From Natronomonas salina (GTDB lineage Archaea; Halobacteriota; Halobacteria; Halobacteriales; Haloarculaceae): DNA of 64,000 nucleotides. A program made the translations under genes and the position numbers. The notes below the pieces were generated by a model, which made no database searches, had not been told where the DNA came from, and saw nothing but the letters and a program-made list of their open reading frames with translations. Shown here piece by piece: positions 1 to 64,000 of this stretch (position 1 is its first letter; each line of letters starts with the position of its first letter). The stretch is taken from NCBI RefSeq assembly GCF_013391105.1, contig NZ_CP058335.1, positions 2,728,001-2,792,000 on the forward strand, written 5' to 3'.

Positions 1-37
1 GCTCACAAACTAGGCGCACCCAATCCACAAATGGCTG

Positions 38-62
38 GAAACCACTGCTGTCGTGTGGTTTC
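38..62 (-). terminator. possible hairpin terminator
   Basis: An inverted repeat with 8-bp arms (GAAACCAC at 38-45, GTGGTTTC at 55-62) and a 9-nt loop lies about 70 bp beyond the stop of the SPFH gene, on its downstream side. There is no clear T-run, so termination is only a guess. The rest of 1-129 shows no gene. Confidence 0.25.
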
Positions 63-129
63 TGCCGGAATGGGTGTCTCTACAGTGGAATCGGCGTAGC
101 GTCGGGACGTCGGAACGTCGTGGGCCGAC

Positions 130-1326
130 TCAGTTGGACTCGGTCTCGCGCTCGCGGTCCTCGTCGGCTTCGGGGGTCCCGCCGGGGGTGTCGGCCCCGG
201 TCCCGGTCCCGCCCCCGCCGGCCATCTCCTCGTCCATCTCGGCGATGACCTCGTCGGGGTCGGGGATGTCGGCGGGGTCGGCGCCCTCCTTGATGGCCTG
301 GGCCTCCTTCTCCATCTCCTCGACGTCCATCTCGGTCTCGGCCTCGATCTGGCCGAGGATCTCCTCGATGTCGTCGAGCCCGAGCAGTTCGCGGGTCTCG
401 GCGTCGAACTCGAGGCCCTCGAGGATCTCCGACTGCGGCTGGGCGTCGCTGCCGGTGAGGTGCTTGCCGTACCGCGAGAGCATCGAGGTGAGCTCCTGGG
501 GCAGCACGAACGTCGTCGACTCGCCCTGGCCGATCTCCTCGAGGGTCTCCATTCCGCGCTCGATGATGGCGCGCTCGCCCATCGACTCCGCCGAGCGGGC
601 CCGCAGCACCGTCGAGATGGCGTCGCCCTGCGCCTCGAGGATCTGGCTCTGCTTCTCCCCCTGCGCGCGGATGATGTTGGACTGCTTGTCACCCTCGGCC
701 TTCTCGATGGCGGAGCGCCGTTCGCCCTGCGCCTCGAGGATCATCGCGCGGCGCTTCCGTTCGGCCGAGGTCTGCTGCTCCATCGCCTGCTGGACGTCCT
801 TCGAGGGATTGACCTCGCGGACCTCGACGCTCTCGACGCGGATGCCCCACTCGTCGGTCGGCTCGTCGAGCTCCTTGCGGATCTTGGCGTTGATCTGCTG
901 GCGCTTGTTCAGCGTGTCGTCGAGCTCCATGTCCCCGAGGACGGCCCGCAGCGTGGTCTGGGCGAGGTTCGAGACGGCCTTCTTGTAGTCGTCGACCTCG
1001 AGGAACGCCTTCTTGGCGTCCATGACCTTGATGTAGACGACGGCGTCGGCGGTCACCGGCGAGTTGTCGCGGGTGATCGCCTCCTGCCGCGGCACGTCGA
1101 GCGTCTGGGTCCGCATGTCGAAGGTGTACGTCCGGGAGACGAACGGCGGGACGAAGTTGATGCCGGGTTCGAGGAGCTTCCGGTACTCGCCGAAGACCGT
1201 CAGCGCGCGCTTCTCGTAGGCGTTGACGATCTCGACGGACTGGTAGACGGCCACCACCGCCACGGCGAGCAACAGCAGCGCCGCGATTGGGAGGATGGTG
1301 CCGCCTAGCTGGAGGGGACTGAACAT
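130..1326 (-). CDS. SPFH/stomatin-prohibitin family membrane protein
   Basis: A 398-residue protein. Residues 1-30 hold one hydrophobic segment (start MFSPLQLGG), which anchors it in the cytoplasmic membrane. An SPFH (Band 7) domain follows at about 30-215. A long helical stretch rich in Glu, Lys, Arg and Ala (about 200-300, with repeated EAQGE/KAEGDK-type units) should drive oligomerisation. The tail is acidic and Gly-rich and ends in about 60 disordered residues. Family members form ring or cage scaffolds in membranes and often associate with membrane proteases; LonB and a CPBP protease lie within 5 kb, but a link is inference. The reading frame stays open upstream into the next gene; ATG 1326 is chosen because the hydrophobic anchor begins there. 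Confidence 0.9.
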   Translation of the reverse strand: MFSPLQLGGTILPIAALLLLAVAVVAVYQSVEIVNAYEKRALTVFGEYRKLLEPGINFVPPFVSRTYTFDMRTQTLDVPRQEAITRDNSPVTADAVVYIKVMDAKKAFLEVDDYKKAVSNLAQTTLRAVLGDMELDDTLNKRQQINAKIRKELDEPTDEWGIRVESVEVREVNPSKDVQQAMEQQTSAERKRRAMILEAQGERRSAIEKAEGDKQSNIIRAQGEKQSQILEAQGDAISTVLRARSAESMGERAIIERGMETLEEIGQGESTTFVLPQELTSMLSRYGKHLTGSDAQPQSEILEGLEFDAETRELLGLDDIEEILGQIEAETEMDVEEMEKEAQAIKEGADPADIPDPDEVIAEMDEEMAGGGGTGTGADTPGGTPEADEDRERETESN

Positions 1327-1402
1327 ACGCCGCCTTGGGCCGACCGTCGCATAAGCGTTCGCCCGGAGGCGGCCGCACTCGGCGGGTAGGACCGTTGACA
1401 GG

Positions 1403-2185
1403 TCAGTCGCGGAACGACAGTTCGACCGGGTCGCCGGCCGCGAGGCCGAACGCCTCGTCGCCGCGGCTGCGGTTGACCGCCAGCTCGACGTTCTCGTGGC
1501 TGCCGACCGTGACCACGGCCTCGCCCTCGTCCGCGTGGGCGTACGACGGGACCACCGGGTAGTCGTCGCCATCGACGCGGATCGTCTCGCGGCCGTCGAG
1601 GACCTCGCCGGGGACGTTCGTGATGACGTTGCCGAAGCCGTCGACGACCAGCACCTCCCCGGCGGCGCCGTCGTCGCGGACGTCGGCGTCGGGCAGCGAG
1701 AGGTCGACGACGTCGTCGGCGGGCTCGAGGCCGTCGAGTTCGGGCAGGCGGTCGATGCCGGCCTCGTGGACGGCCGCCGCGCCGGGGGCGAAGACGTCGC
1801 GGCCGTGGAACGTCGAGCTCTCGGGGTCGTCGATCTCCAGTTCGTAGGCGTCGATGTCCGTGTCGTAGTCGTCGCCGTCGCCGCCGCTGGTCAGCGCCCG
1901 CGCGGGCGGCAGGAGGACGCCGTTGTCGGGGCCGACGAGGACGTGGTCGCCGGCGCGGACGACGAGCGCGTCGCGGTCGGTGCCGACGCCGGGGTCGACG
2001 ACGACGAGGTGGACGGCCGGCGGGAACTCCGGGAGCGTGGTGGACAGCCAGAAGGCGGCCCCACGGACGTCCTGGCGGGGGAAGTCGTGGCCGACGTCGA
2101 CGAGGCGGGCGTCGGTCCGCTTGAGGATGACGCCCTTCATGGCCGCGGGGTAGGGCGTCCCGAAGTCGGAGGTGAGGGTGATCAT
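1403..2185 (-). CDS. SAM hydrolase (adenosine-forming), DUF62 family
   Basis: A 260-residue member of the S-adenosyl-L-methionine hydroxide adenosyltransferase family, which hydrolyses SAM to adenosine and methionine. It has the family signatures: N-terminal TSDFG, then VVDPGVG with an Arg shortly after, FHGRDVFAP, and a C-terminal domain with DGFGNVITN. The Asp/Arg/His residues associated with water activation appear to be present. It starts at the base next to the stop codon of nadM, so the two are almost certainly co-transcribed. Related halogenases use the same fold; nothing here favours halogenation. Confidence 0.9.
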   Translation of the reverse strand: MITLTSDFGTPYPAAMKGVILKRTDARLVDVGHDFPRQDVRGAAFWLSTTLPEFPPAVHLVVVDPGVGTDRDALVVRAGDHVLVGPDNGVLLPPARALTSGGDGDDYDTDIDAYELEIDDPESSTFHGRDVFAPGAAAVHEAGIDRLPELDGLEPADDVVDLSLPDADVRDDGAAGEVLVVDGFGNVITNVPGEVLDGRETIRVDGDDYPVVPSYAHADEGEAVVTVGSHENVELAVNRSRGDEAFGLAAGDPVELSFRD

Positions 2186-2725
2186 CTAGTCGTCCGCCGG
2201 GTCGGCGTTCGCGCCGTCCCCCTCGCTGGCGGAGATCTGCTGGATGCGCTCGACGCCGTCGATCTCGCCGAGGACCTCGACGACGGACTCGGGGACGAGC
2301 GACTCCCAGTCGCCGTCCTCGGCGATCCGCTCTCGGACCTCGGTGCCCTCGAACTCCTCGCGGTGGTACATCGGCGACTGCCGGACCTCGATGCCGGCCT
2401 CCTCGAACAGCCGGACGACGAGCGGGTTGTTCGAGAAGGCGACCTCGAAGCGGGGACTCATCGACTGGACGTGGCTCACCCACACGGAGTTGCGGTTGAG
2501 GTCCTCGATGGGGACCGCGTAGGTCACCAGGTCGAGGTCGACCAGCGTCTTGGTGATCATCATGATGCGCTCGCCCGCGGTGAAGGGGTTGCGGACGGTG
2601 TGGGACTGGTCGGCGCTCCCGATGCCGACCACGAGTTCGTCGACCTCCTCGCTGATCCGTTCGACCATGGTGTGGTGGCCCTCGTGGAAGGGCTGGAACC
2701 GTCCGATGTAGAACCCCCGGGTCAT
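2186..2725 (-). CDS. nadM: nicotinamide-nucleotide adenylyltransferase
   Basis: A 179-residue archaeal NMN adenylyltransferase, which joins NMN and ATP to form NAD+. The nucleotidyltransferase signature GRFQPFHEGH is at residues 8-17, and the C-terminal phosphate-binding region reads EGTEVRERI. The last 15-20 residues form an acidic tail. It is the first gene of a two-gene unit with SAM hydrolase, whose start codon directly abuts this stop codon. A TATA-like box 28 bp upstream of ATG 2725 suggests a leaderless mRNA. Confidence 0.95.
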   Translation of the reverse strand: MTRGFYIGRFQPFHEGHHTMVERISEEVDELVVGIGSADQSHTVRNPFTAGERIMMITKTLVDLDLVTYAVPIEDLNRNSVWVSHVQSMSPRFEVAFSNNPLVVRLFEEAGIEVRQSPMYHREEFEGTEVRERIAEDGDWESLVPESVVEVLGEIDGVERIQQISASEGDGANADPADD

Positions 2726-2748
2726 GTGTGGCCCCTCGGAGTCGGTTC

Positions 2749-2756
2749 GTATAAAC
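2749..2756 (-). promoter_or_regulatory. TATA-like box of nadM
   Basis: GTTTATAC on the minus strand, centred 28 bp upstream of the nadM ATG. The spacing fits transcription starting at or next to the start codon. Confidence 0.55.
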
Positions 2757-2848
2757 CCGACGAGTCCGGCGCAGACCTCCTGAAGCCGGCGTCAGACGCG
2801 GTGCTATCCTGCGGTTTTTATGGCCGGAAGTGCCTGTCGCGGGGAGAA

Positions 2849-2856
2849 AGTATATC
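2849..2856 (+). promoter_or_regulatory. TATA-like box of lonB
   Basis: AGTATATC centred about 43 bp before the lonB ATG. This would give a short leader of about 15 nt. It is the most AT-rich stretch between the divergent nadM and lonB genes. Confidence 0.45.
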
Positions 2857-2895
2857 AATTGACGACCCCTGATTACGGGTAATACCAACCGTTCT

Positions 2896-5097
2896 ATGAG
2901 CAACGACAACGACCCAGACGAGGCCCTCGACGACGAGCGCGGGCCCCCGAACGAGGAGCCGGAACGTGACCCCGACGGTCGGCCGGCTCCCGACCGGGAC
3001 GGCGGCGATCGCGACGACGCCACTCCCGACGAGGGTGGCCGCCAGCGCGGGGACCGCGGCGAACACCGCGACGGCGACCGTCAGCGCGGCCACGACCAGC
3101 GGGTCTCCGACGAGCCGCTCGGCGAAGACGAGGACCTCCTCGACGGCTCCGACCTCGGCAGCGACGTCCACGTCGACGCCGAGGTCGAGATCGACGAAGA
3201 CGAGGAGGACAACCTCCTCGGCGGGCTCCAGATCGACACCAGCGAGGACATCGAGGTGCCGGACCGCCTCGTCGACCAGGTCATCGGGCAGGACCACGCC
3301 CGGGACATCGTCCTGAAGGCGGCCAAGCAGCGCCGCCACGTCATGATGATTGGCTCGCCCGGGACGGGCAAGTCGATGCTCGCGAAGGCGATGAGCCAGC
3401 TGCTCCCCAAGGAGGAGCTCCAGGACGTCCTCGTCTACCACAACCCCGACGACGGCAACGAACCCAAAGTCAGGACCGTCCCCGCGGGGAAGGGCGACCA
3501 GATCGTCGACGCCCACAAGGAGGAGGCCCGCAAGCGCAACCAGATGCGGAGCTTCCTGATGTGGATTATCATCGCCGTCGTCTTCGGCTACGCCATCCTC
3601 ATCGCCGAGGCGCTGTTGCTCGGCATCATCGCGGCGGGGATCATCTACCTCGCGTTCCGCTACATGAGCCGCGGCAGCGACGCCATGGTGCCGAACCTGC
3701 TGGTCAACAACGCCGACCAGCAGGTCGCGCCGTTCGAGGACGCCACCGGCGCCCACGCCGGCGCGCTGCTCGGCGACGTCCGCCACGACCCCTTCCAGTC
3801 CGGCGGCATGGAGACACCGAGCCACGACCGCGTCGAGGCCGGCGCCATCCACAAGGCCAACAAGGGCGTGCTGTTCGTCGACGAGATCAACACCCTGGAC
3901 ATCCGCAGCCAGCAGAAGCTGATGACGGCCATCCAGGAGGGCGAGTTCTCCATCACGGGCCAGTCCGAGCGCTCCTCGGGCGCGATGGTCCAGACGGAGC
4001 CCGTCCCGACCGACTTCGTGATGGTCGCGGCCGGGAACCTCGACGCCATGGAGAACATGCACCCGGCGCTGCGCTCCCGGATCAAGGGGTACGGCTACGA
4101 GGTGTACATGGACGACACCATCGAGGACACCCCCGAGATGCGCCGGAAGTACGCCCGCTTCGTCGCCCAGGAGGTCGCCAACGACGGCCGCCTGCCGCCC
4201 TTCACCGACGAGGCCATCGAGGAGGTCATCCTCGAGGCCCGCCGCCGCGCCGGCCGGAAGGGCCACCTCACCCTGGAGTTCCGGAACCTCGGCGGGCTCG
4301 TCCGGGTCGCCGGCGACATCGCCCGCGCCGAGAACCGCGAGTACACCCGGCGCGAGGACGTCCTGCAGGCGAAGGCGCGCTCCCGCTCCATCGAGCAGCA
4401 GCTCGCCGACGACTACATCGAGCGCCGGAAGGACTACGAGCTCACCGTCAACCAGGGCGACGTGGTCGGCCGCGTCAACGGCCTCGCCGTGATGGGCGAG
4501 GACTCCGGTATCGTCCTCCCCGTGATGGCCGAGGTCACGCCGTCGCAGGGGCCGGGCGAGGTCATCGCCACGGGCCAGCTGAAGGAGATGGCCCAGGAGG
4601 CCGTCCAGAACGTCTCCGCCATCATCAAGAAGTTCAGCGACGAGGACATCTCACAGAAGGACGTCCACATCCAGTTCGTCCAGGCCGGCGAGGGCGGCGT
4701 CGACGGCGACTCCGCCTCCATCACTGTCGCCGCGGCCGTCATCTCCGCCCTGGAGGGCGTCCCGGTCCGCCAGGACCTCGCGATGACCGGCTCGCTGTCC
4801 GTCCGGGGCGACGTGCTCCCGGTCGGCGGCGTCACCCACAAGATCGAGGCGGCCGCGAAGGCCGGCCTCGAGACGGTCATCATCCCGAAGGCCAACGAGC
4901 AGGACGTGATGATCGAGGACGAGTACAAGGACCAGGTCGAGATCGTCCCGGTCTCGCACATCTCCGAGGTCCTCGACGTGGCGCTGGCCGGCGAGCCCGA
5001 GAAGGACGGGCTCATCGACCGGCTCAAGAACATCACCGGCTCCGCGCTCGAACAGCGCGAGGTCGGCCGCTCCGGCGGTAGCCCCTCGCCGCAGTAG
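2896..5097 (+). CDS. lonB: membrane-anchored ATP-dependent protease LonB
   Basis: A 733-residue archaeal Lon. A very acidic N-terminal region (1-110) precedes the AAA+ domain with Walker A GSPGTGKS at 153-160 and Walker B ending DEIN. Two adjacent transmembrane helices (about 219-257) are inserted between Walker A and Walker B, as in archaeal LonB, so the protease faces the cytoplasm from the membrane. The C-terminal peptidase domain carries the Ser606-Lys649 dyad (GDSAS and THKIEAA). In haloarchaea LonB is essential and affects membrane lipid and pigment enzymes (established knowledge). The CPBP protease starts 8 bp after its stop and is probably in the same transcript. Confidence 0.97.
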   Translation: MSNDNDPDEALDDERGPPNEEPERDPDGRPAPDRDGGDRDDATPDEGGRQRGDRGEHRDGDRQRGHDQRVSDEPLGEDEDLLDGSDLGSDVHVDAEVEIDEDEEDNLLGGLQIDTSEDIEVPDRLVDQVIGQDHARDIVLKAAKQRRHVMMIGSPGTGKSMLAKAMSQLLPKEELQDVLVYHNPDDGNEPKVRTVPAGKGDQIVDAHKEEARKRNQMRSFLMWIIIAVVFGYAILIAEALLLGIIAAGIIYLAFRYMSRGSDAMVPNLLVNNADQQVAPFEDATGAHAGALLGDVRHDPFQSGGMETPSHDRVEAGAIHKANKGVLFVDEINTLDIRSQQKLMTAIQEGEFSITGQSERSSGAMVQTEPVPTDFVMVAAGNLDAMENMHPALRSRIKGYGYEVYMDDTIEDTPEMRRKYARFVAQEVANDGRLPPFTDEAIEEVILEARRRAGRKGHLTLEFRNLGGLVRVAGDIARAENREYTRREDVLQAKARSRSIEQQLADDYIERRKDYELTVNQGDVVGRVNGLAVMGEDSGIVLPVMAEVTPSQGPGEVIATGQLKEMAQEAVQNVSAIIKKFSDEDISQKDVHIQFVQAGEGGVDGDSASITVAAAVISALEGVPVRQDLAMTGSLSVRGDVLPVGGVTHKIEAAAKAGLETVIIPKANEQDVMIEDEYKDQVEIVPVSHISEVLDVALAGEPEKDGLIDRLKNITGSALEQREVGRSGGSPSPQ

Positions 5098-5105
5098 GGA
5101 CGCGC

Positions 5106-5933
5106 GTGACCCGCTGGGGCGCCTTCGCGGGGATCACGCTCGCCGTGCTCGTTCTGCTGTTACTTCTCGCCCGCGCCTCCCAGTCCGTCGTCTCGGGGCG
5201 CTCCGCGTACGTCACCCGCGAGGAGGGCCGCTGGCTCGACCGCCTGCCCGACGGCGCCGGCCACCTCGAGGCCGCGGACGCCCCGTCGCCGACCCGGAAG
5301 TCCCCGGCCGAGTCGACCCTCGAGCCGGGCCCCGACCTCTCGACGACGGCGCTGCTCGCCAACGTCGCCGCCTCCCACGGGCTCTTCGCGCTGCTGCTGC
5401 TCGGCGGCATCTGGCTCACCGAGGTCCCGGCCGCCGCGCTGGGCGTCACCGACGCCCCCTTGAGCACCGGCCCGCTGGCCGTCGCCGTCGGCCTCGCGCT
5501 CGGGGCGGCCATCTCGCTGGCGAACACGCTCGCCACCGGCCTGGCGGAGGCGCTCGGGACCGAGCCGGCCGACGAGCTCCGGGAGATGCTTTCACCGGAG
5601 ACGGCGCGCGGGTGGGCCGTCCTGCTCCTCGGGGTGCTGCCCGTCATCGCGGGCTTCGAGGAGCTGCTGTTCCGGGGCGCGCTCGTCGGCGGGTTCGCCG
5701 CGGGCTTCGGCGTCTCGCCGTGGCTACTCGCGGCGCTGTCGTCGATCGCGTTCGCCGCCGGCCACGGCGCCCAGGGCGGCCTCGGCGTCGTGGTCACCGG
5801 GCTGCTGGGGTTCGCGCTCGCGGCGGCGTTCGTCCTCACGGAGAGCCTGCTCGTGGTCGTCGTCGCCCACTACGTCGTCAACGCCGCCGAGTTCGTGGTC
5901 GTCGAGGGGCTCGGGTGGGAGCCCTTCGGATAG
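5106..5933 (+). CDS. CPBP family intramembrane protease
   Basis: A 275-residue multi-pass membrane protein starting with GTG, 8 bp after lonB. It carries the family motifs in order: EELLFR (EExxxR) in one helix, AAGHGAQGG with a conserved His, and AHYVVN near the C terminus. These residues form the glutamate-type catalytic site of CAAX/Abi-like intramembrane proteases. There is an N-terminal hydrophobic helix and then a soluble stretch at about 25-90. Its position behind lonB suggests a role in membrane protein quality control; the substrate is unknown. Confidence 0.85.
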   Translation: MTRWGAFAGITLAVLVLLLLLARASQSVVSGRSAYVTREEGRWLDRLPDGAGHLEAADAPSPTRKSPAESTLEPGPDLSTTALLANVAASHGLFALLLLGGIWLTEVPAAALGVTDAPLSTGPLAVAVGLALGAAISLANTLATGLAEALGTEPADELREMLSPETARGWAVLLLGVLPVIAGFEELLFRGALVGGFAAGFGVSPWLLAALSSIAFAAGHGAQGGLGVVVTGLLGFALAAAFVLTESLLVVVVAHYVVNAAEFVVVEGLGWEPFG

Positions 5934-5942
5934 GAGCGGTCC

Positions 5943-6329
5943 TCAACGGGTGGCCAGCTTGTCGATCCGGCCGCGCACCTCGTCGGGGGAGCCGAACGTC
6001 TCGCCGTCGGCGGGCTCCAGCAGCTCCTTCAGCGGCTTCGACCCGGCGTCGGTGTCGACGCGGTACTCGCCGTACTCCTTGCGGAGTTCGCTCGTCGTCA
6101 CCGGGAACTCCCGGCTCTCCAGCGGCGGCTGGAAGTCGGCGTACTCGTCGGTGCCGCCCTCGAGGACGCTCCCCTCGGGGTCGTCGGTCTCGATGTCGCC
6201 CTTTCGCTGGGGCTTCTCGGCGTCCGGCGTCCAGCCGTCGCGGTCGTCGCCGTCGTCCTGCGTCTGTCGGCCCTGGCCCGACTGCTCGCCCTCGCGGTCG
6301 GTCTTCCGGCCGCCGTCTCGCTCTGTCAT
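5943..6329 (-). CDS. DUF5789-like small acidic protein, paralogue 1
   Basis: 128 residues: a long charged N-terminal extension (1-68), then a compact domain (about 69-128) with the pattern FPVTTSELRKEYG, a Gly-Ser-x-x-Leu turn, a Leu-Leu-x-Pro-A-x-G-E-x-F segment and a closing helix. This resembles the haloarchaeal DUF5789 family, whose function is unknown. The next two minus-strand genes are paralogues with the same domain. The N-terminal extension is much longer here than in the other two. It converges with the CPBP protease gene, leaving a 9-bp gap. Confidence 0.75.
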   Translation of the reverse strand: MTERDGGRKTDREGEQSGQGRQTQDDGDDRDGWTPDAEKPQRKGDIETDDPEGSVLEGGTDEYADFQPPLESREFPVTTSELRKEYGEYRVDTDAGSKPLKELLEPADGETFGSPDEVRGRIDKLATR

Positions 6330-6352
6330 GGCCGGACCTACGGCTCCCGTCG

Positions 6353-6359
6353 GGAAAAC
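6353..6359 (-). promoter_or_regulatory. promoter heptamer of DUF5789 paralogue 1
   Basis: GTTTTCC on the minus strand, 24-30 bp upstream of the ATG. The same heptamer lies at exactly the same distance in front of both neighbouring paralogues. Confidence 0.5.
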
Positions 6360-6389
6360 GGGACGGCCAAAAATGCTACCGTCGGTGGG

Positions 6390-6686
6390 TTACTCCGAGG
6401 CCAGTTCGCGGAGCCGCTCGCGGACCGCTTCGGGCGACTCGAAGGACTCGCCCTCGGCGGGTTCGAGGAGGCGCTCGAGGGGCTCCGAGCCGTCCTCGGT
6501 CTCGACCTCGTACTCGGCGTACTCCTCGCGGAGCGTCTCGCCGGTGATCGGGTACTCCTCGTCGTCGAGGACGTCCTCGGGCTCGGGCTCGTCGCTCCGC
6601 GCGAGGTCCTCCTGCATCGCCCGGATCAGCTGGCGGTTCTCCTCGTTGCGGGCCTGCTCCTCCCGTCCGTCCTTCGTGTCGGCCAT
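6390..6686 (-). CDS. DUF5789-like small acidic protein, paralogue 2
   Basis: 98 residues with a short charged N terminus and the same C-terminal domain as its neighbours (YPITGETLREEYAEYEVET, then SEPLERLLEPAEGESF and a terminal helix). By eye it is closest to paralogue 1. It has its own promoter element and is separated from paralogue 1 by about 60 bp, so it is probably transcribed separately. Function unknown; the small acidic fold and local triplication are the only clues. Confidence 0.78.
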   Translation of the reverse strand: MADTKDGREEQARNEENRQLIRAMQEDLARSDEPEPEDVLDDEEYPITGETLREEYAEYEVETEDGSEPLERLLEPAEGESFESPEAVRERLRELASE

Positions 6687-6709
6687 ACGAGGACAGAGGG
6701 GCGCCGCGC

Positions 6710-6716
6710 GGAAAAC
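6710..6716 (-). promoter_or_regulatory. promoter heptamer of DUF5789 paralogue 2
   Basis: GTTTTCC on the minus strand, 24-30 bp upstream of ATG 6686, identical in sequence and spacing to the elements of the other two paralogues. Confidence 0.5.
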
Positions 6717-6839
6717 GGCGCGGGCTGCGATTCTGTCCGAACCGCTAAAAACTATGATGCGGGAGACGAAATAATGGGGTAACAGGCACCCCTGTTGGAG
6801 TACGGTGGTCGAAACGGAGAACGGGCCGACGGTCGGGGC

Positions 6840-7136
6840 TCAGCCTTGCAGCAGTTCCTCGATGTGCGTGCGGACCTCGGCGGCCGACTGGTAGGTCTCG
6901 CCGGAGGCCGCCGACAGCACGTCGTGGAGGCGCTTGGAGTCGTCGGTCGCCTCGACCTCGTAGTCGCCGTAGTGCTCGACGAGTTCGTCGGCCGACGCCG
7001 GGTAGTCGTGTTCCCGGAGTTTCTCGTGGAGGACCGCGTCGGAGTCGCCGGCCTCGGCGTCGGGGGCGTCGTCGCCGGGCCTGCGGGTCTCTTCGCGGTC
7101 GCGCTCGCGCTGTCGCTCCTCGTCGTTGCGCGCCAT
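6840..7136 (-). CDS. DUF5789-like small acidic protein, paralogue 3
   Basis: 98 residues; start MARNDEERQ chosen at 7136 because the promoter heptamer then sits at the same distance as in the two paralogues (an in-frame upstream ATG at 7184 would add 16 non-acidic residues). The C-terminal domain (YPASADELVEHYGDYEVEA, then the L-x-x-A-x-G-E-x-Y segment) is the most diverged of the three: the Leu-Glu-Pro turn of the others is replaced by Ser-Ala-Ala. Function unknown. Confidence 0.75.
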   Translation of the reverse strand: MARNDEERQRERDREETRRPGDDAPDAEAGDSDAVLHEKLREHDYPASADELVEHYGDYEVEATDDSKRLHDVLSAASGETYQSAAEVRTHIEELLQG

Positions 7137-7159
7137 GGTCGGAATGAGGCGGGCGAGCC

Positions 7160-7166
7160 GGAAAAC
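7160..7166 (-). promoter_or_regulatory. promoter heptamer of DUF5789 paralogue 3
   Basis: GTTTTCC on the minus strand, 24-30 bp upstream of ATG 7136, the third copy of the shared element. Confidence 0.5.
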
Positions 7167-7269
7167 AGTCAGGCTGGCTGTCACGAATGCCCGACGAAAA
7201 ACCTACTCGGTATCTCGATGAAAACTACGGATAAAGCCCGTATCCATCGGTCTACGCCGGGCCCCGCAG

Positions 7270-8307
7270 CTATTCCTCGTCGGCGACGCGCTCGAGGGTG
7301 GCGACGACCCCGTCGAGTTTGTCCAGGGCGTCGTCGACCCCCCCGAGCTGGCCGTCGTCGCAGTCGCAGCTCTCGCGGGCGCGGTCGAAACCGTCGTCGA
7401 GGTCGGCGGCGACGGCCTCGAGGTCGTCGACCGCGTCGGCGACCTCGTCCAGCCGCCCACGCTGCCGGTCGATGGTCTCGGCCTGCTCCTTGAGGTCGGT
7501 GACGTCCCGGAAGTACACCGAGAGGCCGTCCTCGGACGGGAACGCCCGCACCTCGAACCACGTGTCGAAGGGCTCGTAGCGGGTCTCGAAGTCCACCGGC
7601 TCGCCGGTCTCGAGGGCGCGCTCGAACTCGGTCTCGAAGGGCGAGCCGACGGCCTCGGGCAGCACGTCCCAGAAGCGCTCGCCGAGCAGCGACTCGTGGC
7701 CGTCCGTCAGGAGGTCGGCCGCGGCCTCGTCGACGTAGCCGATCCGCCACTCGTCGTCCAGGCCGAGGTAGGCGTCCGAGACGCGGTCGTGGATGCGCCG
7801 GACGTGCGCGTAGGTGTCGCGGGCGATCTGCTTGGCCCGGTACTCGCTGACGGCGTTCTGGATGCGGTTGGCCAGCAGCGCGAACTGCTCTTCGCCCATG
7901 TTCTTCTGGAGGTAGTCGGTGACGTCGGCGTTGATGGCCTCCGTGGCGATGTCCTCGGACCCCTTCGAGGTGAAGAGGATGAAGGGGACGTCGGGGTCGC
8001 GCTCGCGGCACTTCTTCAGCAGCTCCAGGCCGTCCATCCCGGGCATCTTGTAGTCGGAGACGATGCAGTCGACGGCCAGCTGGTCGAGGCGCTCGAGGGC
8101 GTCGGTGCCGTGGCTGGCCGTGACGACCTCCAGCGGCCCCATCTCCTCCTTCAGCCGGGAGGCCACGATGGAGAGGAGCTGTCGCTCGTCGTCGACGAAC
8201 AGGATCGTCAGCTCCTCCGGGGTGGTCACCTCGACCGGCGCCCCGCCCGGGACGTCCGGGCCGCCGCCGGCCCCCACCGCCGGGTCGTGACCGTCGTCCG
8301 ATGCCAT
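7270..8307 (-). CDS. response regulator with receiver and PAS domains
   Basis: 345 residues. A receiver domain at about 33-155 has the phospho-acceptor Asp85 (VSDYKMPGMDG) and the acidic pair VDDE at 38-41. A PAS domain follows at about 180-290 (DEWRIGYVDEAAADLL to VYFRDVTD), then a coiled coil of about 50 residues with a CDCDD stretch. There is no kinase or DNA-binding domain, so it probably passes a phosphorylation signal to a partner protein. No kinase is adjacent. ATG 8307 fits the TATA-like box at 8330. Confidence 0.88.
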   Translation of the reverse strand: MASDDGHDPAVGAGGGPDVPGGAPVEVTTPEELTILFVDDERQLLSIVASRLKEEMGPLEVVTASHGTDALERLDQLAVDCIVSDYKMPGMDGLELLKKCRERDPDVPFILFTSKGSEDIATEAINADVTDYLQKNMGEEQFALLANRIQNAVSEYRAKQIARDTYAHVRRIHDRVSDAYLGLDDEWRIGYVDEAAADLLTDGHESLLGERFWDVLPEAVGSPFETEFERALETGEPVDFETRYEPFDTWFEVRAFPSEDGLSVYFRDVTDLKEQAETIDRQRGRLDEVADAVDDLEAVAADLDDGFDRARESCDCDDGQLGGVDDALDKLDGVVATLERVADEE

Positions 8308-8329
8308 ATCACCCCGTGGCGTCACGGAC

Positions 8330-8337
8330 AATATAAG
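8330..8337 (-). promoter_or_regulatory. TATA-like box of receiver-PAS gene
   Basis: CTTATATT on the minus strand, centred 26 bp upstream of ATG 8307; fits a leaderless transcript. Confidence 0.6.
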
Positions 8338-8430
8338 CCCACAGGCGATTCGCGAGCCGAAACGGCCGGTAGATGTTTGGCGGGCGCTCGCCGTCGAAGC
8401 GCCCAAGCCCCTCGCCGCAGACCACCCGGT

Positions 8431-9453
8431 ATGGACACCGGCAAGGTCTCGCGGGCGTTCTTCGAGGCGCGGATCGCGCCGAAGCTCGGCGCCGAGCGGG
8501 ACGACGTCGCGCTCGGGCCGACGCCCGGCGTCGACTTCGGCGTCGTCTCCGTCGGCGAGCACGCGCTCGTGACCGCGACGGACCCCGTCTCGATCCTCCC
8601 GGACCTCGGCTGGGAGCGGGCCGGCCGCTTCGCCGTCGACGTGGTCCTCTCCGACGTCGCCGTCTCGGGCGTCCCGCCGACGCACCTCACCGTCTCGCTG
8701 GCCCTCCCGCCGGAGCTGTCCGAGGAGTCCTTCGGCCGCGTCTGGGACGCCATCGACGCGGAGTGCCGCGACCTCGGCGTCTCCATCGTCACCGGCCACA
8801 CCGCCAGCTACGCGGAGAGTACCCTCCCGTGGGTCGGCGCGGCGACGGGTATCGCCGTCGGCGACCCCGACGATATCATTCGCCCGGACGGCGCCCGTCC
8901 CGGCGACGACCTGCTGGTGACGAAGGGCCCCGCCGTCGAGGCCGTCGGCCTGCTGACGACGCTCTTCGCCGACCAGATCGACCTGCCGGCGGAGACGCTC
9001 TCGACCGCGCAGGCCCGCGTCGACGAGACCGGCGCCGTCCGGGACGCCCTCACCGCGGCGGCGGCCGGCGACGTCCACGCCATGCACGACGCCACCGAGG
9101 GCGGCCTCCTCGGCGCACTCCACGAGGTGGCGGACAGTGCCGGGGTGCGACTCGCCGTCGAGAGCGACGCGGTGCCGATGCGCCCCGGCGTCCGGGAGAC
9201 CTGCGAGGCGCTGGGGATGGACCCCTGGCGGGCCTCCACGGCCGGCACGCTCGTCGTCGCGGTCGACCCCGCCGACACCGACCGCGTCGTCGCCGCGCTC
9301 GAGGACCGCGGGACGCCGGTCGGCGTCGCCGGCCGGGTGGACTCGGGAAGCGGGGTCGTACTGGACGGCGAGGAGACCGCGCGGCCCGACGGCGACTCCG
9401 GGTGGCCGGTCTACGACCGGCTGCTGGCCGCGTCTGAATCCGACGAGGAGTGA
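8431..9453 (+). CDS. AIR synthase/HypE-like ATP-binding protein
   Basis: 340 residues of the PurM/HypE/ThiL superfamily. The N-terminal half has an ATP and Mg-binding pattern with Asp-rich loops (ATDPVSI) and the C-terminal half has the HDATEGGLLGAL signature. Similarity is closer to stand-alone archaeal AIR-synthase-like proteins than to PurM. The HypE C-terminal Cys used for carbamoylation is not seen at the C terminus, which ends ESDEE, and no hydrogenase maturation genes are nearby. A true HypE role is therefore unlikely and the substrate is unknown. Confidence 0.82.
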   Translation: MDTGKVSRAFFEARIAPKLGAERDDVALGPTPGVDFGVVSVGEHALVTATDPVSILPDLGWERAGRFAVDVVLSDVAVSGVPPTHLTVSLALPPELSEESFGRVWDAIDAECRDLGVSIVTGHTASYAESTLPWVGAATGIAVGDPDDIIRPDGARPGDDLLVTKGPAVEAVGLLTTLFADQIDLPAETLSTAQARVDETGAVRDALTAAAAGDVHAMHDATEGGLLGALHEVADSAGVRLAVESDAVPMRPGVRETCEALGMDPWRASTAGTLVVAVDPADTDRVVAALEDRGTPVGVAGRVDSGSGVVLDGEETARPDGDSGWPVYDRLLAASESDEE

Positions 9454-9481
9454 GCGGTCGGCGGAGGGGCCGCGGTCCGGA

Positions 9482-11029
9482 TTACAGCCCGAGCGGCTCC
9501 AGGTCCAGTTCCGAGACGAGGTCAGCGGCGCGGTCGTAGGACGAGCCGTCGTCGCCGCCTACCTCGGGGCGCTCCCTGCCCGCTGATTCGTAGACGCGGT
9601 CGACGAACGCCTCGCGGGCGCGGCGGTTCTCGAAGAGCCCGTGGAGGTACGTCCCGAGGACGTCACCGGTGACGGCGCCCTCGCCGGGGAACGGCCGCTC
9701 GACGTCGTCGAGGAGCCGCGTCTCGCCCATGTGGATCTCGTACCCGGAGACCGGGCCGTCGCCGCCGGCCAGCGGTCCGTTCCCCCGTAGCTCTCGCTCG
9801 ACGGGCTCGACAGTTTTAGCGGGGGAGAAACGCGTCTCGACGGGGAGGAGGCCGACGCCTGGAACCGTCTCGTCGTCGCCGGTGCCCTCGACGGCGGCGT
9901 TGGTGAGGCGTTCCCCCAGGAGCTGGTAGCCGCCGCAGAGGCCGACGACGGGGCCGTCGAACGTCCGGAGTTCGTCGTAGAGTCCGGCCTCGCACGCGGC
10001 GAGGGCGTCGTCGACGGTGTTCTTCGTGCCGGTCAGGAGGACGGCGTCAGCGTGCCTGCTGGCACGATCTGAGTGACCGCCCGAACCTCCGAGCGAGGCG
10101 TCCAGCGGCACGAACCGGACGCGAACGCCGGGGACCCTGGCCAGCGGCTCGACGTCGGTGACGTTGGAGGCGCGGGGGAGCCGCGGGACGGCGATGGTGA
10201 CCGCGCGGTCCGGTGGGACGGCGTCGTCGTCTCCGAGGACGCCCGTCTCGCCGGGGGCCGGGAGCGCGACGCTGTCCTCCTCCGGCAGGCCGGGGTCGTC
10301 GTACGGGAGCACGCCGAGGACGGGGACGCCGGTCCTGTCTTCGAACTCCCGGAGACCGGGTTCGAGGATGGAACGGTCGCCGCGGAACTTCGTGACGACG
10401 GCGCCGGCCACCCGCTCGCGGACGTCGTCGGGGACCAGTTCGAGCGTCCCGACGAGGGAGGCGAAGACGCCGCCGCGCTCGATGTCGGCGACGAGGAGGA
10501 CGTCGGCATCAGAGAACCGGGCCGTCTCCAGGTTCGCGAGGTCGCGGTGCTGGAGGTTGATCTCCGCGATGGAGCCCGCGCCCTCGGCGACGATCACGTC
10601 GTGGTCGGCCGCGAGTCGCGCGTGGGCCGCCTCTGCGGCCGCGCGGGCGTCCTCCCAGTGGGTCTCGTAGTAGTCACCGGCCGAGAAGTGGCCGACCGCC
10701 TCGCCGTCGAGGACGAGCTGCGACTCGCCGTCGCCGCGCGGCTTCAGGAGGACCGGGTTGTGGTCGGTCGTCGGGGGGACGCCGGCGGCCCGCGCCTGGA
10801 CGTACTGGGAGACGCCGACCTCGCCGAAGCCGTCGCCCGTCGCCGTCGCCACCGCTCGCGCGTTGTTGGACATGTTCTGGGCCTTGAACGGCGCGACGTC
10901 GACGCCGCGGTCGGCGAGCAGGCGGCAGAGGCCGGCCGCGACGGTCGACTTGCCGACGTGGCTGGCGGTGCCGGCGACGAGGAGCGTCCTGGCGGGCGTC
11001 ACGCTCCCGTCTGGGGACGGCACCGGCAT
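9482..11029 (-). CDS. cobQ: cobyric acid synthase
   Basis: 515 residues with the two-domain CobQ/CbiP plan. An N-terminal dethiobiotin-synthetase-like P-loop domain begins [10 protein letters not shown], and the C-terminal glutamine amidotransferase domain has the nucleophile elbow [10 protein letters not shown] and a late catalytic His in YLHGLFEN. It amidates four carboxylates of adenosylcobyrinic acid a,c-diamide, using glutamine and ATP, late in cobamide synthesis. A cobalamin adenosyltransferase lies 11 kb away at 21.3 kb, so two steps of the pathway are in the window but not in one operon. Confidence 0.95.
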
Positions 11030-11093
11030 ACCCCTTACGCGTCGCTGGGGCGGGTGGGCGCCGAGTGGGACCGGAGGGAAGGATGCGGACCAG

Positions 11094-11294
11094 TCAGAAG
11101 GATTCGTCGGGCGTCTCGATGGAGTCGTCCATGCTCTCCTGCTCGCTGCGGCCGGCGATCTGGTCGAACTCCTCGCTGGCCTCGCGACGGTCGTTGCCCT
11201 CCTGCTCGTCGGTGACCTCCTCGTCCCCGGTGACCTCGACGAACAGCTCCTGCAGTTCCTCCGCGTTCTCGGCCTTCGATTGGGTTTCTGACAT
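11094..11294 (-). CDS. small acidic hypothetical protein
   Basis: 66 residues, about one third Asp/Glu, with few hydrophobic residues after the first helix ([15 protein letters not shown]). No motif recognised. The codon pattern and composition match haloarchaeal genes and the frame is clean from ATG to stop. It lies between cobQ (same strand, downstream) and the divergent acs gene. Confidence 0.6.
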
Positions 11295-11414
11295 CGCTGA
11301 TTAAGCAGACGCCCGTTACCCCATTGAGGACTGGGCCTATCTCTGTAGGTATCCCGTCGCGCCGACGAGGTCAGGACCGCCGTCCCGGGTCGGGGACGGG
11401 GCCCCGAAGGTGAA

Positions 11415-11422
11415 CGTTTATC
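11415..11422 (+). promoter_or_regulatory. TATA-like box of first acs
   Basis: CGTTTATC centred about 29 bp upstream of ATG 11448; fits a leaderless transcript. Confidence 0.55.
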
Positions 11423-11447
11423 CCCGTGTCACCCCCACACACGGTCG

Positions 11448-13436
11448 ATGGAAGACGGGGCAGACGTGGAACTGGAGGCGTGGATCGAGAGCCGCGAGCG
11501 CTTCGACCCGCCCGAGTCGTTCGTCGAACAGGCCAACGTCTCGGACCCCGACGTCTACGAGACGTTCGCCAAGGAGTGGCCGGCCTGCTGGGAGCGGGCG
11601 GCCGAACTGCTCGACTGGGAGCGTCGGTGGGACGACGTCCTCGAGTCGGACGACGCGCCGCGGTACCGCTGGTTCGCCGGCGGCGAACTGAACGCCTCGT
11701 ACAACTGCGTCGACCGGCACGTCGAGATGGGGCGGAAGAACCACGCCGCCATCCGGTGGGTCGGCAAGCGCGGCGAGACGGAGACGTACACCTACGGCAA
11801 CCTGCAGCGGGAGACCGAGTCGTTCGCGGCCGCCCTCCGGGGACTGGGCGTCGGCGAGGACGACGTCGTCACCCTCTACCTGCCGATGATCCCGGAGCTG
11901 CCGATCGCGATGCTGGCGTGCGCCCGCATCGGGGCACCGCACTCCGTGGTGTTCGCCGGCTTCTCGGCCGACGCCCTCGCCACGCGGATGGCCAACGCCG
12001 GCTCCGAGTACCTGGTGACCTGCGACGGCTACTACCGCCGCGGGGACGCGCTGAACCACAAGGGGAAGGCCGACCGCGCGGTCCGCCGCATCGACCACGA
12101 GGTCGAGACGGTGGTCGTCGACCGACTCGGCGGCGGCCTCCCGCACTCGCTGGCCGACGACCAGCACGACTACGACGACCTCGTCGCCGACCACCGCAAC
12201 GAGACGGTCGAGCCGGTCGCCCGCGAGAGCGAGGACGACCTCTTCGTGATGTACACCTCCGGCACCACCGGCGAGCCGAAGGCGGTCCGGCACACGACGG
12301 GCGGCTACCTCTCGCACGTCGCCTGGACCTCCCACGCCGTCCTCGACGTGAAGCCCTCGGACACCTACTGGTGTTCGGCGGACATCGGCTGGATCACGGG
12401 CCACTCCTACATCGTCTACGGGCCGCTGGCCCTGGGCGCGACGACGGTCATCTACGAGGGGACGCCGGACTACCCCGAGAAGGACCGCATCTGGGAGCTC
12501 GTCGAGCGCTACAGCGTCGACGTCTTCTACACCGCGCCGACGGCCATCCGGGCGTTCATGAAGTGGGGCGCCGACCACCCGGCGAACCACGACCTCTCGA
12601 GCCTCCGGCTGCTCGGCACCGTCGGCGAGCCCATCAACCCGCGCGCCTGGAAGTGGTACTACGAGCACATCGGCGACGAGTCCTGCCCCATCGTCGACAC
12701 GTGGTGGCAGGCCGAGACCGGCGGGATGATGATCACCACGCTGCCCGGCGTCTCGACGATGAAGCCCGGCTCCGCCGGGCCGCCGCTGCCCGGCATCGAC
12801 GCGAAGGTCGTCGACGCCGAGGGCGAGGAGGTCGACCGGGGGGAGGCGGGTTACCTCGTGGTCGAGAAGCCGTGGCCCGGGATGCTGCGCGGGCTGGCCG
12901 GCGACGACGACCGGTTCCGCGAGGAGTACTGGTCGACGTACTCCGACCCCGACGCCGACGAGTGGGTGTACTTCCCGGGCGACGGCGCGAAGGTCGACGA
13001 GGACGGCTACGTCACGCTCCTGGGCCGCGTCGACGACGTCATCAGCGTCGGCGACCACCGCATCGGGACGATGGAGGTCGAGTCCACCATCGTCGGCGTC
13101 GAGGGCGTCGCCGAGGCGGCGGTCGTCGGCACCGGCGGGACGCTCATCGCCTTCGTCAGCACCGAGATGGACCACACGGGCGACGCGACCCTCCGGACGG
13201 CCGTCGTCGAGGCCATCGAGGACGCCATCGGCGAGGTCGCCGTCCCCGACCACGTCGTCTTCACCCCCGAGTTGCCGAAGACCCGCTCGGGGAAGATCAT
13301 GCGACGGCTCCTGGAGGGCATCGCGACCGGCGAGACCTTGGGCGACATCAGCGCCCTCCGGAACCCCGAGATCCTCGGCGAACTCCGGGCGCGACTCGCC
13401 GGCGAGACCCAGTCGTACCTCGAGCGCGAGGACTGA
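11448..13436 (+). CDS. acs: acetyl-CoA synthetase, first copy (divergent)
   Basis: 662 residues; activates acetate to acetyl-CoA via acetyl-AMP. It shows the AMP-binding loop YTSGTTGEPKAV, the acetate-pocket Trp in DTWWQAETGG, and the C-terminal PKTRSGKIMRR with the Lys needed for adenylation. It is clearly paralogous to the copy at 16.4 kb but diverges where Acs proteins are usually invariant: ISVGDHRIG instead of NVSGHRLG, WWQAE instead of WWQTE, and a shortened C-terminal hinge segment (GTGGTLIAFVST). Substrate range or regulation may differ from the second copy. Confidence 0.93.
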   Translation: MEDGADVELEAWIESRERFDPPESFVEQANVSDPDVYETFAKEWPACWERAAELLDWERRWDDVLESDDAPRYRWFAGGELNASYNCVDRHVEMGRKNHAAIRWVGKRGETETYTYGNLQRETESFAAALRGLGVGEDDVVTLYLPMIPELPIAMLACARIGAPHSVVFAGFSADALATRMANAGSEYLVTCDGYYRRGDALNHKGKADRAVRRIDHEVETVVVDRLGGGLPHSLADDQHDYDDLVADHRNETVEPVARESEDDLFVMYTSGTTGEPKAVRHTTGGYLSHVAWTSHAVLDVKPSDTYWCSADIGWITGHSYIVYGPLALGATTVIYEGTPDYPEKDRIWELVERYSVDVFYTAPTAIRAFMKWGADHPANHDLSSLRLLGTVGEPINPRAWKWYYEHIGDESCPIVDTWWQAETGGMMITTLPGVSTMKPGSAGPPLPGIDAKVVDAEGEEVDRGEAGYLVVEKPWPGMLRGLAGDDDRFREEYWSTYSDPDADEWVYFPGDGAKVDEDGYVTLLGRVDDVISVGDHRIGTMEVESTIVGVEGVAEAAVVGTGGTLIAFVSTEMDHTGDATLRTAVVEAIEDAIGEVAVPDHVVFTPELPKTRSGKIMRRLLEGIATGETLGDISALRNPEILGELRARLAGETQSYLERED

Positions 13437-13437
13437 A

Positions 13438-13461
13438 TTCGGATACTTCGGAGAATCCGAA
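13438..13461 (+). terminator. possible hairpin terminator after first acs
   Basis: Inverted repeat TTCGGAT (13438-13444) and ATCCGAA (13455-13461) with a 10-nt loop begins just after the acs stop codon. There is no T-run. Confidence 0.35.
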
Positions 13462-13570
13462 ACAGAACGGGATGTCCTCGCCGCCTTCGCCCCCGAAGGT
13501 GATTCCATCGTTTTACTCGCTCACACCGACATCTCCGGTCGTTCGGGGACGCGGCTCACCACCCCGAAGG

Positions 13571-13578
13571 GTTAAGGT
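13571..13578 (+). promoter_or_regulatory. TATA-like box of Bat-like regulator
   Basis: GTTAAGGT centred about 28 bp before ATG 13603. Confidence 0.4.
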
Positions 13579-13602
13579 TTCGTACTCTCTCGATAAAGCG
13601 AA

Positions 13603-16119
13603 ATGGACGTCCTGGAACGTCGCGAGTACGAGCGGCTCCGCGAGGCCGCGTCGACGCCCCGCGAGCGGCTCGTCGTCCGGCTGGTCGGCGAGGCGGGGGT
13701 GCGGCCCGCCGAGCAGGTGCGGATCCGCCCCGGGGACGTCGACCGCCGGCGGTACGCCGGCGAGACCCACCACTTCCTGTCGGTCAGGGACGGCGACGAC
13801 GAGCCCTGCCGGCGGACGTACCTGCCGGCGGATCTGGCGGGCGCCGTCGACGAGTACGCGGCGACGACGGGGACCGACCCCGACGCCCGGCTGGTCGACG
13901 TGACGCCGCGTCGGGTCCAGATGCTCGTCTCCGAGGTGGCCGCCCGGGCCGCCGACGCCACCGGCGAGGAGCGCTTCGAGGGGCTCTCCAGCGACGACCT
14001 CCGGCGGTACTTCGCCCGGCGGCTGCTCGTCGAGGAGGACGTCGACCCCCGGGTGGTCGGCGCGGTCGGCGGCTGGGACCGCCTGGCGGCGCTCGACCCC
14101 TACCTCGAACCCGTCGACGAGGGGGACGTGGCGGCCGCGTTCGCGGATTCGGCAGGGCTGTCGTCGTCCGGCGGCGCCGCCCTCGACGGGGCGACCGCCA
14201 CGGCGTCGGTCGAACTCGACGCCGACGGGCAGGTCGTCGACTGCGGGGGCGCCGTCGCCGACCTGCTGGGCCGCGACCCCGGGGCGCTCGTCGAGACGCC
14301 GTTCGGCCGGCTGTTCACCGACGACGCACGCGAGCGCGCGCGGCCGAAGGACCTCCTCGCGACCGCCGGCCGCGAGGACCTCGCGGTCGAGGACTGCTGG
14401 TTCCGGCGGGCCGACGGCGACCGGGTCCGGCTGACGGCGCTGGTGTGTGCGCTGCGCGACGGGGAGCGCCTCGACGGCTTCGCCGCCGTCCTCCGGCGGG
14501 CCGACGCCGACGGCGACCGCGGCGCCGGCGCCTACCAGCGGGCCGTCGAGGCGGCCGGCCAGCCGATGTGCCTGGCGGCCGTCTCCGGCGAGATCGAGTA
14601 CGTCAACGCCGCCTTCGAGGAGCTGCTGGGATACACGCAGGGGGAGGCCGTCGGCCGGACGGCGGAGGACCTGCTCAGCTCCGGGGAGGATACCGACGCC
14701 TTCTACGCCGAACTGCGCGAGACCGTCCTGGAGGGCGACACCTGGACCGGCCAGCTGACCGCCCGCCGGAAGAGCGGCGAACGGGTCCACGTCCGCCAGA
14801 CGGTCGCGCCGGTCCACGACGACGCCGGCGACGTCGCGTTCGTCGTCGTGGTCGGCACCGACGTCACCGAGCGGGTCCGCCGCGAGCGGTCGCTGGCGCG
14901 GCGCTGTGAGACCCTGGAGGGCCTGGAGGCGCTCGTCGCCGACATCAACGCCGCCGGCCGGGAGCTCATCGAGGCCTCGACGCGCGAGGAGATCGAGGCG
15001 GCCGTCTGCGAGGCGCTGGCCGACAGCGAGGCCTACCTCGGCGCCTGGATCGGCGAGACCGACCCCGGCGACCCCCGCGTCCGCCCGCGGGAGTGGGCGG
15101 GCCTGCCCGTCGAGGACGAGGCGGCCGTCGACGTCGAGTCGCCGGCCCTGGAGACGGCCCTGGACGTCGGCGAGCCGCGGGTGACCGGCGGCGAGTTCGC
15201 CCCCGACGTCGTCGGGCCGTTCGAACCGGGCGCCGTCGCCGGCGCCCGGGCGGCCGGCGCGGTCCCGCTGGCCTACGGGGAGACGACCTACGGCGTCCTC
15301 GTGGCGTTCACCGACCGGGGGACGGCCTTCGGCGACCGCGAGCGGACGCTGCTCGGCGACCTCGGCGCCCGCATCGGCCACGCCGTCACCGCCATCGAGC
15401 GCCGCAACCTCCTTTTGGCCGACACCGTCGTCGAACTGGAGTTCGAGTGCACCGACGGCGACGCCTTCCTCGTCGCGGCGACCCGCGAACTGGGCTGCTC
15501 GTGCACACTGGAGGCCGTCGTCCCGGTCTCCGAGACGTCGCTGCTGTTCTACGTGACCCTGTCGGACGCCCAGCCGGACGCCTTCCTCGACAGCGCGACG
15601 GCCGCCGAGGGGGTCGCCGACGCCCGCTACATCCGCGAGTACGGCGACCGCTCGCTGCTGGAGTTCACCGTCGAGGGGAGTTCGCCGGCGCTGACGCTGA
15701 CCGAACTCGGCGCGACCATCCGGGCCGCGGTCGTCGAGTCCGGGACGCAGACGCTCCGGGCGGAGATCGCCCGGGACGCCGACGTCCGGGGCGTCGTCGA
15801 GGGGCTCCAGTCGACGTTCTCGGACACGTCGCTGCGGGCGAAACAGGCGGTCGACCAGCCCGTCGAGACGGTCGCGGAGTTCCAGGACTCCCTGGCCGAG
15901 AAGCTCACCGACAAGCAGCGGGCGGCCCTGCGGGCGGCGTACTTCGCCGGCTACTTCGACTGGCCCCGTGGGTCGACCGCCGAGGAGGTCGCCGACTCGA
16001 TGGGCGTCTCCTCGCCGACGTTGCACAACCACCTCCGGAAGGCCGAGCGGAAGCTCCTGGCGTCCTTCTTCGACCACACCCGCGACCACATCGGCGCGGA
16101 CGTCCCCCGACTGGAGTGA
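13603..16119 (+). CDS. Bat-like regulator: recombinase-fold, PAS, GAF and HTH_10
   Basis: 838 residues. An N-terminal tyrosine-recombinase-like domain (1-170) retains Arg34, Arg134, Trp158 and Tyr167 at the positions of the catalytic Arg, Arg, His/Trp and Tyr, but Asp131 stands where His is expected. Two PAS domains (about 200-300 and 310-430), a GAF domain (about 440-615) and a bacterio-opsin-activator region (about 625-780) follow, with an HTH_10 DNA-binding domain at 785-838. This is the architecture of haloarchaeal Bat-type sensors of light, redox or small ligands. It sits between two acs genes and upstream of an organic-acid symporter, so acetate metabolism is its likeliest regulon (inference). 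Confidence 0.88.
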   Translation: MDVLERREYERLREAASTPRERLVVRLVGEAGVRPAEQVRIRPGDVDRRRYAGETHHFLSVRDGDDEPCRRTYLPADLAGAVDEYAATTGTDPDARLVDVTPRRVQMLVSEVAARAADATGEERFEGLSSDDLRRYFARRLLVEEDVDPRVVGAVGGWDRLAALDPYLEPVDEGDVAAAFADSAGLSSSGGAALDGATATASVELDADGQVVDCGGAVADLLGRDPGALVETPFGRLFTDDARERARPKDLLATAGREDLAVEDCWFRRADGDRVRLTALVCALRDGERLDGFAAVLRRADADGDRGAGAYQRAVEAAGQPMCLAAVSGEIEYVNAAFEELLGYTQGEAVGRTAEDLLSSGEDTDAFYAELRETVLEGDTWTGQLTARRKSGERVHVRQTVAPVHDDAGDVAFVVVVGTDVTERVRRERSLARRCETLEGLEALVADINAAGRELIEASTREEIEAAVCEALADSEAYLGAWIGETDPGDPRVRPREWAGLPVEDEAAVDVESPALETALDVGEPRVTGGEFAPDVVGPFEPGAVAGARAAGAVPLAYGETTYGVLVAFTDRGTAFGDRERTLLGDLGARIGHAVTAIERRNLLLADTVVELEFECTDGDAFLVAATRELGCSCTLEAVVPVSETSLLFYVTLSDAQPDAFLDSATAAEGVADARYIREYGDRSLLEFTVEGSSPALTLTELGATIRAAVVESGTQTLRAEIARDADVRGVVEGLQSTFSDTSLRAKQAVDQPVETVAEFQDSLAEKLTDKQRAALRAAYFAGYFDWPRGSTAEEVADSMGVSSPTLHNHLRKAERKLLASFFDHTRDHIGADVPRLE

Positions 16120-16342
16120 GGCCGGGGTCCGGATGGAACTCAGCAGCCGAGGGACTAGATACTTTGAACCGGCCCGGTTAGTGTCGGATGCTTGTCCACA
16201 CTGGTTGAGACGATGGCGCCGAACGTCGTCGATGATAGATGATTCGGGTCTCTGATCCCTCGGTTTTCGCGGTGTCTGGCCGGCGGATTCGGGGTCGGGC
16301 CGGTCCGCGACGTGCGTTCGTTTGGCATGCTTAGATTCCCCG

Positions 16343-16350
16343 CTTATTAG
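16343..16350 (+). promoter_or_regulatory. TATA-like box of second acs
   Basis: CTTATTAG centred about 29 bp before ATG 16376. This supports that ATG over the out-of-frame ATG five bases earlier. Confidence 0.5.
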
Positions 16351-16375
16351 TACCCCATCCGCTTGAACGGATGGA

Positions 16376-18349
16376 ATGTCCGATCCAGAGGAGACGCAAC
16401 TGGAGGCACGGCTCGCCGAACAGGAGGCCTTCGAGCCGCCGGAGTCGTTCGTCGAGCAGGCCAACGTCTCGGACGACTCGATCTACGAGGAGTTCGAGGA
16501 GAACTGGCCGGAGTGCTGGGAGCGCGCCGCCGACCTGCTCGAGTGGGAGTCCGACTACGACGAGGTGCTCGTCGACGACGACGAGCCGTTCTACGAGTGG
16601 TTCACCGGCGGCGAACTGAACGCCTCGGCGAACTGCCTGGACCGCCACCTCGCCGACCGCGGCGACGAGCTCGCCATCCAGTGGGAGGGCGAACTGGGCG
16701 AGACGCGGGAGTACACCTACGAGGAGCTCCACCGCGAGGTCAACGAGTTCGCGGCAGCGCTCCGCGACCTCGGCGTCGAGGAGGACGACGTCGTCACGAT
16801 GTACATGCCGATGATCCCGGAGCTGCCGATCGCGATGCTGGCGTGCGCCCGCATCGGCGCGCCGCACTCGGTGGTCTTCGCCGGCTTCTCGGCCGACGCC
16901 CTCGCCACGCGGATGAACTCCGCTGACTCGGAGTACCTCGTGACCTGCGACGGCTACTACCGCCGCGGCGACGCGCTCGACCACATCTCGAAGGCCAACG
17001 AGGGCCTCGAGGGCGTCGAGCACGGGACGACGACGGTCGTCGTCGACCGCCTCGGCGACGACCTCGACCACGACGTCGGCGACGACCAGGTCGACTACGA
17101 CGACCTCGTCGCCGACCACGAGGGCGCCGAGGTCGAGCCGGTCACCCGCGACGCCGAGGACATGCTGTTCCTCATGTACACGTCCGGGACGACCGGCAAG
17201 CCGAAGGGCGTCAAGCACACGACGGGCGGCTACCTGTCGTACGTCGCCTGGACCAGCCACGCCGTCCTGGACGTCAAGGCCGACGACACCTACTGGTGTG
17301 CCGCCGACATCGGCTGGATCACGGGCCACTCCTACATCGTTTACGGGCCGCTCGCGCTCGGGACGACGAGCGTGATGTACGAGGGGACGCCGGACTACCC
17401 CGACAAGGACCGGATGTGGGACATCGTCGACAGCTACGACGTCAACCAGCTGTACACGGCGCCGACGGCCATCCGGGCGTTCATGAAGTGGGGCAGCCAG
17501 TACCCCGAGCAGCACGACCTCTCGAGCCTCCGGCTGCTCGGGACGGTCGGGGAGCCGATCAACCCCAAGGCCTGGAAGTGGTACTACAAGCACATCGGCG
17601 GCGAGGAGTGCCCGGTGGTCGACACCTGGTGGCAGACGGAGACCGGCGGGATGATGATCACCACCCTGCCGGGCGTCGGCACGATGAAGCCAGGGTCGGC
17701 GGGGCCGCCGCTGCCCGGCATCGACGCCCGCGTGGTCGACGAACAGGGCGAGGAGGTCTCGCCCGGCGAGGCCGGCTACGTGACGGTCAACCGCCCATGG
17801 CCGGGGATGCTCCGGACGCTGTACCAGAACGACGAGCGGTTCATCTCCGAGTACTGGGAGGAGTACTCCGACGCCGACGCCGACGAGTGGGTGTACTTCC
17901 CGGAGGACGGCGCGAAGATCGACGAGGACGACTACATCACCATCCTCGGGCGGGTCGACGACGTCATCAACGTCTCGGGGCACCGCCTCGGGACGATGGA
18001 GGTCGAGTCGGCCGTCGTCGGCGTCGAGGGCGTCGCCGAGGCCGCCGCGGTCGGCGGCGACCACGAGATGAAGGGCGAGGCGGTCTACGTCTACGTCATC
18101 ACCGAGGACGGCTACGAGGAGGGCGAGGAGATGGAGCAGCGGATCATCGAGGGCGTCGAGGACGCCATCGGTCCCATCGCCCGGCCCGAGGAGGTCATCT
18201 TCACGCCGGAGCTGCCGAAGACCCGGTCCGGGAAGATCATGCGGCGACTGCTCGAGGACATCGCCAACGGCGACGAGCTGGGCAACACCAGTACCCTCCG
18301 GAACCCGGAGGTCGTCGACGACATCGAGTCCAAGGTACGGGGTGACTGA
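16376..18349 (+). CDS. acs: acetyl-CoA synthetase, second copy (canonical)
   Basis: 657 residues with canonical Acs motifs: YTSGTTGKPKGV, DTWWQTETGG with the acetate-pocket Trp, NVSGHRLGTMEVES in the hinge and PKTRSGKIMRR with the catalytic, acetylatable Lys near the C terminus. It converts acetate, ATP and CoA to acetyl-CoA in the cytoplasm. It is followed by a DUF4212-SSS symporter and a stress protein on the same strand, which suggests an acetate uptake and activation unit. The gap to the symporter genes is about 115 bp, so a separate promoter is possible. Confidence 0.96.
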   Translation: MSDPEETQLEARLAEQEAFEPPESFVEQANVSDDSIYEEFEENWPECWERAADLLEWESDYDEVLVDDDEPFYEWFTGGELNASANCLDRHLADRGDELAIQWEGELGETREYTYEELHREVNEFAAALRDLGVEEDDVVTMYMPMIPELPIAMLACARIGAPHSVVFAGFSADALATRMNSADSEYLVTCDGYYRRGDALDHISKANEGLEGVEHGTTTVVVDRLGDDLDHDVGDDQVDYDDLVADHEGAEVEPVTRDAEDMLFLMYTSGTTGKPKGVKHTTGGYLSYVAWTSHAVLDVKADDTYWCAADIGWITGHSYIVYGPLALGTTSVMYEGTPDYPDKDRMWDIVDSYDVNQLYTAPTAIRAFMKWGSQYPEQHDLSSLRLLGTVGEPINPKAWKWYYKHIGGEECPVVDTWWQTETGGMMITTLPGVGTMKPGSAGPPLPGIDARVVDEQGEEVSPGEAGYVTVNRPWPGMLRTLYQNDERFISEYWEEYSDADADEWVYFPEDGAKIDEDDYITILGRVDDVINVSGHRLGTMEVESAVVGVEGVAEAAAVGGDHEMKGEAVYVYVITEDGYEEGEEMEQRIIEGVEDAIGPIARPEEVIFTPELPKTRSGKIMRRLLEDIANGDELGNTSTLRNPEVVDDIESKVRGD

Positions 18350-18464
18350 CAGGAATGCGATAGCTCGACGATTTCGGCCGTGCGAACGGTCGAATAGTTT
18401 TTGTCAGTTGCAGAGGTACGACGACCGACGTTCGAACCGTGAGGAAGGATACCAAACACGGACC

Positions 18465-18914
18465 ATGACAGACAAACGCAGACACGAGTCAGGGGATGAC
18501 TCACAGGCGATCGAATCGGACGGTGGTGCGGTCGGGCAGGCCGCCCAGGACCACCGAGACACCGACTACCTCAACCGCGAGGTGAACCTGCTGAAGCCGA
18601 GCACGCCGTTCATGCGCGACCACCTGCGGGTGGTCTGGACGGGGTTCGTCATCTGGGCGCTCATCGTCTTCGGGCCGGTGACGCTGACGTACCTGGCGAC
18701 GGACGCGATGACGACCCAGATGCCGGTGATCGGCTTCCCGCTGCACTACTTCCTGGTGGCGTTCGGGGCGCCGACCGGCGCGCTGCTGCTCTCGCTGTGG
18801 TACTCCCGGCGGCGTGACAAGCTCGACGAGAAGTACGGCATCGAGCACTCCACGGCCGAGCGGGCGGCGTCGGGCGAGGAGGCCACGGCCACCGACGGGG
18901 GTGTCGACGAATGA
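18465..18914 (+). CDS. DUF4212 symporter small subunit
   Basis: 149 residues with two transmembrane helices (about 52-76 and 86-108) between an acidic N terminus and a charged C-terminal tail. DUF4212 proteins are encoded next to sodium:solute symporters of the acetate/lactate type and are taken as their small subunit. The stop overlaps the symporter start by 4 bp (ATGA at 18911). ATG 18465 is chosen because the frame upstream of it runs into the acs 3' end and has non-acidic composition. Confidence 0.85.
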   Translation: MTDKRRHESGDDSQAIESDGGAVGQAAQDHRDTDYLNREVNLLKPSTPFMRDHLRVVWTGFVIWALIVFGPVTLTYLATDAMTTQMPVIGFPLHYFLVAFGAPTGALLLSLWYSRRRDKLDEKYGIEHSTAERAASGEEATATDGGVDE

Positions 18915-20608
18915 TGGGCGCCACCGCGGTCCCGCTGCAGGAGAGCCTGCTGCCGGAGGCCCTGGACATCTCGTTCAAGACGATCCCCGCGATACTCGTC
19001 CTGGGGATGCTGGCGCTGTTCCTCGCCATCGGGTTCGTCTTCCGGGTGGCCGACACCGAGAACATGTGGGTCGCCGGCCGATCCATCGGGAACCTCGAGA
19101 ACGGGATGGCGATCGGCGCCAACTGGATGTCGGCCGCGTCGTACCTCGGGATGGCGGCGTCGATCGCCCTCGCGGGGTTCTACGGGCTGGTGTACGTCGT
19201 CGGCTGGACGACGGGGTACTTCATCCTGCTCATCTTCCTGGCCGCGCAGCTGCGCCGGTTCGGGAAGTACACCGCGCCGGACTTCGTCGGGGACCGCTTC
19301 AACTCCGACAGCGCCCGCGCCATCGCCGCGGTGACGACGTTCCTCATCGGGTTCGTCTACGCCATCGGCCAGGCGAAGGGGATGGCCCTGGTCGGCCTGT
19401 ACGTCTTCGGCGACTTCGGGGGGGTCGTCCCCGGCCTGGACGGCTACCAGGTGATGGTCGTCGCGATGATGGCCATCACGGTCGGCTACCTGACGCTGTC
19501 CGGGATGCTGGGCGCGACGAAGAACCAGGCGGTCCAGTACGTCATCCTCATCGTGGCGTTCCTGGGCGGCCTGTTCGTCGTCGGCTTCACGAACGGCTAC
19601 TCGACGGTGCTCCCGCAGATCGAGTACGGGATGCTCATCGACGACCTCGGAAGCGAGTTCTCCGAGCCGTTCGCCACGTCGAGCTACTACCTGTGGATCG
19701 CGACGACGTTCTCGCTGATCTTCGGGACCTGCGGTCTGCCGCACGTGCTGGTGCGGTTCTACACGGTCGAGAGCGAGCGGACCGCCCGCTGGTCGACGGT
19801 ATGGGGGCTGTTCTTCATCTGCCTGCTGTACTGGAGCGCCCCGGCCTTCGCGGCCTTCGGCACCAGCCTCTACACCGAGAACGTCAGCCCGACCTACGGT
19901 GAGCCCGGCATGAGCAGCGCGGCCAGCGAGGTCATCGTCGTGCTGGCGGCCCAGCTGTCGAACCTGCCCACGTGGTTCGTCGGCTTCGTCGCGGCGGGCG
20001 GCATCGCCGCCGCCATCGCGACGGTCGCCGGGCTGTTCATCGCCGGCTCCTCGGCGATCAGCCACGACATCTACACGAACATCATCAACGAGGACGCGAC
20101 CCAGCGCCAGCAGATCCTCGTCGGTCGCCTGAGCATCCTGGCGCTCGGCTTCATCACGACGCTGGCGGCGCTTGACCCCGCCTCCTCGATCGCCGCGCTG
20201 GTCGGCTACGCGTTCGCGCTGGCCGCGTCGGTGCTCTTCCCGATGTTCTTCCTCGGGATGTGGTGGGAGAACACCAACCGGGAGGGCGCCCTCGCCGGGA
20301 TGACGACGGGGCTGGTCCTGTGGTCCCTCCCGATGATCAACGAGATCGTCCCGAACTACGTCACCGGCCTCGAGGCGCCGCTGTCGGCGGGCATGGCGCA
20401 GTGGATGCCCGCCATCGGGTCGGCGCTCATCACGATGCCCATCGTCTTCGCGGTCACCATCGGTGTCTCGCTGGTGACGGACGAACCGCCGATGGAGACG
20501 AAGCGCGTCGTCCGGCAGTGTCACAGCCCGGAGCCGATGAGCCAGCAGCAGACGGCGGAGGACGTCGTCGCCACCGACGGGGGCAACGAGACCCCCGCGG
20601 ACGACTAG
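18911..20608 (+). CDS. sodium:solute symporter, acetate/organic-acid type
   Basis: 565 residues with about 13 hydrophobic helices, in the SSS family (ActP-like branch). Features include IGANWMSAASYLGMAASIAL in an early helix and GTCGLPHVLVRFYTV, typical of cation-acetate symporters. It overlaps the DUF4212 gene by 4 bp and is followed 4 bp later by a stress protein gene, so the three are an operon. Its position next to two acs genes points to acetate or another small monocarboxylate as substrate (inference). Confidence 0.92.
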   Translation: MMGATAVPLQESLLPEALDISFKTIPAILVLGMLALFLAIGFVFRVADTENMWVAGRSIGNLENGMAIGANWMSAASYLGMAASIALAGFYGLVYVVGWTTGYFILLIFLAAQLRRFGKYTAPDFVGDRFNSDSARAIAAVTTFLIGFVYAIGQAKGMALVGLYVFGDFGGVVPGLDGYQVMVVAMMAITVGYLTLSGMLGATKNQAVQYVILIVAFLGGLFVVGFTNGYSTVLPQIEYGMLIDDLGSEFSEPFATSSYYLWIATTFSLIFGTCGLPHVLVRFYTVESERTARWSTVWGLFFICLLYWSAPAFAAFGTSLYTENVSPTYGEPGMSSAASEVIVVLAAQLSNLPTWFVGFVAAGGIAAAIATVAGLFIAGSSAISHDIYTNIINEDATQRQQILVGRLSILALGFITTLAALDPASSIAALVGYAFALAASVLFPMFFLGMWWENTNREGALAGMTTGLVLWSLPMINEIVPNYVTGLEAPLSAGMAQWMPAIGSALITMPIVFAVTIGVSLVTDEPPMETKRVVRQCHSPEPMSQQQTAEDVVATDGGNETPADD

Positions 20609-20612
20609 ACCC

Positions 20613-21074
20613 ATGTACGACAGGATACTCGTCCCGACGGACGGCAGCGACGTCGCGGAGAACGCCGTCGAGCACGCGCTCGACATCGCCGACCAGTACG
20701 GGGCCGAGGTGCACGCCCTGTACGTCGTCGACACGGACTCGATGAGCCTGACGCTCGGCGGCGAGCAGCTCGACCGCATCGAGCAGGGCCGGTTCGACGA
20801 GATGGAGGACGTGAAGGCCAAGGCCGACGCGGCCACCGGCTACGTCGCCGAGCGGGCCCGCGCCCGCGGACTCGACGTCGTCGAGCACACCTCGGCGGGT
20901 CGGCCCCACGAGATGGTCGCCAACTACGCCGACAACCACGACGTCGACCTCGTGGTGATGGGCTCGCACGGCCGCGCCGGCGTCAAGCGCGCGCTGCTCG
21001 GGAGCGTCACCGAGCGCGTGCTCCGCGAGACGCACGTGCCCGTCCTCGTCGTCGACATCCAGCAGAACGGCTGA
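20613..21074 (+). CDS. universal stress protein (UspA family)
   Basis: 153 residues. The N terminus MYDRILVPTDGS and the C-terminal ATP-binding pattern GSHGRAGVKRALLGSVTERVL (G-2x-G-9x-G-S/T) place it in the ATP-binding Usp group. It begins 4 bp after the symporter stop. Usp genes are often co-transcribed with transporters and may modulate them. A hairpin and T-run directly after the stop suggest this is the end of the operon. Confidence 0.93.
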   Translation: MYDRILVPTDGSDVAENAVEHALDIADQYGAEVHALYVVDTDSMSLTLGGEQLDRIEQGRFDEMEDVKAKADAATGYVAERARARGLDVVEHTSAGRPHEMVANYADNHDVDLVVMGSHGRAGVKRALLGSVTERVLRETHVPVLVVDIQQNG

Positions 21075-21095
21075 CTCGGCGAGTCGCCTTTTTTT
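21073..21095 (+). terminator. terminator after the symporter-usp operon
   Basis: Short hairpin GACTC-GGC-GAGTC (21073-21085) followed by seven T residues at 21089-21095, starting inside the usp stop codon. Archaeal termination depends mostly on the T-run, which is rare in this GC-rich window. Confidence 0.65.
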
Positions 21096-21234
21096 CGCAG
21101 TCCGCGTCGCCCAGCGGCGGCGCTCGAGTGGGGTGTCAAAGGGGGAGAGCGCAAAGGGGAAGGAGCGTGCGCCCACCCATCCTCCACCCCACGCTGGGAG
21201 GGCCCCCAATATGTGTCTTGTGGCGTCGTCTGTC

Positions 21235-21251
21235 GGCCGTCAGACGGCCGT
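21235..21251 (-). terminator. possible hairpin downstream of cobalamin adenosyltransferase
   Basis: CGGCCGT-CAG-ACGGCCG forms a 7-bp stem about 55 bp beyond the stop of the minus-strand gene at 21305. No T-run. Otherwise 21096-21304 shows no gene. Confidence 0.25.
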
Positions 21252-21304
21252 CCGCTGTCGATTTCGCCGTCCGGGTCGACCCACGAACGACCCGGCGGTC
21301 GGGG

Positions 21305-21970
21305 TCAGTACTCGGTACCTTTCCGGGCGCGCTGGCCGGCGTCGATGGGGTGCTTCCCTTTCCGGACCTCGGTGACCAGGTCGGCGTGGTCCTCGAGGTA
21401 GGCCGGGCGCTCGTGGCTGCCCGACAGGACGAGTTCGAGGCGGTCGGGTTTCGACTCGACGAGGGCCACGACGTCGTCGGGGTCGACGAGCCCGCGGTCG
21501 GCGGCGTAGAGCACCTCGTCGAGGACGAGCATGTGCATCCCCGCGCCGGCGTCGCCGTCGAGGGGAAGCGGCGTCGAGAGGTCCGCCGCGGCCGCCGCGT
21601 CGACGAGTTCGCGGGCGCGCTCCAGGCCAGCGTCGGCCTCGGCGGCGTGGTCGCGCTCGTCGGTGCCGTCGTTCATCGCGTGCCAGCCGTAGTGGCCGAG
21701 GTTCTCGTAGCTGAGCCCGGGGACGGCGGCCATGGCGTTGTACTCGCCGCGGACGTCCTCGACGCTGTCGGCGCCGCCCTTCATGAACTGCAGGACGTGG
21801 ACGCGGTAGCCGTGGCCGGCCGCGCGGAACGCCATCCCGAGGGTCGCGGTGGTCTTGCCCTTGCCGTCGCCCCACCAGACCTGCACGAGGCCGAACTCCT
21901 CGGGGGCGGCGGGTTCGATCTCGCGGGCGGCCGGCGTCCGGCCCTTCCCGGGCGGTGTCGGGTCGCTCAT
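21305..21970 (-). CDS. cobA: cob(I)alamin adenosyltransferase, CobA/CobO type
   Basis: 221 residues with the modified P-loop WGDGKGKTTATLG, then AFRAAGHGYRVHVLQFMKGG and VLDEVLYA as the Walker B region. It transfers the adenosyl group of ATP to cobalt in corrinoids. Start ATG 21970 (MSDPTPPGKG) is preferred over a start nine residues upstream. The C terminus KGKHPIDAGQRARKGTEY matches the family's conserved ending. It is not adjacent to other cobamide genes. Confidence 0.93.
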   Translation of the reverse strand: MSDPTPPGKGRTPAAREIEPAAPEEFGLVQVWWGDGKGKTTATLGMAFRAAGHGYRVHVLQFMKGGADSVEDVRGEYNAMAAVPGLSYENLGHYGWHAMNDGTDERDHAAEADAGLERARELVDAAAAADLSTPLPLDGDAGAGMHMLVLDEVLYAADRGLVDPDDVVALVESKPDRLELVLSGSHERPAYLEDHADLVTEVRKGKHPIDAGQRARKGTEY

Positions 21971-22099
21971 GTCCCGGGGTTGCGCCGCCGGGGTCAAGGC
22001 GCTGTCGGCGTCCCGCCCCCGGCGTCGTCAACCACCCGACAACCGAACCGGAACCGATAGAGAACTACCCCTAATCGGGAGGACGCCGAACCCGTTCGT

Positions 22100-22843
22100 A
22101 TGGAGCTCACCACCGACGAGAAATCAGACGGCGAGACGTTCCGAGACATCGCCGGCCGGTCGATGCGCGCCTCCTACTCTCTGAGCCCCGACCAGATCGA
22201 GAACGTCGTCCACACGGCGTTCGGCGACGAGGCCGTCGCCGACCGCGCCGAGAACGACGACGAAGTGGTCGTCACCGCCGAGGAGGACGGCGAGATGGTC
22301 GGATTCGCGACCGGCACGGTCACCGACACCGACGACGGGGAGATCGACTGGCTGTTCGTCGCGCCGGAGGCCCGCGGCCAGGAGATTGGGACGCAACTGT
22401 TCGAGGAGGTCCAGGCGGAACTGGAGGCGCGGGGCGCCGAGACCGTCCGGGCGCTCGTCCTCTCGGAGAACGAGGAGGGGGAGATGTTCTTCGAGCAGTT
22501 CGGCCTCGAGCAGACCGGCAGCCGGGAGCAGGCCATCGGCGACCAGGACTTCGCGACGCACGTCTACGGTCCCCACGGCGACGAGACCGACGAGGAGCTG
22601 CACAAGCCCGACACGGTCACGACGGAGGACGGCGACACCGTCTACACCGGCGACGAGGAGCTCTCCGGCAAGCAGGCGCCGTTCCTGGTGCTCTACGAGG
22701 ACGATGACCGCACCGAACAGTACGGCTTCTTCTGTACGAACTGCGGGACGATGGCCAACGCCGCCGACGGCCTCGACCGCGTCGACTGCGACACCTGCGG
22801 CAACGAGAGCCGAGCCGAGGAGTGGGACGGCGGCTACCTGTAA
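22100..22843 (+). CDS. GNAT acetyltransferase fused to a C-terminal zinc ribbon
   Basis: 247 residues. The N-terminal GNAT domain (about 10-155) has the acetyl-CoA loop RGQEIGTQL. A linker of about 45 acidic residues leads to a region at about 205-247 with two Cys pairs (FCTNCG and CDTCG), which should bind one zinc ion. The combination recurs in haloarchaeal GNAT proteins (DUF5816-like C terminus, from memory). The substrate is unknown; a zinc ribbon suggests a protein or nucleic-acid partner. Confidence 0.82.
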   Translation: MELTTDEKSDGETFRDIAGRSMRASYSLSPDQIENVVHTAFGDEAVADRAENDDEVVVTAEEDGEMVGFATGTVTDTDDGEIDWLFVAPEARGQEIGTQLFEEVQAELEARGAETVRALVLSENEEGEMFFEQFGLEQTGSREQAIGDQDFATHVYGPHGDETDEELHKPDTVTTEDGDTVYTGDEELSGKQAPFLVLYEDDDRTEQYGFFCTNCGTMANAADGLDRVDCDTCGNESRAEEWDGGYL

Positions 22844-22874
22844 CGCTTCGTCTCGACCGCCTCGATCGGCAGTC

Positions 22875-23132
22875 CTACTTCGTCCCGCCGTGGTCCGACG
22901 GCGACTCGTGGACGTAGATGGCGTCGTCGGTCACCCGGTCGACGGCGTCGGCCGGGAGTGGGTAGGCGTCGCGGTCGAGTCCCTCCCAGTCGAAGACCGC
23001 CATGATGTTCTCCGGGACGCTGTCGCCGAGGTCGACGTAGACGGTGCCGTCGGTGATTCGGTCGGCGCGACCGAGCGTCAGGTCGCCGCGCCGGACGATC
23101 TTCCCCGCGTCCGCGTCGTCGAGTGCTGCCAT
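22875..23132 (-). CDS. small hypothetical protein, PRC-barrel-like
   Basis: 85 residues with two similar halves: ITDGTVYVDLGDSVPENI and VTDDAIYVHESPSD, each preceded by a Leu/Asp-rich strand. The short beta-strand pattern resembles PRC-barrel or DUF2171-type proteins, but the match is weak. No catalytic motif. It is convergent with the GNAT gene. Confidence 0.6.
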   Translation of the reverse strand: MAALDDADAGKIVRRGDLTLGRADRITDGTVYVDLGDSVPENIMAVFDWEGLDRDAYPLPADAVDRVTDDAIYVHESPSDHGGTK

Positions 23133-23210
23133 ACCCGGAGGGAGGGACGCCGCCGGCGTGTACTCCGGGCTTGCAAATTCGGGGCGGGTTCTGCCGGCCC
23201 CGCTCGCTGC

Positions 23211-23639
23211 CTAAGAGGACTCGGCCAGTCCTGCCTCGAACTCGTCGACGGGGATGACCGAGTAGTCGACCGAGAGGACGTCGGTCGCGCGCACCTTCCG
23301 GACGAACGCCGAGATCTCCTCGAGGCCGCCCTCGAGGACGAACAGCTCCATGCAGTAGTGGTCGCCGACGTGGTTGTGGACGTTCGAGACGACGACGTCC
23401 TCGTGCTCGTGGCGGACCTGGATCATGCGCTCCTCGGCGCTGGAGGTGTCGTGGTCGAAGACGACGGTGACGACGCCCATCAGCTCGCGGCCCTCCAGGT
23501 CCCGCTCCTCGAACTCGCCGAGGAGGTTCCGGGAGGCCTCCCGGACCACCTCGCTGCGGCCGGTGTAGCCGTGCTCTTCGGCGAACTCGTCGAGCCGTTC
23601 CAGGAGCGACTCCGGCATCGAGACGCTGACGACGGTCAT
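23211..23639 (-). CDS. nikR: nickel-responsive transcriptional regulator NikR
   Basis: 142 residues. The N-terminal ribbon-helix-helix domain ([21 protein letters not shown] then [14 protein letters not shown]) binds DNA and the C-terminal ACT-like domain binds metal. His77, His88, His90 and Cys96 match the E. coli nickel ligands His76, His87, His89 and Cys95 with a one-residue offset. It should repress nickel uptake genes when nickel is sufficient. No nickel transporter, urease or hydrogenase gene is in the window, so its targets lie elsewhere. Confidence 0.95.
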
Positions 23640-23828
23640 GTATTAACTCCGGCGGGTGCGATTGTTAAGGATTGGGGGTCCGCCCCCTGAAGCGTCACCT
23701 GCGGACCGGCCCGGAGACGGGGACCGCGTGGCGCTTGCTTGCCTTTGATACCACTTCTCTCAAGCGAACGTGTCCGTTGGTCGCACGTCGGACACAAGAC
23801 TTTTCCCCGATATTTCCAACGGAGCGGT

Positions 23829-24086
23829 ATGAACGGAACGTCACCCTCGGAGCGGGTCGTCCGGGCCGTCTCGAGGGCCACCGGCAACGACCCGCTGGAG
23901 CTACCGCCGCTGTTCGAGTCGATCGACCCCGACGCGCTGGACGCCTCCGTCCGGGCCATGGCCGACGGCGAGATCTCCTTCCGGTTCGCCGGCCACGCCG
24001 TCACGGTGGACAGCGACGGCACGGTCGACCTGAGCGAGCAGGCCTCGGGGGAGCCGGCGGCAGACAGCGCGGCGAGCGACGACTGA
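23829..24086 (+). CDS. HalOD1 output domain protein
   Basis: 85 residues matching the haloarchaeal output domain HalOD1: ERVVRAVSRATGNDPLELPPLFESIDPDALD followed by ISFRFAGHAVTVDSDGTVDL and an acidic tail. Such stand-alone domains are common in haloarchaea and are thought to act in signalling, with no known catalysis. The same reading frame continues with coding-like sequence beyond the stop codon (next entry). Confidence 0.85.
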   Translation: MNGTSPSERVVRAVSRATGNDPLELPPLFESIDPDALDASVRAMADGEISFRFAGHAVTVDSDGTVDLSEQASGEPAADSAASDD

Positions 24087-24251
24087 CTGCGACAGTCCGG
24101 GCTCTTCTCCGGTCTCGTCTTCGGGCTGGTCGTACCGTACACCGAAAGCGACGCGGACCGCGCCGACGAACTCGAGCGGCAGGTCGAGGAGCTGGAGGGC
24201 GAACTGCAGGGGAACGACGTGCTGAGCGGGACGCGCCGTAGCCGTCGCTGA
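24087..24251 (+). pseudogene. coding-like remnant in frame after the HalOD1 stop
   Basis: Directly after the HalOD1 stop the same frame stays open for 54 codons with strong G/C third positions. It reads a short hydrophobic segment (SGLFSGLVFGLVVPYTES) and then a charged helix (DRADELERQVEELEGELQGND). There is no ATG, GTG or TTG before the helix, so it cannot start alone in a normal way. It may be a decayed membrane-coiled-coil gene or the lost C terminus of a longer HalOD1 protein. 24252-24404 shows nothing but a ten-codon Cys-rich reading frame at 24337. Confidence 0.35.
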
Positions 24252-24404
24252 CAGGTCGGATTTCCGGTGGGCAGAATCACGAGTACCCCTACCCGCTGCC
24301 CACCTTCGTATCAGTCCCTCTCTGCAGGGTAGTAATATGTCTTGTGGCTGCGGCCGGGAATGCTGGTAAACGCTAGCACGCGGTGTCCCCCGGCCTGCGG
24401 CGGC

Positions 24405-26732
24405 CTACTCCGGTTCGATGCGCGAGAGGCGCATCGCGTTGCCGGTGACGCCGAGGCTCATCCCCATGTCGCCGACCACGACGGCCAGCGCGACGCTGAC
24501 CAGGCCGAGGGGGACGCCCAGCGCCAGGAGGAACTTCACGCCGAGGCTCGCCCAGATGTTCTGCCTGATGACGCCGTTGGCCCGGTGGGACAGCGCGTAC
24601 AGGTAGGGGAGCTTCCCGACGTCGTCGCCCATCAGCGCGATGTCGGCGGTCTCGAGGGCGGTGTCCGTGCCGGCGGCGCCCATCGCGATGCCGACCTCGG
24701 CCCGGGCCAGCGCGGGGGCGTCGTTGATGCCGTCGCCGACCATCGCGACCGTGCCGTACTCGGCCTGCAGCGCCTCGATGGCGTCGACCTTCTCCTCCGG
24801 CAGGAGCTCCGCGCGGTACTCGTCGACGCCGACCTCCTCGGCGATGGCGCGGGCCGTCCCCTCGTTGTCGCCGGTCAGCATCACGACCCGCTGGACGCCG
24901 AGTTCCCGCAGGCGCTCGACGGCCCGCCGCGAGTCGGGGCGGACCTCGTCGGCGATGGCGATGGCCCCGAGCAGCCGCGACTCGGTCCCGACGAGCACCA
25001 CCGTCTTGCCCGCCTGCTCCAGGTCCTCGAGGGTGTCGCCGTCGAAGGCGCCGGCCCCCGCTTCGGCGGCCTCCGGGACCGCCCCGCCGTCGGTCCGCCG
25101 GGCCCGCGAGAGGTCGTAGCCCAACTCCTCGAACAGCGAGGGCTTGCCGGCGTACACCGTCTCGCCGTCTATCTCCCCGCGGATGCCGCGGCCGGTCAGG
25201 CTCTCGAACGACGTCGGCTCCGGCAGGTCGTCGACCCCGGCCTCGTCGGCGCGGGCGAGGACCGCCGCGGCGATGGGGTGTTCGCTGCGCCGCTCGATGC
25301 CCGCCCCGTACCGGAGCAACTCCCGCTCGTCGACGCCGTCGGCGGGGACGACGTCGGTGACGGCGAGCTCCCCCCGGGTGAGGGTGCCGGTCTTGTCGAT
25401 GGCGACGGCGTCGACCTCGCCCATCGCCTCGAGGTAGTTGCCGCCCTTGATGAGCACGCCGTTCTTCGCGGCGCTGGTGATGCCGGAGACGACCGACACC
25501 GGCGTCGAGATGACGAACGCGCAGGGGCAGGCGATGACCAGGAGCGTCAGCCCGCGGATGAACCACGTCTGCCAGTCGCCGGCGAACGTGAGCGCGTAGC
25601 CGGCGACGCCTGCCGACACCGGGTCGTCGATGAGCAGCGGCGGAACCGCGGCGGTCAGGATGGCCAGGACGACGACGAGCGGCGTGTAGTAGCCCGCGAA
25701 CCGGTCGACGAACTGCTCGGTCTCGGTCTGCTCGGCCTGGGCGCCCTGGACCATCTCGATGATCCGCGAGAGCGTGGAGTCGCCCGCCGTCGAGGTGACC
25801 TCCACCTCGAGGTACCCCTCGGCGTTGATGGCGCCGGCGAACACCTCGTCGCCGGCGGTCTTGTCGACGGGGACGCTCTCGCCGGTGATGGGCGACTCGT
25901 CGACGGCGCTGTCGCCCTCGACGACCGTCCCGTCGAGGGGGATCTTCTCGCCGGGGCGGACGACGACGACCTCGCCGACTGCCACGTCCTCGGCGGGGAC
26001 GGTCACCTCCTCGCCGTCTCGCTTCACGGTGGCCTCGTCGGGCGACAGTTCCATTAGCTCCCGGAGGGAGTTCCGCGCCCGGTCCATCGCGAAGTCCTCG
26101 AGCAGTTCGGCGACGCTGAAGAGGACGGCGAGCGTCGCCGCCTCGACGAAGTAACCGATGCCGGTGGCCGCGATGATGGCCGTCCCCATCAGCAGGTCGA
26201 TGTCCAGGCTCCGGTTCCGCGCGGAGTAGTAGCCGCTGCGGACGACCGGCAGCCCGCTGATCGCGACGGCGGCGAGGAACAGCACGTCGGCGACCTCGAG
26301 CGGGTACTCGAGGACGCTCGCCACCGCGACGTTCTGGCCGGGCAGGAGGAACTCGAAGAGGAGCCCGAACACGACGAACGCCGCGCCGAGCCAGGTCTTC
26401 TTCGCCCGCGGACTCGTCCAGACCTCCGCCGGCGGCGCGACGTCGACGCCGTCGTCGGCCCCCGCGTCGTCGCTCCCGCCGACGACCTCGTAGCCGGCCT
26501 TCTCGATGGCCGCGACCACGTCGGCCTCGTCGACCGCGTCGGCGTCGTAGGTGACGACGGCGGTGCCGGTCGTGGGCTGCAGTTCCGTCTCGAGGACGCC
26601 CTCGACGCGCCCGAGGCTCTTGTCGACCTTGCTGGCGCAGGAGGGGCAGTCCATCTCGGGGACCGCCAGGTGGGCGGTCAGCTCCCTGGGCCGACCGCCG
26701 CCGGCCCGACTCGTCGCGCTCTCCTCTGTCAT
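24405..26732 (-). CDS. P1B-type heavy-metal ATPase, Zn/Cd type
   Basis: 775 residues. The N-terminal HMA domain has the metal site Cys29-x-x-Cys32 (MDCPSC). Eight hydrophobic helices carry the CPC motif at 402-404. The phosphorylation Asp446 is in DKTGTLT, followed by SEHP in the nucleotide domain and GDGINDAPAL near the end. The last helix contains GDMGMSLGVTGNAMRL, with the Asp-x-Gly arrangement of the P1B-2 (zinc, cadmium, lead) group rather than the copper group. It should export divalent metal from the cytoplasm. A 22-bp palindrome lies in its promoter region. Confidence 0.94.
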   Translation of the reverse strand: MTEESATSRAGGGRPRELTAHLAVPEMDCPSCASKVDKSLGRVEGVLETELQPTTGTAVVTYDADAVDEADVVAAIEKAGYEVVGGSDDAGADDGVDVAPPAEVWTSPRAKKTWLGAAFVVFGLLFEFLLPGQNVAVASVLEYPLEVADVLFLAAVAISGLPVVRSGYYSARNRSLDIDLLMGTAIIAATGIGYFVEAATLAVLFSVAELLEDFAMDRARNSLRELMELSPDEATVKRDGEEVTVPAEDVAVGEVVVVRPGEKIPLDGTVVEGDSAVDESPITGESVPVDKTAGDEVFAGAINAEGYLEVEVTSTAGDSTLSRIIEMVQGAQAEQTETEQFVDRFAGYYTPLVVVLAILTAAVPPLLIDDPVSAGVAGYALTFAGDWQTWFIRGLTLLVIACPCAFVISTPVSVVSGITSAAKNGVLIKGGNYLEAMGEVDAVAIDKTGTLTRGELAVTDVVPADGVDERELLRYGAGIERRSEHPIAAAVLARADEAGVDDLPEPTSFESLTGRGIRGEIDGETVYAGKPSLFEELGYDLSRARRTDGGAVPEAAEAGAGAFDGDTLEDLEQAGKTVVLVGTESRLLGAIAIADEVRPDSRRAVERLRELGVQRVVMLTGDNEGTARAIAEEVGVDEYRAELLPEEKVDAIEALQAEYGTVAMVGDGINDAPALARAEVGIAMGAAGTDTALETADIALMGDDVGKLPYLYALSHRANGVIRQNIWASLGVKFLLALGVPLGLVSVALAVVVGDMGMSLGVTGNAMRLSRIEPE

Positions 26733-26766
26733 TACGCGGGTCTAGGCGGGACGGACGGATAGCCTC

Positions 26767-26788
26767 TCGGTTGGTGTGTACCAACCGA
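26767..26788 (-). promoter_or_regulatory. palindrome upstream of the metal ATPase gene
   Basis: Perfect 9-bp arms TCGGTTGGT and ACCAACCGA with a GTGT centre. It lies 35-56 bp upstream of the ATPase ATG, next to a TATA-like GGCTATCC at 26757-26764, as expected for a metal-sensor operator. It is also about 33 bp beyond the sulfatase-like gene's stop, so it could instead be that gene's terminator hairpin. Confidence 0.45.
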
Positions 26789-26820
26789 CCGGGGGAGAGA
26801 ACGTCTCGACCGCGGCGCCG

Positions 26821-28287
26821 CTACATGTAGCCGAGGCTCTCGAGGCGCCGCTCGGTGTCGGCGTCGACCTCGACCTCGCCGTCGGCCTCGGCGTGCTCGA
26901 AGGAGCCGTGCCAGGACTCGAGGCGCTCGCCGAGGGCCGTCACGCGGTCGCGGTGCGTCGCCGAGAGGTCCGTCCGCTCGCCCGGGTCCTCGACGACGTC
27001 GTAGAGCTCCTCCAGGCCGTCGGAGCCGCGGATGAGCTTGTACTCGCGGGTGCGGATCGCCCGGAGCGAGCGGTCGTACTCCCGCACCGACTCGGGGATG
27101 CCGTCGAAGCGCTCCTCGAGGCGCTCCATCGAGGGCTGCGGCGCGACGTACTCCGCGTAGACGGCGTCGCGCTCCTCGGCATCGGCCTCGGGGTGGAACG
27201 AGGGGCCCTGGCACTGCTCGCGGAGCGTCGGGTCGTCGATCCCGGCGGCGTCCAGCAGCGTCGGGACGAGGTCGGAGAGCTGGACGAGCGCGTCGGCGTT
27301 GCCGGCGCCGCCGGTGAAGGCGCCGCCGTGGCAGACGAGCGGCACGTGCAGCAGCGTGTCGTAGAGGTTGTACTGGTGGCCGAGGAAGCCGTGGTCGCCG
27401 ACGTTCTCGCCGTGGTCGCCGCAGACGACGAGCAGGGTGTCCTCCCACTCGCCGGCGTCCGCCAGGGCGGTCCGCAGGCGGTCGAGCTGCTCGTCGACGT
27501 AGGCGAGTTCGCCGCGGTAGAGCCCGTACAGCAGCCGGAACTCCCGGTCGGTGAGGTCGTACTCGCCGACGTCGTAGGCGCGGGGGTCCTGGCGGAGTTC
27601 GACGGCCTCCTCGAAGCTCGCGCCGGCCGGCAGGAACCGCTCGGCGTACGCCTCGGGCGGCCGGTAGTCGATGTGCGGCTCGAGGTAGTTGACGAAGGCG
27701 AAGAACGGTCGGTCGGCGTCACGGTCGTCGAGCCAGGACTCGATGCGGTCGGTGGTGCGGGCGGCGCCGTCGTCGCCCGCGGGCTGGAGCAGTTCGCTGT
27801 AGGCGATGTTGGCCGCGTTGACGGCGGGGTTGCCGTCGAAGAGGTTGTTGGCGGCCCGCCGGAGCTTCTCGCGGGGCTGGTCGGCGCGGGCGACCGTCCC
27901 CATGTCGGCGTCGGACTGCCAGTACTGCCACCCCTTCCAGAACGAGTCGAAGCCGCGCGCGAAGCCGAACTCCTCGGTGATCCAGGTGTTGTTCGAGACC
28001 CCGATCGTCTCGTAGCCGGAGTCGGCGAACGACTCCGCGACGGTGCGGTGGCCCTCGTCGAGGTAGGTGTGGTCGCCGTGGGCGCCGTGCCGCGAGGGGT
28101 AGGCGCCGGTGAACAGCGACGCGTGGGACGGCACGGACCACGGGGCGCACGCGAATGCGTGCTCGTAGGCCGTCCCCTCGGCGGCGAGTTCCGCCAGCGT
28201 CGGCATGGTTTCCTCCCGGACGGGCGGGGCGTCCGAGGCGCGAGCGGTGTCGAGAACGACGAAGACGACGTTCGAGGGGCGTGTCAT
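26821..28287 (-). CDS. sulfatase-like hydrolase (alkaline phosphatase superfamily)
   Basis: 488 residues with N-terminal NVVFVVLDTARA (metal-binding Asp) and, near 310-330, CGDHGENVGDHGFLGHQ with further metal ligands. The usual formylglycine motif Cys/Ser-x-Pro-Ser-Arg appears as SVPSH: Ser replaces Cys and His replaces Arg. It may therefore not mature like a classical sulfatase and could be a phosphodiesterase or phosphotransferase of the same fold. No signal peptide is seen. ATG 28287 (MTRPSNVV) is preferred to a start 11 residues upstream. It is divergent from otsA. Confidence 0.85.
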   Translation of the reverse strand: MTRPSNVVFVVLDTARASDAPPVREETMPTLAELAAEGTAYEHAFACAPWSVPSHASLFTGAYPSRHGAHGDHTYLDEGHRTVAESFADSGYETIGVSNNTWITEEFGFARGFDSFWKGWQYWQSDADMGTVARADQPREKLRRAANNLFDGNPAVNAANIAYSELLQPAGDDGAARTTDRIESWLDDRDADRPFFAFVNYLEPHIDYRPPEAYAERFLPAGASFEEAVELRQDPRAYDVGEYDLTDREFRLLYGLYRGELAYVDEQLDRLRTALADAGEWEDTLLVVCGDHGENVGDHGFLGHQYNLYDTLLHVPLVCHGGAFTGGAGNADALVQLSDLVPTLLDAAGIDDPTLREQCQGPSFHPEADAEERDAVYAEYVAPQPSMERLEERFDGIPESVREYDRSLRAIRTREYKLIRGSDGLEELYDVVEDPGERTDLSATHRDRVTALGERLESWHGSFEHAEADGEVEVDADTERRLESLGYM

Positions 28288-28536
28288 GGGTGGTGGCCTC
28301 GAGCACTGGGCTCGGTACACCCTGAATTCGCCGCCGCGTTATAAGGCCGGACTGCCCGCAGGTGCAGGCCCGGGGCTTAGTTGCAGACCGAATCGACGCT
28401 GATCGTAGTGGGCGGCCCCTGTCAGTTCTCGCGCGGCGTCATCACGTCGCTCGGAGCCAGGAGGCGATCTCCGCCCGCAGGCGGGGCGGCTCCGTCCGCT
28501 GCGACGTAGCTGGGAAGCTGCATGTGCAGGCTCTGT

Positions 28537-28544
28537 CCATATCA
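28537..28544 (+). promoter_or_regulatory. TATA-like box of otsA
   Basis: CCATATCA centred about 30 bp upstream of ATG 28571; fits leaderless transcription. A second AT-rich element, GTTATAAG, is at 28339-28346 in the middle of the divergent intergenic region. Confidence 0.5.
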
Positions 28545-28570
28545 CCGAACGCGGCGAAATATGCCCTGTA

Positions 28571-30055
28571 ATGGAGGAGACCCTCTCCCGCGCGGACGTG
28601 GACATCGGGGCAGTCACCGACGACGTACACGTCGTCTCCAACCGCCAGCCGTACCGCCACGAGTACGGCGAGGACGGCGACGTGGAGGTCGACCGGCCGA
28701 CGGGCGGCCTGACGGCCGGCCTCGACCCGGTCATGCAGCAACTCGGCGGGACCTGGACCGCGTGGGGCGACGGGGACGCGGACTTCGCGGTCAGCGACGA
28801 CGGCAACGCCGTGGCGGTGCCGCCGGAGGACCCCTCGTACACCCTCCAGCGGATTCCCCTCTCCGAGGAGGAGGTCGCGGGCTACTACGAGGGGTACGCC
28901 AACCAGACGCTGTGGCCGCTGTGCCACAGCGCGATGGGGAACGTGCGCTTCGACCACGACGACTGGGAGGAGTACCGCTCGGTCAACCGGAAGTTCGGCG
29001 CCGTCGTCGCCGCGCAGGTCGACGACGACTCGACTGTGTGGTTCCAGGACTACCACTTCGGACTCGCCCCCCGGTTCGTCCGCGGCGAGACCGACGCCGT
29101 ACTGATGCAGTTCTGGCACATCCCGTGGCCGTCCGCCGACGTCTTCCGGGTCGCTCCCAACGCCGAGGAGCTGCTCGACGGGCTGCTGGCCAACGACCTG
29201 CTGGGGTTCCACGTGCCGCGCTACTGTGCGAACTTCCTGGAGTGCGCCGAGGAGCTGGTCGACGACGCCGTCGTCGACTGGTCGGAGGACCGCGTCCTCT
29301 ACGGCGACCGCGCGACGCGCGTCGAGGCGTTCCCGCTGAACGTCGACGCCGACAGCATCGCCGAGCAGGCCGACGCCGCTCCCGACGCCGGCGCGCGCGT
29401 CCGCGAGGAGTTCGGCATCGATCCCGACCGGCCGATCGCCCTCGGGGTCGACCGCCTCGACTACACCAAGGGCATCCCGGAGCGGCTCGATGCCCTCGAG
29501 CACCTCTGGGAGACGCGGCCGGACCTCCGCGGGGCGTTCACCTACGTCCAGAAGGGCGAGGAGAGCCGCCAGGGCATCGAGGCCTACCGGGAGCTGCAGG
29601 CGGCCGTCGAGGAGCGCGTCGACCGCATCAACGAGCGGTTCGGCACCGACGACTGGCAGCCGGTCGTCTCGACGACGGAGTTCCTCGAGCCCGAGACCCT
29701 GTACGGCCTCTACCGCGACGCCGAGGTCGCGCTCGTGACGCCCGTCCGCGACGGGATGAACCTCGTCGCCAAGGAGTACGTCGCCGCCCAGGACGACGGC
29801 GACGCCGCGCTCGTGTTGAGCCGGTTCACCGGGGCCCACGAGGAACTCGGCGACGGCGCCATCGTCGTCAACCCCCACGACACCCCGGCCACCGCCGACG
29901 CCATCGCGAGGGCCTTCGAGATGGACGGCGACGAGCGGAGCGACCGCACCCTGCAGATGCGCCAGGCCGTCGACGACGGCGGCGTCACCGAGTGGATCGA
30001 CTCCGTCTTCGAGACCGCGGCGGCGGTCGCCGAGGAACGGAGGTCGTCGGCGTGA
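28571..30055 (+). CDS. otsA: trehalose-6-phosphate synthase
   Basis: 494 residues of the GT-20 family; joins UDP-glucose and glucose-6-phosphate to trehalose-6-phosphate. Visible motifs are the N-terminal VVSNRQPY, FQDYHFGLAPRFVR, the donor-binding LGVDRLDYTKGIPERL with its Arg and Lys, and TPVRDGMNLVAKEYVA near the end. The start of otsB overlaps its stop by 4 bp (GTGA). Trehalose serves as a compatible solute in many haloarchaea. Confidence 0.96.
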   Translation: MEETLSRADVDIGAVTDDVHVVSNRQPYRHEYGEDGDVEVDRPTGGLTAGLDPVMQQLGGTWTAWGDGDADFAVSDDGNAVAVPPEDPSYTLQRIPLSEEEVAGYYEGYANQTLWPLCHSAMGNVRFDHDDWEEYRSVNRKFGAVVAAQVDDDSTVWFQDYHFGLAPRFVRGETDAVLMQFWHIPWPSADVFRVAPNAEELLDGLLANDLLGFHVPRYCANFLECAEELVDDAVVDWSEDRVLYGDRATRVEAFPLNVDADSIAEQADAAPDAGARVREEFGIDPDRPIALGVDRLDYTKGIPERLDALEHLWETRPDLRGAFTYVQKGEESRQGIEAYRELQAAVEERVDRINERFGTDDWQPVVSTTEFLEPETLYGLYRDAEVALVTPVRDGMNLVAKEYVAAQDDGDAALVLSRFTGAHEELGDGAIVVNPHDTPATADAIARAFEMDGDERSDRTLQMRQAVDDGGVTEWIDSVFETAAAVAEERRSSA

Positions 30056-30909
30056 CGAGCGTCACGGACGATTCCGACGACCGCAGGAGCGGCGGGGACG
30101 AGGACGAACTGCCGCTGCTCGGCAACTGGCTGTCGCTGCTGGAGGACCGGCTGTCCGGCGCCGAGCGCCTCGCGCTGTGTCTGGACTTCGACGGCACGCT
30201 CGCGCCCATCGTCGAGGACCCCGACGCGGCGGCGATGCCGGAGCGCACGGCGGCGGCCCTCGAGGAACTGGCCGGCCACCCGGGCGTCGACCTCGCGGTC
30301 GTCAGCGGCCGCGGCCTGGAGGACCTCCGCGAGCGCGTCGCTGTCGACGACTGCGTGCTCGCCGGCAACCACGGCCTCGAGATCGACCGCGGCGGCGACC
30401 GCTGGACCCACCCCGAGGTCGACCCCGAGGCGCTCGACCGCGTCCGCGAGACCGTCGCCGAGCGCGTCGAGTCCATCGACGGCTGCCACGTCGAGGACAA
30501 GCGCCTCACCGCGACGGTCCACTTCCGGCGTGCGGACGTCGGCCGCGAGGAGGTCCGGCCGCTCGTCCAGTCGGCGGTCGACGACGTCTCCGGCTTCGAG
30601 GCCACCGACGGCCGGCAGATCGTCGAGATACGGCCGAGCGTCGAGTGGGACAAGGGCGAGGCCGTCCGCGAACTCGTCGACGACCGCGCCCTCGGGATCT
30701 ACGTCGGCGACGACACGACCGACGAGGACGCCTTCGAGGCCCTCGAGGACCTGCCGGGCGGCGGCGTCGGCATCCTGGTCGGGGACCGACCCTCGGCCGC
30801 CGAGTTCCGCGTCCACGACGTCGACGGCGTCCGGGCGTTCCTGGAGTGGCTGGCCGACGGTCACGGCCCCGTCGACGGCGCCGACGCCGACGGTTCCGCT
30901 GACGCGTAG
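30052..30909 (+). CDS. otsB: trehalose-6-phosphate phosphatase
   Basis: 285 residues of the HAD superfamily; removes the phosphate from trehalose-6-phosphate. The nucleophile motif is CLDFDGTLAPI, the second motif VVSGRG, and the Mg-binding motif GDDTTDEDAF. It begins with GTG inside the otsA stop region, so translation of the pair is coupled. The frame extends upstream within otsA without a better start. Confidence 0.95.
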   Translation: MTSVTDDSDDRRSGGDEDELPLLGNWLSLLEDRLSGAERLALCLDFDGTLAPIVEDPDAAAMPERTAAALEELAGHPGVDLAVVSGRGLEDLRERVAVDDCVLAGNHGLEIDRGGDRWTHPEVDPEALDRVRETVAERVESIDGCHVEDKRLTATVHFRRADVGREEVRPLVQSAVDDVSGFEATDGRQIVEIRPSVEWDKGEAVRELVDDRALGIYVGDDTTDEDAFEALEDLPGGGVGILVGDRPSAAEFRVHDVDGVRAFLEWLADGHGPVDGADADGSADA

Positions 30910-30971
30910 CTATCCGCGGGCTTGCCACTGCAGGCAGCGCCCGTATGACCGTTCCCCCCGTTTTCTCGTGT

Positions 30972-31100
30972 ATGGGAAGCTATCCGCGGGCGGCGCGGGA
31001 CGCGCAGATCAAGTGCCTCGCGTGCAACGCGCCGGCGACGAAAACGGTCGACGGAGACCTCGTCTGCGTCGATTGCGGTCGCGACCTCCTGGAGTCGTAA
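30972..31100 (+). CDS. zinc-ribbon microprotein, 42 residues
   Basis: A 42-residue reading frame with two Cys pairs, CLAC at 15-18 and CVDC at 32-35, separated by 13 residues, which fits one structural zinc. The N terminus is basic (PRAARDAQIK). Haloarchaea encode many such zinc-finger microproteins and some have knockout phenotypes (established); this one is not assigned to a known case. It is too short for usual gene-length cutoffs. The 14-bp sequence overlapping codons 3-7 also occurs at the otsB stop codon. Confidence 0.7.
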   Translation: MGSYPRAARDAQIKCLACNAPATKTVDGDLVCVDCGRDLLES

Positions 31101-31235
31101 TCGGGTCGTCGCCCGCCGTGGGCCGCCGACGGCGGGCGCCGACGAGGCGGCGAGGGTCGCCCCTCGCCAATCGAAAGTACTTGCATACTACTGTGTCAAT
31201 ATGCTTACCGGTCGGCCCGCGGTAGTGTCGTCCAC

Positions 31236-31889
31236 ATGCCGACCATCGTCTGGGGCGACCTCCCTACCAGCGAGTTCGCGTTGCAGGAGACCTTCGACGC
31301 GGTGCCGGACGCGGTCTTCGAGTCCGAGCAGGTCGTCCAGAACGGAAACGACGTGGTGATGCCCATGCTGTGGGCGCGGGCGGGCGACCCCGACGAACTC
31401 GACGTCGCCCTGGAGAACGACTCCAGCGTCGGCGAGGTGTCGAAGCTCGCCGAACTCGACGGCGAGGTGCTCTACCGGATGGAGTGGGTCCGCCAGGTCG
31501 AACTCGTCCTGCAGATGATGCTCAACTCCAACGGCAGCGTCCTCGACGCCTACGGCAACAGCGAGCGCTGGCGGCTCCGGATCTTCTACCCCGACCGCGA
31601 GGAGCTCTCCCAGACCAACGAGTTCTGCGAGGAGCACGACCTCCCCTTCGAGGTCCGCCGGGTCCGCGACATGGACAGCGAGCCCGCCAGCCGCTACGGC
31701 CTGACCAACGAGCAGTACGAGTCGCTCAAGCGGGCCTGGGAGGCCGGCTACTTCGACGTGCCCCGGGAGACGGGCATCGAGGAGCTCGCCGAGGAGCTCG
31801 ACATCTCCCACCAGGCGCTCTCCGAGCGGCTCCGCCGCGGCCACAATACGCTCGTCGAGAACATGCTCGGCGTCTCCGTCCCCGAGTAG
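31236..31889 (+). CDS. HTH_10 family transcriptional regulator
   Basis: 217 residues. The C-terminal third is a Bat-type HTH_10 domain (LTNEQYESLKRAWEAGYFDVP, then IEELAEELDISHQALSERLRRG). The N-terminal region (1-150) is a sensor-like domain of the kind seen in bacterio-opsin-activator relatives, with no PAS or GAF that I can recognise. Upstream DNA at 31171-31210 is unusually AT-rich and should hold the promoter. Its stop is 6 bp from the stop of the convergent usp gene. Confidence 0.85.
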   Translation: MPTIVWGDLPTSEFALQETFDAVPDAVFESEQVVQNGNDVVMPMLWARAGDPDELDVALENDSSVGEVSKLAELDGEVLYRMEWVRQVELVLQMMLNSNGSVLDAYGNSERWRLRIFYPDREELSQTNEFCEEHDLPFEVRRVRDMDSEPASRYGLTNEQYESLKRAWEAGYFDVPRETGIEELAEELDISHQALSERLRRGHNTLVENMLGVSVPE

Positions 31890-31895
31890 CGCCGC

Positions 31896-32360
31896 TCACC
31901 CGCTCCGGGCGTCCGCCGCGTCCGCCGACGCCCCGCCGGCCGACGCCTCCACCTCGACGATCTCCGTCCGCTCGTCCGTCTCGGCCCGCAGGTACGAGCC
32001 GACGGCCGGGTCGTTCCGCAGCAACCGACCGAGGAGCCGCCGCCACGTCGCCGTCCGGTCGGCACCGACCACGACGACGTCGGCGCGGTTGGCCTCGGCC
32101 TCCTCGAGGATCACCTCCTCGACGAAGAACCCGCGCCGCGTGAGCACCTCCGTCTCCACCTCGCCGACGTGCGCGGCGATCGCGTGGTACATGTCGCTGG
32201 CCCGCGTCCTGATGTTGCCCTGCAGGGGGTCGACGTGCAACACCAGCAGCTGGGCGTCCGGCTCGTCTGCGGCGATTCGTGCCGCCTCCTCCAGCGTCCG
32301 TACGCTCGCGTCGGTGAGCGGGTAGCGGACGGGGACGAGGACGGTCGTCGTCTCGGGCAT
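31896..32360 (-). CDS. universal stress protein, non-ATP-motif type
   Basis: 154 residues with the Usp fold pattern: TTTVLVPVRYPL at the start, a central LLVLHVDPL strand and RADVVVVGADR. The G-2x-G-9x-G-S/T ATP motif seen in the protein at 20.6 kb is absent (GADRTATWRRLLGRLL instead), so ATP binding is doubtful. The C terminus is an Ala/Glu-rich tail. It is convergent with an HTH_10 gene. Confidence 0.78.
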   Translation of the reverse strand: MPETTTVLVPVRYPLTDASVRTLEEAARIAADEPDAQLLVLHVDPLQGNIRTRASDMYHAIAAHVGEVETEVLTRRGFFVEEVILEEAEANRADVVVVGADRTATWRRLLGRLLRNDPAVGSYLRAETDERTEIVEVEASAGGASADAADARSG

Positions 32361-32474
32361 GGGGATCTTCGGGTGCCGGAACGCGCGACGGCACCCCGTT
32401 ACTCCGAGGACTCTCCGCGGTGACTAATAGACTGGCCTTCTTTCGATTGCGGAGCCGACGGGCGCCGGGGTCGC

Positions 32475-33158
32475 TCACTCCACGTACTGCTTCGCCAGCC
32501 ACGACTCCGCGCGCCGCAGCCGGTAGGTCAGCGTCGACCCGGGGATGCCGAGTTCGTCGGCCAGTTCGTAGGCCTCGACCTCCCGCGGCGTCTCGTAGTA
32601 GCCCGCCTCGACGGCCGCCTCCAGGGCGTCCGCCTGCTTCGGCGGCAGTTCGTCGTCGGCCTCCCGCTCCGGGTCGGAGACGCGCTCGAACCGGACGTCG
32701 GCCTCCGCGACCGACCGGACGTCCGCGACGAAGTCGCCGACCGGGCCGTCCGGGGCCAGCACCCGCCACCGCTGGCTGCGCTCCCGCCAGGTCTCGTCGA
32801 GGACGACGCCGTCGCCGAAGTGCTCCCGCGCGAGGTGCGGCACCGAGTCGCAGTCGGCGTCCCGCTCCCAGTAGGAGTACAGCAGCAGCGACCCCTCCGA
32901 GCGGTCCAGCACCGTCGTCTCCCAGTCGCCGTCGCAGCCGTCCCGGACCAGACAGTCCGTGAAGTAGCGGGCCCCCGCCATGTCGGCCAGGCCGTCGAGG
33001 GCCTCGCTCGGTCCGGTGGCGCGGTCGACCCGCCAGAGGCTCGTCTCGGTGACGTGGCAGGCCAGCGACCGGAGCCGCGCCTCCGGGTGGTCGGCCAGCA
33101 GGTCGGCGACCGGGTTCGCTCCGGGCTCGTGGGCGACGACGAACTCCACTTCGCGCAT
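32475..33158 (-). CDS. HTH_10 family transcriptional regulator
   Basis: 227 residues ending in a Bat-type HTH_10 domain (LPPKQADALEAAVEAGYYETP, then AYELADELGIPGSTLTYRLRRAESWL). The first 155 residues form an alpha/beta sensor-like domain including a Cys/His-containing stretch (LACHVTETSLWRV). It is divergent from rtcA. It shares the HTH type with the protein at 31.2 kb, but the sensor halves are not obviously alike. Confidence 0.85.
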   Translation of the reverse strand: MREVEFVVAHEPGANPVADLLADHPEARLRSLACHVTETSLWRVDRATGPSEALDGLADMAGARYFTDCLVRDGCDGDWETTVLDRSEGSLLLYSYWERDADCDSVPHLAREHFGDGVVLDETWRERSQRWRVLAPDGPVGDFVADVRSVAEADVRFERVSDPEREADDELPPKQADALEAAVEAGYYETPREVEAYELADELGIPGSTLTYRLRRAESWLAKQYVE

Positions 33159-33264
33159 CGGTCTTCTCGACGTCCGGTTGGGCGTCGGTGGATAAGTCGC
33201 CGTCGGTGGGGCGGGCGCCCACGTCGGAAGCCTTGTAACGGTCGGCGCCCCCAGTCACGGACGA

Positions 33265-34266
33265 ATGCTGGAGATCGACGGAGCGGACGGCGGCGGTCAG
33301 ATCGTCCGGACGGCCGTCTCGCTGTCGGCGCTGTCGGGCGAGGCGGTCCGGATCGAGGACGTCCGCGGCGACCGCGACGAGCCGGGGCTCCGCGCCCAGC
33401 ACGTCGCGGCCGTCGAGGCGGCGGCGTCCCTCTGCGACGCCTCGGTCGAGGGCCTCGAGCAGGGCGCGGAGGCGCTGGTCTTCGAGCCGGGCGAGCTGGA
33501 GGCGAAGGACGTCTCGGTGGCGGTGGGGACGGCGGGCAGCGTCGCCCTCGTCTTCGACACAGTCCTGCCGCTGGCCGCGGGCCTCGACGAACCCGCCGAG
33601 GTGACGGTCACCGGCGGCACCGACGTCCTCTGGGCGCCGCCGATCGACTACCTCCGGCGGCTGAAGCTCCCGTTGCTGTCGGAGTACGGGCTCGACGCGG
33701 ACCTGTCGGTCGAGTCGCGGGGGTTCTACCCGCTCGGCGGCGGGGAGGCGACGCTGACGCTGCGCCCCTCGGCGCTCTCGCCGCTGGCGCTCGACGAGCG
33801 CGGGGCTCTCCGCCGCGTGGAGGTGTACTCGACGGCCGACGAGGAGCTGCGCGACGCCGAGGTCGCCGAGCGGCAGGCGGCCGCGGTGGCGGAGGGCCTC
33901 GACGTCGACGTCTCGGTGGCGACGCTGTCGACCTACGACGACGCCGACTCGCCGGGGTCGGCGGTCGTGCTCGCGGCCGTCTACGAGGGCGGCCGGGCGG
34001 GCTTCTCGGCGCTCGGGGAGGCCGGCAAGCCCTCCGAGCAGGTGGGCAGCGAGGCGGTCGAGGCGTTCCAGGGGTTCCGGGACGGGAGCGCGGCGGTCGA
34101 CCGCCACCTCGCCGACCAGCTGCAGGTCCACCTGGCGCTGGCCGGCGGCCGCGTGCTCGCGCCGGCGGCGACCGACCACGTCGAGACGAACCGCGAGGTC
34201 GTCGCGGCGTTCGGCTACGACGTGACCGTCGAGGAGCGCGCGGAGGGCGTGCTGCTCGAGGGGTGA
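33265..34266 (+). CDS. rtcA: RNA 3'-terminal phosphate cyclase
   Basis: 333 residues. The N terminus ADGGGQIVRTAVSLSALSG is the family signature, and His281 in DRHLADQL matches the His that carries AMP in the enzyme cycle. It converts RNA 3'-phosphate to a 2',3'-cyclic phosphate using ATP. The length matches the family. RtcB is not in the window. A TATA-like CCTTGTAAC lies about 29 bp upstream. Confidence 0.95.
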   Translation: MLEIDGADGGGQIVRTAVSLSALSGEAVRIEDVRGDRDEPGLRAQHVAAVEAAASLCDASVEGLEQGAEALVFEPGELEAKDVSVAVGTAGSVALVFDTVLPLAAGLDEPAEVTVTGGTDVLWAPPIDYLRRLKLPLLSEYGLDADLSVESRGFYPLGGGEATLTLRPSALSPLALDERGALRRVEVYSTADEELRDAEVAERQAAAVAEGLDVDVSVATLSTYDDADSPGSAVVLAAVYEGGRAGFSALGEAGKPSEQVGSEAVEAFQGFRDGSAAVDRHLADQLQVHLALAGGRVLAPAATDHVETNREVVAAFGYDVTVEERAEGVLLEG

Positions 34267-34347
34267 GGCTCCGGGACCTGTAATCCGACGGACGTCCAGT
34301 TCGAGCGCCCTCCGTCCGGCTCAGAACTCGTAGAGGGCCAAGGGTTT

Positions 34348-35271
34348 ATGCCCGATGCGGGGGTGGTAAGAGGTAACGTGCTCCTCGGCATTCCGACACG
34401 CGATTGGCCGCTCCCGCGGCAGCTGCTCCGGAACGTCCGGGAGCTCCACCGCGCTCGCCGTCGTGGCGGCTGCGCGGACGGCTGCGAGTTCGACCGCGCC
34501 GACGACAGCCGGCTCCCGTGGACGACCGACGGCGCCTACGGCGGCTGGGGCGGCGACGCCTACCACGGCACCGACGGCGGCCCCCGGTCGCCCGGCCCCG
34601 GCGACGAGAACACCCCCGTCGTCTTCGTCCACGGCAACCAGCGCGACGCCTGCGACTGGTCGGACCACGCGCGGTTCTTCCTGCGGCGCGGCTACGACGG
34701 CGACGACCTGTGGGCCATCACGTTCCGCGAGGGGACGCCGACCCACGGGTCGATGGCCGCCCAGCTCGACGACTTCGTCGGGCGGGTCCGCGACCACACC
34801 GGCGCCGAGGAGGTCGCGGTGGTCGGTCACAGCCTCGGCGTCACCGGCGTCCGCTACTGGCTGGCCACCCACGACCGCTACGACTGGGTGGAGACGGTCG
34901 TCGGTCTCGCCGGCGCCAACCACGGGACGGTCCTCAACACCTGGTGTGCGGACGCGGGGATGAACCGCGGCGCCTACCAGGTCAGCGAGTTCCTCCGCGG
35001 CGACTACGACGCCCGCCGGGACCACCCCCTGGCCGGCCTCAACGAGGAGGAGACCCCCGGCGACGTCGACTACTACACGCTCCGGGGCACCGAGGACCCC
35101 CTGTTCTGGCGCTGCCGGGACAGCCCCGCGCTGGAGGGGGCGACGAACGTCGTCATCGAGGACGACCACGACGGCGTCCGGCGGAGCCAGACGGCCCTGG
35201 AGTACGTCTTCCGCTGGGTGGCCGACGAGCACCCGTACAACCTCCAGCAGCAGGTCGCGGCGCCGGGCTGA
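34348..35271 (+). CDS. alpha/beta-fold lipase-like hydrolase
   Basis: 307 residues. VVFVHGNQRDACDW supplies the oxyanion region, GHSLG the nucleophile elbow, and a His near the C terminus (DDHDGVRR) may complete the triad, as in lipase family 2-like enzymes. The start is uncertain: ATG 34348 lies within GGTTTATGC, which is itself TATA-like. GTG 34378, ten codons on, is at the right distance for a leaderless start. The substrate is probably an ester, otherwise unknown. Confidence 0.82.
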   Translation: MPDAGVVRGNVLLGIPTRDWPLPRQLLRNVRELHRARRRGGCADGCEFDRADDSRLPWTTDGAYGGWGGDAYHGTDGGPRSPGPGDENTPVVFVHGNQRDACDWSDHARFFLRRGYDGDDLWAITFREGTPTHGSMAAQLDDFVGRVRDHTGAEEVAVVGHSLGVTGVRYWLATHDRYDWVETVVGLAGANHGTVLNTWCADAGMNRGAYQVSEFLRGDYDARRDHPLAGLNEEETPGDVDYYTLRGTEDPLFWRCRDSPALEGATNVVIEDDHDGVRRSQTALEYVFRWVADEHPYNLQQQVAAPG

Positions 35272-35325
35272 CGGCCCGCCTCCGGACGATTCTGCGGCGA
35301 CCCGCTCCCCGACTGAGCGGCCCGC

Positions 35326-36369
35326 TCACTCCACGCTGTCGGTCACCTTGTCGGCCTCCGTCTCGCGGAGGATGAACGGCCCGATGTCGAGGGTCCGCTT
35401 GACGACCGTCAGGATGCGGAGCAGGTACGCCAGCAGCACCGTGAACGGCAGCAGGACGACGATGTAGGTGGCGGCGACGAAGAGGTAGAGCCGTGAGATG
35501 CCGAACAACTGTCCGCGCATCGCTCCCGGGTCGAAGGCCAGGATCATGTAGGCCGCCACCGCCAGCGCCGGCATCGCGCCGTGGAGGGTGCTCCGGGCGG
35601 TGTTGATGATCTGCCACTGGAAGTAGTGGCTCTTGAAGTACTCGCGGGTGGGCGCGAACCGCCGCAGGACGTCGATGATCTCTTCGAGCGCGTCGGCGGC
35701 CGCCGCGGGGATCTCGCCCTCGTAGTTGTGCGCCAGCGAGCGGGCGGCGTGGATCTTCCAGGCGTAGTTGTAGTGCAGCATCGGCAGGAGGACGTCGAAG
35801 GAGCCGAACTCGGCGTCCCGGAGGTCGTCGCTGGACGACTGGCTGTCGTCGACGACCGCCTCGGCGTACGTGACGACCTCGCGGAACTCCTCGGTGCGAC
35901 CGTCCTCCTCGACGGCGTCGGCGAGCCGCTGGGCCCGGTCCTCGACCATCGCGAGCAGGAGCCGGAAGAACTCGTTGGGTTTGACGGGGCTGACGCCGAT
36001 GCCGCGGAGCTCCTCGACCTCCTCGCGGAAGTCGATCTCGCCGCGCAGGTTCTCCTCCTGGTCCTTCAGCTCCTCGATCTGCTCGGAGAGGACGAGCTGG
36101 GCGACCGTGAGGACCAGCGTGACGCTGGTGACGACCGCGATGATGATGGAGCTGAAGACCGACCCGAGGGCGTCCCCGGAGACCATGGGGTCGATGGTGC
36201 TGGGGCCGGCGGCGGCGAGGGCGACGAGCATCAGGTAGCCCAGCATCGAGAACAGCGCGACGACGATCCAGCGGTTCAGCGAGATGAGGAACCGCACGCG
36301 GAGCGGACTCTCGTCGGCACGTTCCCACACGGTGTTCGGCGGTATCACCAGCGAGTCGGAGTCCGACAT
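35326..36369 (-). CDS. integral membrane protein with a cytoplasmic helical domain
   Basis: 347 residues with two N-terminal hydrophobic helices (about 33-55 and 70-95), a soluble helical region (about 100-235) rich in Glu and Arg, and two C-terminal helices (about 240-315). I do not recognise a family with certainty; the layout recalls DUF2254-like membrane proteins. No enzymatic motif. The gene is flanked by short gaps on both sides and has no evident operon partner. Confidence 0.7.
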   Translation of the reverse strand: MSDSDSLVIPPNTVWERADESPLRVRFLISLNRWIVVALFSMLGYLMLVALAAAGPSTIDPMVSGDALGSVFSSIIIAVVTSVTLVLTVAQLVLSEQIEELKDQEENLRGEIDFREEVEELRGIGVSPVKPNEFFRLLLAMVEDRAQRLADAVEEDGRTEEFREVVTYAEAVVDDSQSSSDDLRDAEFGSFDVLLPMLHYNYAWKIHAARSLAHNYEGEIPAAAADALEEIIDVLRRFAPTREYFKSHYFQWQIINTARSTLHGAMPALAVAAYMILAFDPGAMRGQLFGISRLYLFVAATYIVVLLPFTVLLAYLLRILTVVKRTLDIGPFILRETEADKVTDSVE

Positions 36370-36426
36370 GTCACAACGCGCTCCCGCCGGGCCGAAAGGG
36401 GTTCTACCCGCCTGGTTGGCGGATGG

Positions 36427-37035
36427 CTAGACGGGGTAGTCGGCGTCGGGGTCGACGACGCGGTCGACCTCCTCGGGTTCCTCCCAGTCGGTCGCGAGTT
36501 CGAGGAACTGCACGAGCATCCGGCCGGTCGCTCCCCAGACGGTGTAGCCGTCGACGTGGAAGTAGTGGATGCGGATGTCGCCGTAGTAGGGGTGGTCGCG
36601 GCGCTCGGACTCGTAGTTCTCGAGGTCGGTGAGGTCGGACAGCGAGAGGACGGCGATCTCGGCGACCTCGCGCTCGTCGGGGGTGTACTCGCGGTCGGGG
36701 ATCGACGCCACGAACGGCCGCACCGCGTAGTTCGAGACCGTCGGGATGTCGTCGAGGCGGCCGCGGACGGCGACCTCCTGGGGTTCGAGGCCGATCTCCT
36801 CGTGGGCCTCCCGCTTGGCCGTCGCCTCCAGGTCGGCGTCCTCGGTCTCGCGGCCGCCGCCGGGGAAGCTCATCTGGCCGGGGTGCTCGCCGAGGTGGTC
36901 GGCCCGCTTCGTGAAGAGGAGGTAGTCGCCGTCCTCGCGGGTGACGACCGGGGCCAGCACGGCGGCCTCCCGTTCCGCGCCGCTGATCCCGGCCGGCTCG
37001 TGTGCCGCCACCCGCTCCCAGTCCATGTCCGTCAT
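36427..37035 (-). CDS. NUDIX hydrolase, CoA-pyrophosphatase-like
   Basis: 202 residues. The NUDIX box region reads FPGGGRETEDADLEAT followed by AKREAHEEIGLEP, with the metal-binding REAHEEIG core; the upstream Glu of the box is replaced by Asp/Ala as in the NudL (CoA pyrophosphatase) branch. It probably cleaves CoA or another nucleotide diphosphate. It lies 15 bp after a hypothetical gene on the same strand, so the two are likely co-transcribed. Confidence 0.87.
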   Translation of the reverse strand: MTDMDWERVAAHEPAGISGAEREAAVLAPVVTREDGDYLLFTKRADHLGEHPGQMSFPGGGRETEDADLEATAKREAHEEIGLEPQEVAVRGRLDDIPTVSNYAVRPFVASIPDREYTPDEREVAEIAVLSLSDLTDLENYESERRDHPYYGDIRIHYFHVDGYTVWGATGRMLVQFLELATDWEEPEEVDRVVDPDADYPV

Positions 37036-37050
37036 TCTCGTTGGTCGGTC

Positions 37051-37539
37051 TTAGTTGGTTACGTCTCTCGCCGCGTCGAGGCGCTCCCGGACGGCGTCCA
37101 GCGTCACCGGCGCCCACGCCTCGAGGTCGTAGCTGACGTCGAGCAGTTCGGCGGCCCGGTCGGCGTCGCCCGACGAGACGGCCCGTGCCGCCTCCGCGCG
37201 GAGCCGCTCCTCGGCGGCCCGCCCGACGGCCTCGCGGTCGACGTCCCGCGGCTCGACGTCGAGGATGTGCGGCAGGTCCTCGGCGCCCTCCGGGAGCGTG
37301 GGGAACGCCGCCGGCCCGGCCGCCAGCAGCGCCGCACCCTCGCCGTCGTCGGTCGGCCCGACGGCCTCGACGTCCTCGAACGCGACGAGCGCGAACGCCT
37401 CCAGGGCCTCGTCGACGGCGTCGTCGGGGACGTCCTCGTCCCGGCGGTAGGCCAGCTCGGAGAGGGCCTCGTCCAGTTCCTCGCGGGTGAGCGCGCCGAA
37501 GAGGTCGACGATCCCGGCGAGGTCGTCGGGGTCGAACAT
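37051..37539 (-). CDS. conserved hypothetical haloarchaeal protein
   Basis: 162 residues, acidic and mostly helical. The N terminus MFDPDDLAGIVDLFGALTREELDEALSE resembles a small helical bundle, and the middle contains a Pro/Leu-rich segment. No motif recognised (possibly the DUF7109 family, from memory). It lies just upstream of the NUDIX gene. Confidence 0.65.
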   Translation of the reverse strand: MFDPDDLAGIVDLFGALTREELDEALSELAYRRDEDVPDDAVDEALEAFALVAFEDVEAVGPTDDGEGAALLAAGPAAFPTLPEGAEDLPHILDVEPRDVDREAVGRAAEERLRAEAARAVSSGDADRAAELLDVSYDLEAWAPVTLDAVRERLDAARDVTN

Positions 37540-37607
37540 CCGTTAGGAGGAGTCTGGTCGCGGGCGGCCGTGAACGTTCCGGCACGGCGGCGGGACTCCG
37601 GGGCAGG

Positions 37608-38360
37608 TCACCCGTACCGGTCGGCGTGGTCCTCGCAGAACTCGGGGGCCCGCAGCTGCGCCTCGATGAGGTCTGGCTGGCGGTGGGCGTCGTAGAGCCG
37701 GCAGCCCTCGGTCCCGCAGAACGCCTCGCCGGTCTCGAGGTAGTGGTAGGCGGCGAGGACGTACCCCTTCAGCGCGTCGGTGGTCCGGGGGTCGTCGGCG
37801 ACGAGGAACTCGCCGTCGACCTCCCGCTCGAGGACCTCCCGCGGCGGCGCGTCGCCGGCCAGCAGGGCGTGGGACTGCTTGGCCTTGTAGTAGGCCTCGG
37901 GCTTGGCGGGCGCCTCGTAGAGGCCCGGCACCGAGACGAGCGCCGGCTGGCCCAGGACGGCCACCCGCTTGTGCCAGCGGCCGTCGTGGTCGCCCCAGGT
38001 GCCGAGCGCGCGGTCGACCAGCGGGACGTGCACGTGGTCGAGCGGCGCCGCCAGGCGCTCGCGGAGGCGGTCTTGCACCGCGAGGCCGTCGTAGATGACG
38101 CCGCCGCCGCGCTCGGGGTCCGCGAGGGTCCGCTCCTCGTACCGGACGATGCCGAGCATCGTGTTGCCGGTCTCGCGCTCGTACGGCGAGGTGACCCGCG
38201 CCTCGGCGAACTGTTCGGCGAGGGCGTCGTCCCTGAGCTGGCTCAGCAGCCGGTCGTCGACCGTCACCGCGGCGTCGACGCGGTCGGCTAGCCAGTCGGC
38301 GAGCGCGTCGGCGTCGGCCTCGGTGGTCGGCGCGCGGTAGAGGGTGACCTCCTCGACCAT
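37608..38360 (-). CDS. DUF6775-like protein, archaemetzincin-related
   Basis: 250 residues. The C-terminal region has FCGTEGCRLYDAHRQPDLIEAQ and then FCEDHADRYG, a Cys/His pattern like the structural zinc site of archaemetzincins. The catalytic HExxHxxGxxH motif of that family is not visible. Start ATG 38360 (MVEEVTLYR) is chosen over an upstream ATG that adds six residues. It may be a zinc protein that has lost peptidase activity; function unknown. Confidence 0.7.
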   Translation of the reverse strand: MVEEVTLYRAPTTEADADALADWLADRVDAAVTVDDRLLSQLRDDALAEQFAEARVTSPYERETGNTMLGIVRYEERTLADPERGGGVIYDGLAVQDRLRERLAAPLDHVHVPLVDRALGTWGDHDGRWHKRVAVLGQPALVSVPGLYEAPAKPEAYYKAKQSHALLAGDAPPREVLEREVDGEFLVADDPRTTDALKGYVLAAYHYLETGEAFCGTEGCRLYDAHRQPDLIEAQLRAPEFCEDHADRYG

Positions 38361-38404
38361 ATCGAACGGTGGTACCACCGGGTGAAACAGCTTGCGGTCC
38401 GGGG

Positions 38405-39940
<1,536 letters not shown>

Positions 39941-40166
39941 GGTAGAATCCTCAGTTGTGGGCGAGCGGTCGAATTTCTCGACCAGCCGCCTCGCGGCGAC
40001 TTACTCTATCCTCTGCCGTGTGGGAGTTCGGCATGGCTACCCGCCTCTTTGACGTGCCCGTTGATTAACCTGCTGGTCGCCGCAGGAATGGTAAAGGACT
40101 CTGCCCGTCCCGCCCGCGTCGGCGGCCGCGATGACCCTCCGTATCGAGCCGTTACCCGACACGCAG

Positions 40167-40174
40167 GTTTTACT
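40167..40174 (+). promoter_or_regulatory. TATA-like box of hybrid kinase
   Basis: GTTTTACT centred about 27 bp before ATG 40197. It supports that start rather than the ATG 22 codons upstream. Confidence 0.5.
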
Positions 40175-40196
40175 GCGGGACCACCCTGCGCCGGGT

Positions 40197-43100
40197 ATGG
40201 ACGGCAGGGGCGGGCACGGCAGCGGCGGGGACGACGGGGGGACGATCACCTGTCTGTACGTCGACGACGACGAGGCGCTGCTCTCGCTCACCCAGGACTA
40301 CGTGGAGAGCCAGTACGACCGGTTCGTCATCGAGACGGCGATGGACGCCGAGCAGGGGCTGGCGATGCTCGAGGCCCGCTCGTTCGACGCCGTCGTCTCG
40401 GACTACCAGATGCCCGGGATGGACGGCCTGGAGTTCCTGCGGACAGTTCGCGAGGAGCGGGGCGACGACGTCCCGTTCGTCATCTTCACCGGGCAGGGTC
40501 GCGAAGCGGTGGCGATGGAGGCGCTGAACCTGGGGGCCGACCGCTACCTCCAGAAGGGCGGCGATCCGACCTCCCAGTACGGCGTCCTCGCCAGGGCCAT
40601 CGAACAGGAGGTCGACCACCACCGGACCGACCGCCGGCTCCGCGAGCGCGAGGAGCACCTCCGCATCACCCTGGAGTCAATCGGCGACGCGGTCGTCGCG
40701 ACCGACGCCGAGGGCCGCGTCGAGCGGATGAACGGCGTCGCCGAGCGGCTGACCGGCTGGGACCGGGCGAACGCGGCCGGCCGGCCGCTGTCGGAGGTCT
40801 TCGAGATCTACGACCAGGAGACCGGCGAGCCCGCGAGCAACCCCGTCGAGGAGGTGCTGGCCAGCGGCGAGACCGTCGGGCTCGCGAACGGCACCCGCCT
40901 GGTCGCCAGGGACGGCACCGAGCGGTACATCGGCGACAGCGCCGCGCCCATCCAGCGGGCGGACGGCGAGATACAGGGCGTCGTGCTCGTCTTCCGCGAC
41001 GTCAGCGAGCGCTACGAGACGCGGCGCCGCCAGCGGCGCCAGCAGCGCGCGCTCGTCGACCTCTCGACGGACCCGGCGGTCGTCGACGGCGACTTCGGGG
41101 CCGCCTGCCGCCGCATCACCGAGCGGGCGGCCGACGTCCTCGACGTCGACCGGACGAGCGTCTGGCTGTTCGACGACGACACCCTCCGCTGTACGGACCT
41201 CTACCGCCGACCGTCCGACGTCCACGAGTCGGGGGCGACGCTGGACGCCGACGAGTTCCCGCGGTACTTCGAGGCCTTAGAGCGCCTCCGTGCTATCGAC
41301 GCCGACGACGTCTACACGGACGAGCGGACCGCGGAGCTGACCCCGTACTTCGAGGCCAACGACGTCCGCTCGCTGCTGGACGGGACCGTCCGCGCGGACG
41401 GCGGGGTCGTCGGCGTGGTCTGCTGTGAATCCGTCGGCGAGGCCCGCGAGTGGGCCGACGACGAGGTCCGGTTCGCCGCGGAGCTGGCCGACCAGGTCGA
41501 CCTGGCGCTGCTCAACCAGGACCGCCGGGAGCGCGAGCACGACCTCGCGCGGACCACCCGGCAGCTGTCGCACCTCTTCGAGCAGTCGCCGCTGGCGGTC
41601 GTCGAGTGGACGCTGGACTTCCGCGTCGACCGGTGGAACGACCGCGCCGAGGAGATCTTCGGCTACACCGAACGCGAGGCGCGCGACCGGCACGGCTCCT
41701 TCGTCGTCCCGGAGGGCGTCCGCGACGACATCGACGGCGTCTGGGCCGACCTCGTCGCCGACGGCGAGCCCGACCACCGCATCAACGAGAACGTCACGAA
41801 GGACGGCGAGACGATCCACTGCGAGTGGCACAACCGGCCCGTGACCGACGACGACGGCGAGGTGGTGAGCGTCCTCAGTCTGGTCCGGGACGTCACCGAG
41901 GAGAAGAAGCGCGACCGGCAGTTCCGCGCGTTCGCCGAGAACACCCGCGAGATCGTCTACATCAAGGACACCGACGGTCGCTACGAGTTCATCAACGAGG
42001 CCGGCGCGGACTACTTCGACCGGACGCCGGAGGCGGTCGTCGGCTGCTTCGACGGCGAGCTGTTCGACCTCGAGGACGACCGCGCGCTGCTGCCGACCGA
42101 CGAGGCGGTGCTGTCGACGGAGACCCCGCGGACGGTCGAGGTGACCCAAGCCATCGACGGCGAGGAGTACGTCTTCCTCTCGGACAAGCGCCCCCACTAC
42201 GACGAGAACGGCCACCTCCAGGGGCTCGTCGGCATCAGCCGCGACATCACCGGGCGGAAGCGACTCGAGAACCTCCTGGAGGCCTTCTACGCGGTCGCGA
42301 CCGACGGCGACCTCGCTTTCGAGGACCGCATCGGCGAACTGCTCGAGACGCTCTGCTCGGAGCTCGGGCTGGCCAGCGGCTTCCTCGCGCGGACGCGGCC
42401 GACGGAGGACCGCTACGAGATCGTCACCGCCGGCGGACCGGGCGCCCGCGCTGGAGCCGGCGAGGTCTACGACCTCAGGGGGACGTTCTGCCGGCACGTC
42501 GTCGACAGCGGCGAGGTGCTCACCGTCGACGACGTCGAGGCCGACGGGTACGCCGAGGACCCGGGGCACGCGGCGTTCGGCTTCGAGTGCTACGTCGGCG
42601 CGCCGGTGTACGTCGACGGCGCGGTGTGGGGGACGCTCTGTCTGGCCGACCGGGACGCCGACGCCGGTCCGATCGGCGAGATGGGCACGTCGATGGTCGA
42701 GCTCGTCTCGGAGTGGGTCGGCCAGGAGATCACCAACTGGCAGCACGAACGGGAGCTGCGCCGCCAGAACGACGCCCTCGAGGACGTCGTGAGCGTCCTC
42801 AGCCACGACCTCAAGTCGCCGCTCGGCGTCGCCAAGGGACGGCTCGAACTCGCCCGCGAGGCCGCGGGCGGCTGCGAGCACCTCGCGGAGGCGACGCGGA
42901 CGCTCGACGAACTCGAGACGCTCGTCGATGACGCGCTGACGCTGGCCGAACAGGGCTGGGAGATCGACGACCCCGAGCGGGTCGACCTCGGGGCGGCGAG
43001 CCGCCGCGCGTGGGACAACCTCACCGCGGAGGGGGCGACCCTGGAGGTCGACGCCGGTGCCGAACTCTTCGCCAGCGAGCGCGGGCTGGTGTCGATCCTC

Positions 43101-43394
43101 CAGAACCTCTTCGAGAACGCCGCCACCCACGCCGAGGCGCCGGTCACCGTCAGCGTCGGCGCGGTGGCCGACGCCGAGGGGTTCTACGTCGCCGACGACG
43201 GCCCCGGCATCCCCGCGGACGAACGCGAGGCCGTCTTCGAGCACGGCCACACCACCAGCGACGACGGCACCGGCCTCGGCCTCACCATCGTCGAGCGCGT
43301 CGCCGACGCCCACGACTGGTCGATCCGGGTGATCGAGAGCGAAGCGGGCGGCGCGCGCTTCGAGTTCACCAGCCGCGAGATGCTCGCTGAGTGA
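40197..43394 (+). CDS. hybrid sensor histidine kinase: receiver, PAS, GAF, HisKA, HATPase
   Basis: 1065 residues, soluble. The order is receiver (about 15-140, phospho-acceptor Asp69), PAS (about 160-275), GAF (about 280-440), PAS (about 455-570), PAS (about 575-685), GAF (about 690-850), then the kinase core with phospho-accepting His870 (VLSHDLKSPLG). The HATPase domain ends the protein (NLFENAATH, DDGPGI, GTGLGL). The N-terminal receiver suggests input from another kinase. ATG 40197 fits the TATA box; the frame is open to ATG 40131. Its stop abuts that of the convergent DUF192 gene with no gap. Confidence 0.93.
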   Translation: MDGRGGHGSGGDDGGTITCLYVDDDEALLSLTQDYVESQYDRFVIETAMDAEQGLAMLEARSFDAVVSDYQMPGMDGLEFLRTVREERGDDVPFVIFTGQGREAVAMEALNLGADRYLQKGGDPTSQYGVLARAIEQEVDHHRTDRRLREREEHLRITLESIGDAVVATDAEGRVERMNGVAERLTGWDRANAAGRPLSEVFEIYDQETGEPASNPVEEVLASGETVGLANGTRLVARDGTERYIGDSAAPIQRADGEIQGVVLVFRDVSERYETRRRQRRQQRALVDLSTDPAVVDGDFGAACRRITERAADVLDVDRTSVWLFDDDTLRCTDLYRRPSDVHESGATLDADEFPRYFEALERLRAIDADDVYTDERTAELTPYFEANDVRSLLDGTVRADGGVVGVVCCESVGEAREWADDEVRFAAELADQVDLALLNQDRREREHDLARTTRQLSHLFEQSPLAVVEWTLDFRVDRWNDRAEEIFGYTEREARDRHGSFVVPEGVRDDIDGVWADLVADGEPDHRINENVTKDGETIHCEWHNRPVTDDDGEVVSVLSLVRDVTEEKKRDRQFRAFAENTREIVYIKDTDGRYEFINEAGADYFDRTPEAVVGCFDGELFDLEDDRALLPTDEAVLSTETPRTVEVTQAIDGEEYVFLSDKRPHYDENGHLQGLVGISRDITGRKRLENLLEAFYAVATDGDLAFEDRIGELLETLCSELGLASGFLARTRPTEDRYEIVTAGGPGARAGAGEVYDLRGTFCRHVVDSGEVLTVDDVEADGYAEDPGHAAFGFECYVGAPVYVDGAVWGTLCLADRDADAGPIGEMGTSMVELVSEWVGQEITNWQHERELRRQNDALEDVVSVLSHDLKSPLGVAKGRLELAREAAGGCEHLAEATRTLDELETLVDDALTLAEQGWEIDDPERVDLGAASRRAWDNLTAEGATLEVDAGAELFASERGLVSILQNLFENAATHAEAPVTVSVGAVADAEGFYVADDGPGIPADEREAVFEHGHTTSDDGTGLGLTIVERVADAHDWSIRVIESEAGGARFEFTSREMLAE

Positions 43395-43754
43395 TCAGTC
43401 CTCGAGGCCCTCGATCCTGACGCGGTCGCCGGGTTCGACCCCGTCGGCCGCACCGGCGGGCAACTCGACGACGACGTCCGCCGTCGCCCGGCCGCGGCCC
43501 GTCCACGCCGACAGCCGCTTCACCGCCTCGACCTCGCCGTCGACCAGCCAGACCGCGTCGATGTCGAAGGGTACGCAGAGCATGTGCAGGCCACGGTTCT
43601 TCGCGCGTCCGAACGGGAACACCAGCGCGTAGTCGTCGGGGATCGACCGCCGGAACATCAAGCCGAGCCCCTGCGAGACGATGCCGTCCGCGAGGTCGAC
43701 GTTCGCGGCGATGGTTCGGGCGTCTCCGTCGGCCGGCTCGTGGACGACGTTCAC
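43395..43754 (-). CDS. DUF192 family protein
   Basis: 119 residues matching DUF192: VDLADGIVSQGLGLMFR, then ALVFPFGRAKNRGLHMLCVPFDIDAVWL and a C-terminal VEPGDRVRI strand. The family is a small beta-rich fold of unknown function. Bacterial members are often exported, but this one has no signal peptide. Its stop codon directly abuts the histidine kinase stop. Confidence 0.88.
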   Translation of the reverse strand: MNVVHEPADGDARTIAANVDLADGIVSQGLGLMFRRSIPDDYALVFPFGRAKNRGLHMLCVPFDIDAVWLVDGEVEAVKRLSAWTGRGRATADVVVELPAGAADGVEPGDRVRIEGLED

Positions 43755-43850
43755 AGGGACGTAGTGCGGCGCCGTCTCGCAAAAATGCTCGTGCCGGCTC
43801 GGCAGGTGGGAGCCGCCTCGGTGGACTGCGGAATCACCGACGGGACCCGC

Positions 43851-45209
43851 CTAGGTCCACTCGTCGACCCGCATCCGGATCTCCGTGTCGGGCTCGAGGT
43901 TGACGCTGAAGTCGGGGCCGACGTCGGGGACGGTGTCGTCGGCGAAGGTCCAGCGGCGCTCGGCGACGACGGCCGAGAGCACGAGCGGCAGTTCGAGCAT
44001 CGCGAACTCCCGGCCGGTGCACATGTGGGCGCCGGCGGAGAACGGGAAGTAGGCGAACTCGTGGCGGTCGGGGTCCCGCTCGTCGCGGAAGCGGTCGGGG
44101 TCGAAGGCCCCTGGGCAGTGCCAGAACCGGTCGTCGCGGTGGGTGAGATAGGGCGAGATGACGATCGTCGAGCCCTCGGCGACGGTGTAGCCGCCGAGCT
44201 CGACGGGCTCCTTCGTCTCGCGGCCGATGAGCGGCACGGAGGGGTAGAGCCGCATCGTCTCCTCGACGACCCGGGTGGCCTCGCCGAGTTCGCCCATCGT
44301 CTCCAGGGAGGGCGAGTCGAGGTCGACGTCGCGGACCGAGTCGTGGAGCCGGCGGTGGGCGGCGGGGTTCGAGGCCAGCAGGTACCACGCCCACGTCAGC
44401 GCGGCGGCGATGGTGGTGTGGCCGGCGACGATGAACGTCACGACCTCGTCGCGGATCTCCTCGTCGGTCATCGTCTCGCCGGTGACCCGGTCCTCGGCGG
44501 TGAGCAGCAGCGCCAGGAGGTCGTCCTCGGCCTCGGGGTCGTCGCGGCGCTCCGCGATCAGCTCCTCGGCGACGGTCGACAGCACCTCCCGTGCGTCGTG
44601 GATGCGGCGGTTCTCGGGGGTGGGCATCCACAGCGGCGCGGCGACGGGCGCGTAGTTGCGGCGCTTGAACCCCTCGCGGAGCGTCGTCAGCGCCTCGTAG
44701 ACGTCGGCCTCCCGGGCCTCGAGGTCCGTGCTGAACAGCGCCTGGCCGATGATTCGCATCGCGATGCGCTTGCACTCCCGGAGGAGTTCGAACTCGTCGC
44801 CGGGCTCGAGTTCGGCGACGGCGCGGCGGGCCTCGTCGACGAACAGCCGGCAGAACCGCTCGACGCTGTGCCGGCGGAACATCGGCGTGATCATCCGGGT
44901 CTGGCGGAGCCAGTGGTCGCCGTCGCTGGTGACGAGGCCGTCGCCCATGACGACCTTGAAGTCCTCGCGGGCGCGGGTGTCGTGGGCGCGGAACTTCGTC
45001 TGGTCCGTCTGGAGGACGGTGCGGATGTCGTCGGGGTGGCAGACGAGGTAGCCGCTCCCGCCGATGCTGGGGTGGTAGGGGAACTTCACCACGTCGCCGT
45101 AGTGGTCCTGGAGCGTGGTCGCGGATTCCAGCGGGTCGTTCCTGATGGCGCCCGGGATGAGCGTGACGAGGTCGCGCGTTCCGGGGCCGGGCGGCCCTGC
45201 GGAGCTCAT
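43851..45209 (-). CDS. cytochrome P450
   Basis: 452 residues, soluble. The I-helix has AGHTT, the K-helix EETMR (ExxR), and the heme loop FSAGAHMCTG with Cys397 as thiolate ligand. It resembles haloarchaeal and bacterial class-I P450s; the substrate is unknown, and no ferredoxin or reductase gene is adjacent. ATG 45209 (MSSAGPPG) is chosen because a TATA box lies 26 bp upstream; an in-frame ATG 14 codons further up would overlap that box. Confidence 0.95.
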   Translation of the reverse strand: MSSAGPPGPGTRDLVTLIPGAIRNDPLESATTLQDHYGDVVKFPYHPSIGGSGYLVCHPDDIRTVLQTDQTKFRAHDTRAREDFKVVMGDGLVTSDGDHWLRQTRMITPMFRRHSVERFCRLFVDEARRAVAELEPGDEFELLRECKRIAMRIIGQALFSTDLEAREADVYEALTTLREGFKRRNYAPVAAPLWMPTPENRRIHDAREVLSTVAEELIAERRDDPEAEDDLLALLLTAEDRVTGETMTDEEIRDEVVTFIVAGHTTIAAALTWAWYLLASNPAAHRRLHDSVRDVDLDSPSLETMGELGEATRVVEETMRLYPSVPLIGRETKEPVELGGYTVAEGSTIVISPYLTHRDDRFWHCPGAFDPDRFRDERDPDRHEFAYFPFSAGAHMCTGREFAMLELPLVLSAVVAERRWTFADDTVPDVGPDFSVNLEPDTEIRMRVDEWT

Positions 45210-45231
45210 GTGTCGCAATACTTGCCGGAAG

Positions 45232-45239
45232 GATATAAC
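45232..45239 (-). promoter_or_regulatory. TATA-like box of P450 gene
   Basis: GTTATATC on the minus strand, centred about 26 bp upstream of ATG 45209. Confidence 0.6.
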
Positions 45240-45361
45240 GGCTGTTAGCAAATCACATAATGAGGCGCCCCCTAATGCACGGGGGCAATCAGAACCGAGG
45301 TCCCGCGGCGGGACGCGGGAGGAACGAGGGGGAGTGCGCCGGACGGAGACGGTGGGGACCG

Positions 45362-45565
45362 CTACCGGCAGTCGAGGAGGTCGACGACGTCCTCGCTGTC
45401 GGCGGTGATCCAGGTCGTCAGGAGTTCGTCGCCGACGGCGTCGCCGGGGACGAAGGTGAACTCCTCGCGGTCGCCGTTCGCGCCGTTGCTGAAGACCTCC
45501 AGGGCGGGCGGGGCGGGTTCGGGGGCGAGGCGGTCCGTCTGGGGGCGGCCGTTCGTGTCGATCAT
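45362..45565 (-). CDS. small haloarchaeal protein, DUF7511-like
   Basis: 67 residues. The C terminus LLTTWITADSEDVVDLLDCR matches a recurrent pattern of small haloarchaeal proteins (W-[LI]-[ST]-A followed by a V-D/S-L end), which I associate with DUF7511. Start ATG 45565 is favoured over an upstream frame extension that is Arg-rich and unlike the rest. A TATA-like CATATAAT lies on the plus strand at 45596-45603, about 35 bp upstream. Function unknown. Confidence 0.65.
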   Translation of the reverse strand: MIDTNGRPQTDRLAPEPAPPALEVFSNGANGDREEFTFVPGDAVGDELLTTWITADSEDVVDLLDCR

Positions 45566-45595
45566 GGGTCTACGCGCTACACTTCGCCTCGTCGA

Positions 45596-45603
45596 CATAT
45601 AAT
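45596..45603 (-). promoter_or_regulatory. TATA-like box of DUF7511-like gene
   Basis: ATTATATG on the minus strand, centred about 35 bp before ATG 45565. Confidence 0.45.
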
Positions 45604-45676
45604 CCCGGACGGTGATTCCCGGACGGCGAGAATCTGTCCGATACCGGTACTCTCTCCCCGCGCCGGACTCGGCCAC

Positions 45677-46474
45677 TCACACGTACAGCAGCGGGACCAT
45701 CAGCAGGACGCCCGCGAGGACGCCGCCGACGAGTTCGGGCTTGCCGCCGCTCGGCAGGTCGACGCCGGTCTCGAGGGCCTCCGGGACGAACTCGGTGAGC
45801 ACGAGGTAGATCATCGCGCCGGCGGCGAAACCGAACCCGAACGGCAGGAACTCGCGGGCCAGTCGGACGAACGCGAAGGCGACCACCGCGCCGACGGGCT
45901 GGGGGAGGCTCGAGAACACGGCCCACCAGACCATCTTCCACTCCGAGACGTCCATCGCCCGCAGCGGGATGGCGATGGCGGTCCCCTCGGGGACGTTGTG
46001 GATGGAGATGGCGACGGTCATGAAGACCGCCAGCGCGGGCACCGTAAAGCCGAGGACCGTGGCGCCGGTCCCGAGGTTCAGATCGGCGAAGGAGACGCCG
46101 ACCGCCACGCCCTCCGGGAAGCTGTGGACCGTCAGCACCCCCAGGACGAGCAGGAGCTTCCGGAAGTCCGCCTCCTCGTACTCCCGGGGGTCGACCTCGG
46201 CGTTGCTGATGACCCGGTGGGCGACGACGACGAGCGCGACCCCGACGGCCATCCCAGCGAGGATCTCCAGGGGCGTCCCCTCGGCGAGACCCTCCTCGAC
46301 GAGCCCGAACAGCGACGCCGAGAGCATGATGCCGGAGGCCAGCCCCCACAGCACCACGTTCCAGCGGTCGCCGATGTCGTCGAAGAAGAAGAACGGCAGC
46401 GCGCCGAGGCCCGTCGCCAGCGCCGTGACGAGCCCGGCGACGAACACCAGCGCGAGGTTCGCGAGTAGCCCCAT
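45677..46474 (-). CDS. ZIP family metal transporter
   Basis: 265 residues with eight predicted helices. The metal path motifs are HSFPEGVAVG in helix 4 and HNVPEGTAIAIPL in helix 5, as in ZupT/GufA-type transporters of zinc and other divalent metals. ATG 46474 (MGLLANLALVF) places the first helix at the N terminus; the upstream extension is Arg/Ser-rich and is rejected. With the Zn/Cd exporter at 24.4 kb and NikR at 23.2 kb it is one of three metal-handling genes in the window. Confidence 0.92.
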   Translation of the reverse strand: MGLLANLALVFVAGLVTALATGLGALPFFFFDDIGDRWNVVLWGLASGIMLSASLFGLVEEGLAEGTPLEILAGMAVGVALVVVAHRVISNAEVDPREYEEADFRKLLLVLGVLTVHSFPEGVAVGVSFADLNLGTGATVLGFTVPALAVFMTVAISIHNVPEGTAIAIPLRAMDVSEWKMVWWAVFSSLPQPVGAVVAFAFVRLAREFLPFGFGFAAGAMIYLVLTEFVPEALETGVDLPSGGKPELVGGVLAGVLLMVPLLYV

Positions 46475-46541
46475 CAGTACGTTCCTCTCGGGCGCCGCGG
46501 CGCAAAGAGCTTCGCCCGATGTGGTTCGGTGAACGGACCGG

Positions 46542-47393
46542 TCAGTCGGCCGACCGCAGGCGGACCCGGACGCCGTCCGTGTCGGTGACCTCGAATCCCT
46601 CATCGGTCTCCGCTACCGAGACGTCGCGACCGGAGAGGCGCTCCCGTACCGTTTCGAGATCTTCGGGCTCGGGCACGACGACCTCGAACCAGGCCAGGCC
46701 GCGTCCCGACGCCGGGTCGGTCCGCCCCTGCCAGGTGTTCGCGCCGACGTGGTGGTGGTAGCCGCCGGCGCCGACGAACCGCGCCCGGGGGACCGTCGCC
46801 TGCACGTCGAAGCCCAGTCCGTCGACGAAGACGTCCTCGAACGCCGCCAGCGAGGTGACCTCGAGGTGGACGTGCCCGAGGTCGGTGCCCGGCGGCGCTC
46901 CCTCGCCGCCGCCCGCGGCCGCCGCGACGCCCTCGACGTCGAGGGGGTCGGTCGTCATCCGGACCGCCGTGTCGTCGCCGGCCGGCCACTCCTCTCGCGG
47001 GTAGTCGCGGTAGATCTCGACGCCGTTGCCCTCCGGGTCGGTGAGGTAGAGTGCCTCGCTGACACCGTGGTCGGAGGCGCCGTCGAGGCGCCAGCGCTCG
47101 CGGACCCGCCGCAGCGCGTCGCCGAGCGCGGCCCGGGAGGGCACCCGGAAGGCATTGTGGTACAGCCCCGCCGCCGACCGGGGGCGCTCGGGGGCCTCCG
47201 GCGCGGCCTCGAGGACGAGCAGCGGCGTCTCTCCGACGCCCAGCGTCGTCGACTCGTCGTCCCGCGCCAGCACCTCGAGGCCGACCACTCGGCCGTAGAA
47301 CTCCGTCAGTCGCTCGGGGTCGCCGACTCCCAGCGCCGTCCGTCCGAGGCGCGTCTCGTCGGGCAGCGTCGCGGGGGCGGAATCGGTTGTCAC
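46542..47393 (-). CDS. VOC family (glyoxalase/dioxygenase-fold) protein
   Basis: 283 residues starting at GTG, with two vicinal-oxygen-chelate modules. The first contains TALGVGDPERLTEFYGRVVGL and DPEGNGVEIYRDYPREEW. The second begins GHVHLEVTSL and contains AGGYHHHVGANTWQGR. This double-module layout matches CatE-like catechol 2,3-dioxygenase relatives. His and Glu metal ligands are present, but the substrate is unknown. Confidence 0.88.
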   Translation of the reverse strand: MTTDSAPATLPDETRLGRTALGVGDPERLTEFYGRVVGLEVLARDDESTTLGVGETPLLVLEAAPEAPERPRSAAGLYHNAFRVPSRAALGDALRRVRERWRLDGASDHGVSEALYLTDPEGNGVEIYRDYPREEWPAGDDTAVRMTTDPLDVEGVAAAAGGGEGAPPGTDLGHVHLEVTSLAAFEDVFVDGLGFDVQATVPRARFVGAGGYHHHVGANTWQGRTDPASGRGLAWFEVVVPEPEDLETVRERLSGRDVSVAETDEGFEVTDTDGVRVRLRSAD

Positions 47394-47575
47394 TACCCGA
47401 CTAGAGGGGCGGGACGCTGTTCAACGCATCGGCCGCAGCGCTGCGGCGAGGTAGCCCCGGGCCTGCAGGCGGGCGCCGTCGCCAGAGCACGTTCTTGGCG
47501 TCCGTGTCGCCGGCCGGGCCGGCCGACGAGGCTCACCGTCGTCAGGTCGGTCGGCAGAGGATTCGCCCGCCCGCC

Positions 47576-48154
47576 TCAGTTCCCCTGGATGGCGTCGATG
47601 ACCATCGCGGCGGCGATGACGGCCTCCTTCGGGACGTTGCTCGCGTCGTCGATGGTGATCTCGTAGCGGTCGCGGAACGAAAACTGGCCGTCGACGGTCC
47701 CGACGTGGCCGCCGCTGGCGTCCGTGATCTCGTACTTGTGGGGGATGAGTTCGCCGAAGGGGAGGTAGTGCCGCGCCAGCGTCACGAGCGCGCCGCGGGA
47801 GTCGATCCGCGCGAGGACCGACCCCGAGTCGGCCGCCCGGACGGTCCAGGTGTCCTGGAGCACCGAGAAGTCGTTGTCGAGGACGACGAGTTCCTCGCCG
47901 GTCCGGGCGTCCGAGAGGACGTAGTTGCCCGCGACGTCGACGATGCCCGCGGCCTTCACGGTGAAGACGTCGTCTCCGTCGGCGTCGACGAACGGGAACT
48001 CCTCCTTCATCCGGAACATCTTCTGCTTGCCGCGGAGGACGACGTTGCCGTCGGCGTCGGAGGCGACGTACTTGTTCCGGATCAGGCTCTGCTCGACCGT
48101 GTAGCGGTCGTCGGAGAGGTCGATGCCCGCGATGTCCAGGGCGGCGTCTGCCAT
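47576..48154 (-). CDS. LURP-one-related (tubby-like) protein
   Basis: 192 residues of beta-strand-rich sequence matching the LURP-one-related family: YTVEQSLIRNKYVASDADGNVVLRGKQKMF, then a series of strands with alternating hydrophobics and a C-terminal helix (KEAVIAAAMVIDAI) typical of the tubby-like barrel. In other organisms the fold may bind phospholipid; no function is known here. The 182 bp upstream (47394-47575) shows no gene. Confidence 0.82.
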   Translation of the reverse strand: MADAALDIAGIDLSDDRYTVEQSLIRNKYVASDADGNVVLRGKQKMFRMKEEFPFVDADGDDVFTVKAAGIVDVAGNYVLSDARTGEELVVLDNDFSVLQDTWTVRAADSGSVLARIDSRGALVTLARHYLPFGELIPHKYEITDASGGHVGTVDGQFSFRDRYEITIDDASNVPKEAVIAAAMVIDAIQGN

Positions 48155-48186
48155 GGGTTCCAGTGGCCCGCCATCCGGTTAGTAGT

Positions 48187-48723
48187 TTACCCCCGCCCGA
48201 TGGCGTCCTCGAAGTCCCACTCCGCGGCGCGGCGCTCGGCCTCCTCGCGGGCGGACTCCCGGATCTCGGCGACCGCGGCTTCGTCCTCGAGGAACGCCTC
48301 CAGGGCGCCGCGGTCGTCGGCGTTCCCGGCGCGGTCGGTGCTCGCGGCCGCCCGGGTCCGTTCCGCGAGCGCGGCGTCGCCGGCGAGCCGCTCCGCGGGC
48401 ATCCCCGCCGGCACGCGGAGCGCGTCGGCGTCGTGGGGGACGTCCAGCGCGGCGGCGTCGACGGCGTACAGCTCGACCCGGTAGGGCCCGGCGCCGACGT
48501 CGGCGAGGGCGGGCGGCCCGCCGCGGTCGGTGCCGGCGTGGTAGGCCAGCGCCGGGACGCCGCCCTCGAAGGTGAGTACGCCGCGGTCGTCGGCGTCGTC
48601 CAGCAGCACGTCCCGCGGCGCCAGCACTGCGTAGCCGTCCAGCCGGCGGTCCAGTGCGTCCTCGAGGGCGGGCGCGAGGTCGGTGACGACGCGCGAGCGG
48701 AGCAGCTCGCCCTCGGGGATCAT
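48187..48723 (-). CDS. hypothetical partner of the MinD-like ATPase
   Basis: 178 residues, acidic, with no recognised motif. The N-terminal half looks alpha/beta (GVLTFEGGVPALAYHAGT). The C-terminal half is Ala/Glu/Arg-rich and should be a long helix (EDEAAVAEIRESAREEAERR). Its ATG overlaps the stop of the MinD-like gene by 4 bp, so translation is coupled and a functional link is likely. Function unknown. Confidence 0.7.
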   Translation of the reverse strand: MIPEGELLRSRVVTDLAPALEDALDRRLDGYAVLAPRDVLLDDADDRGVLTFEGGVPALAYHAGTDRGGPPALADVGAGPYRVELYAVDAAALDVPHDADALRVPAGMPAERLAGDAALAERTRAAASTDRAGNADDRGALEAFLEDEAAVAEIRESAREEAERRAAEWDFEDAIGRG

Positions 48724-49484
48724 GGCGGGTCGGGGATGACGGCGGTGCGGAACCGCTCGGCGACGTCGTCGGCGTCGCCTGCGCGGGGTTCCAGGGCCGC
48801 GGCGGCCTCGCGGTAGGCGGCCGCCGCCGGGGCCTCGGGGGCGTGCTCGAGGAGCGGTTCGCCGGCCGACCGGGCGGCGCGGGCGGCGTCGCTCTCGGGG
48901 ACCGTCGCCAGCAGCGGTCCCTCGAAGTAGCGGTCGGCCTTCGCGGCGACGTCCTCGACGTCGCCCTGGACCCGGTTGAACAGCGTCCCCGCCACGCCGG
49001 TGTCGTACGAGAGCGCGTACTCCTGGACCTTCAACCCGTCCGAGATGGCGGGGATGGTCGGCTGGAGGACGACCACCACGCGGTCGGCGAGGACGATGGG
49101 GAGGACGGCGCTCTTCGAGCCGAGCGTCGCCGGCGAGTCCAGGAGGAGGACGTCGGTGTCGGCGGCGAGTTCGGCGACGACGTCGCGCAGCCGCGCCGGC
49201 TCGGCGGCCTCGAAGGCGGCCAGCGACGTCCCGCAGGGGACGACTGACAGTCCGAAGCGCTCGTAGGTCGCCGCCGCGACGGGCGCGCCGCCGTCGACGA
49301 GGACGTCGTGCAGCGTCGTCTCGACGTCCGCGAGGCCGGCGTGGAACAGCAGGTTCGCCATCCCCGTGTCGGCATCCACGACGGTGACGTCGTACTCCTT
49401 CGCCAGGGCCATCCCGAGGGCGAGCGTGCTCGTCGTCTTGCCCGTGCCCCCCTTCCCGGAGGCGACCGCGAACGCCTCGACCAT
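48720..49484 (-). CDS. MinD/ParA-like deviant Walker ATPase
   Basis: 254 residues. The deviant Walker A is ASGKGGTGKTT at about residues 8-18 with the signature Lys, followed by VVDADTGMANL and LLLDSPA. There is no obvious C-terminal amphipathic membrane helix; the tail ends IPDPP. MinD homologues in haloarchaea position chemotaxis arrays, archaella or other structures. ATG 49484 lies 27 bp from a TATA box; an upstream ATG 18 codons away is rejected. It is operonic with the downstream hypothetical gene. Confidence 0.88.
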   Translation of the reverse strand: MVEAFAVASGKGGTGKTTSTLALGMALAKEYDVTVVDADTGMANLLFHAGLADVETTLHDVLVDGGAPVAAATYERFGLSVVPCGTSLAAFEAAEPARLRDVVAELAADTDVLLLDSPATLGSKSAVLPIVLADRVVVVLQPTIPAISDGLKVQEYALSYDTGVAGTLFNRVQGDVEDVAAKADRYFEGPLLATVPESDAARAARSAGEPLLEHAPEAPAAAAYREAAAALEPRAGDADDVAERFRTAVIPDPP

Positions 49485-49507
49485 TGCGTTCGACTCCCGC
49501 GCTACCG

Positions 49508-49515
49508 AATATAAG
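49508..49515 (-). promoter_or_regulatory. TATA-like box of MinD-like gene
   Basis: CTTATATT on the minus strand, centred 27 bp upstream of ATG 49484. The intergenic stretch 49490-49604 is markedly AT-rich and serves two divergent promoters. Confidence 0.6.
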
Positions 49516-49571
49516 GGTTGGGGATTCGGCCGTGACAATATTCGCCGGAAAGTGGATTATCGTTCATTAAG

Positions 49572-49579
49572 ATTTAAGA
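49572..49579 (+). promoter_or_regulatory. TATA-like box of 46-residue ORF
   Basis: ATTTAAGA centred about 29 bp before ATG 49605, the expected distance for a leaderless transcript. Confidence 0.45.
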
Positions 49580-49604
49580 CTATGAGGGTTCTCGAACCAA
49601 GTAG

Positions 49605-49745
49605 ATGACCCGCGACGAAATCGAGCCGATGGTTCCGGTCATGCCCCAGGACGACACTACCGAGACGATCCGCGCCGACGGCGGCCTCCGCAAGCGCTTC
49701 GACGCGGACGAGGTAGACGCCCCGCTCGTCCCGGACCTCCGCTAG
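49605..49745 (+). CDS. small protein, 46 residues
   Basis: A 46-residue reading frame (MTRDEIEPMVPVMPQDD...) with a basic patch GGLRKRFDADE and a Pro/Leu-rich end PLVPDLR. It has haloarchaeal codon use and a well-placed TATA-like box and is divergent from the MinD-like gene. No cysteines or known motif. It is below usual annotation length, so support is the promoter and codon pattern only. Confidence 0.5.
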   Translation: MTRDEIEPMVPVMPQDDTTETIRADGGLRKRFDADEVDAPLVPDLR

Positions 49746-49862
49746 AGTCGTTCGCTTCTCCAGTTTTCGTCTTCTCCAGGTGGACAGTCCCGACTCCGGC
49801 AGCCGATTTTCTCTCCCGTTCGACGGACGAAGTCGAGACCGGCTCTCGGAGACGGGCGGCCC

Positions 49863-50525
49863 TCAGACCACGTCGCCGCGGACGGTGACGCCCTCCTGGG
49901 CGTCCTGGTAGGCCTTCAGCTCGTCGGCGGCCGTCCGGGCCTCCTCGTCCTCCATCCCGAGCATCTCGAGGGCCGCGGACAGCGTCGGGAAGACGAACTC
50001 GCCGTCCTCCAGCTTCCGGAACGCTTCGTCGCTCGTCTGCCCGCCGTCCTCCGTGTCCACCCACAGGCAGGCGGCCCGCGGGTCGAGCAGCTGGGAGTAG
50101 TCCTCGCGGGCGCGGGCGCCCTTCAGCCGCTGGGTGACGTTGTTCTCGAAGCCGGTGTTGCAGACCTCGAGGTGGACGGGTTCGTCCTCCGCCAGCAGGT
50201 GGGCGGCGAGGCACTTCTCGGGGGCGACGTGGCCGTTGGCGTTGGCGCGGACGTACTCGGGGTGGTCGTCGGCCCACGCCGCGGAGACGGTCTTGCCGAC
50301 GCCGTCGACGCCGAGGCGCTCCCGGAACTCGTCCTCGCGGTCGGGGGCGTCCTTGAACAGCAGGTCCTTCGTGACGTAGACGTCGAGGCGCTCGACGGGG
50401 TCCATCCCGAGGACGACGTCGCCGTAGACCCACACCTCCCGGACGGGCACCGGCATGGGGTCGGCGGCGACCGTCTCGACGATCTCGCGGAGTCGGGCGA
50501 CGGCCTCCTCGCGGCTGAAACTCAT
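49863..50525 (-). CDS. conserved haloarchaeal protein, DUF7095-like
   Basis: 220 residues starting MSFSREEAVARLREIVE. Features are VREVWVYGDVVLGMDPVERLDVYVTKDLLF, recalling a nucleotidyltransferase-like strand-turn-strand (GD...ERLDVYV), a central HLEVCNTGFENNVTQRLKGA and a helical C terminus. I associate it with DUF7095, of unknown function. It is divergent from the histidine kinase gene. ATG 50525 is chosen over an upstream ATG because the extension is basic and hydrophobic. Confidence 0.68.
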   Translation of the reverse strand: MSFSREEAVARLREIVETVAADPMPVPVREVWVYGDVVLGMDPVERLDVYVTKDLLFKDAPDREDEFRERLGVDGVGKTVSAAWADDHPEYVRANANGHVAPEKCLAAHLLAEDEPVHLEVCNTGFENNVTQRLKGARAREDYSQLLDPRAACLWVDTEDGGQTSDEAFRKLEDGEFVFPTLSAALEMLGMEDEEARTAADELKAYQDAQEGVTVRGDVV

Positions 50526-50606
50526 TGCCAGGGGTAGACGGCCGCGGAAGAAAACAATCACGGAGCCGAGGCGAGCGTTTTTCCGGCCCCCCGCTCGATT
50601 GCACCC

Positions 50607-52925
50607 ATGTCAGCAACGAGCCACGAGTGGGACGGCGCGGGCGCCGCCGGCGCGGAGACGGCCGGCGAGCGACTCCAGGGGTGGTCGGTCGCCGCCGTCG
50701 GGGTCGCCCTCACCGCGCTGCCGCTCGTCGGAACCACCGGTGCGGACGCGTTCTTCACGGTGCCCGAGGCGGTGCCGCCGCTGCTCGTCGCGCTGGGCAT
50801 CGCCGTGGTCGGCGGGGCCCTCCGGCGGTCGGCGTTCACGCCGGCAGACGTCGCGATCATCGCCGGCTGGGTGGCCGTCACCGCCCTCGGCCTCGGGTTC
50901 GTCGTCGGCCTCGCGGCGCTGGTGCTGTCCGACGACCCGGTCTCGGTCGGCCTGTACGTCACCTCCTTCGTCGCGCCCATCGGGGCCGGCGGCGGCGTCG
51001 TCGCGGGCTACACCGACGCCCGGCGGCGCCGCCAGTACCGCCAGACGAAGCGGACCCAGCGGGCCCTCGAGACCTCGACGGACGGCATCACCATCCTCGA
51101 CGAGGACGGCGAGTACGTCACGGTGAACCGCGCGCACGCGGAGGTGTACGGCTACGACGACCCCGAGGAACTGGTCGGCGAGCCGTGGCAGATATGTTAC
51201 GACGACGCGGAGCGAAAGCGCCTCGAGACGGAGATCATGCCGGGCGTCGAGGCCGGCGAGCCGTGGCGGGGCGAGGCCACCGGCAAGCGCGCCGACGGGA
51301 CGACCTTCCCGCAGGAGCTGACGCTGACGCCGATGGACGACGGCGGCCACGTCTGCATCGTCCGCGACATCGGCGACCGGCGCGAGCAGGACCGGAAGCT
51401 CCGCGAGCAGAAGCGCCGCCTCCGGAGCATCATCGAGAACGTCCCCATCATCCTCTTCTCGGTCGACGACACCGGCGAGATCGTCCTCTCGGAGGGGAAG
51501 GGGCTGTCCTCGATGGGCTTCGAACCGGGTGAGGCCGTCGGGTCCTCGATCTTCGACATCTACGCCGACGTCCCGGCGGTCGCGGCGGCCACCCGGAGAG
51601 CGCTCGACGGCGAGCACGTCCACGAGACCGCCACCCTCGGCGACCGCGTCCTCGAGGCGTGGTTCACCCCCGTCTACGACGACGCGGGCGAGGTCGACCG
51701 CGTCATCGGCACCGCGATGGACGTCACGGACAGACACGAGCGCGAGCAGGAGCTCGCGGAGCTCCACGAGGCGAGCCGCCGCCTCAACTACGCCACCACC
51801 CCCGAGGAGGTCGCCCAGACCACCGTCGACATCGCCGAGGAGGTCTTCGACATGCCCGTGTCGACGCTCTGGCGGTACGACCCCGCTGACGACTGCCTCC
51901 GGCACGTAGCGATGACAGACTCCAGCGAGGCGATCCTCGGCGTCGACGCGGTCGACGAACTCGCCCCCATCACCGCCGACGAACTCGGGATGGAGGTGTT
52001 CCGCGAGGGCGAACTCCGCGTCGTCGAGGTCTACCGGACGGTCGCCAACCGGGCGCTCGACGTCCCGTTCGGGACCGTCATCCTCGTCCCGCTCGGCGGG
52101 CAGGGCCTCCTCGAGGTCGGCCAGCGCGAGGTCCGGACCGTCTCGGAGGAGACCCGCCGGCGCGCCGACATCCTGGGGCTGAACGCCCAGGCCGCGCTGG
52201 ACCGCGCCGACCAGCAGGCGCTCCTGCGGGAGCGCACCCGCGAACTCGAGGTCCGGACCTCCCAGATGGACTTCATCAACAGCATCATCAGACACGACGT
52301 GCTCAACGGGATGACGGTCATCCGCTCGCGGGCGGCGTTCCTCCAAGAGGACCTGGAGGGCCGCCACGCCGAGTTCGCCGACACCATCGTCCGGTGGTGC
52401 GACAACATCGTCGCCTTCGTCGAGCGCGTCCAGACGGTCCTGGACACCCTCGGCGGCGACGACGTCGTCGACCTCGAGCGGATCGACGCCGCGGAACTCG
52501 TCGACGGCGAACTCGAGCGGCTGCGGCAGACCTACCCCGAGGTCACCTTCGAGGACGACCTGCGCGGTCCGGTGTACGTCAGGGCCGACGAGCTGCTCGC
52601 GGACGTCGTCGGCAACATCGTCACCAACGCCGTCGAGCACAACGACACCGAGGGCCTCCGGATCGCCGTCACCGCGGCGGTCGACGGCGACCGGACGACC
52701 ATCCGCATCGCCGACAACGGCACGGGCGTCCCGCCCGACCAGCGGGAGGCCATCTTCCGCCGCGGGGAGTCACACGCGAAGTCGACGGGCTCGGGGTTCG
52801 GCCTCTTCTTCGTCGACGCGATGGTCGAGGCCTACGGCGGCGAGGTGTGGGTCGAGGGCGACGACGGCGCCGTCTTCGTCGTGGAGCTGCCGACCGCCGC
52901 GGCCCCAAAGAGGGATGCCGCATGA
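50607..52925 (+). CDS. membrane sensor histidine kinase with PAS and GAF domains
   Basis: 772 residues. Four hydrophobic helices span about 28-136, then two PAS domains (about 145-265 and 270-385), a GAF domain (about 390-545), a kinase core with phospho-accepting His563 (IIRHDVLNGMTVI) and an HATPase domain (NIVTNAVEH, DNGTGV, GSGFGLFF). The H-box with a DVLNG pattern is the common haloarchaeal variant. Its last 4 bp overlap the start of the HalX response regulator, forming a kinase-regulator pair. Confidence 0.93.
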   Translation: MSATSHEWDGAGAAGAETAGERLQGWSVAAVGVALTALPLVGTTGADAFFTVPEAVPPLLVALGIAVVGGALRRSAFTPADVAIIAGWVAVTALGLGFVVGLAALVLSDDPVSVGLYVTSFVAPIGAGGGVVAGYTDARRRRQYRQTKRTQRALETSTDGITILDEDGEYVTVNRAHAEVYGYDDPEELVGEPWQICYDDAERKRLETEIMPGVEAGEPWRGEATGKRADGTTFPQELTLTPMDDGGHVCIVRDIGDRREQDRKLREQKRRLRSIIENVPIILFSVDDTGEIVLSEGKGLSSMGFEPGEAVGSSIFDIYADVPAVAAATRRALDGEHVHETATLGDRVLEAWFTPVYDDAGEVDRVIGTAMDVTDRHEREQELAELHEASRRLNYATTPEEVAQTTVDIAEEVFDMPVSTLWRYDPADDCLRHVAMTDSSEAILGVDAVDELAPITADELGMEVFREGELRVVEVYRTVANRALDVPFGTVILVPLGGQGLLEVGQREVRTVSEETRRRADILGLNAQAALDRADQQALLRERTRELEVRTSQMDFINSIIRHDVLNGMTVIRSRAAFLQEDLEGRHAEFADTIVRWCDNIVAFVERVQTVLDTLGGDDVVDLERIDAAELVDGELERLRQTYPEVTFEDDLRGPVYVRADELLADVVGNIVTNAVEHNDTEGLRIAVTAAVDGDRTTIRIADNGTGVPPDQREAIFRRGESHAKSTGSGFGLFFVDAMVEAYGGEVWVEGDDGAVFVVELPTAAAPKRDAA

Positions 52926-53545
52926 CCCCGAACGGCGACGGTATGAGCGAGACGGACGGCCCGGTCGTCCTCGTCGTCGAGGACGAACCCGACGTGGCCG
53001 AGACCTACGAGCTGTGGCTCGCCGGCACCTACGACGTCCGGCTGGCCGCGTCGGGAACCGAGGCCCTGGAACTGGTCGACGACGCCGTCGACGTCGTACT
53101 GCTCGACCGGATGATGCCCGGCATGTCCGGCGACGAGGTGCTCGCCGAGATCCGCGAGCAGGGCTACGACGTCCGGGTCGCGATGGTGACGGCCGTCGAC
53201 CCCGACTTCGACATCGTGGAGATGGGCTTCGACGACTACGTCACGAAGCCGCCGACCCAGGAGAGCCTCCGGGGGACCGTCGAGGACCTGCTGGCCCGCG
53301 GCAACCACGTCGACACCGTCCAGGAGTACCGGGCGCTGCTGGCGAAGCGGACGGCCCTCGAGGCCGAGAAGGGCGACGCGGAGCTCGCCGAGAGCGACGC
53401 CTACGCCGACCTCCAGTCGCAGATCGAGGCCGTCGAGGCCGAACTCGACGACCAGGAGGACCGGCTGCTCGACGACTCGGAGTTCGTCGGCGCGATCCGC
53501 GACTTCGAGGACGGGGCGGGGGACCGTCCGGAGGACAGCGGATGA
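52922..53545 (+). CDS. HalX-domain response regulator
   Basis: 207 residues. The receiver domain (about 14-130) has phospho-acceptor Asp62 (LLDRMMPGMSG), the acidic pair ED at 20-21 and the conserved Lys in TKPPT. A HalX domain (about 135-195), a coiled-coil unit found in haloarchaeal regulators, follows. There is no DNA-binding domain. ATG 52922 overlaps the kinase stop (ATGA); a second in-frame ATG at 52943 is also possible. It overlaps the next gene by 4 bp. Confidence 0.93.
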   Translation: MTPNGDGMSETDGPVVLVVEDEPDVAETYELWLAGTYDVRLAASGTEALELVDDAVDVVLLDRMMPGMSGDEVLAEIREQGYDVRVAMVTAVDPDFDIVEMGFDDYVTKPPTQESLRGTVEDLLARGNHVDTVQEYRALLAKRTALEAEKGDAELAESDAYADLQSQIEAVEAELDDQEDRLLDDSEFVGAIRDFEDGAGDRPEDSG

Positions 53546-54234
53546 GCTCCGGTCGGTTCCAGTCCCGGCAGACGGAGGCGAACACCTACGACCTCGGCGA
53601 CGCCCTCCCGGTCGAGGGGCTGTCGTCGCTGGACGCCGGGACGAACGTCCTCGTCTCCGGGCCACCGATGCTGGGCAAACAGCAGCTCGTCCTCGAGCTG
53701 CTGGCGGCCGGCACCGACGACGAGCACGCCCTCGCGATCACGCCGGACACCAACGGCGACCGGCTCCGGCGGCAGTTCGAGAACGCCACCGGTCGCGACG
53801 CAGACCGGCTCCGGATCGTCGACTGCACGGGCGCGACCGGCAAGGGGTCGATGGACGACTCCGAGACGATCAAGTACGTCGGCTCGCCGAGCGACCTCAC
53901 CGGCATCGGGATGGGCATCGTCAAGTGCACCCGCGACATCGGCGCGGGCGTCGACGACGGCCTCCGGCTGTCCGTGCTGTCGCTGTCCACGCTGCTGCGG
54001 TACGCCAACGCCGACCGGATGTTCAACTTCCTGCACACCGTGACCGGCCGGGTCTCCGCCGCGGGCTACCTCGGGCTCGCCACGTTCGACCCGACCACCC
54101 ACGACGCGTCGGCGGCGAACACCCTCACCGCGCTGTTCGACGTCGTCGTCGAGCTCCGGGAGGCCGACGACGGCAGCCGCGAGGTGCGGGCCGTCGGCCA
54201 CCCCGGGACGCCGCGGACCTGGCAGCCGTTCTGA
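53542..54234 (+). CDS. RecA/KaiC-superfamily ATPase-like protein (DUF7504-like)
   Basis: 230 residues with a RecA-like core: a P-loop variant SGPPMLGKQQL near residue 40, in which Gln replaces the usual Ser/Thr after Lys, and a Walker B-like strand LRLSVLSLSTLL lacking a clear acidic end. Loss of these residues suggests weak or absent ATP hydrolysis. It is translationally coupled to the HalX regulator (4-bp overlap), so it is probably the output of the kinase-regulator pair. Similar proteins are common in haloarchaeal signalling clusters. Confidence 0.78.
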   Translation: MSSGRFQSRQTEANTYDLGDALPVEGLSSLDAGTNVLVSGPPMLGKQQLVLELLAAGTDDEHALAITPDTNGDRLRRQFENATGRDADRLRIVDCTGATGKGSMDDSETIKYVGSPSDLTGIGMGIVKCTRDIGAGVDDGLRLSVLSLSTLLRYANADRMFNFLHTVTGRVSAAGYLGLATFDPTTHDASAANTLTALFDVVVELREADDGSREVRAVGHPGTPRTWQPF

Positions 54235-54282
54235 GGGTCGCAGTCGAAACCCGTATCCCGCCCGCACGGCTACGGCCCGCCA

Positions 54283-55269
54283 ATGGAGTGCGACAAGTGC
54301 GGCGAGAGCGCGGTCATGCACGCCGCCTACTCGGGGCTGCACCTCTGCGAGGAACACTTCTGTCGCTCCGTCGACTCCCGGGTCCGCAAGCGCATCCGCG
54401 AGGACGCCCTCCTCTCGGAGGACGCCACGCCCGAGGACCCCGAGACCTGGCTGATCGGCCTGTCGGGCGGCAAGGACAGCGTCGTCCTCACGCACGTCCT
54501 CGACGACGTCTTCGCGCGGGACCCCCGCGTCGAACTCGTCGCGCTCACCATCCACGAGGGCATCGAGGGGTACCGCGACGCCTCGCTGGACGCCTGCCTG
54601 GAGCTGACCGACGACCTCGAGATCGACCACGAGGTCGTCAGCTACGCCGACGAGTACGGCCTCGAGATGGACGACGTCGCCGAGGACGACCCGCTGAACA
54701 TGGCCCCCTGCGCGTACTGCGGGGTCTTCCGGCGGGACGCCCTCTCGCAGTACGCCGAGGAGTATGGTGCCGACAAGCTCCTGACGGGCCACAACCTCGA
54801 CGACGAGGCCCAGACCGCGATGATGAACCTGCTGTCGGGCGATATCCAGCAGGTCGCCAAGCACTTCGACGCCTCGCTCGGCAGCTTCGAGGAGCGGGAG
54901 ATCGACGACGACCCGTTCGTCCCCCGCGCGAAGCCGCTGCGGGACCTCCCCGAGAAGGAGGTCGCCCTCTACGCGCACCTGCGGGACCTCCCGACGCACA
55001 TGGCGGAGTGTCCCCACGCCAGCGAGGCCTACCGCGGCGAGATCCAGGAGCACCTCCACGCCCTGGAGGACGACCACCCCGGAACCCGCCACTCGATCAT
55101 GTCGGGGTACGAGGAGCTGGCGAAGCTGGCCGCGGAGGCCTACCGCGGCAGCGACGACGAGGCCCAGGGGTCCTGCGAGCGCTGCGGCGCGCCGACGAAC
55201 AACGACGTCTGCCGGAAGTGCGAGCTAGTCGAAGCGGTCGGCGGCGAGCAGGCGGAGACCGTCGAGTAA
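54283..55269 (+). CDS. ncsA: tRNA 2-thiolation enzyme NcsA (Ncs6/TtuA family)
   Basis: 328 residues with an N-terminal zinc site (CDKCGESAVMHAAYSGLHLCEEHF), the PP-loop SGGKDS near residue 62, a central CAYCG pair and a C-terminal CERCG/CRKC zinc ribbon, the TtuA/Ncs6 layout. It adenylates and thiolates uridine-34 of tRNAs using sulfur from a ubiquitin-like protein (established for Haloferax NcsA). As I recall, NcsA, FtsZ2, CdrS and CdrL are adjacent in Haloferax volcanii, and the same order appears here. Confidence 0.94.
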   Translation: MECDKCGESAVMHAAYSGLHLCEEHFCRSVDSRVRKRIREDALLSEDATPEDPETWLIGLSGGKDSVVLTHVLDDVFARDPRVELVALTIHEGIEGYRDASLDACLELTDDLEIDHEVVSYADEYGLEMDDVAEDDPLNMAPCAYCGVFRRDALSQYAEEYGADKLLTGHNLDDEAQTAMMNLLSGDIQQVAKHFDASLGSFEEREIDDDPFVPRAKPLRDLPEKEVALYAHLRDLPTHMAECPHASEAYRGEIQEHLHALEDDHPGTRHSIMSGYEELAKLAAEAYRGSDDEAQGSCERCGAPTNNDVCRKCELVEAVGGEQAETVE

Positions 55270-55273
55270 TACT

Positions 55274-55383
55274 GTTTACGCGGCAGTTGTGCGTCCTACG
55301 AGCCGTTTACGGGAGAACCGCGGGACTGCGACGGTGTTTACGGAATAGTTGTGACTGTATACGGGATGGATACAGACGTAAAC
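55274..55383. repeat. phased GTTTACG repeats between convergent ncsA and ftsZ2
   Basis: GTTTACG at 55274, 55305 and 55336, a GTATACG variant at 55357 and an inverted copy CGTAAAC at 55377. Start-to-start spacings are 31, 31, 21 and 20 bp, close to 3, 3, 2 and 2 helical turns, so all copies face roughly the same side of the DNA. The 191-bp gap holds no gene and is downstream of both flanking genes. Confidence 0.75.
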
Positions 55384-55460
55384 GCGATCTCGGCTGGTCG
55401 ATGACAGTTGCCACTGCTGGGTGTCGTGGCGTCGCGAAAGAAACGTAGACGGTCGCCGGG

Positions 55461-56669
55461 TTACCGGATGACGTCGAGGCCGTTGTTCTTCTCGACCTCG
55501 GAGCGCCCGCCGTCGGTCTCGCCGAAGGCGCCGCCGGTGCCGCCGGTGTTGACCGAGGTGTTCGTCTCCGGGGGCGTCGAGGCGAAGTCGTCCTCGCCCT
55601 CGACGCCGTCGAGGGCCTGCCGGGAGGCGTCGGCCTGCTTCTGGGTCGTCGGGCCCAGGATCTGTGCGGACTGGACGCCGGTCATGATGGCCATGACCCG
55701 CACCTTGCCCTTGTAGTTGTCCTGGATCCGGGCGCCCCAGATGACGTTCGCCGAGGCCTCGAGGCGCTCGGTGATGTTCTGGGCGATGCCCTCGGCCTCC
55801 TTCAGCGTGAGGTCGGGGCCGCCGGTGATGTGGACCAGTCCGCCGGAGGCGCCGCGGTAGTCGACGTCCAGCAGCGGGTGGTTCATCGCGTCGTTGACGA
55901 CCTCCTTCGTCTTGTTCTTGTCCTGTGTCTCGCCGACGAGCATCACCGCGACGCCGCCCTGGTTCATGATGGAGGTCATGTCGGCGTAGTCGAGGTTGAT
56001 GAGCGACGGCTGGGTGATGGTCTCGCTGATGCCCTTCACCGTCTCGGCGATGATCTGGTCCATCACCGAGAACGCCTTGCCGATCGGCAGGTTCGGGACG
56101 TAGTCGAGCAGGCGGTTGTTGTCGAGGACGATGATGGAGTCCGCCTCGTTGCGGAGCTTCTCCAGGCCCTCCTCGGCCTTCACCGTGCGGGCGCGCTCGA
56201 CGTTGAACGGCGTCGAGACCATGCCCACGACGATGGCGCCCTGCTCCTTGGCGATCTTGGAGACGACCGGGGCCGCACCGGTGCCGGTGCCGCCACCCAT
56301 GCCGGCGGTGACGAACACGAGGTCCGCCTCGCCGAGGACCTCCTTGATGGTGCCCTGCGCCATCTCCGTGGCGCGCTCGCCCATCGAGGGGTCGCCACCG
56401 GCGCCGAGACCCTGCGTGAGCGACTTGCCCACGAGGATCTTGGTGTCGGCCTCGATCATCTGCAGGTGCTGCTTGTCGGTGTTGATGGCGATGGTGTCCG
56501 CGCCGTCGACGCCGATGTTGTACAGTCGGTTGACGGTGTTGTTGCCGGCGCCACCGCAGCCGATGATGACGATGCGCGGGTCGCCGAAGTCACTGGCGTC
56601 GTCGCCGGTGTCCATCTCCCGCTCTTCCTTCTCGGCGTTCTCCAGGGCGGAGTTGACGATGTCCTGCAT
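55461..56669 (-). CDS. ftsZ2: cell division protein FtsZ2
   Basis: 402 residues. After an acidic N-terminal tail of about 30 residues come the GTP-binding elements [14 protein letters not shown] (about 33-46) and the tubulin signature GGGTGTG at 125-131, then the T7 loop NLDYADM. A disordered C-terminal tail ends with a short conserved-looking segment. In haloarchaea FtsZ2 acts with FtsZ1 in the division ring and FtsZ2 is needed for constriction (established). It starts 3 bp after the cdrS stop, so the two form one operon; this context identifies it as FtsZ2 rather than FtsZ1. Confidence 0.95.
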
Positions 56670-56672
56670 CGT

Positions 56673-56846
56673 CTACACCCTGGCGAACGGGCGGTTCTGC
56701 TCCCGCTGTTCCCCGTCCTGTTCGTTCAACATCTCCCGCACGGCCGAGCGAATCGCTTCGCTCCGATTCGGGAACTCGCCCGTATCGACCATGCGTTCGA
56801 CCTCTTCGATCTGCTGCTTCGGAATCCGTAGTGTGACACGCTCCAT
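56673..56846 (-). CDS. cdrS: ribbon-helix-helix regulator CdrS
   Basis: 57 residues ([20 protein letters not shown], then [21 protein letters not shown]). The N-terminal strand and two helices are a complete ribbon-helix-helix (CopG/Arc-like) DNA-binding domain. CdrS controls division genes in Halobacterium and Haloferax and is encoded upstream of ftsZ2 (established). It is only 3 bp from ftsZ2. The short length makes it easy to miss. A GTAAGACG motif lies 27-34 bp upstream of its ATG, at the expected TATA position, which suggests feedback control. Confidence 0.92.
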
Positions 56847-56872
56847 GTATTATCTTCCCCTTTGTCTGTTGA

Positions 56873-56880
56873 GTAAGACG
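56873..56880. promoter_or_regulatory. GTAAGACG motif at the cdrS promoter
   Basis: GTAAGACG lies 27-34 bp upstream of ATG 56846. Its minus-strand reading CTTAC overlaps the position expected for a TATA element, so a bound repressor would block the promoter. Confidence 0.5.
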
Positions 56881-56905
56881 GCGTTGCACACGCGAGCCGC
56901 AACGC

Positions 56906-56913
56906 GTTTACAC
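56906..56913. promoter_or_regulatory. GTTTACAC motif upstream of cdrS
   Basis: A variant of the GTTTACG heptamer, 33 bp from the GTAAGACG copy at 56873. Confidence 0.4.
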
Positions 56914-56961
56914 CGGGAAACTGCGCGACGACGACCGGGTTCGCACCTCGGTCGCACCCGT

Positions 56962-56980
56962 GTAAGACGCGCCGTCTTAC
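56962..56980. promoter_or_regulatory. 19-bp perfect palindrome, likely operator
   Basis: GTAAGACG (56962-56969), CGC, CGTCTTAC (56973-56980). The 8-bp arms are perfect. It lies in the 235-bp gap between cdrL and cdrS, about 115-135 bp upstream of cdrS. Half-site copies of the arm are at 56873 and 57025. A ribbon-helix-helix dimer pair is a natural ligand. Confidence 0.65.
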
Positions 56981-57024
56981 GCAGATGTAATCACAGAAGG
57001 GTTCTACTTAAACCTTCGGGTGGT

Positions 57025-57086
57025 CGTAAGACACGGGCGTAATATGGGCGTTTACAGCCCGCTGTCCCGCGCTTGCGGCGTTTACG
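57025..57086. repeat. motif cluster at the 3' end of cdrL
   Basis: CGTAAGAC at 57025-57032, GTTTACA at 57050-57056 and GTTTACG at 57080-57086. The last copy overlaps the cdrL stop codon. The last two are 30 bp apart. Confidence 0.5.
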
Positions 57087-57633
57087 AATCGTGCAACACG
57101 TCCGCAGCGGGCGTCCGACGCCCGCAGCTGGGGCAGAACCCCCAGTCGGACCGGAGCTCGTCGCCGCACTCGCAGAACACCCTGTGGGAGGCCTTCTCGC
57201 CGCAGTTCGAGCAGTAGACGTCCGAGTCGGACAGCTGCTCTCCGCACTGTTTACACGCGTTGGACGGCTCCTCGGCCGCAGGCTCGCGCTCGTCCGCGCC
57301 TGTCTTACGTCCGGCGTCGTCACCCCCGCCGACGGCCGCCCCGTCCCCGTCCAGCGTGATGTTTACGTTCACGTCCTGCGGCTGCTGCGGCGTAAACGCG
57401 CCCTCGAGGCGGTCCGCGAGCACGGCGTCGACCCGCTCGGCGACGAGGTCGTCGAGGGACTCCTGGGCGTCGACACCCTCGTTTACGCCGTTCTCGGGGC
57501 CGTTTGCGCCCGTTTCCCCGTCCTCCCCCAGATACGCCCGGAGCGCCTCGCGCATGACCTCGCTCTTCGAGGCGTCGTACTCCTCGAGTTGGCGAATGAG
57601 GTCGTCGTCCGCCCGGAACGTGATCTTGCTCAT
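57082..57633 (-). CDS. cdrL: ribbon-helix-helix regulator CdrL with zinc ribbons
   Basis: 183 residues. An N-terminal ribbon-helix-helix domain (MSKITFRADDDLIRQLEEYDAS, then SEVMREALRAYLGE) is followed by an acidic linker with coiled-coil character (about 60-125) and two C-terminal Cys4-type ribbons (CKQCGEQL with YCSNCG; FCECGDEL with FCPSCG). It lies upstream of cdrS-ftsZ2 on the same strand, as CdrL does in other haloarchaea, where it controls the cdrS-ftsZ2 operon. Its coding sequence holds several GTTTAC/GTAAAC and GTCTTACG motifs, some using codons rare in this window (GTA Val, TTT Phe). ATG 57633 fits a TATA box. Confidence 0.9.
   Translation of the reverse strand: MSKITFRADDDLIRQLEEYDASKSEVMREALRAYLGEDGETGANGPENGVNEGVDAQESLDDLVAERVDAVLADRLEGAFTPQQPQDVNVNITLDGDGAAVGGGDDAGRKTGADEREPAAEEPSNACKQCGEQLSDSDVYCSNCGEKASHRVFCECGDELRSDWGFCPSCGRRTPAADVLHDS
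57249..57508. repeat. motif copies inside the cdrL coding sequence
   Basis: GTTTACA at 57249, GTCTTACG at 57302, GTTTACG at 57361, CGTAAAC at 57391, GTTTACG at 57481 and the variant GTTTGCG at 57502. Spacings include 30, 90 and 21 bp. They fall in different codon phases. Confidence 0.55.
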
Positions 57634-57658
57634 TATTCGTCCGACGTTCCGTGGCGAC

Positions 57659-57666
57659 GGTATTTC
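57659..57666 (-). promoter_or_regulatory. TATA-like box of cdrL
   Basis: GAAATACC on the minus strand, centred about 30 bp upstream of ATG 57633; fits a leaderless mRNA. Confidence 0.5.
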
Positions 57667-57785
57667 AATCTTCCCGCGTGTCTGACGGCCGTCGGTCGAC
57701 CGCCAGACGCCCGCGTGTGACGCCGCGGCACCGCCGCCGGAGGTCAAAACCGTTAAGTCCCGGAGTCGTCTCCGTTCAGACACGC

Positions 57786-57859
57786 CCGCCCTTAGCTCAG
57801 ACTGGTAGAGCAGTCGACTGTAGATCGACTTGTCCCCCGTTCAAATCGGGGAGGGCGGA
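57786..57859 (+). tRNA. tRNA-Tyr (GTA)
   Basis: A 74-nt cloverleaf: acceptor CCGCCCT pairs with AGGGCGG, D-arm GCTC/GAGC, anticodon stem GTCGA/TCGAC around loop CTGTAGA (anticodon GTA), T-arm CCCCG/CGGGG with TTCAAAT, discriminator A. No intron, and CCA is not encoded. It reads opposite to cdrL and is about 150 bp from its start. Confidence 0.95.
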
Positions 57860-58270
57860 CTGGTTTTACACTCGGACCGGATTGACCGGACAACGGCGGG
57901 TTCTCCGCGTTTACGCCCATATTCGTCGATAGATTTGAACGTGAAACCCAGTCGACTCTATTCACCGTGAGCGTATTCGCCCGCCGATGGGCCGAGCCGT
58001 AAGACGCGAGCCAGACCGCCGACCGGACGGGGGATTCAGTCACTCGTCGGTGATTAACGGCTCGCTATCGGGACTGCTCGTTCCGAGAAAACACTTGCTG
58101 CGCGTCGCTCCCCGCAGTTCGGCGCCGGTTGGCGCTGCGAACGAGCCTCCGAAGCGAACTGTACGCCCTCCCCGTAACCCCGGCGGAAATCTAGACCGGT
58201 TGACCATTTATTGACGGTTGTGGGACTGCTAATAATAGGGGTGCCGTCCGGAGCCGAGGTCGTGGTCGGA
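57860..58270. other. 411-bp region without a gene after tRNA-Tyr
   Basis: No convincing reading frame. It holds one GTTTACG (57909-57915) and one CGTAAGACG (57998-58006), outlying copies of the two motifs around ftsZ2. The AT-rich stretch 58196-58240 should contain the promoter of the following gene. Confidence 0.6.
58229..58236 (+). promoter_or_regulatory. TATA-like box of DUF7344-like gene
   Basis: CTAATAAT centred about 38 bp before ATG 58271, giving a leader of about 10 nt. Confidence 0.45.
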
Positions 58271-58612
58271 ATGGATCCACCGAACAACCTCGACGAGATA
58301 CTCACCGCGCTGGCGAACCGACGCCGTCGGTACGCCCTCTATCACCTCCGCGAGGAGGAGATCCTCGAACTCGAGGCGCTCGCTCGCCGCGTCGCCGCGT
58401 GGGAGGCCGACAGCCCCCCGGACGAGGTCGCCGACGACGAGGTGCGGCGCCTGCGCGTCGAGTTCCACCACGAACACGTCGGCGTCTTCCGCGAGGCGGC
58501 GTGCATCGAGTACGACGACCGCAGCGGCGTGGTCCGCTACCGCGACCCGCCGGAGCCGCTCCCGGCGCTTCTCGACGTCTTCTCGGACCTGGAACATCCG
58601 GACGGCGAGTAG
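58271..58612 (+). CDS. winged-helix protein, DUF7344-like
   Basis: 113 residues starting MDPPNNLDEILTALANRRRRYALYHL, the typical opening of haloarchaeal DUF7344 winged-helix proteins. An Ala/Trp region (RRVAAWEAD) and VRRLRVEFHHEHVGVFREAACIEYDDRSGVVRY follow, matching the second helix and wing. It is probably a transcriptional regulator. The frame is open upstream for 20 more codons, but the sequence there is hydrophobic and promoter-like. Confidence 0.83.
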   Translation: MDPPNNLDEILTALANRRRRYALYHLREEEILELEALARRVAAWEADSPPDEVADDEVRRLRVEFHHEHVGVFREAACIEYDDRSGVVRYRDPPEPLPALLDVFSDLEHPDGE

Positions 58613-58678
58613 TGCGGCGCTATCGTCCCGCGTGCGACGCCACGCGCACTCGCCCGAAGGGACTCGCTGCGCCGACGC

Positions 58679-59020
58679 TCAGGGGTTCGCGTCCTCGGCT
58701 TCGACGAGCCGGGCGTTGTCGAGGTGTTCGACGCCGCCCCCGTAGCGGATCTGTACCGTCTGCCCCGGGAGGTCGTCGTCCGCCTCGAACTCGTCGGGGA
58801 TCGATACTGCGGTGACCTCGTCGAGTTCGACCTCGCGGCGCTGGACGGGGTCGCCGCGGTACTCGACGGTCTCCCAGGTGGCCCCCGAGAGGTCGAGCTC
58901 CCCGCCGAAGTACTCCTCGGGCTCCTTGTCGACGGTGTCCTCGGTCTGGGACTCGCCGGTCGTCCGGTTGTCGTCGAAGTCGACCTCCTCGTGCTTGTAC
59001 TGGTGCAGGTAGACGAGCAT
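58679..59020 (-). CDS. hypothetical acidic protein
   Basis: 113 residues. The N terminus MLVYLHQYKHEEVDFDDNRTTG is followed by an acidic Thr/Glu stretch and a beta-rich C terminus (VQIRYGGGVEHLDNARLVEAED). No family recognised. ATG 59020 is taken because the extension upstream has non-haloarchaeal composition and a TATA-like CTTTTGCC lies about 30 bp before it (59046-59053, minus strand). Confidence 0.65.
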   Translation of the reverse strand: MLVYLHQYKHEEVDFDDNRTTGESQTEDTVDKEPEEYFGGELDLSGATWETVEYRGDPVQRREVELDEVTAVSIPDEFEADDDLPGQTVQIRYGGGVEHLDNARLVEAEDANP

Positions 59021-59071
59021 GCAGTGTGATACGTCTCCGCACGGCAAAAGTGTTGATTCGGACGCGACAGA

Positions 59072-59734
59072 ATGTGGTCCATCGCCGTCCCTAACCAACT
59101 AGTCAGGACGCTCATCCATCTGGGCGCCGACGTCGAGGACGTGGAACCCATCGGTCACCTTGCCCTGGCACTCCTGTTCGCGTTGCCCGCGTGGATCCTC
59201 TGGGACGGCCGCACCGGCGCCGCGTTCGTCGGCTTCGTGCTGGCGATGTCGACCATCCCCGACATCGACATCGTGCTGATGCGGCAGGGGTTCCCGATCA
59301 AACACCACGGCGTGACGCACACGCTCGCGTTCATCGTCGTCCTCGCCGTCGTCGCGGGGGTCGTCGCGGTGGCGGTGCTGAAGCCCACCCTACAGCGCTG
59401 GTGGCGACTCACCGAGGAGGAGACCGTCCAGAAGGGGACCATCGAGCTGTTCGTCGTCGGCGGGCTGATACTCGGCGGCGTGAGCCACCTCCTGGGTGAC
59501 ATGGTCGCCGGCGACGGTTACGAGCCCATCGAACCCCTGTGGCCGCTCGTCCAGGCCCCGATCGAGTTCCCCGTCGCCCACTACACGTCGCCGTGGCTGA
59601 ACGGCGTGCTCCTCGCCGTCGCCGTGACGCTGCACCTCGGGGTGCTCGCCTCCGGGGCGTTCCCGCTGGAACACCGGTTCCGGCACTGGCGAGCGGGACT
59701 GACCGACGGCGGTACCGGAAACAGTTCCGATTGA
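59072..59734 (+). CDS. DUF457/YdjM-like membrane-bound metal-dependent hydrolase
   Basis: 220 residues with about five hydrophobic helices. Conserved polar residues of the family appear as IGHLALAL, STIPDIDIVL, KHHGVTHTL and GGVSHLLGDMV, giving a cluster of His and Asp near the membrane face. The family is annotated as a putative metal-dependent hydrolase; its substrate is unknown. It is divergent from the acidic hypothetical gene. Confidence 0.82.
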   Translation: MWSIAVPNQLVRTLIHLGADVEDVEPIGHLALALLFALPAWILWDGRTGAAFVGFVLAMSTIPDIDIVLMRQGFPIKHHGVTHTLAFIVVLAVVAGVVAVAVLKPTLQRWWRLTEEETVQKGTIELFVVGGLILGGVSHLLGDMVAGDGYEPIEPLWPLVQAPIEFPVAHYTSPWLNGVLLAVAVTLHLGVLASGAFPLEHRFRHWRAGLTDGGTGNSSD

Positions 59735-59785
59735 GGCCCTGATCGGCGGCTATCTCTCCTGTCCGGTCTCGCCGGACGACGTTCG

Positions 59786-61819
59786 TCACGACAGGTCCGT
59801 CCAGTCGACGCTGAACGTCGTCGCCTCCTCCGGCTGCTCGGCGAGCAGGGCGGCGGCGCGGGACGGCGACCGGAACGTCGCAGTCCCGGCGTACGGCATC
59901 GCGAGCGCGGCGGTGACGTCCGCAGCCGAGCCGCCGGACTCCGCGAACTCGAGGCCGTCCTCCAGGAAGCGCTCCCGACGCAGCCCGTAGAACAGGGTGA
60001 CGTCGGCCGTCGAGACGGTCACCGCCGCCGCCTCGCCGGGCTGGACGGCGTCCCCGCTGGCCTCCAGCAGCGCGGGTGCGTCGCCGCCGGTCACGTCCGC
60101 GCCGGCGACCCAGAGGTCGAACCGGTCGGCGTGATCGAGGTCTTCGCGGCGCTCGAGGTCCGCCAATCGACGGACCGCCGCCTCGTAGTCGGGATGGACG
60201 AGGGACGTCATCGCCCCGCCCTCGCCCACCGGCACGGACACCCGTTCCGACCCGCCGGCCGAGAGCGTCGCTCCCGGCGTCGCCCGGCCCAGTTCGGACG
60301 CTTCGACGTCTGCCGCCCCCTCCAGAAGCGTCGTCGCCTCGGCGGCGGTGACGTAGGCGTCCGGGTTGCACGGCATCGCGACGACGGTCTCCAGCGTGGC
60401 ATCGTCGGCGCTATCGGCCGTCTCCACGCGGAGTTCCAGCGTCCCGTCCGCCGCGTACCGGTCGCGCTCCAGCGCCCGGAAGACGGTCGTCCCAGTTTCG
60501 GCGTACGCGTAGTCGCCGTCGAGGTAGCCGTCGGCGTCGCCGAGGAACGCCCAGTCGCCGTCGACAGTCCTGGCGGCGACGCGGCGGGTGTAGAACTCTA
60601 AGTCGTCGCCGTGGAGCCACAGGTCGAACCGGTCGTCGAGGGAGACGTCCGGTCGCGTCCCGAGCGCCGCCACGTTCGCGTACTGGTAGCGGTCGCGCGC
60701 GAACGTCGACGTCATCTCCGGCCCGTCGGCCAGTTCGGCGTCCCCGGCGTTCGGGACGAACGGGTCGAACCCCTGCTCGGTGGGTTTGTAGCGCCCCGAG
60801 GGGTACCAGCCGATTCCTGACGCACCCGCCTCCAGGGAAGCCCGGAGGTTCGACCGAATCACCTGCTTGCTGGGGGTGTGCCCCGGGTTGATCGTGTGGG
60901 CCTGGCCGAGGTAGAAGACGTCGCGGCCCCCGAGGTGCTCGCGGAGGTTGGAGACGAGGCTCCGGACGGCGTCGTCCGCCGCGTCCGGCCCGACGTCCTT
61001 CTCGTACCAGCCGCGGTAGTAGTCGCCGAACCCGAAGTCGGGCATCGCTCCGCGCCCTCGAAGGTCGTCGACGAGCTCGGCGAACACCTCCGGCCGCTTC
61101 GAGTCCACGACGTAGGGGAAGTGGACGAAGATACCGACCTCGAGGTCGGGGTTCACCTCCTCGATGGCCGCCTTCTGGGCCTCGAAGACGCGCGGACCGT
61201 ACTCCCGGAGGTTGTCGACCGACGCCTGGCCCCACTCCTGGCCCTCGGCCCAGTTGCCCATGACCGGGGCCTCCTGCCAGAGGAAGACTCGACCGCCGCC
61301 GACCACGTCGTCGTAGGCCCGGGCGATCTCGCGGAGCCCCTCCAGGTGTCGCTCGCGCTTGGCGTCGTCGTTCACGAACGCCTCGGGCGTTATCTCGTAC
61401 AGCATGCCGGCGTTGAACCAGGCGTCGAGGCCGAAGGAGGCGGCCGCTTCCAGGGCGGTTCGGACCGTCTCGCCGACGCCCGGCGCCGTCGACCCGGGCG
61501 GGTTGAACGCGACGGACGCGTCGAGTCGCCGCGCCATGGCCAGGAGGTTGTCGCGCAGTTGCGCGGAGCCGCCCGACGGAATCCAGAGGAAGTCCTCTCG
61601 CCCACCACGGGTCGTTCCGGCCGCCTCGGCGGCTCCATCCTCCGGGCCGGAGTCACTCCGGCCGCCCTGCCACCCGGCGCAGCCGCCGACGGCCGCGGTT
61701 CCGAGGGCGCCTCCGCCGGCCAGGAGGAACCGCCGCCTCGTCGCCGACGACCCGGCCGTCCCGGCCCCGGCTTCTCCCGACTCGAACTCCGCTCCGGCGT
61801 CGCTGGTGTCTGGTGTCAT
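59786..61819 (-). CDS. large Tat-exported lipoprotein, glycosidase-like
   Basis: 677 residues. A Tat signal (ATRRRFLLAGG) runs into a lipobox with Cys47 (AVGGC), so the protein should be exported folded and lipid-anchored outside. Residues about 75-400 look like a TIM-barrel hydrolase, with candidate acidic residue Glu183 in FLWQEAPVMGNW and aromatic patches (GWYPSGRYKP). Residues about 410-677 hold two similar modules, each starting RFDLW and later reading A-M-P then a Leu-Leu helix. I do not recognise the family; a role on surface or environmental polysaccharide is a guess. Confidence 0.75.
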   Translation of the reverse strand: MTPDTSDAGAEFESGEAGAGTAGSSATRRRFLLAGGGALGTAAVGGCAGWQGGRSDSGPEDGAAEAAGTTRGGREDFLWIPSGGSAQLRDNLLAMARRLDASVAFNPPGSTAPGVGETVRTALEAAASFGLDAWFNAGMLYEITPEAFVNDDAKRERHLEGLREIARAYDDVVGGGRVFLWQEAPVMGNWAEGQEWGQASVDNLREYGPRVFEAQKAAIEEVNPDLEVGIFVHFPYVVDSKRPEVFAELVDDLRGRGAMPDFGFGDYYRGWYEKDVGPDAADDAVRSLVSNLREHLGGRDVFYLGQAHTINPGHTPSKQVIRSNLRASLEAGASGIGWYPSGRYKPTEQGFDPFVPNAGDAELADGPEMTSTFARDRYQYANVAALGTRPDVSLDDRFDLWLHGDDLEFYTRRVAARTVDGDWAFLGDADGYLDGDYAYAETGTTVFRALERDRYAADGTLELRVETADSADDATLETVVAMPCNPDAYVTAAEATTLLEGAADVEASELGRATPGATLSAGGSERVSVPVGEGGAMTSLVHPDYEAAVRRLADLERREDLDHADRFDLWVAGADVTGGDAPALLEASGDAVQPGEAAAVTVSTADVTLFYGLRRERFLEDGLEFAESGGSAADVTAALAMPYAGTATFRSPSRAAALLAEQPEEATTFSVDWTDLS

Positions 61820-61974
61820 CCCTCGGATTCGCTCCGTTGCGCAGTGTAGTGTCGCTGAACTAATTAAACGGGCGGCGCACCCCGTGCAGTGTCGACGGTT
61901 CCGTCACCGCTCGCCGCGCCAGCGTCTGCCGGCGTCGCCCGACGAACCCCGTCTCGAACCGGTAGAAAGAGCAG

Positions 61975-62232
61975 CTATTCGACGCGGTCGGCCGAGTCGG
62001 CGATCTCCTCGACGAGGTCCTTGGTCTGGCCGCTGTGGTACCAGCCGTCCTCCTTCGCGTCCTCCGTGAGGTCGGCGGAGAACGAGCGGGCCTCGTCGGG
62101 GTCGAGTTCGACGCTGGTCCCCTCGAGTTCGACCTGGACCGTCCCGTCGGACTCGTCGGCCTCCACCGAGACCTGTTCGGCGTTCTCGCCGCCCTCCGAG
62201 AGCTTCCGGAACAGCTCCTCTTTGGCTGACAT
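61975..62232 (-). CDS. small acidic hypothetical protein
   Basis: 85 residues: MSAKEELFRKLSEGGENAEQV, then two strands (TVQVELEGTSVEL), a helix and DGWYHSGQTKDLVEEIADSAD. No family recognised. Composition and codon use are typical of the organism. A TATA-like element (plus-strand CAAAAGGTA at 62258-62266) sits 26-34 bp upstream. Confidence 0.65.
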   Translation of the reverse strand: MSAKEELFRKLSEGGENAEQVSVEADESDGTVQVELEGTSVELDPDEARSFSADLTEDAKEDGWYHSGQTKDLVEEIADSADRVE

Positions 62233-62633
62233 GTACTCGGAACGTCGGCCGCGCGGCCAAAAGGTATTGTTGCCAGTCGGTAGAGACCGGCCGATGCGGG
62301 TTTCTCGAACCGGCGTCTACGGGTCGAACTCCCGGTCCTCGTCGTCGTCCATCCTCACCGGCGGTTCGGCCGCTGACGGAATATCACTGACGGGCGCGAA
62401 AGGACAGAACCCAGCTCGCAGGCGGCCGCGGCTGGTCAGGCCGGCGTCGCCGAGCGTCGGAGACACGGCGGGCCGCGGGGAGCCGGTTATTTCGGGTGTT
62501 TCACCCGTCGACAACTGGGTGGCACTGCGGCCTAACGGTAGCGGCGTGGATACGAGGCGGTTAAAAGGTAGCCGGGGTCGGCGACGTCGACACCTCAAGG
62601 ACTACCACCCGGCGGTGCCACGGTTCTAGCACG
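62233..62633. other. 401-bp divergent intergenic region
   Basis: Promoter region for two divergent genes. A 93-codon minus-strand frame at 62317-62598 is Pro/Arg-rich and not acidic, so I do not call it. GTTAAAAG at 62561-62568 could be a TATA element for the hydrolase with a leader of about 45 nt. Confidence 0.5.
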
Positions 62634-63374
62634 ATGGCCGAGTCACACGACGTCCAAGTCGAGGGCGGGGAGTCCGTCGCCGCAGTCCACCACGGCGCGA
62701 GCGCCGCGTCCGACGACTGGCTGTTCTTCTGTCACGGGTTCCGCAGCGACAAGTCGGGGAGCTACGAGCGCCGCTGCGAGCGGGCCGTCGAGGAGGGCTA
62801 CCGGGCCGTGCGGTTCGACTTCCGCGGCAGCGGCGAGTCCGACCGCGCCTTCGTCGACGCGACGCTGAGCAGCCGCATCGCCGACCTCCGGGCGGTCCTC
62901 GACTACTTCGACCCCGAGGCGTACGCGCTGTTCGGCTCCAGTTTCGGCGCGAAGGTCGCGCTGCACGCCGCCTGCGAGGGTCCGAGTGGAGCGAACACCT
63001 CCGGTCACGACCGCCTCCGGGCCGTCGTCGGGCGGGCGCCCCTCACCTACAACCGCGCGTTCGAGGAGTACCGCGATCTCGTCGCCGAGGCGGGGACGCT
63101 CCAGATAGACGACGACCACGCGATCGACGAGGGGTTCTTCGAGGACTTCGACCGCTACGACTTCGTCGACGTCGCCGCCGGCGTCGACGTCCCGGTCGCG
63201 CTCTTCCACGGCACCGACGACGCGTCGGTCCCCCTGACCGACAGTCTCGAGGCCGCCGCGGCGCTGGAGACCGACGTCCTCCTCCAGAAGTACCGCGGCG
63301 AGGGCCACGTCTTCTCCGAGGCCGCCGAGGCGCGGCTGCTGTGCCAGACCTTCGACTGGCTGGCCACCGTCTAG
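62634..63374 (+). CDS. alpha/beta hydrolase
   Basis: 246 residues: CHGFRSDKSGSY (oxyanion region), FDFRGSGESD, the nucleophile elbow FGSSFGA (Gly-x-Ser-x-Gly), HGTDDASV with the acid residue, and a late GEGHVFSE supplying the His. This is a complete triad of a serine hydrolase, of peptidase S9 or esterase type. The substrate is unknown. Its stop shares the bases CTAG with the stop of the convergent HNH gene. Confidence 0.88.
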   Translation: MAESHDVQVEGGESVAAVHHGASAASDDWLFFCHGFRSDKSGSYERRCERAVEEGYRAVRFDFRGSGESDRAFVDATLSSRIADLRAVLDYFDPEAYALFGSSFGAKVALHAACEGPSGANTSGHDRLRAVVGRAPLTYNRAFEEYRDLVAEAGTLQIDDDHAIDEGFFEDFDRYDFVDVAAGVDVPVALFHGTDDASVPLTDSLEAAAALETDVLLQKYRGEGHVFSEAAEARLLCQTFDWLATV

Positions 63375-64000
63375 AAGTCCGCGACGACCTGGTCGTGGTA
63401 GGCGAGGTACTGTGCGCCCACGTCGTGGCCGTCGACGGTCGCGAGGGTCCGACCGGAGACCGCCGACTCGTAGGCGTGGTCGATGGTGAGGGTCTGGGGG
63501 TCGACCGTCAGCAGGCCGTTCTCGAAGTCGGCCAGGTGGTTCGGACAGACCACGACCGCGTTGGCCGGCTCCGCCGGGCCGCCGTGTGCCTCGTCGGTCG
63601 GCATCGGGTGGTGGACCCGGGCGAGGCCCTCGTCGGAGGATCGCTGTCGCCGGTCGCCGCAGACCATGCAGGTGTGGTCGTAGCGCCGCTTCAGGTCGTC
63701 GAACTCGTCGTCGGCCGCCGACCGTGACGGCTGGGAGCCGGGCTGCTCGTTCGCCGCCGACTGGTCGGTCTCTTCCGCCGGTTCGTCTCGCTCGGCAGGG
63801 TCGGCTGTTCCACCAGGCGCCGAGTCCGCCTGGGTCGTCCCCCCTCCCGTCGGTCGGTTCGCTCGCGGCGGCGTCAGGTCGTCGTCGGTCTCGACGCGGC
63901 GCCGCCCCGTCCGGGTCAGGTCGTTGACGCCGCCGTCGTGCTCGACGTAGCCGAGCGCCTGCAGCCACCGCCGGTGGGCGAGGGCCGCCTTCGTCGACTC
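63371..64000 (-). CDS. HNH endonuclease domain protein, 5' end outside window
   Basis: 209 residues are visible and the N terminus lies beyond 64000. The first 35 visible residues look like part of a winged helix (ALAHRRWLQALGYVEHDGG...). An unstructured acidic linker of about 60 residues follows, then an HNH-like domain: YDHTCMVCGDRR, RVHHPMPTDEAH and NAVVVCPNHLADFENG, with Cys pairs and His for zinc and metal. This layout recalls haloarchaeal HNH proteins of unknown target, possibly defence-related. The frame was followed to the window edge without a stop. Confidence 0.75.
   Translation of the reverse strand, partial: ESTKAALAHRRWLQALGYVEHDGGVNDLTRTGRRRVETDDDLTPPRANRPTGGGTTQADSAPGGTADPAERDEPAEETDQSAANEQPGSQPSRSAADDEFDDLKRRYDHTCMVCGDRRQRSSDEGLARVHHPMPTDEAHGGPAEPANAVVVCPNHLADFENGLLTVDPQTLTIDHAYESAVSGRTLATVDGHDVGAQYLAYHDQVVADF

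Follow-up and report, generated by a model that had tools for sequence, protein, structure and literature searches.

We found that the gap in which the convergent genes ncsA and ftsZ2 end carries five helically phased copies of a short half-site that it shares with the cdrS promoter and cdrL, and that a related element recurs 3′ of ftsZ2 in other haloarchaeal genera. The window referred to below is the whole stretch of DNA analyzed, 64,000 nucleotides of Natronomonas salina, and the features of the locus are collected in Table 1. The gap sites are very probably operator sites, a grading that, like those for the binder and for bridging below, is our judgement and not a computed value. From the sequence we see about an even chance that together they serve a ribbon-helix-helix (RHH) regulator, CdrL or possibly CdrS, as an auxiliary operator, one that would lie where the cdrS-ftsZ2 operon has its 3′ end and would bridge to the promoter array.

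Table 1. Genes, half-sites, and other features of the ncsA-ftsZ2-cdrS-cdrL locus (positions in the window)
Feature	Position	Strand	Remarks
ncsA	54283..55269	+	TtuA/NcsA-type PP-loop tRNA thiolation protein; Pfam
Convergent gap, ncsA stop to ftsZ2 stop	55270..55460		191 bp
Heptamer 1, GTTTACG	55274..55280	+	ncsA stop codon 4 bp before
GTAGGACGC half-site	55289..55297	-	Counterpart of GTATGACGC, invariant in Natronomonas relatives (alignment of 15 Natronomonas 3′ flanks)
Heptamer 2, GTTTACG	55305..55311	+	With 55289-55297, conserved core common to Natronomonas relatives
Heptamer 3, GTTTACG	55336..55342	+	
Heptamer 4, variant GTATACG	55357..55363	+	Hexamer GTATAC is self-reverse-complementary
Heptamer 5, inverted GTTTACG	55377..55383	-	CGTAAAC on the forward strand
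T-rich stretch, TTTCTTTC in ftsZ2 sense	55434..55445	-	3′ of ftsZ2, before the array; probable ftsZ2 terminator
ftsZ2	55461..56669	-	Pfam Tubulin and FtsZ_C
cdrS	56673..56846	-	Ribbon-helix-helix regulator; Pfam RHH_1
cdrS promoter array	56873..57086		GTAAGAC at 56873, 57026; GTTTAC at 56906, 57050, 57080
cdrS promoter palindrome, GTAAGACG-CGC-CGTCTTAC	56962-56980		
cdrL	57082..57633	-	RHH and double zinc ribbon; Pfam
Array sites within cdrL reading frame	57249, 57302, 57361, 57392, 57481		
tRNA-Tyr gene	57786-57860		Upstream of cdrL
Outlying sites past tRNA-Tyr, upstream of cdrL	57909..58005		GTTTACG at 57909, GTAAGAC at 57999

The original prediction had placed five heptamers at spacings of 31, 31, 21, and 20 bp on one face of the helix. 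Three are GTTTACG and one is an inverted copy of it, but the fourth proved to be the variant GTATACG rather than an exact copy. The first three spacings held, and the last is 21 bp when all sites are put in a common hexamer register, the value of 20 having come from the use of 7-mer starts for the inverted copy. Hexamer spacings of 31, 31, 21, and 21 bp put the five sites on one helical face, as predicted, with a phase coherence at 10.5 bp of 0.92 for 7-mer centers and 0.97 for hexamer centers. When five sites were placed at random within the 191-bp gap, the 7-mer coherence had a P of approximately 0.005 at 10.5 bp and of 0.001 with the period left free between 10 and 11 bp (P values for phasing, for repeats, and for site density count related genomes as independent and are to be read as orders of magnitude). 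The gap has four exact GTTTAC/GTAAAC hexamers; dinucleotide shuffles averaged 0.18, and none of 5,000 reached four. With the word not fixed beforehand, the repeat had a P of 0.05 for any hexamer and 0.011 for any heptamer; statistical support for a repeat chosen afterwards is modest when the gap is taken alone.

The same half-site, read as GTTTAC or GTAAAC, is common to the gap and the cdrS promoter region, and its second array, over the cdrS promoter and cdrL, lies 1.5 to 2.7 kb from the gap. The 64-kb window has 15 copies of GTTTAC where 3.9 are expected, and 12 of the 15 fall within 55274-57914; of its 21 GTAAAC and GTAAGAC sites, 18 lie within 55274-57999, that is, in cdrL, the cdrS promoter, and the gap. 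Exact pattern searches, on which all our genome-wide counts are based, found only four GTTTAC-N10-40-GTTTAC pairs in the 3.75-Mb genome, of which two were in the gap, one in the cdrS promoter, and one elsewhere (G000:C1:458283). With three of the four close pairs located there, the pairing in sequence of gap and cdrS promoter sites that had been predicted was borne out. In twelve related Natronomonas loci, cdrL and the cdrS promoter carried the sites at near-fixed positions and the far upstream flank had no GTAAAC or GTAAGAC, and the palindrome GTAAGACG-N3-CGTCTTAC of the cdrS promoter was present as a single copy in nearly every genome of the genus that was searched. Outside Natronomonas, half-site density over 72 haloarchaeal loci was 5.5 to 16 per kb over cdrL-cdrS, 1.17 per kb at +50 to +300 past ftsZ2, and approximately 0.25 per kb in the far flank. 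Because half-sites and close GTTTAC pairs concentrate at this locus, we regard the gap sites as a downstream outlier of a putative cdrL-cdrS-ftsZ2 operator array. At one related locus (L038), two GTAAAC copies 31 bp apart stand where the window has its outlying sites at 57909-58005.

The sites inside cdrL are spelled, in its reading frame, with the rare Val codon GTA, both as GTAAAC and as GTAAGAC. In Natronomonas cdrL, 27 of 31 GTA codons belong to GTA-AAC, and over 82 loci the Val-Asn pair was spelled GTAAAC in 62 of 127 cases in cdrL versus 0 of 119 in ftsZ2. A set of loci from another family (f4) has GTATAC and GTAAAC 31 bp apart within cdrL while the intervening bases vary. The simplest reading is that these sites reflect a DNA-level constraint within the gene. 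In the window, these operator-like sites span 57249-57487. An RKT tripeptide (CGTAAGACG) was found in all Natronomonas CdrL proteins examined, in an otherwise variable linker.

The exact five-copy layout was absent from all loci of the genus that were compared and is known from one genome. What the relatives share is a conserved block, CTGACA-N6-CGTAAA(A)C-N-GTGTATGACGCTCGGCTGACGG in the ftsZ2 sense, found in 14 Natronomonas genomes approximately 70 to 120 bp past the ftsZ2 stop and beyond the T-rich stretch. Positions 55288-55313 of the window align with the core of this block (CGTAAAC...GTAGGACGC), which is near-invariant in the 14 genomes. In 13 of 20 genomes, the pattern CGTCAGCC-N-CGTCATAC had a single occurrence, placed approximately 100 bp beyond the ftsZ2 gene; one further match was a stray. 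Halosegnis and one Halorarius carried, equally far past ftsZ2, related motifs (CGTATTAC, GGCTGACG, and CGTATGACG, or variants close to these). The element was kept in three genomes in which ncsA was not detected (G009, G012, G018) and in a fourth (G019) in which the next gene apparently runs in the same direction, indicating that it travels with ftsZ2. In Natronomonas and Halosegnis, the ftsZ2 stop is also followed directly by GTCNGA, with a CTGAYA box approximately 70 nt further on, at a near-constant distance; the DNA between the two is unconserved (L033-L043, L052, L085, L086, L144, L153).

A more compact form was found in the gap of Natrinema, Haloterrigena, and Natronorubrum as GTTTAC-NNN-CGTATAC, with variable NNN and the two hexamers one helical turn apart (10-bp register). 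Its hexamers are ordered and oriented as in sites 5 and 4 of the window, which read GTTTAC-N15-GTATAC in the ftsZ2 sense, a pair that is one helical turn longer. Over 293 genomes of the order, the compact pattern gave 28 matches versus 3 for its backward control, mostly one per genome and in one family (f7), evidently Natrialbaceae, and ftsZ2 lay immediately upstream in 24 of the 28. In an alignment of these 24 genomes, information was confined to the 16-bp site columns, while the flanks, the distance to ftsZ2, and the neighboring genes varied. Taken together, the comparisons and folding tests indicate that DNA is conserved at this position 3′ of ftsZ2 independently of coding or RNA structure. 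At least 4 of the 24 sites fall within the first coding portion (5′) of a nucleotidyltransferase-like frame that adjoins ftsZ2 and is co-directional with it (MHAFVFAAGRGTRLRPYT; R-L-R-P-Y-T, with the Leu codon TTA; L245, L246, L249, L251), and in those cases the protein sequence may contribute to conservation of the site. Related pairs were also found in Halopiger djelfimassiliensis (GTATAC-GTTTAC at 21 bp) and Halovivax (GTAAAC-GTATAC at 20 bp). At wider spacings, 8 of the 30 GTTTAC...GTATAC matches listed over the 293 genomes were at the cdrL locus, 7 of them at 31 bp inside cdrL of family f4, and none of the 30 was 3′ of ftsZ2. Many genera had no site 3′ of ftsZ2, including the Haloferax relative and one of the two Halobacterium relatives compared. 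Conservation of spacing with change of the intervening bases, which had been proposed as a check, does not hold for the five-copy layout in its exact form, there being no relative with it, but it does for the position-matched element, as the 10-bp register of the Natrialbaceae-type pairs is retained while NNN and the flanks vary.

We found no support for a coding or RNA explanation of the gap, in agreement with the original prediction. RNA folding was unremarkable on both strands (z of -0.2 and -0.4), Rfam gave no family at gathering score, and the consensus fold of the relatives (-0.47 kcal/mol) had no double-sided changes and no covariation, and a structured noncoding RNA was rejected for lack of an Rfam match or covarying structure. 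A small gene was also rejected, as the single mechanical open reading frame across the gap (53925-55448) overlaps ncsA in another frame and is unsupported. The array is no better explained as an intrinsic or T-stretch terminator, given the same hairpin scores and a T-rich stretch that, read in the ftsZ2 sense, comes before the array instead of coinciding with the repeats. Haloferax volcanii uses T-stretch terminators and has a T5C stretch after ftsZ2, a kind of stretch that gave 95% termination in a reporter (PMC7237163). With the T-rich stretch of the window in between, ftsZ2 transcripts probably end before the array.

Published binding data bear on which regulator would occupy the sites. In Halobacterium salinarum, CdrL ChIP-seq gave reproducible binding upstream of cdrS only, at one site, and nothing is reported 3′ of ftsZ2 (PMC7439475), and CdrS ChIP-seq in Haloferax gave 18 sites, including ftsZ1, again with nothing reported 3′ of ftsZ2 (PMC8406309). 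These model species belong to genera whose loci, as compared here, mostly lack the downstream element. In Natronomonas, the ftsZ1 promoter has the palindrome GTCTGACG-NN-CGTCAGAC, likely a CdrS operator, which is built like the cdrS promoter palindrome GTAAGACG-N3-CGTCTTAC. Since ChIP-seq places CdrL upstream of cdrS and CdrS at ftsZ1, we infer that CdrL is the best candidate for the GTAAAC/GTAAGAC family and CdrS for GTCTGAC, and we somewhat favor CdrL over CdrS as the main binder of the gap sites. The site pattern was not lost with cdrL, however. Two genomes of another genus (g4; G058 and G064, loci L050 and L048) have no detectable cdrL, which their congeners have, yet they keep the cdrS promoter palindrome and half-sites, and they carry no site downstream of ftsZ2. 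CdrL thus cannot be the sole reason for the promoter sites, and CdrS or another RHH protein may bind the palindrome too. The ftsZ1-upstream palindrome was conserved in most Natronomonas genomes (L057-L072).

In the mechanism that we propose, the five heptamers would be half-sites occupied in vivo by the RHH regulator of the locus, most likely CdrL and possibly CdrS. Dimers aligned on one face of the downstream array would contact those bound at the promoter array approximately 1.6 kb away and bridge the two, closing the cdrS-ftsZ2 operon into a loop, which in turn would set or stabilize autoregulation of ftsZ2 transcription and keep the unit apart from its neighbor. A 1.2- to 1.7-kb unit flanked on either side by sites for one protein, all on one face, suggests such bridging, to which we give somewhat less than an even chance, and suggests that a single regulator marks the operon at its two ends. 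Among the functions that had been put forward for the array, that of a loop anchor acting with the sites of the cdrS promoter appears to fit best. In a more far-reaching version, the 2.7-kb locus as a whole, from the cdrL reading frame through the cdrS promoter to the ftsZ2 3′ end, would be a distributed phased platform for an RHH protein that coats the locus or folds it into a closed domain, rare codons having allowed operator sites to be embedded in the coding sequence of cdrL. In its strongest form, the platform would also be a chromosomal, partition-like nucleoprotein site with a physical link to the FtsZ2 tubulin; we consider this reading distinctly improbable.

Other explanations assign the bound protein a different role. 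It could act as a roadblock or insulator that halts transcription running on from ncsA or from ftsZ2 and so keeps antisense transcripts out of ftsZ2. The location between two convergent 3′ ends, past the stretch that probably ends the ftsZ2 mRNA, would suit such a role, and proteins have been proposed to act as roadblocks at haloarchaeal termination sites (PMC7237163). However, the T5C stretch of Haloferax already terminates efficiently, at least four of the Natrialbaceae-type sites lie within the next co-directional reading frame, and the element stays beside ftsZ2 in the genomes where ncsA was not detected or the next gene seems co-directional. A roadblock between convergent genes, one of the functions originally put forward, is weakened by this last observation in particular, and we consider it unlikely. 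The sites could instead be the operator of an unannotated promoter in the gap that drives an antisense or small RNA, much as Haloferax CdrS sites lie 41 to 110 nt upstream of transcription starts, those of unannotated genes included (PMC8406309); the DNA from the element to the ftsZ2 stop is also A+T-rich in Natronomonas. Yet the 24 aligned genomes conserve the 16-bp site columns only, with neither a TATA box nor a BRE conserved at any constant spacing, the neighboring genes and the distance to ftsZ2 vary, and neither a conserved RNA structure nor an Rfam family at gathering score was found, making a gap promoter quite unlikely.

A centromere-like or filament-nucleating site, as in plasmid partition cassettes, would account for phased RHH sites next to RHH genes and a tubulin homolog, with repeats on one face and a motif nearly unique to the locus, and plasmid partition proteins do bind repeats and repress their own operon (PMC5016525). 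On the other hand, CdrS (PMC8406309) and CdrL (PMC7439475) are described as transcription regulators, and the sites are more thinly and less regularly spread than iterons, most genomes having only one or two downstream, so that we regard this function as highly improbable. Finally, the repeats could have arisen by chance or by a recent functionless local duplication unique to the window genome, a reading favored by the lack of the exact five-copy layout in any relative and by a P of 0.01 to 0.05 for the gap-only repeat with a word chosen afterwards. This is difficult to maintain for the entire element, whose core is conserved in 14 relatives, whose sites are specific to the locus genome-wide, and whose phased GTTTAC/GTATAC pairs recur independently in another family as well as in Halopiger and Halovivax, at 21 and 20 bp. 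A chance origin could apply to some of the five copies and is otherwise very improbable.

The closest known counterpart of the proposed auxiliary operator is the Halobacterium salinarum CdrL region upstream of cdrS-ftsZ2 (Darnell et al. 2020, PMC7439475), which has the same locus, regulator genes, and half-site family, the cdrS promoter array corresponding to the stretch to which ChIP-seq mapped CdrL. The published region is upstream only, and as far as the available part of that report goes, it makes no mention of the downstream site, the sites internal to cdrL, or the helical phasing. The Haloferax volcanii CdrS operator, e.g., at ftsZ1 (Liao et al. 2021, PMC8406309), likewise has a symmetric motif and an RHH regulator from the same operon, but its half-site is GTCTGAC in contrast to GTAAAC/GTAAGAC, and almost all of the 18 sites are tied to a transcription start, with none 3′ of ftsZ2.

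More distant systems share single aspects. The lac operator O2 lies inside the gene. In looping by LacI at O2 and O3, a secondary operator away from the promoter is bridged by the same protein (PMC4725879); the lac system differs in protein fold, and the putative operator here lies past a 3′ end. In parC/ParR and tubC/TubR-TubZ, repeats beside a cytoskeletal gene are bound by a small protein that represses its own operon (PMC5016525), but those iterons are compact and upstream of the operon, whereas the gap array is downstream; TubR is a winged-helix rather than an RHH protein, and CdrS and CdrL have no known role in segregation. The conserved Natronomonas core contains GTATGA, as does the NikR operator GTATGA-N16-TCATAC, and NikR, like CdrS and CdrL, has an N-terminal RHH domain, with CdrS matching it weakly by sequence. 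However, CdrS (57 amino acids) lacks the nickel-binding domain and GTATGACG stands here outside the N16 arrangement, and the likeness may be a coincidence.

FtsZ2 dosage matters for haloarchaeal division, and CdrS and CdrL are among the few known archaeal division regulators. If the conserved downstream site and the sites internal to cdrL function as proposed, the published promoter-only picture would be incomplete, and the locus would offer a simple case of archaeal operon looping or 3′-end control. We found no earlier report of the downstream element in the open-licence literature, which its absence from the Haloferax relative and from one of the two Halobacterium relatives compared could explain. 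Several Natrialbaceae additionally carry tandem repeats of approximately 27 bp (CGGCAyCTGACACACCACC) directly past ftsZ2 (L099, L101, L123, L124, L141).
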